A DNA stretch of 8,572 bases from Bacillota bacterium (GTDB taxonomy: Bacteria; Bacillota; DTU030; DUMP01), in the NCBI GenBank assembly GCA_012735455.1, contig JAAYHG010000320.1, positions 1 to 8,572 of the forward strand. The letters run 5' to 3'. The notes beneath the pieces were generated by a model. That model saw nothing but the letters and a program-made list of their open reading frames with translations, searched no databases and was not told the origin of the DNA. A program made the translations under genes and the position numbers. Below are positions 1 to 8,572 of this stretch, in pieces. Positions within the stretch are counted from its first letter, which is position 1, and each line of letters opens with the position of its first letter.

Positions 1-1
1 C

Positions 2-532
2 AGTCGTGGTGCGCGACCGGTAACCGAGGCGGCCTTGGATGCAGCCCCGACCCTCCTTAAGAAGCCGGGTAACGTCCTCATCGTGGTGACAGGCCAAGCG
101 GATTTTGCTACAATTGAGGAGAAAGTAGAGCGAGCGGGTATAGCTAATCTTGGGCCGGGGAAAATGTTACTAAGGCCTTATCTCTATAATATGGAAGATG
201 CCCTGGCCGCAGCCGATTTGGTAGTTACTCGGGCAGGTGCTACAACCATTGCTGAGATTACCGCCCGGGGTGTTCCTGCTATTCTGGTGCCTTCCCCCTA
301 CGTAACGGCCAATCATCAAGAATACAACGCTCGTTTATTATCCGACCGTGGAGCTGCACGGCTTATCCTGCAAAAGGACTTGACAGGGGCTGTTTTGGCC
401 AGAGAAATTGAGCAGCTCTTGTACCAACCTGAGGAGCGTGTTCGTATGGCTGGTGCTGCGCGTGCCCTCGGCCAGCGCCAGGCTGCGAACACGATAGCCA
501 GTGAAATAATAAGGCTAGGCCAACGTCGGTAA
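2..532 (+). CDS. murG: MurG, UDP-GlcNAc:lipid I transferase (C-terminal part, 5' end outside window)
   Basis: MurG adds N-acetylglucosamine from UDP-GlcNAc to lipid I, giving lipid II at the inner face of the cytoplasmic membrane. The frame is open from the first bases, where it reads SRGARPVTEAA, the end of the GGS-x-GA loop that opens the C-terminal GT-B domain. An internal ATG at 35 is therefore not the start. The C-terminal domain is complete: a DLVVTRAGATTIAEI stretch, then GVPAILVPSPYVTANHQEYNA, the family's UDP-GlcNAc binding region, and a final helix ending in a TAA. About 176 residues are present, roughly half the usual length of about 360. The N-terminal acceptor-binding domain lies to the left. 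It is followed by murC after a 99-bp gap that contains a large hairpin. Identification is from conserved motifs and gene order. Confidence 0.95.
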   Translation, partial: SRGARPVTEAALDAAPTLLKKPGNVLIVVTGQADFATIEEKVERAGIANLGPGKMLLRPYLYNMEDALAAADLVVTRAGATTIAEITARGVPAILVPSPYVTANHQEYNARLLSDRGAARLILQKDLTGAVLAREIEQLLYQPEERVRMAGAARALGQRQAANTIASEIIRLGQRR

Positions 533-535
533 CAC

Positions 536-579
536 TTTTGGGTAGCACTGCATAGATTGAAATGCAGATGCCACCAAAA
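536..579 (+). other. Long imperfect hairpin in the murG-murC gap
   Basis: TTTTGG (536-541) pairs with CCAAAA (574-579), then T543-A573 and GCA (545-547) with TGC (569-571), then CTGCAT (548-553) with ATGCAG (562-567), around an 8-nt loop. G542 and A568 are bulged and A544/C572 is a mismatch. In total this is about 16 base pairs. No run of T follows, so it is not a standard terminator. It could be an mRNA processing or attenuation element, or a small palindromic repeat. The function is unknown. The murC ribosome binding site lies about 35 nt downstream and is not included in the stem. Confidence 0.55.
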
Positions 580-631
580 TGTTGCCTGCCGCGCGGCGCA
601 AAGTAATGGATCTGGGAAGGAGAGAACCTGA

Positions 632-2026
632 ATGCCGAGCAACAATCGCCGCATTCATTTTATCGGCATCGGCGGTGCTGGTATGAGCGCTATTGCCAAG
701 GTACTTTTGGAAGCAGGAAATATTGTTACAGGTTCTGACCTTAAACGCTCCGATATAACTGACAGATTAGCAGACATGGGTGCCACCATCCACATAGGCC
801 ACGCGGCTTCTAACCTCCAGGGGCCGGATGCGGTGGTGGTATCTTCTGCCATTCCAGCCGGGAATGTAGAGCTTGAGGCCGCTAGGAAAGCAGGCATCAG
901 GGTTATCCAGCGGGGCGAGATGCTTGCAGAGCTAATGCATGATAAAAAGGGCATTGCGATTGCTGGGGCACACGGCAAGACCACGACCACCTCGATGATT
1001 TCCCTGGTGCTCGAGCGAGCAGGAATTGACCCCACAGTGTTGATAGGTGGTGAATTGAACGATATTGGGGGCAATGCCAAGCTGGGCCGGGGTGAATACT
1101 TGGTGGCCGAGGCCGACGAAAGTGATGGCAGTTTTCTTAAGTTGCGGCCTTATATCGGGGTTATCACCAACGTAGAAGATGACCATCTGGATTATTATGG
1201 TAGCTTAGACGCGATTTTCGCTGCTTTTTTCACCTTTGTGGAACAGATAAACAGCGCAGGTTTAGCGATTTTATGTGCTGACAGCCCGCATGTGCGTCGG
1301 ATAGCTGAAACCTGTTCCAAACGTTATGTTACCTATGGACTGGAAAACCCTGCGGATTACGAGGCCAAGAGGATTCGCCATCAGGTGTTGGCCAGCACTT
1401 TTGAAGTCTGGGAACGAGGGGAATACCTGGGAGAGATAACCCTGGGTGTGCCAGGCAGGCATAACATCTTGAACGCCTTGGCGACAGTGGCCGTGGCGCG
1501 CGAAGTGGGCATAGATTTGAGTGTGGTCCAAGATGCACTGGCAGGTTTTCATGGTGTGCACAGACGTTTCGAACTCCTGGGCGAAGTGGACGGTATCTAT
1601 GTGGTGGATGATTACGGCCACCATCCAACCGAGATCAAGGCTACACTAAGCGCCGCGAAGCAGGGAAAGTTTCTCCGGATTATCTGTGTTTTTCAACCCC
1701 ACCGTTATACGCGTACCAAGTTCTTATATCAGCAGTTTGGGACTGCCTTTCAGGAGGTAGACGAGCTTATTGTTACGAATATTTATTCAGCCGGGGAGAC
1801 CCCTATTGCCGGGGTTAGCGGTCGCCTTATCGTGGATGCTGTTGCTGCATCTGGCGGACCAATGCCGGTGTATATTCCGGACCTCAAAGATGTAGTCCCT
1901 TACCTGCTCCAAAGGGTGCGTCCAGGAGATCTGGTTATTACCGTAGGAGCGGGTAATGTCTGGACGGTAGGGGATCAACTAGTGGACGCCTTAGTAGCCC
2001 GAGCCAAGCCAGCGATTGAAGCTTAG
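632..2026 (+). CDS. murC: MurC, UDP-N-acetylmuramate--L-alanine ligase
   Basis: This cytoplasmic ATP-dependent ligase adds L-alanine to UDP-MurNAc, the first amino acid of the stem peptide. The 464-residue product has the three Mur ligase domains. The N-terminal Rossmann domain carries GIGGAG (12-17). The central ATPase carries the P-loop AGAHGKTTTT (111-120), EADESDGSF (160-168) and TNVEDDHLDYY (179-189). GRHNILNALA (275-284) precedes the C-terminal domain, which has VDDYGHHPTEI (325-335) and FQPHRYTRT (354-362). The HFIGIGGAGMS opening and DDYGHHPTE are typical of MurC rather than MurD/E/F. The ATG start is supported by GGGAAGGAGAG at 614-624. Length matches the family. murA follows after 38 bp, with no room for murB, which sits in or near this position in many other dcw clusters. 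It is probably cotranscribed with murG. Confidence 0.96.
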   Translation: MPSNNRRIHFIGIGGAGMSAIAKVLLEAGNIVTGSDLKRSDITDRLADMGATIHIGHAASNLQGPDAVVVSSAIPAGNVELEAARKAGIRVIQRGEMLAELMHDKKGIAIAGAHGKTTTTSMISLVLERAGIDPTVLIGGELNDIGGNAKLGRGEYLVAEADESDGSFLKLRPYIGVITNVEDDHLDYYGSLDAIFAAFFTFVEQINSAGLAILCADSPHVRRIAETCSKRYVTYGLENPADYEAKRIRHQVLASTFEVWERGEYLGEITLGVPGRHNILNALATVAVAREVGIDLSVVQDALAGFHGVHRRFELLGEVDGIYVVDDYGHHPTEIKATLSAAKQGKFLRIICVFQPHRYTRTKFLYQQFGTAFQEVDELIVTNIYSAGETPIAGVSGRLIVDAVAASGGPMPVYIPDLKDVVPYLLQRVRPGDLVITVGAGNVWTVGDQLVDALVARAKPAIEA

Positions 2027-2064
2027 GGCTTTCCAGGGAGAGAAGAAACGGGGGTGTTGCCGGC

Positions 2065-3321
2065 ATGGAAAAATTTCTCATTGCGGGCGGCGCTGAACTC
2101 AGAGGTACTGTGCGGATAGCAGGGGCCAAGAATGCCACCCTGCCGATAATGGCCGCGTCCCTGCTGTGCCCTGGTATCTGTACCATTTATGACGTACCCG
2201 ACCTGCGGGATGTGCGGGTAATGTGTGAAATATTAACCCTGATGGGTGCTAAAGTTGAATACAAGGATGGAACATGCCAGCTTGACACCCGCAACATCTC
2301 TTCGGCAGAGGTGCCGGAGAATCTTATGCGGGAGATGCGCTCCTCGGTTTTCTTAATGGGGGCTCTACTGGGGCGACTTGGTCGTGTGAAGGTTTCTTAT
2401 CCAGGAGGGTGTGCCATTGGGCCGCGCCCCATCGATCTGCACCTAAAGGGTCTAGCCGCCCTGGGTACCCGCATTAGTGAGCGCCATGGTTACATGCTGG
2501 CTGAGGGCAGAGAATTGCGTGGCAGTGACGTTCACTTGGATTTTCCCAGCGTAGGTGCCACAGAAAACATAATGATGGCGGCAGTGCGTGCACGGGGCGT
2601 GACCCTTATCCGCAACGCCGCCAAGGAACCCGAGGTGGTAGATTTACAGAATTTCCTTAATAAGATGGGGGCTAGGATACGTGGTGCAGGCACCGACACG
2701 ATCAAGATCGAAGGCGTTCCCAGTCTTGGCCCCACTACCCACTCGGTAATCCCTGACCGAATTGAAGCCGGTACCTTTATGGTGGCAGCAGCCATGACCA
2801 AGGGCGATATATACTTGGAGAATGTGATTGCTGAACACGTTGAACCGGTAACCGCCAAGCTACGTGAAGCAGGAGCGGAAGTGGACACCAAGGGTGAGGG
2901 AATCCGCGTTACTGCTAGCGGTCGCCTGCAGGCTGTGGATGTAAAAACCCTCCCTTACCCGGGCTATCCCACCGACATGCAGCCACAGACCATGGCTATG
3001 CTCTCAGGTGCCGAAGGTACCAGTGTGATTATTGAGAACATCTTCGCTAACCGCTTTAAACACGTGGATGAACTGCGCCGTATGGGAGCGCAGATCAAGA
3101 TCGAAGGGCGAGCTGCTGTAATCCGGGGTGTAGAGCGTCTTAGCGGGGCGTTCGTAGAAGCCTCAGACCTTAGGGCCGGGGTTGCCCTGGTCTTGGCAGG
3201 CCTGGCGGCAGAGGGAGAAACGGTAATTGATAACATCTACCACATAGACCGCGGCTATGATTCTCTAGAAAAAAAACTAAAGGGCATTGGCGCCAAGATA
3301 GAACGAATTACAGACAGGTGA
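2065..3321 (+). CDS. murA: MurA, UDP-N-acetylglucosamine 1-carboxyvinyltransferase
   Basis: MurA transfers enolpyruvate from phosphoenolpyruvate to UDP-GlcNAc, the committed first step of peptidoglycan synthesis and the target of fosfomycin. The 418-residue protein has the normal length and fold signature (two EPT domains). Visible key residues are K22-N23 in GAKNATLPIMAASLL, the catalytic Cys116 in YPGGCAIGPRPIDLHLKG, Asp304 in PYPGYPTDMQPQ, Arg370 in ASDLRAG, and Arg396 in HIDRGYD. Having Cys rather than Asp at 116 predicts fosfomycin sensitivity at the enzyme level, which is inference from the family. The start is supported by GGGGGTG at 2050-2056, eight bases before the ATG. Firmicutes often have two paralogues (MurA and MurZ); position in the dcw cluster suggests the main housekeeping copy, but I cannot see whether another exists. 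Confidence 0.96.
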   Translation: MEKFLIAGGAELRGTVRIAGAKNATLPIMAASLLCPGICTIYDVPDLRDVRVMCEILTLMGAKVEYKDGTCQLDTRNISSAEVPENLMREMRSSVFLMGALLGRLGRVKVSYPGGCAIGPRPIDLHLKGLAALGTRISERHGYMLAEGRELRGSDVHLDFPSVGATENIMMAAVRARGVTLIRNAAKEPEVVDLQNFLNKMGARIRGAGTDTIKIEGVPSLGPTTHSVIPDRIEAGTFMVAAAMTKGDIYLENVIAEHVEPVTAKLREAGAEVDTKGEGIRVTASGRLQAVDVKTLPYPGYPTDMQPQTMAMLSGAEGTSVIIENIFANRFKHVDELRRMGAQIKIEGRAAVIRGVERLSGAFVEASDLRAGVALVLAGLAAEGETVIDNIYHIDRGYDSLEKKLKGIGAKIERITDR

Positions 3322-3325
3322 GAAC

Positions 3326-4045
3326 ATGCTTTCAGCCAGAACCTTTCGCGTTCTCTTAATAGTGTTTGTGGTCTTGATGGGGGCCGGTGCTGGGTTGCTA
3401 CGGTCCCCCTACTTTGCCGTGCAAACAGTGGAGGTTGTGGGTACGGTAAAGGTAAGCGACGAAGAGGTCAAGAATCTGACCGGTGTGCATCCGGGGGTAA
3501 ACATCTTCTCCCTACGGCAGCAGGAACTTACTGAGGCTGTGGCTGGTCACCCTTGGATCAGGGATATTGAGCTCATCCGCCATTTGCCTGCTGAAGTGGT
3601 GCTTAAGGTACAAGAGCGAGAGCCCCTGTTTCTGGTTCCGTATCGTACCTCTTTTCTAGAAGTGGCAGGGGATGGGGTGATCCTGGCGCTACGTTCCAGT
3701 TTGAGCGGACAAGTCCTGCCCCTAGTCACAGGTTTTGCTGTGCCTGCTGAAGTAAGACTAGGGCAGCTACTGCCCGGCCCACGGGTGGAAAAAATCACCA
3801 AGACCTTGCAGGGCTTGCCGAGAGAGTTCTTGGCGCAGGTTGCAGAGCTGCATCTGGATGAAAGCGACGAAATAACCCTGTACAGCTTGGACGGCCTGCA
3901 GATACTTCTAGGACAAGCAAGCAACATAAGCCAGAAGCTGGCCCTTTTCACCGGAACCTGGCAGGAGCTCAAGGCTAATGGACAGGTGGCTGCCACAATA
4001 GATGTAAGGAGTGGGAAGGAAGCTGTAGTTCGCCTCAAGAGGTAA
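3326..4045 (+). CDS. ftsQ: FtsQ/DivIB cell division protein with POTRA domain
   Basis: FtsQ/DivIB is a single-pass membrane protein of the divisome that links FtsL/FtsB-type proteins to septal wall synthesis. The 239-residue product has a short cytoplasmic N-terminus, one membrane helix (about residues 8-25), a POTRA domain (about 29-99, starting FAVQTVEVVGT and containing HPWIRDIELIRHLPAEVVLKVQEREP), and a C-terminal beta domain (about 100-235). The bulk would be outside the membrane. Its ribosome binding site, AGGTGAG (3316-3322), lies across the TGA stop of murA, and the ATG follows that stop by only four bases, so translation is probably coupled to murA. The order murA-ftsQ-DUF881-sbp matches the divIB-ylxW/ylxX-sbp order known from Bacillus. 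Sequence conservation in this family is low, so the call leans on POTRA motif, topology and position. Confidence 0.9.
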   Translation: MLSARTFRVLLIVFVVLMGAGAGLLRSPYFAVQTVEVVGTVKVSDEEVKNLTGVHPGVNIFSLRQQELTEAVAGHPWIRDIELIRHLPAEVVLKVQEREPLFLVPYRTSFLEVAGDGVILALRSSLSGQVLPLVTGFAVPAEVRLGQLLPGPRVEKITKTLQGLPREFLAQVAELHLDESDEITLYSLDGLQILLGQASNISQKLALFTGTWQELKANGQVAATIDVRSGKEAVVRLKR

Positions 4046-4085
4046 AGATTGGACCTTCAGATGTCGTGAATACGGTTGCAGGCTA

Positions 4086-4094
4086 TGCTATAAT
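4086..4094 (+). promoter_or_regulatory. Extended -10 promoter ahead of the DUF881 gene
   Basis: TGCTATAAT is a perfect extended -10 element (TG-n-TATAAT) in the 84-bp gap between ftsQ and the DUF881 gene. No good -35 hexamer sits at 16-18 bp upstream; extended -10 promoters can work without one. A transcript would start near 4101, about 30 nt before the ATG at 4130, leaving room for the ribosome binding site GGGGGTG (4116-4122). It would let DUF881 and sbp be expressed independently of the mur genes. Confidence 0.65.
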
Positions 4095-4129
4095 GAAATA
4101 CTGTTGATAGGGAATGGGGGTGAACCTCA

Positions 4130-4846
4130 ATGAAACGAAGTGCACAAATCGGGGTAACGATAATCTGTGTGATCCTGGGTGTTATCCTCACGGCTCAACT
4201 GCGCACACAAGCTGGGATTAGGAACGATCTTCCCACAAAGAGGCTGGAGGAAATGGCCAGTCTATTAAAACAAGCTGAGTCAGAGCGTGATGCGCTACGG
4301 GTTCAAGTGAACAAGCTCACGGCGCAGTTGGATGATGTCATGACGCAAAAGACGAGCAGTACAACCAGTCTCCAAGAGGAATTGGTGCGTACCCGCCTTT
4401 TTGCCGGGCTGACCCCCCTTGAAGGGCCGGGCATAAAGGTGACCCTGAATGATAGTACCCGAGCAGCTCAACCAGGCCAGGACCCTAACCTCTTTCTTAT
4501 TCATGATGAGGACCTGCTAAAAGTGGTCTACGAGCTAAGAGCAGCTGGGGCAGAGGCCATCACTGTGAATGACCAGCGGGTTGTGGCCTTTACAGAAATC
4601 CGTTGTGCCGGACCTACCATCTCAGTGAATAACACCCGCATTGCACCGCCTTACATTGTACAGGCCATCGGTGATCCTGATGCGTTGGAGAATGCACTCA
4701 AGATGCGCGGTGGAATTCTCGAGACAGTGCAGTTTTGGGGTATTCAGGTCCAGATCGAGAAAGAGGAAAGGATTATCCTACCGCCTTACGTTGGCGCCAC
4801 CAGTTTTAGGTTTGCGCACCCTGTTGAGAAGGAGGCGCAGAACTGA
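4130..4846 (+). CDS. DUF881 family protein (YlxW/YlxX-like), division-cluster membrane protein
   Basis: The 238-residue product has a short basic N-terminus, one membrane helix (about 7-24), a coiled-coil stretch rich in K/E/L/Q (about 37-90), and a DUF881 domain (about 90-232). The DUF881 domain has the recognisable segments LEGPGIKVTLND (97-108), LIHDEDLLKVVYELRAAGAEAITVNDQR (123-150) and PPYIVQAIGDPDALENAL (173-190). In Bacillus subtilis two such genes, ylxW and ylxX, lie between divIB and sbp; here there is one. The molecular function is not established. Topology and context suggest an extracytoplasmic protein anchored near the divisome, which is inference. It has its own promoter and a strong ribosome binding site (GGGGGTG, 4116-4122). 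Its TGA stop shares one base with the sbp start. Confidence 0.88.
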   Translation: MKRSAQIGVTIICVILGVILTAQLRTQAGIRNDLPTKRLEEMASLLKQAESERDALRVQVNKLTAQLDDVMTQKTSSTTSLQEELVRTRLFAGLTPLEGPGIKVTLNDSTRAAQPGQDPNLFLIHDEDLLKVVYELRAAGAEAITVNDQRVVAFTEIRCAGPTISVNNTRIAPPYIVQAIGDPDALENALKMRGGILETVQFWGIQVQIEKEERIILPPYVGATSFRFAHPVEKEAQN

Positions 4847-5190
4847 TGTGGTTGCCCCTTTTCGGTTTGCTCTTGGGCGTGGCGCTGGGACTGGCTTTTC
4901 CTTTTACCTTTCCACCGGCCTACACCCGCTACGTGGCCGTGGCCATCCTGGCTGCATTGGACTCTGTCTTTGGTGCCTTGCGAGGCAGTGTGGAGGAGCA
5001 CTTTGATCCCGTTATCTTTATCACCGGCTTTATTTCCAACGCCCTTTTTGCCGCGGGCCTTACCTACCTGGGAGACAGGCTCGGCGTCGAGATTTACTAC
5101 GCGGCGCTCTTCGCCTTTGGCGTTCGTATCTTTCAAAACTTGGCGGCCATGCGTCGTCACTTGGTGGACCATTTTCGGTCTCGCACTTGA
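4846..5190 (+). CDS. sbp: Small basic protein Sbp (DUF1290)
   Basis: This is a 114-residue, mostly hydrophobic membrane protein with about three to four predicted helices: near 2-20, 28-45, 57-75 and 82-98. The C-terminus is basic (MRRHLVDHFRSR). It matches Sbp of Bacillus over the whole length, including the MWLPLFGLLLGVALGL opening, the VAVAILAALDSVFGALRG segment and FAFGVRIFQNLA near the end. The function is unknown; the gene is conserved between divIB and ftsA in many Firmicutes. The start overlaps the upstream stop in TGATG (4844-4848), with AAGGAGG at 4829-4835, so translation is probably coupled. A terminator hairpin follows directly and ftsA/ftsZ do not come next, which is unusual for this gene. 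Confidence 0.92.
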   Translation: MWLPLFGLLLGVALGLAFPFTFPPAYTRYVAVAILAALDSVFGALRGSVEEHFDPVIFITGFISNALFAAGLTYLGDRLGVEIYYAALFAFGVRIFQNLAAMRRHLVDHFRSRT

Positions 5191-5194
5191 TGTG

Positions 5195-5226
5195 GGGGCA
5201 GGCATAAGGCCTGCCCCTGCTCTTAT
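5195..5226 (+). terminator. Terminator closing the dcw cluster
   Basis: GGGGCAGGC (5195-5203) pairs perfectly with GCCTGCCCC (5209-5217) around the loop ATAAG. The following bases, TGCTCTTAT, are only moderately T-rich. The position five bases after the sbp stop supports a Rho-independent terminator with a weak U-tract. Confidence 0.75.
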
Positions 5227-5230
5227 GGTG

Positions 5231-5249
5231 GTGCGTCCGGCATGAGTGC
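5231..5249 (+). repeat. Degenerate group II intron-like 5' end after the sbp terminator
   Basis: GTGCGTCCGGCATGAGTG (5231-5248) matches the start of the better preserved intron remnant at 5829 at 15 of 18 positions. All three differences are transitions, and the first short stem (GCGTCC / GAGTGC around GGCAT) keeps five of six pairs. It lies just behind a terminator hairpin, as does the copy at 5829. After these bases I see no further similarity to an intron, so this is at best a short relic. Chance or another small repeat remains possible. Confidence 0.45.
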
Positions 5250-5320
5250 CGTTCCGCGCCTTGGCGGAGATCGGGATGGGTCAATCGAATCGACGATCAC
5301 GCTAAGGGTAAATTTGCACA

Positions 5321-5335
5321 CTGCGTGGAACGCAG
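5321..5335 (+). other. Small perfect hairpin upstream of arsC
   Basis: CTGCGT (5321-5326) pairs with ACGCAG (5330-5335) around GGA. It is in the 189-bp sbp-arsC gap, about 45 nt before the arsC start and not overlapping its ribosome binding site. It could be a leader structure or operator half-sites; I know of no ArsR-type operator that it matches. I see no convincing promoter in this gap. Confidence 0.3.
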
Positions 5336-5379
5336 AAGAAATTAAAGGCGATGCTTGTTGGCGTTGTAAGGAGGCAGAA

Positions 5380-5775
5380 ATGATAAGAGTCGCATTTATT
5401 TGCGTCCACAATTCCTGCCGAAGCCAGATTGCTGAGGCGTTGGGGCGACATCTTGCCGGTGATGTTTTCAAGAGCTATTCAGCAGGGACGGAAACCAAGC
5501 CGCAGATTGATCAGACGGCCGTGCGGCTGATGAAGCAGCTTCATGGCATTGACATGGAAGCCACGCAACATAGTAAGCTCCTGTCCGACATTCCACCTGT
5601 GGATGTTGTGGTCACGATGGGCTGCAACGTCGAGTGTCCGTATCTGCCCTGCAAGCACCGTGAAGATTGGGGACTTGATGACCCCACAGGAAAAAGTGAC
5701 GAGGAATTTATTGAGGTTATACGGCGAATTGAAAGCAAGATTCTGTCTCTCAAAGAAAGGGTGAAGTCTTTGTAA
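5380..5775 (+). CDS. arsC: ArsC-type arsenate reductase / low-molecular-weight phosphatase family protein
   Basis: The 131-residue protein has the low-molecular-weight phosphatase fold signature. The P-loop FICVHNSCRSQ places the nucleophile at Cys8 with Arg14, YSAGTETKP follows (33-41), and the general-acid region is WGLDDPTGK (97-105). Three further cysteines, Cys82, Cys86 and Cys91, lie in VTMGCNVECPYLPC. The plasmid pI258-type ArsC uses Cys10, Cys82 and Cys89 in a disulfide cascade reduced by thioredoxin, so arsenate reduction is the better guess than tyrosine phosphatase. The start is the ATG with AAGGAGG at 5368-5374; the frame stays open upstream to 5242 but has no comparable ribosome binding site there. 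No arsR, arsB or acr3 is nearby, so the role in arsenic resistance is unproven. It has its own terminator. Confidence 0.82.
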   Translation: MIRVAFICVHNSCRSQIAEALGRHLAGDVFKSYSAGTETKPQIDQTAVRLMKQLHGIDMEATQHSKLLSDIPPVDVVVTMGCNVECPYLPCKHREDWGLDDPTGKSDEEFIEVIRRIESKILSLKERVKSL

Positions 5776-5798
5776 GACAATAGCGCATTCACCGCTGG

Positions 5799-5827
5799 GC
5801 AGGGCCTTCCGGAAGCCCTGCTTTCTT
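5799..5827 (+). terminator. Rho-independent terminator after arsC
   Basis: GCAGGGC (5799-5805) pairs with GCCCTGC (5815-5821); inside, TT/AA can pair around CCGG with C5806 bulged. TTTCTT follows (5822-5827). It lies 23 bp after the arsC stop. The intron-like sequence begins two bases after the T-tract. Confidence 0.82.
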
Positions 5828-5828
5828 G

Positions 5829-5973
5829 GTGTGCCCGGCATGGGTGTTGTCTACAGTGGGATAGTCCTGAACGGTGAGGGTGGCAGTGGCTGTTAGTTCA
5901 AGGCAGGGGTATCCACCGGTGGTGTGAGAGGGGATGGGGTTAGCTGCCTCCCGCTGCCCCCCTCCTAAGCGAT
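5829..5973 (+). mobile_element. Internally deleted group IIC intron remnant (both ends kept, no reverse transcriptase)
   Basis: The sequence opens with GTGTGCCCGGCATGGGTG, which agrees with the 5' end of bacterial class C group II introns such as that of Oceanobacillus iheyensis. It continues with conserved domain I pieces: TAGTCCTGAACGGTGAGGG (5862-5880), a TTAG segment (5893-5896) and GGCAGGGGTATCC (5902-5914). It then jumps to GGTGGTGTGAGAGG (5918-5931), which resembles the 3' strand of domain V and its linker. A domain VI-like stretch follows (GGGG ... CCCCTCCTAAG) and an end in CGAT (5970-5973). About 145 nt remain of an element that is normally 1.5-2 kb with its ORF. Most of domain I, domains II-IV, the 5' strand of domain V and the reverse transcriptase are gone, so it should not splice. 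It sits directly behind the arsC terminator, the usual target of class C introns. The comparison is from memory of the family sequence, not a search. Confidence 0.75.
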
Positions 5974-6055
5974 TTCTCCCTAGAGGGTGTCAAAAGGCTC
6001 TTGGAGGCATCTTGGGAACACCCAGCAATTTACTACCCGCTGTCCTCAGGTGCCA

Positions 6056-6064
6056 TGGTATAAT
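6056..6064 (+). promoter_or_regulatory. Extended -10 promoter of the DUF457 gene
   Basis: TGGTATAAT is a perfect extended -10 element, of the same form as the one at 4086-4094. No clear -35 box is seen at the usual spacing. Transcription would start near 6071, about 30 nt before the TTG start at 6101. This argues against any start codon upstream of about 6071, although the frame is open back to GTG 5987. Confidence 0.65.
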
Positions 6065-6087
6065 GGACGTACCATTGTTCTGGTAAT

Positions 6088-6097
6088 GGGGGGAGAG
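6088..6097 (+). promoter_or_regulatory. Ribosome binding site that selects TTG 6101
   Basis: GGGGGGAGAG lies five bases before TTG 6101, measured from GGGAG (6091-6095). The in-frame ATG at 6086 overlaps this motif and has no purine-rich site of its own, and the in-frame GTG at 5987 lies upstream of the promoter. The protein from TTG starts MDPVTHALAG, the expected N-terminus of the family. Confidence 0.7.
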
Positions 6098-6100
6098 ACT

Positions 6101-7042
6101 TTGGATCCAGTAACCCATGCCTTGGCCGGTCTTACTGTTGCCAGCTTATCCGGTGCAGAACTCAGTTTCACCAGCCCTGCTTACTTGGCTTCATTACTGG
6201 GTTCGCTGGCACCGGATTTAGATATTCTTCTTCAGTTTCGAGGCCACCTCACTTACCTCAAATACCACCGTGGCCCCAGTCATGCCCTGCCTGGACTCGT
6301 CCTCTCCGCCCTGGCGGTTACGTTCCTGCTAAGGCCCTATTTTCCAGAAGTGGCAAGTACGAGCATGTTCTTCTGGGGTTTCGCCGGCACCTTAACGCAC
6401 ACATTGCTCGATATACTAAACTCGTATGGGGCGAAGCCGTTTTGGCCTTTAAGTAACCGAAATGTAACAGCCAACCTTTTAACAATCTTTGACCCCGTAC
6501 TGGCTCTAGGACTCACCACCTTTCTATTTGGACAAGCCCGCCGTTCGCTTAGCTACATTTCTTTGGTCCTTGTCGTCGTCTACTTGGCTGGTCGCTGGTT
6601 AATGCTGAGGCGCGTTCAGGGCTTCTTACAGCATAAGTTTAGCGAGGAGGTAAAGCGGGTCGCTGTTCTCCCGTCGATGCTTAGCATCTGGAACTGGGCT
6701 TTTCTGGTGGAAACAGCAGTAGGGTATGTGGTCGGTGACATTCCCAGCTTTGCCCCGACGCTCCACGTCAGGCGGTGGCTACCAAAACCAAGCTCGACCC
6801 AGCTAATAGGACGGGCTCTCACTACCAAACTGGGGCAACTCTTCACTGATTTTACTCCGCTGTTCTATATCTCGTGCCAGGAAGAGGACGACCACAGTAT
6901 TGTCAAGTTTGTTGACCTACGCTACTTTGTTCGCGACGACTTTCTTCACAGTGCCACACTTGTATTTGATGAAGACCAGCGCCCTTTGGAAGGGCTGTTC
7001 CATCCCTATAATCCCGAGCGCAAGATTAAAGTGGCTGTTTAG
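6101..7042 (+). CDS. Membrane-bound metal-dependent hydrolase, DUF457/YdjM family
   Basis: From TTG 6101 the product is 313 residues. The family's metal-binding pattern is clear: His6 in DPVTHALAG, APDLD (37-41), YHRGPSHAL (55-63) and THTLLDILNSYGAKPFWP (99-116). Several hydrophobic helices follow (about 61-78, 88-105, 130-145, 150-168 and 200-225), so it is an integral membrane protein. The last about 90 residues are more polar. Members are annotated as metal-dependent hydrolases by motif; the substrate is unknown, and YdjM of Escherichia coli is mainly known as an SOS-regulated inner membrane protein. It has its own promoter and terminator and so is monocistronic. Nothing in the neighbours points to a pathway. 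If ATG 6086 is used instead, five residues are added. Confidence 0.85.
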   Translation: MDPVTHALAGLTVASLSGAELSFTSPAYLASLLGSLAPDLDILLQFRGHLTYLKYHRGPSHALPGLVLSALAVTFLLRPYFPEVASTSMFFWGFAGTLTHTLLDILNSYGAKPFWPLSNRNVTANLLTIFDPVLALGLTTFLFGQARRSLSYISLVLVVVYLAGRWLMLRRVQGFLQHKFSEEVKRVAVLPSMLSIWNWAFLVETAVGYVVGDIPSFAPTLHVRRWLPKPSSTQLIGRALTTKLGQLFTDFTPLFYISCQEEDDHSIVKFVDLRYFVRDDFLHSATLVFDEDQRPLEGLFHPYNPERKIKVAV

Positions 7043-7051
7043 AGCAACAAG

Positions 7052-7079
7052 AAATCCCTGCTTTGGGGCAGGGATTTTT
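7052..7079. terminator. Bidirectional terminator between convergent genes
   Basis: AAATCCCTGC (7052-7061) pairs perfectly with GCAGGGATTT (7068-7077) around TTTGGG. On the + strand five T follow from the stem end (7075-7079), serving the DUF457 gene. On the - strand the stem is followed by TTTCTTGTT-like sequence, 14 bp after the rubrerythrin stop, so it can serve both. Confidence 0.85.
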
Positions 7080-7092
7080 CCATTTACGAATT

Positions 7093-7644
7093 CTAGTTTC
7101 CGAAATAGCGCTTCAGTAATCCAGCGAAGGCTGCACCGTGGCGTGCCTCGTCCTTACACATCTCATGGACCGTATCATGGATTGCATCATAACCCAACTG
7201 TTTAGCCCTGGTAGCCAAGGTTTTTTTACCAGCGCAGGCACCGTGTTCTGCCTCCACACGCAGCTCAAGGTTCTTTTGCGTAGAGGCTGTAACTACTTCG
7301 CCCAACAGCTCGGCAAATTTAGCGGCGTGTTCCGCCTCTTCCCAAGCGATACGCTTGTAAGCCTCGGCCACTTCCGGGTAACCCTCCCGGTCGGCCTGGC
7401 GGCTCATGGCCAAGTACATGCCAACCTCTATGCACTCACCCATGAAATTGTCCTTTAAGCCCTGTACTACCTCTTCATCCAGGCCCTGGGCCACGCCAAC
7501 CTTGTGCTCATCGGCCCAGGCCAACGGTGCATTGTCTTTCTTCTCCACAAACTTGTCACTCTTTACGCCGCACTGGGGACATTTTTCCGGTGCGGTATCC
7601 CCAGTATGTACGTAACCACATACAGTGCAGACAAACTTTTTCAT
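7093..7644 (-). CDS. Reverse rubrerythrin (N-terminal rubredoxin-like plus ferritin-like diiron domain)
   Basis: The 183-residue protein starts with a rubredoxin-like Fe(Cys)4 domain, Cys6-x-x-Cys9 and Cys22-x-x-Cys25. A four-helix ferritin-like domain follows (about 53-182) with diiron ligand motifs: Glu70 in [11 protein letters not shown], the ExxH at Glu103-His106 ([10 protein letters not shown]), Glu133 in EAEHG, and the ExxH at Glu166-His169 (KDEARHG). The rubredoxin part is at the N-terminus, the reverse of classical rubrerythrin. In Clostridium this reverse form acts in NAD(P)H-linked reduction of H2O2 and O2, cytoplasmic and strongly oxygen-induced. The same peroxide reductase role is inferred here. 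The start is supported by AAGGAGG just upstream (complement of 7651-7658). It has its own strong promoter and shares a terminator with the convergent gene. Confidence 0.93.
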
Positions 7645-7669
7645 GCTTTTTCCTCCTTAAGTTTGATGG

Positions 7670-7689
7670 GCGGTTGAAAGTTGAACCGC
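7670..7689 (-). other. Hairpin in the rubrerythrin 5' leader
   Basis: On the - strand GCGGTT and AACCGC form a 6-bp stem around an 8-nt loop, between the predicted transcription start (near 7696) and the ribosome binding site (7651-7658). It lies at the 5' end of a leader of about 50 nt and could stabilise the mRNA. It does not cover the ribosome binding site. Confidence 0.45.
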
Positions 7690-7695
7690 TCTTAC

Positions 7696-7714
7696 AGTAA
7701 TAAGTATAGTTACT
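7696..7714. promoter_or_regulatory. Inverted repeat over the rubrerythrin -10 box, possible operator
   Basis: AGTAA (7696-7700) and TTACT (7710-7714) are perfect inverted half-sites separated by 9 bp, and the -10 box lies between them. Binding here would block transcription. PerR controls the reverse rubrerythrin of Clostridium acetobutylicum, but this repeat does not clearly match the PerR box TTATAATTATTATAA, so the regulator is unknown. Confidence 0.4.
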
Positions 7715-7731
7715 AATAAAGTTTTTGTCAA
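7703..7731 (-). promoter_or_regulatory. Sigma-A type promoter of the rubrerythrin gene
   Basis: On the - strand the -35 box is TTGACA (complement of 7726-7731), the spacer is exactly 17 bp and AT-rich, and the -10 box is TATACT (complement of 7703-7708). This is a near-consensus vegetative promoter, with the start of transcription near 7696 and a leader of about 50 nt. Confidence 0.85.
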
Positions 7732-7838
7732 TACCTTTCCTGGAAAATAGAATTCCTCTTTTACATTTTAGGCAGCACAGCAGGGATTTGGCAGCGCCCG
7801 GGGAAATTATCCCGTAAACGTAAATTGGAGGTGTATCA

Positions 7839-8159
7839 ATGATAGTAACCACGACGCCCGGGGTCGAAGGAAAGCGCATTGTGGAATACAAGGGCATAGT
7901 TTTTGGCGAGGTTATCTCAGGTGTGAATTTTCTCAAGGATTTTGCTGCCGGCCTATCCAACTTCTTCGGTGGCCGTTCCCAAGCCTACGAAGGCGAGCTC
8001 TTGGTAGCCCGGGAAGAAGCCTTGGCAGAGATGGAGCAGCGTGCGGCTGCTCTGGGCGCAAATGCAGTAGTAGGAGTTGATGTTGATTACGAAGTGCTCG
8101 GTTCCGGGGGTAACATGCTCATGGTGACAGCCTCAGGAACAGCAGTGGTGGTAGAATAA
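7839..8159 (+). CDS. YbjQ family protein (DUF74, UPF0145)
   Basis: The 106-residue cytoplasmic protein matches the YbjQ family over its full, usual length. It opens [19 protein letters not shown], has the [25 protein letters not shown] segment, then a helix of [29 protein letters not shown], and ends in a beta-rich GTAVVVE. The family is sometimes named a heavy-metal-binding domain and known structures are pentameric; a cellular function is not established. No cysteine or histidine is present, which weakens any metal-binding claim here. The start has GGAGGTG at 7827-7833. The gene is divergent from rubrerythrin across a 194-bp region; I see no convincing -35/-10 pair on the + strand there. 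Confidence 0.88.
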
Positions 8160-8246
8160 AGCAAAGATGTCCTGCTCGCCAGGCTTGGCCGCAGAGAGGC
8201 GGATAGGTGTGCGCAGTGAACGAGGAGTTGGAAAATCATCTGAAAA

Positions 8247-8572
8247 TCAATGAAGGAGTAGTCCCAGCTCGTTAGGGTCGGTAACAGGCGGCTGGCATGT
8301 GAAGTCCTGGCAGGCGTAGACGGTTGCTTTTCCGTCTACGCCCTCTTTGCCTTTGAGAGAAGGAATGATCTTTTCCAGGTTTTCCTCTTCTCTTCCCAAG
8401 GGTTTTAGGGTGATAGTCGCTTCTGGCCTGAACTTGTGGTTGATAACGGAGAGGAGCTTCTCTGTGTCTGCTGCCCCAGGGTTACCTACCACAGTTATGT
8501 CAATGGGTCGAGTCTGTTCAAGCCAAATCGCCATGAGGAAATGAGTATGAGAAGGAGGCGACTTCTCCACAC
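8247..8572 (-). CDS. YyaL/DUF255 thioredoxin domain-containing protein (C-terminal end; start outside window)
   Basis: The frame is open to the right edge of the window, so the GTG near 8570 is not taken as the start. About 108 residues are present. They match the C-terminus of the YyaL/SSP411 family (spermatogenesis-associated protein 20 homologues): a DITVVGNPGAADTEKLL segment like the family's VVIAG-P-DT stretch, then GKEGVDGKATVYACQDFTC and PPVTDPNEL near the end. Whole proteins are about 600-700 residues with an N-terminal thioredoxin-like DUF255 domain and an alpha/alpha barrel, neither visible here. The molecular function is not settled. The gene is convergent with the YbjQ gene, with 87 bp between stops and no clear terminator. 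Confidence 0.85.
   Translation of the reverse strand, partial: VEKSPPSHTHFLMAIWLEQTRPIDITVVGNPGAADTEKLLSVINHKFRPEATITLKPLGREEENLEKIIPSLKGKEGVDGKATVYACQDFTCQPPVTDPNELGLLLH

What the first reader, a model, noticed from the sequence alone, without database searches (positions are those of the whole stretch)
5829..5973. A 145-nt group IIC intron remnant with both termini kept
The 5' end (GTGTGCCCGGCATGGGTG and following domain I segments) and the 3' end (GGTGGTGTGAGAGG, a CCCCTCCTA stretch, CGAT) of a class C group II intron are fused, with the reverse transcriptase and catalytic core missing. It begins two bases after the T-tract of a terminator, the known class C target. Keeping both ends points to internal deletion, not end truncation, so it may be a small element spread by an intron-encoded protein acting in trans, or simply a dying copy.
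Basis: partly seen in the sequence, partly recalled or inferred. Interest (0 to 1): 0.75.

Follow-up and report, generated by a model that had tools for sequence, protein, structure and literature searches.

The report
Dead, internally deleted class C intron
A 145-base leftover of a bacterial group II intron sits just after a terminator-like hairpin; it keeps both ends of the intron but has lost its enzyme gene and nearly all of its catalytic domain V, so it is most likely an ordinary dead copy.

Summary
Two covariance models built without the window find the 5' end of class C introns at 5829-5921 (58.7 bits, E 3.4e-15) and the 3' end (domain V tail plus domain VI) at 5917-5973 (37.3 bits, E 3.8e-7). 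The pieces meet at a 2-base overlap. About 1.8 kb of a ~2-kb intron is missing, including the reverse transcriptase gene and nearly all of domain V. The element is single copy; the assembled host genome shows no domain V hit and no full-length relative by DNA search; 7 of 44 otherwise invariant 5' columns are changed. I read it as an internally deleted, decayed copy; spread in trans is not supported for it. There is an interesting edge: six of 398 genomes of the phylum (this one included) hold both-ended minis behind hairpins, and one single-contig relative (G242) carries two 92-base minis with the same junction at unrelated sites, one of them empty in a congener. That pair is a candidate for a bacterial short internally deleted retroelement, or for a recurrent reverse-transcriptase jump, but it is not evidence about this copy.

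The parts
5797..5828 (+). terminator-like hairpin with T-rich tail TTTCTT and one G: the 5' exon side of the insertion
   Evidence: fold -14.8 kcal/mol, 20 of 200 shuffles at least as good; not listed by the terminator scan; same last seven bases before a full-length intron in Niallia circulans
5829..5918 (+). first ~90 bases of a class C intron (start of domain I)
   Evidence: model R1 5829-5921, 58.7 bits, E 3.4e-15; alignment with full-length introns
5917..5918 (+). CG, the bases shared by both sides at the deletion junction
   Evidence: alignment of both sides with full-length introns
5917..5922 (+). last ~6 bases of domain V; the rest of domain V is missing
   Evidence: alignment; no RF00029 match in G000 up to E 10; domain borders recalled
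5923..5973 (+). linker, domain VI with an enlarged loop, and the intron 3' end (GAT)
   Evidence: model R2 5917-5973, 37.3 bits, E 3.8e-7
5380..5775 (+). upstream neighbour: low-molecular-weight phosphatase / ArsC-like gene
   Evidence: PF01451, E 6.3e-18
6086..7042 (+). downstream neighbour: YdjM-family membrane protein gene
   Evidence: PF04307, E 1.2e-30

Best explanation
The 145 bases at 5829-5973 are the two ends of a class C group II intron joined to each other, most likely left when an internal deletion of about 1.8 kb removed the middle of a full-length copy that had inserted behind the terminator-like hairpin, and the remnant is predicted to be unable to splice or move. Shown: both termini, the junction, the absence of the reverse transcriptase gene and of nearly all of domain V from the element, single copy in the assembly, changes at conserved positions. 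Inferred: that a full-length copy once sat here, and that the loss was a DNA deletion rather than a jump of the reverse transcriptase at insertion; the 2-base overlap at the junction does not tell these apart. Without domain V and without domain I beyond its first ~90 bases, the RNA should not form the active site or the particle that carries class C introns to new hairpins (established knowledge of group II introns).
For: Both ends by independent models; junction against full-length introns; single copy; no domain V match and only this 5' piece when a full-length G001 intron is searched in G000; 7 of 44 invariant 5' columns changed against at most 2 of 46 when each intron is left out, 3 of 26 against at most 2 of 29 in the 3' part; domain VI loop of 3 model positions grown to 15 bases; in the single-contig relative G001, 11 of the 13 intron loci I fetched are remnants, one of them both-ended.
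Against: No relative with the same neighbourhood was found, so a former full-length copy at this site is not shown. Full-length introns may be missing from a 355-contig assembly; no protein search for an intron reverse transcriptase was made in G000. The intron-free state was not seen. Recurrent both-ended minis with partly shared breakpoints leave a non-random origin open.
Confidence: 0.85

Rival explanations
1. A short non-autonomous element: an internally deleted intron that was born or spread as a small unit through the reverse transcriptase of a full-length intron, by a jump over the middle during copying or in trans.
For: Both termini exact and behind a hairpin; both-ended minis in six of 398 genomes plus two by other searches; two 92-nt minis with one junction at unrelated sites in G242; G001 and G128 minis share the 5' breakpoint at nt 26, and G242 and UBA2598 minis both resume at the start of domain V.
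Against: Single copy in G000, no driver intron found there, decayed, domain V lost. In G001 both-ended is 1 of 11 remnants, no excess.
Confidence: 0.07
2. An assembly artefact: the middle of a full-length intron was lost when a fragmented genome was assembled.
For: G000 is in 355 contigs, and in G003 contigs break about 90-95 nt inside introns, close to the ~90 nt kept here on the 5' side.
Against: The copy is single and diverged, with an enlarged domain VI loop, so it is no repeat to confuse an assembler; no Ns; a 2-base overlap is too short for a join; similar minis exist in the single-contig genomes G001 and G242.
Confidence: 0.04
3. A functional remnant: a spliced group III-like intron or a structured RNA kept for a role in the host.
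For: It keeps a domain I start and a domain VI hairpin without domain V, the outline given for Euglena group III introns (PMC2882425, passages).
Against: It lies between genes. The fold is weaker than that of most shuffles (190 of 200 at least as stable, z +1.5; 57-nt 3' part z +0.44). No match over the full 145 nt in the other 7 family genomes.
Confidence: 0.02

Closest known systems
Bacterial class C (IIC) group II introns inserted after intrinsic terminators (PMC3522654 and PMC4424553, passages read)
   Same: 5' terminus, domain VI and 3' terminus, place right behind a hairpin
   Different: No reverse transcriptase gene, no domain V but its last ~6 bases, domain I cut at ~90 nt: a remnant, not an intron
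Group II intron fragments in Enterobacteriales and Sinorhizobium (PMC3522654 passages; PMC4496777 abstract and passages)
   Same: Inactive orphan fragment of a once mobile intron
   Different: PMC4496777 speaks of loss of the 3' terminus; here both termini are kept
ORF-less introns of Thermosynechococcus elongatus, mobilised by proteins of related introns (PMC2882425, passages read)
   Same: Derived by internal deletion
   Different: Those keep the ribozyme and lose the ORF, and 17 share one deletion; this one lost domain V and is single
R2 SIDEs of Drosophila (PMC3414825, abstract read)
   Same: 5' and 3' ends of a retroelement joined, middle missing; the G242 pair resembles them most
   Different: Another kind of retroelement, and no sign of spread for the window copy
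Euglena group III introns (named in PMC2882425, passage read)
   Same: Domain I-like and domain VI-like parts without domain V
   Different: Here intergenic, with no sign of splicing or of a conserved structure

Membership tests
Class C group II intron (intact) | class C 5' terminus | tested here: met
   R1 5829-5921, E 3.4e-15
Class C group II intron (intact) | domain VI and 3' terminus | tested here: met
   R2 5917-5973, E 3.8e-7
Class C group II intron (intact) | insertion behind an intrinsic terminator | tested here: inconclusive
   hairpin with TTTCTT tail, -14.8 kcal/mol, 20 of 200 shuffles as good; not listed by the scan; position as in full-length relatives
Class C group II intron (intact) | catalytic domain V | tested here: not met
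   only its last ~6 bases align; no Rfam match in the window at E <= 5, no RF00029 match in G000
Class C group II intron (intact) | reverse transcriptase / maturase gene | tested here: not met
   145 nt only; no such gene among the window ORFs, though not every ORF was searched against a family library
Class C group II intron (intact) | EBS1 / EBS3 target-pairing sites | not tested
   they lie further into domain I than the part kept here (recalled)
Trans-mobilised ORF-less intron | ribozyme core kept | tested here: not met
   domain V and most of domain I absent
Trans-mobilised ORF-less intron | several copies with the same deletion breakpoints | tested here: not met
   single copy in G000; the long-gap pattern found no other unit with this junction in 398 genomes
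SIDE-like short internally deleted element | 5' and 3' ends joined at a target site | tested here: met
SIDE-like short internally deleted element | copies of the same unit at different sites | tested here: not met
   not for the window unit; two such copies of another unit in G242
Group III-like intron | domain I and domain VI parts without domain V, spliced from a gene | not testable with these tools
   outline fits, but the site is intergenic; splicing needs RNA data

The most novel reading that the evidence does not exclude
Class C introns throw off short internally deleted elements, bacterial counterparts of R2 SIDEs: when the intron's reverse transcriptase copies its RNA at a new terminator it jumps over the folded middle from domain V or VI to the 5' end, or re-copies an RNA already shortened this way, so tiny both-ended units of about 55-245 nt land behind hairpins in one step. 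The window's 145-nt unit would be an old copy of this kind, and the two 92-nt minis with the same junction in G242 recent ones.
Probability: 0.12. Interest if true: 0.75.

Novelty: new member of a known kind. Interest (0 to 1): 0.33.

Why it matters
As a dead copy it is ordinary: one more inactivated group II intron, of a shape (both termini kept, domain V and enzyme gene gone) that a search by domain V or by the reverse transcriptase cannot see. Following it led to a set of such minis across a phylum and to one single-contig genome with two identical junctions at unrelated sites. If those are born or spread as minis, bacteria have short non-autonomous relatives of group II introns, and the two histories (deletion after insertion, jump at insertion) become testable.

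Tried and rejected
Second 5'-like end at 5231-5248, behind the hairpin that follows the DUF1290 gene (fold -25.4 kcal/mol, z -4.3): it fits a degenerate 18-mer that I wrote after seeing it (with up to 3 mismatches that pattern has 9 matches in G000 against 8 for its reversed control), but model R1 gives only 12.9 bits, E 0.013, below a probably chance match at 8101-8179 (13.7 bits). No 3' end seen for it. Not claimed.

Dropped from the minis after reading: G361 (L193), a 5' fragment whose CCTCCTA is not in a domain VI context, and G198 (L196, L197), two matches in a 131-nt tandem repeat array without a convincing domain VI. Kept by reading although model R2 did not find their short 3' pieces at E 0.05: G279 (L250), G128 (L247), Carboxydocella (L263; about 10 nt, the weakest). 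L245 was not found by R1, its 5' piece being about 20 nt.

Led nowhere: four pattern scans of viral contigs, 0 matches each; Rfam on the window; plasmid search with the 5231 region, short chance-like matches only. Orthologous site of the window element: YdjM protein found in 1 of 8 family genomes, the window's own. Downstream of DUF1290 I read four relatives (G001, G003, G004, G007) and saw other sequence; for G002, G005 and G006 the printed stretch was the other side of the gene, so they were not judged. For the G128 mini, the stretch between the flanks in G159 holds another open reading frame and the flanks in G209 lie 38 kb apart: uninformative. I looked for an excess of both-ended remnants in G001 and found none (1 of 11).

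Full report
What was checked. The window is contig C272 of an unnamed, fragmented genome (G000: 1,683,643 bases, 355 contigs, 93.2% complete). The finding lies between a low-molecular-weight phosphatase gene (5380-5775, PF01451) and a YdjM-family gene (6086-7042, PF04307). Rfam at E <= 5 shows no group II intron in the window.

Both ends are real. In many of the copies read it starts a ~1.9-kb intron that begins behind a terminator-like hairpin and ends with GGTGGTGTGAGAGG...CTCCTACTCGAT or a variant. In a named record, Alicyclobacillus sp. TC plasmid p1, a close relative of the 5' part lies upstream of a gene annotated ltrA, group II intron reverse transcriptase/maturase. I built one model from the first 92 nt of 12 introns and one from the domain V tail plus domain VI of 11, none from the window (40 full-length copies found in the fetched loci, 12 kept after removing near-duplicates). 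They hit the window at 5829-5921 (58.7 bits, E 3.4e-15) and 5917-5973 (37.3 bits, E 3.8e-7). The 3' model found nothing else in the window; the 5' model found two weak matches, at 8101-8179 (13.7 bits) and 5231-5326 (12.9 bits).

Junction. Aligned with full-length introns of G001, G007, G128, G370, Niallia and Cytobacillus, the window follows domain I to ...GGGGTATCCACCG, inside a small stem, and continues as CGGTGGTGTGAGAGG, the last bases of domain V and what follows. The two sides share CG (5917-5918), an overlap that chance gives easily. Full-length relatives in the same family (G001, G007) are about 1.97-2.0 kb, so about 1.8 kb is gone, including the reverse transcriptase gene and nearly all of domain V.

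State of the copy. The 201-base query finds only this place in G000; the 145-base query adds one 15-base match of E 0.74. RF00029 (domain V) gives no match in G000 up to E 10. A full-length G001 intron as query finds in G000 only this 5' piece at E <= 0.01. I made no protein search for an intron reverse transcriptase in G000. Over the first 80 alignment columns, the window differs at 7 of 44 columns invariant in the 12 introns; leaving each intron out in turn gives at most 2 of 46. In the 3' part it is 3 of 26 against at most 2 of 29. Two other minis, G378 and G279, differ at 3 and 6 of 44. The domain VI loop has grown from 3 model positions to 15 bases. The 145-nt RNA folds worse than most of its shuffles (z +1.5). 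This is what a decayed copy looks like. Caveat: full-length copies may be missing from a fragmented assembly; in G003 several contigs end about 90-95 nt inside introns.

How introns decay in this family. In G001, a single contig of 2.88 Mb, I fetched 13 intron loci. Two are full length (912615, 1689335). Six keep the 5' end but no 3' terminus (L230, L231, L234, L236, L237, L238; L236 also keeps inner pieces). Four keep the 3' side (L229, L232, L233 by model R2; L235 by BLAST only); L232 has a weak 5'-model match 1.4 kb upstream (16.3 bits, E 0.02). One is a 60-nt unit with both ends (L239: 26 nt of 5' end plus domain VI). Two of the 15 matches that one search counted in G001 were not listed. 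Remnants of several shapes occur, and the both-ended one (1 of 11) is not in excess.

Both-ended minis elsewhere. Two patterns (5' end, then CCTCCTA, or CCTCSTA for the shorter gap, within about 120 nt) were run over 398 genomes of the phylum; each found 5 genomes, and the reversed control columns show 0. After reading the loci I accept six genomes: G000 (145 nt), G378 (123), G279 (101), G242 (92), G001 (60) and G128 (56; lengths). I dropped G361 and G198. Two more came by other roads: a 120-nt unit in the MAG UBA2598 (L070) and a 244-nt unit on the Carboxydocella thermautotrophica plasmid, whose 3' piece is only about 10 nt. By eye, each starts behind a hairpin. The junctions differ between genomes, which speaks for separate events, but there is some recurrence: G001 and G128 leave the 5' end at the same base (nt 26) and resume a few bases apart in domain VI, and G242 and UBA2598 both resume at the start of domain V.

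The exception. G242, a single-contig genome, has two 92-nt units with one junction (19-21 nt of 5' end, then all of domain V and VI), differing at 3 of 92 positions. A pattern search of the 18 genomes of that family finds exactly these two. Their flanks are unrelated: the flanks of one have no second match in G242, and the flank of the other has one partial match, at a place where I saw no intron. In congener G400 the hairpin and the bases behind the second unit are joined without an insert, which fixes the unit's borders. For Thermosynechococcus, shared deletion breakpoints in 17 ORF-less introns were read as one deletion followed by spread (PMC2882425, passages). The same logic would make the G242 pair a spread unit. 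But the pair lacks nearly all of domain I, and that paper says that a driver protein must splice an intron to mobilise it. A repeated jump of the reverse transcriptase between the same points is another way to get identical junctions. R2 elements of Drosophila show both SIDEs and template jumps (PMC3414825, abstract).

Literature. Class C introns target terminators, and fragments generally have no counterpart of the same intron in their genome (PMC3522654, passages). Most bacterial copies are truncated or inactivated, and ORF-less introns nearly always live beside related introns whose protein may act in trans (PMC4424553, passages). Fragmentation was described with loss of the 3' terminus (PMC4496777, abstract and passages). 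Eight searches of the library, judged from their listings and the passages named, showed me no report of both-ended class C minis; most subscription papers are not in that library. That the target-pairing sites of class C introns lie further into domain I than the part kept here is recalled, not tested.

Verdict. The element is best read as a dead, internally deleted class C intron (0.85). Spread in trans is not supported for it. The pair in G242 deserves its own study.

Noticed in passing
L245 (G242:C1 near 2712198, - strand) and L248 (G242:C1 near 2923190, - strand): Two 92-nt class C minis (19-21 nt of 5' end fused to complete domains V and VI) with the same junction at unrelated hairpins; the site of L245 is empty in congener G400 (L289).
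   Followed up: partly
window 5231-5248 (+): GTGCGTCCGGCATGAGTG, a second class C 5'-end-like stretch, three bases (GTG) behind the T-poor tail of the hairpin that follows the DUF1290 gene; model R1 gives only 12.9 bits.
   Followed up: partly
L259 position 2292/2293, L173 position 32/33, L120 near 1993: A class C intron starts directly (or two bases) behind the domain VI end of another class C intron: the 3' hairpin of one seems to serve as the target of the next.
   Followed up: no
L196, L197 (G198:C36 near 14000): GTGTGCCCGGCATGGGCG occurs twice in a 131-nt tandem repeat next to further similar hairpin units; origin unclear.
   Followed up: no
L255 (G007:C242), 2866 (- strand) and 2979-3014 (+ strand): A 5' end and a 3' end of a class C intron lie about 110 nt apart in opposite orientations, as if an inversion or rearrangement had passed through a remnant.
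   Followed up: no
L005, L009, L010, L022 and further loci of NZ_KV440945.1: Cytobacillus gottheilii carries many nearly identical full-length class C introns behind hairpins, a large proliferation on one scaffold.
   Followed up: no
window 7025-7099 (+): Weak Rfam match to a Brucella sRNA (21.5 bits, gathering 114): a strong hairpin with a T-tail behind the YdjM gene, probably just its terminator.
   Followed up: no
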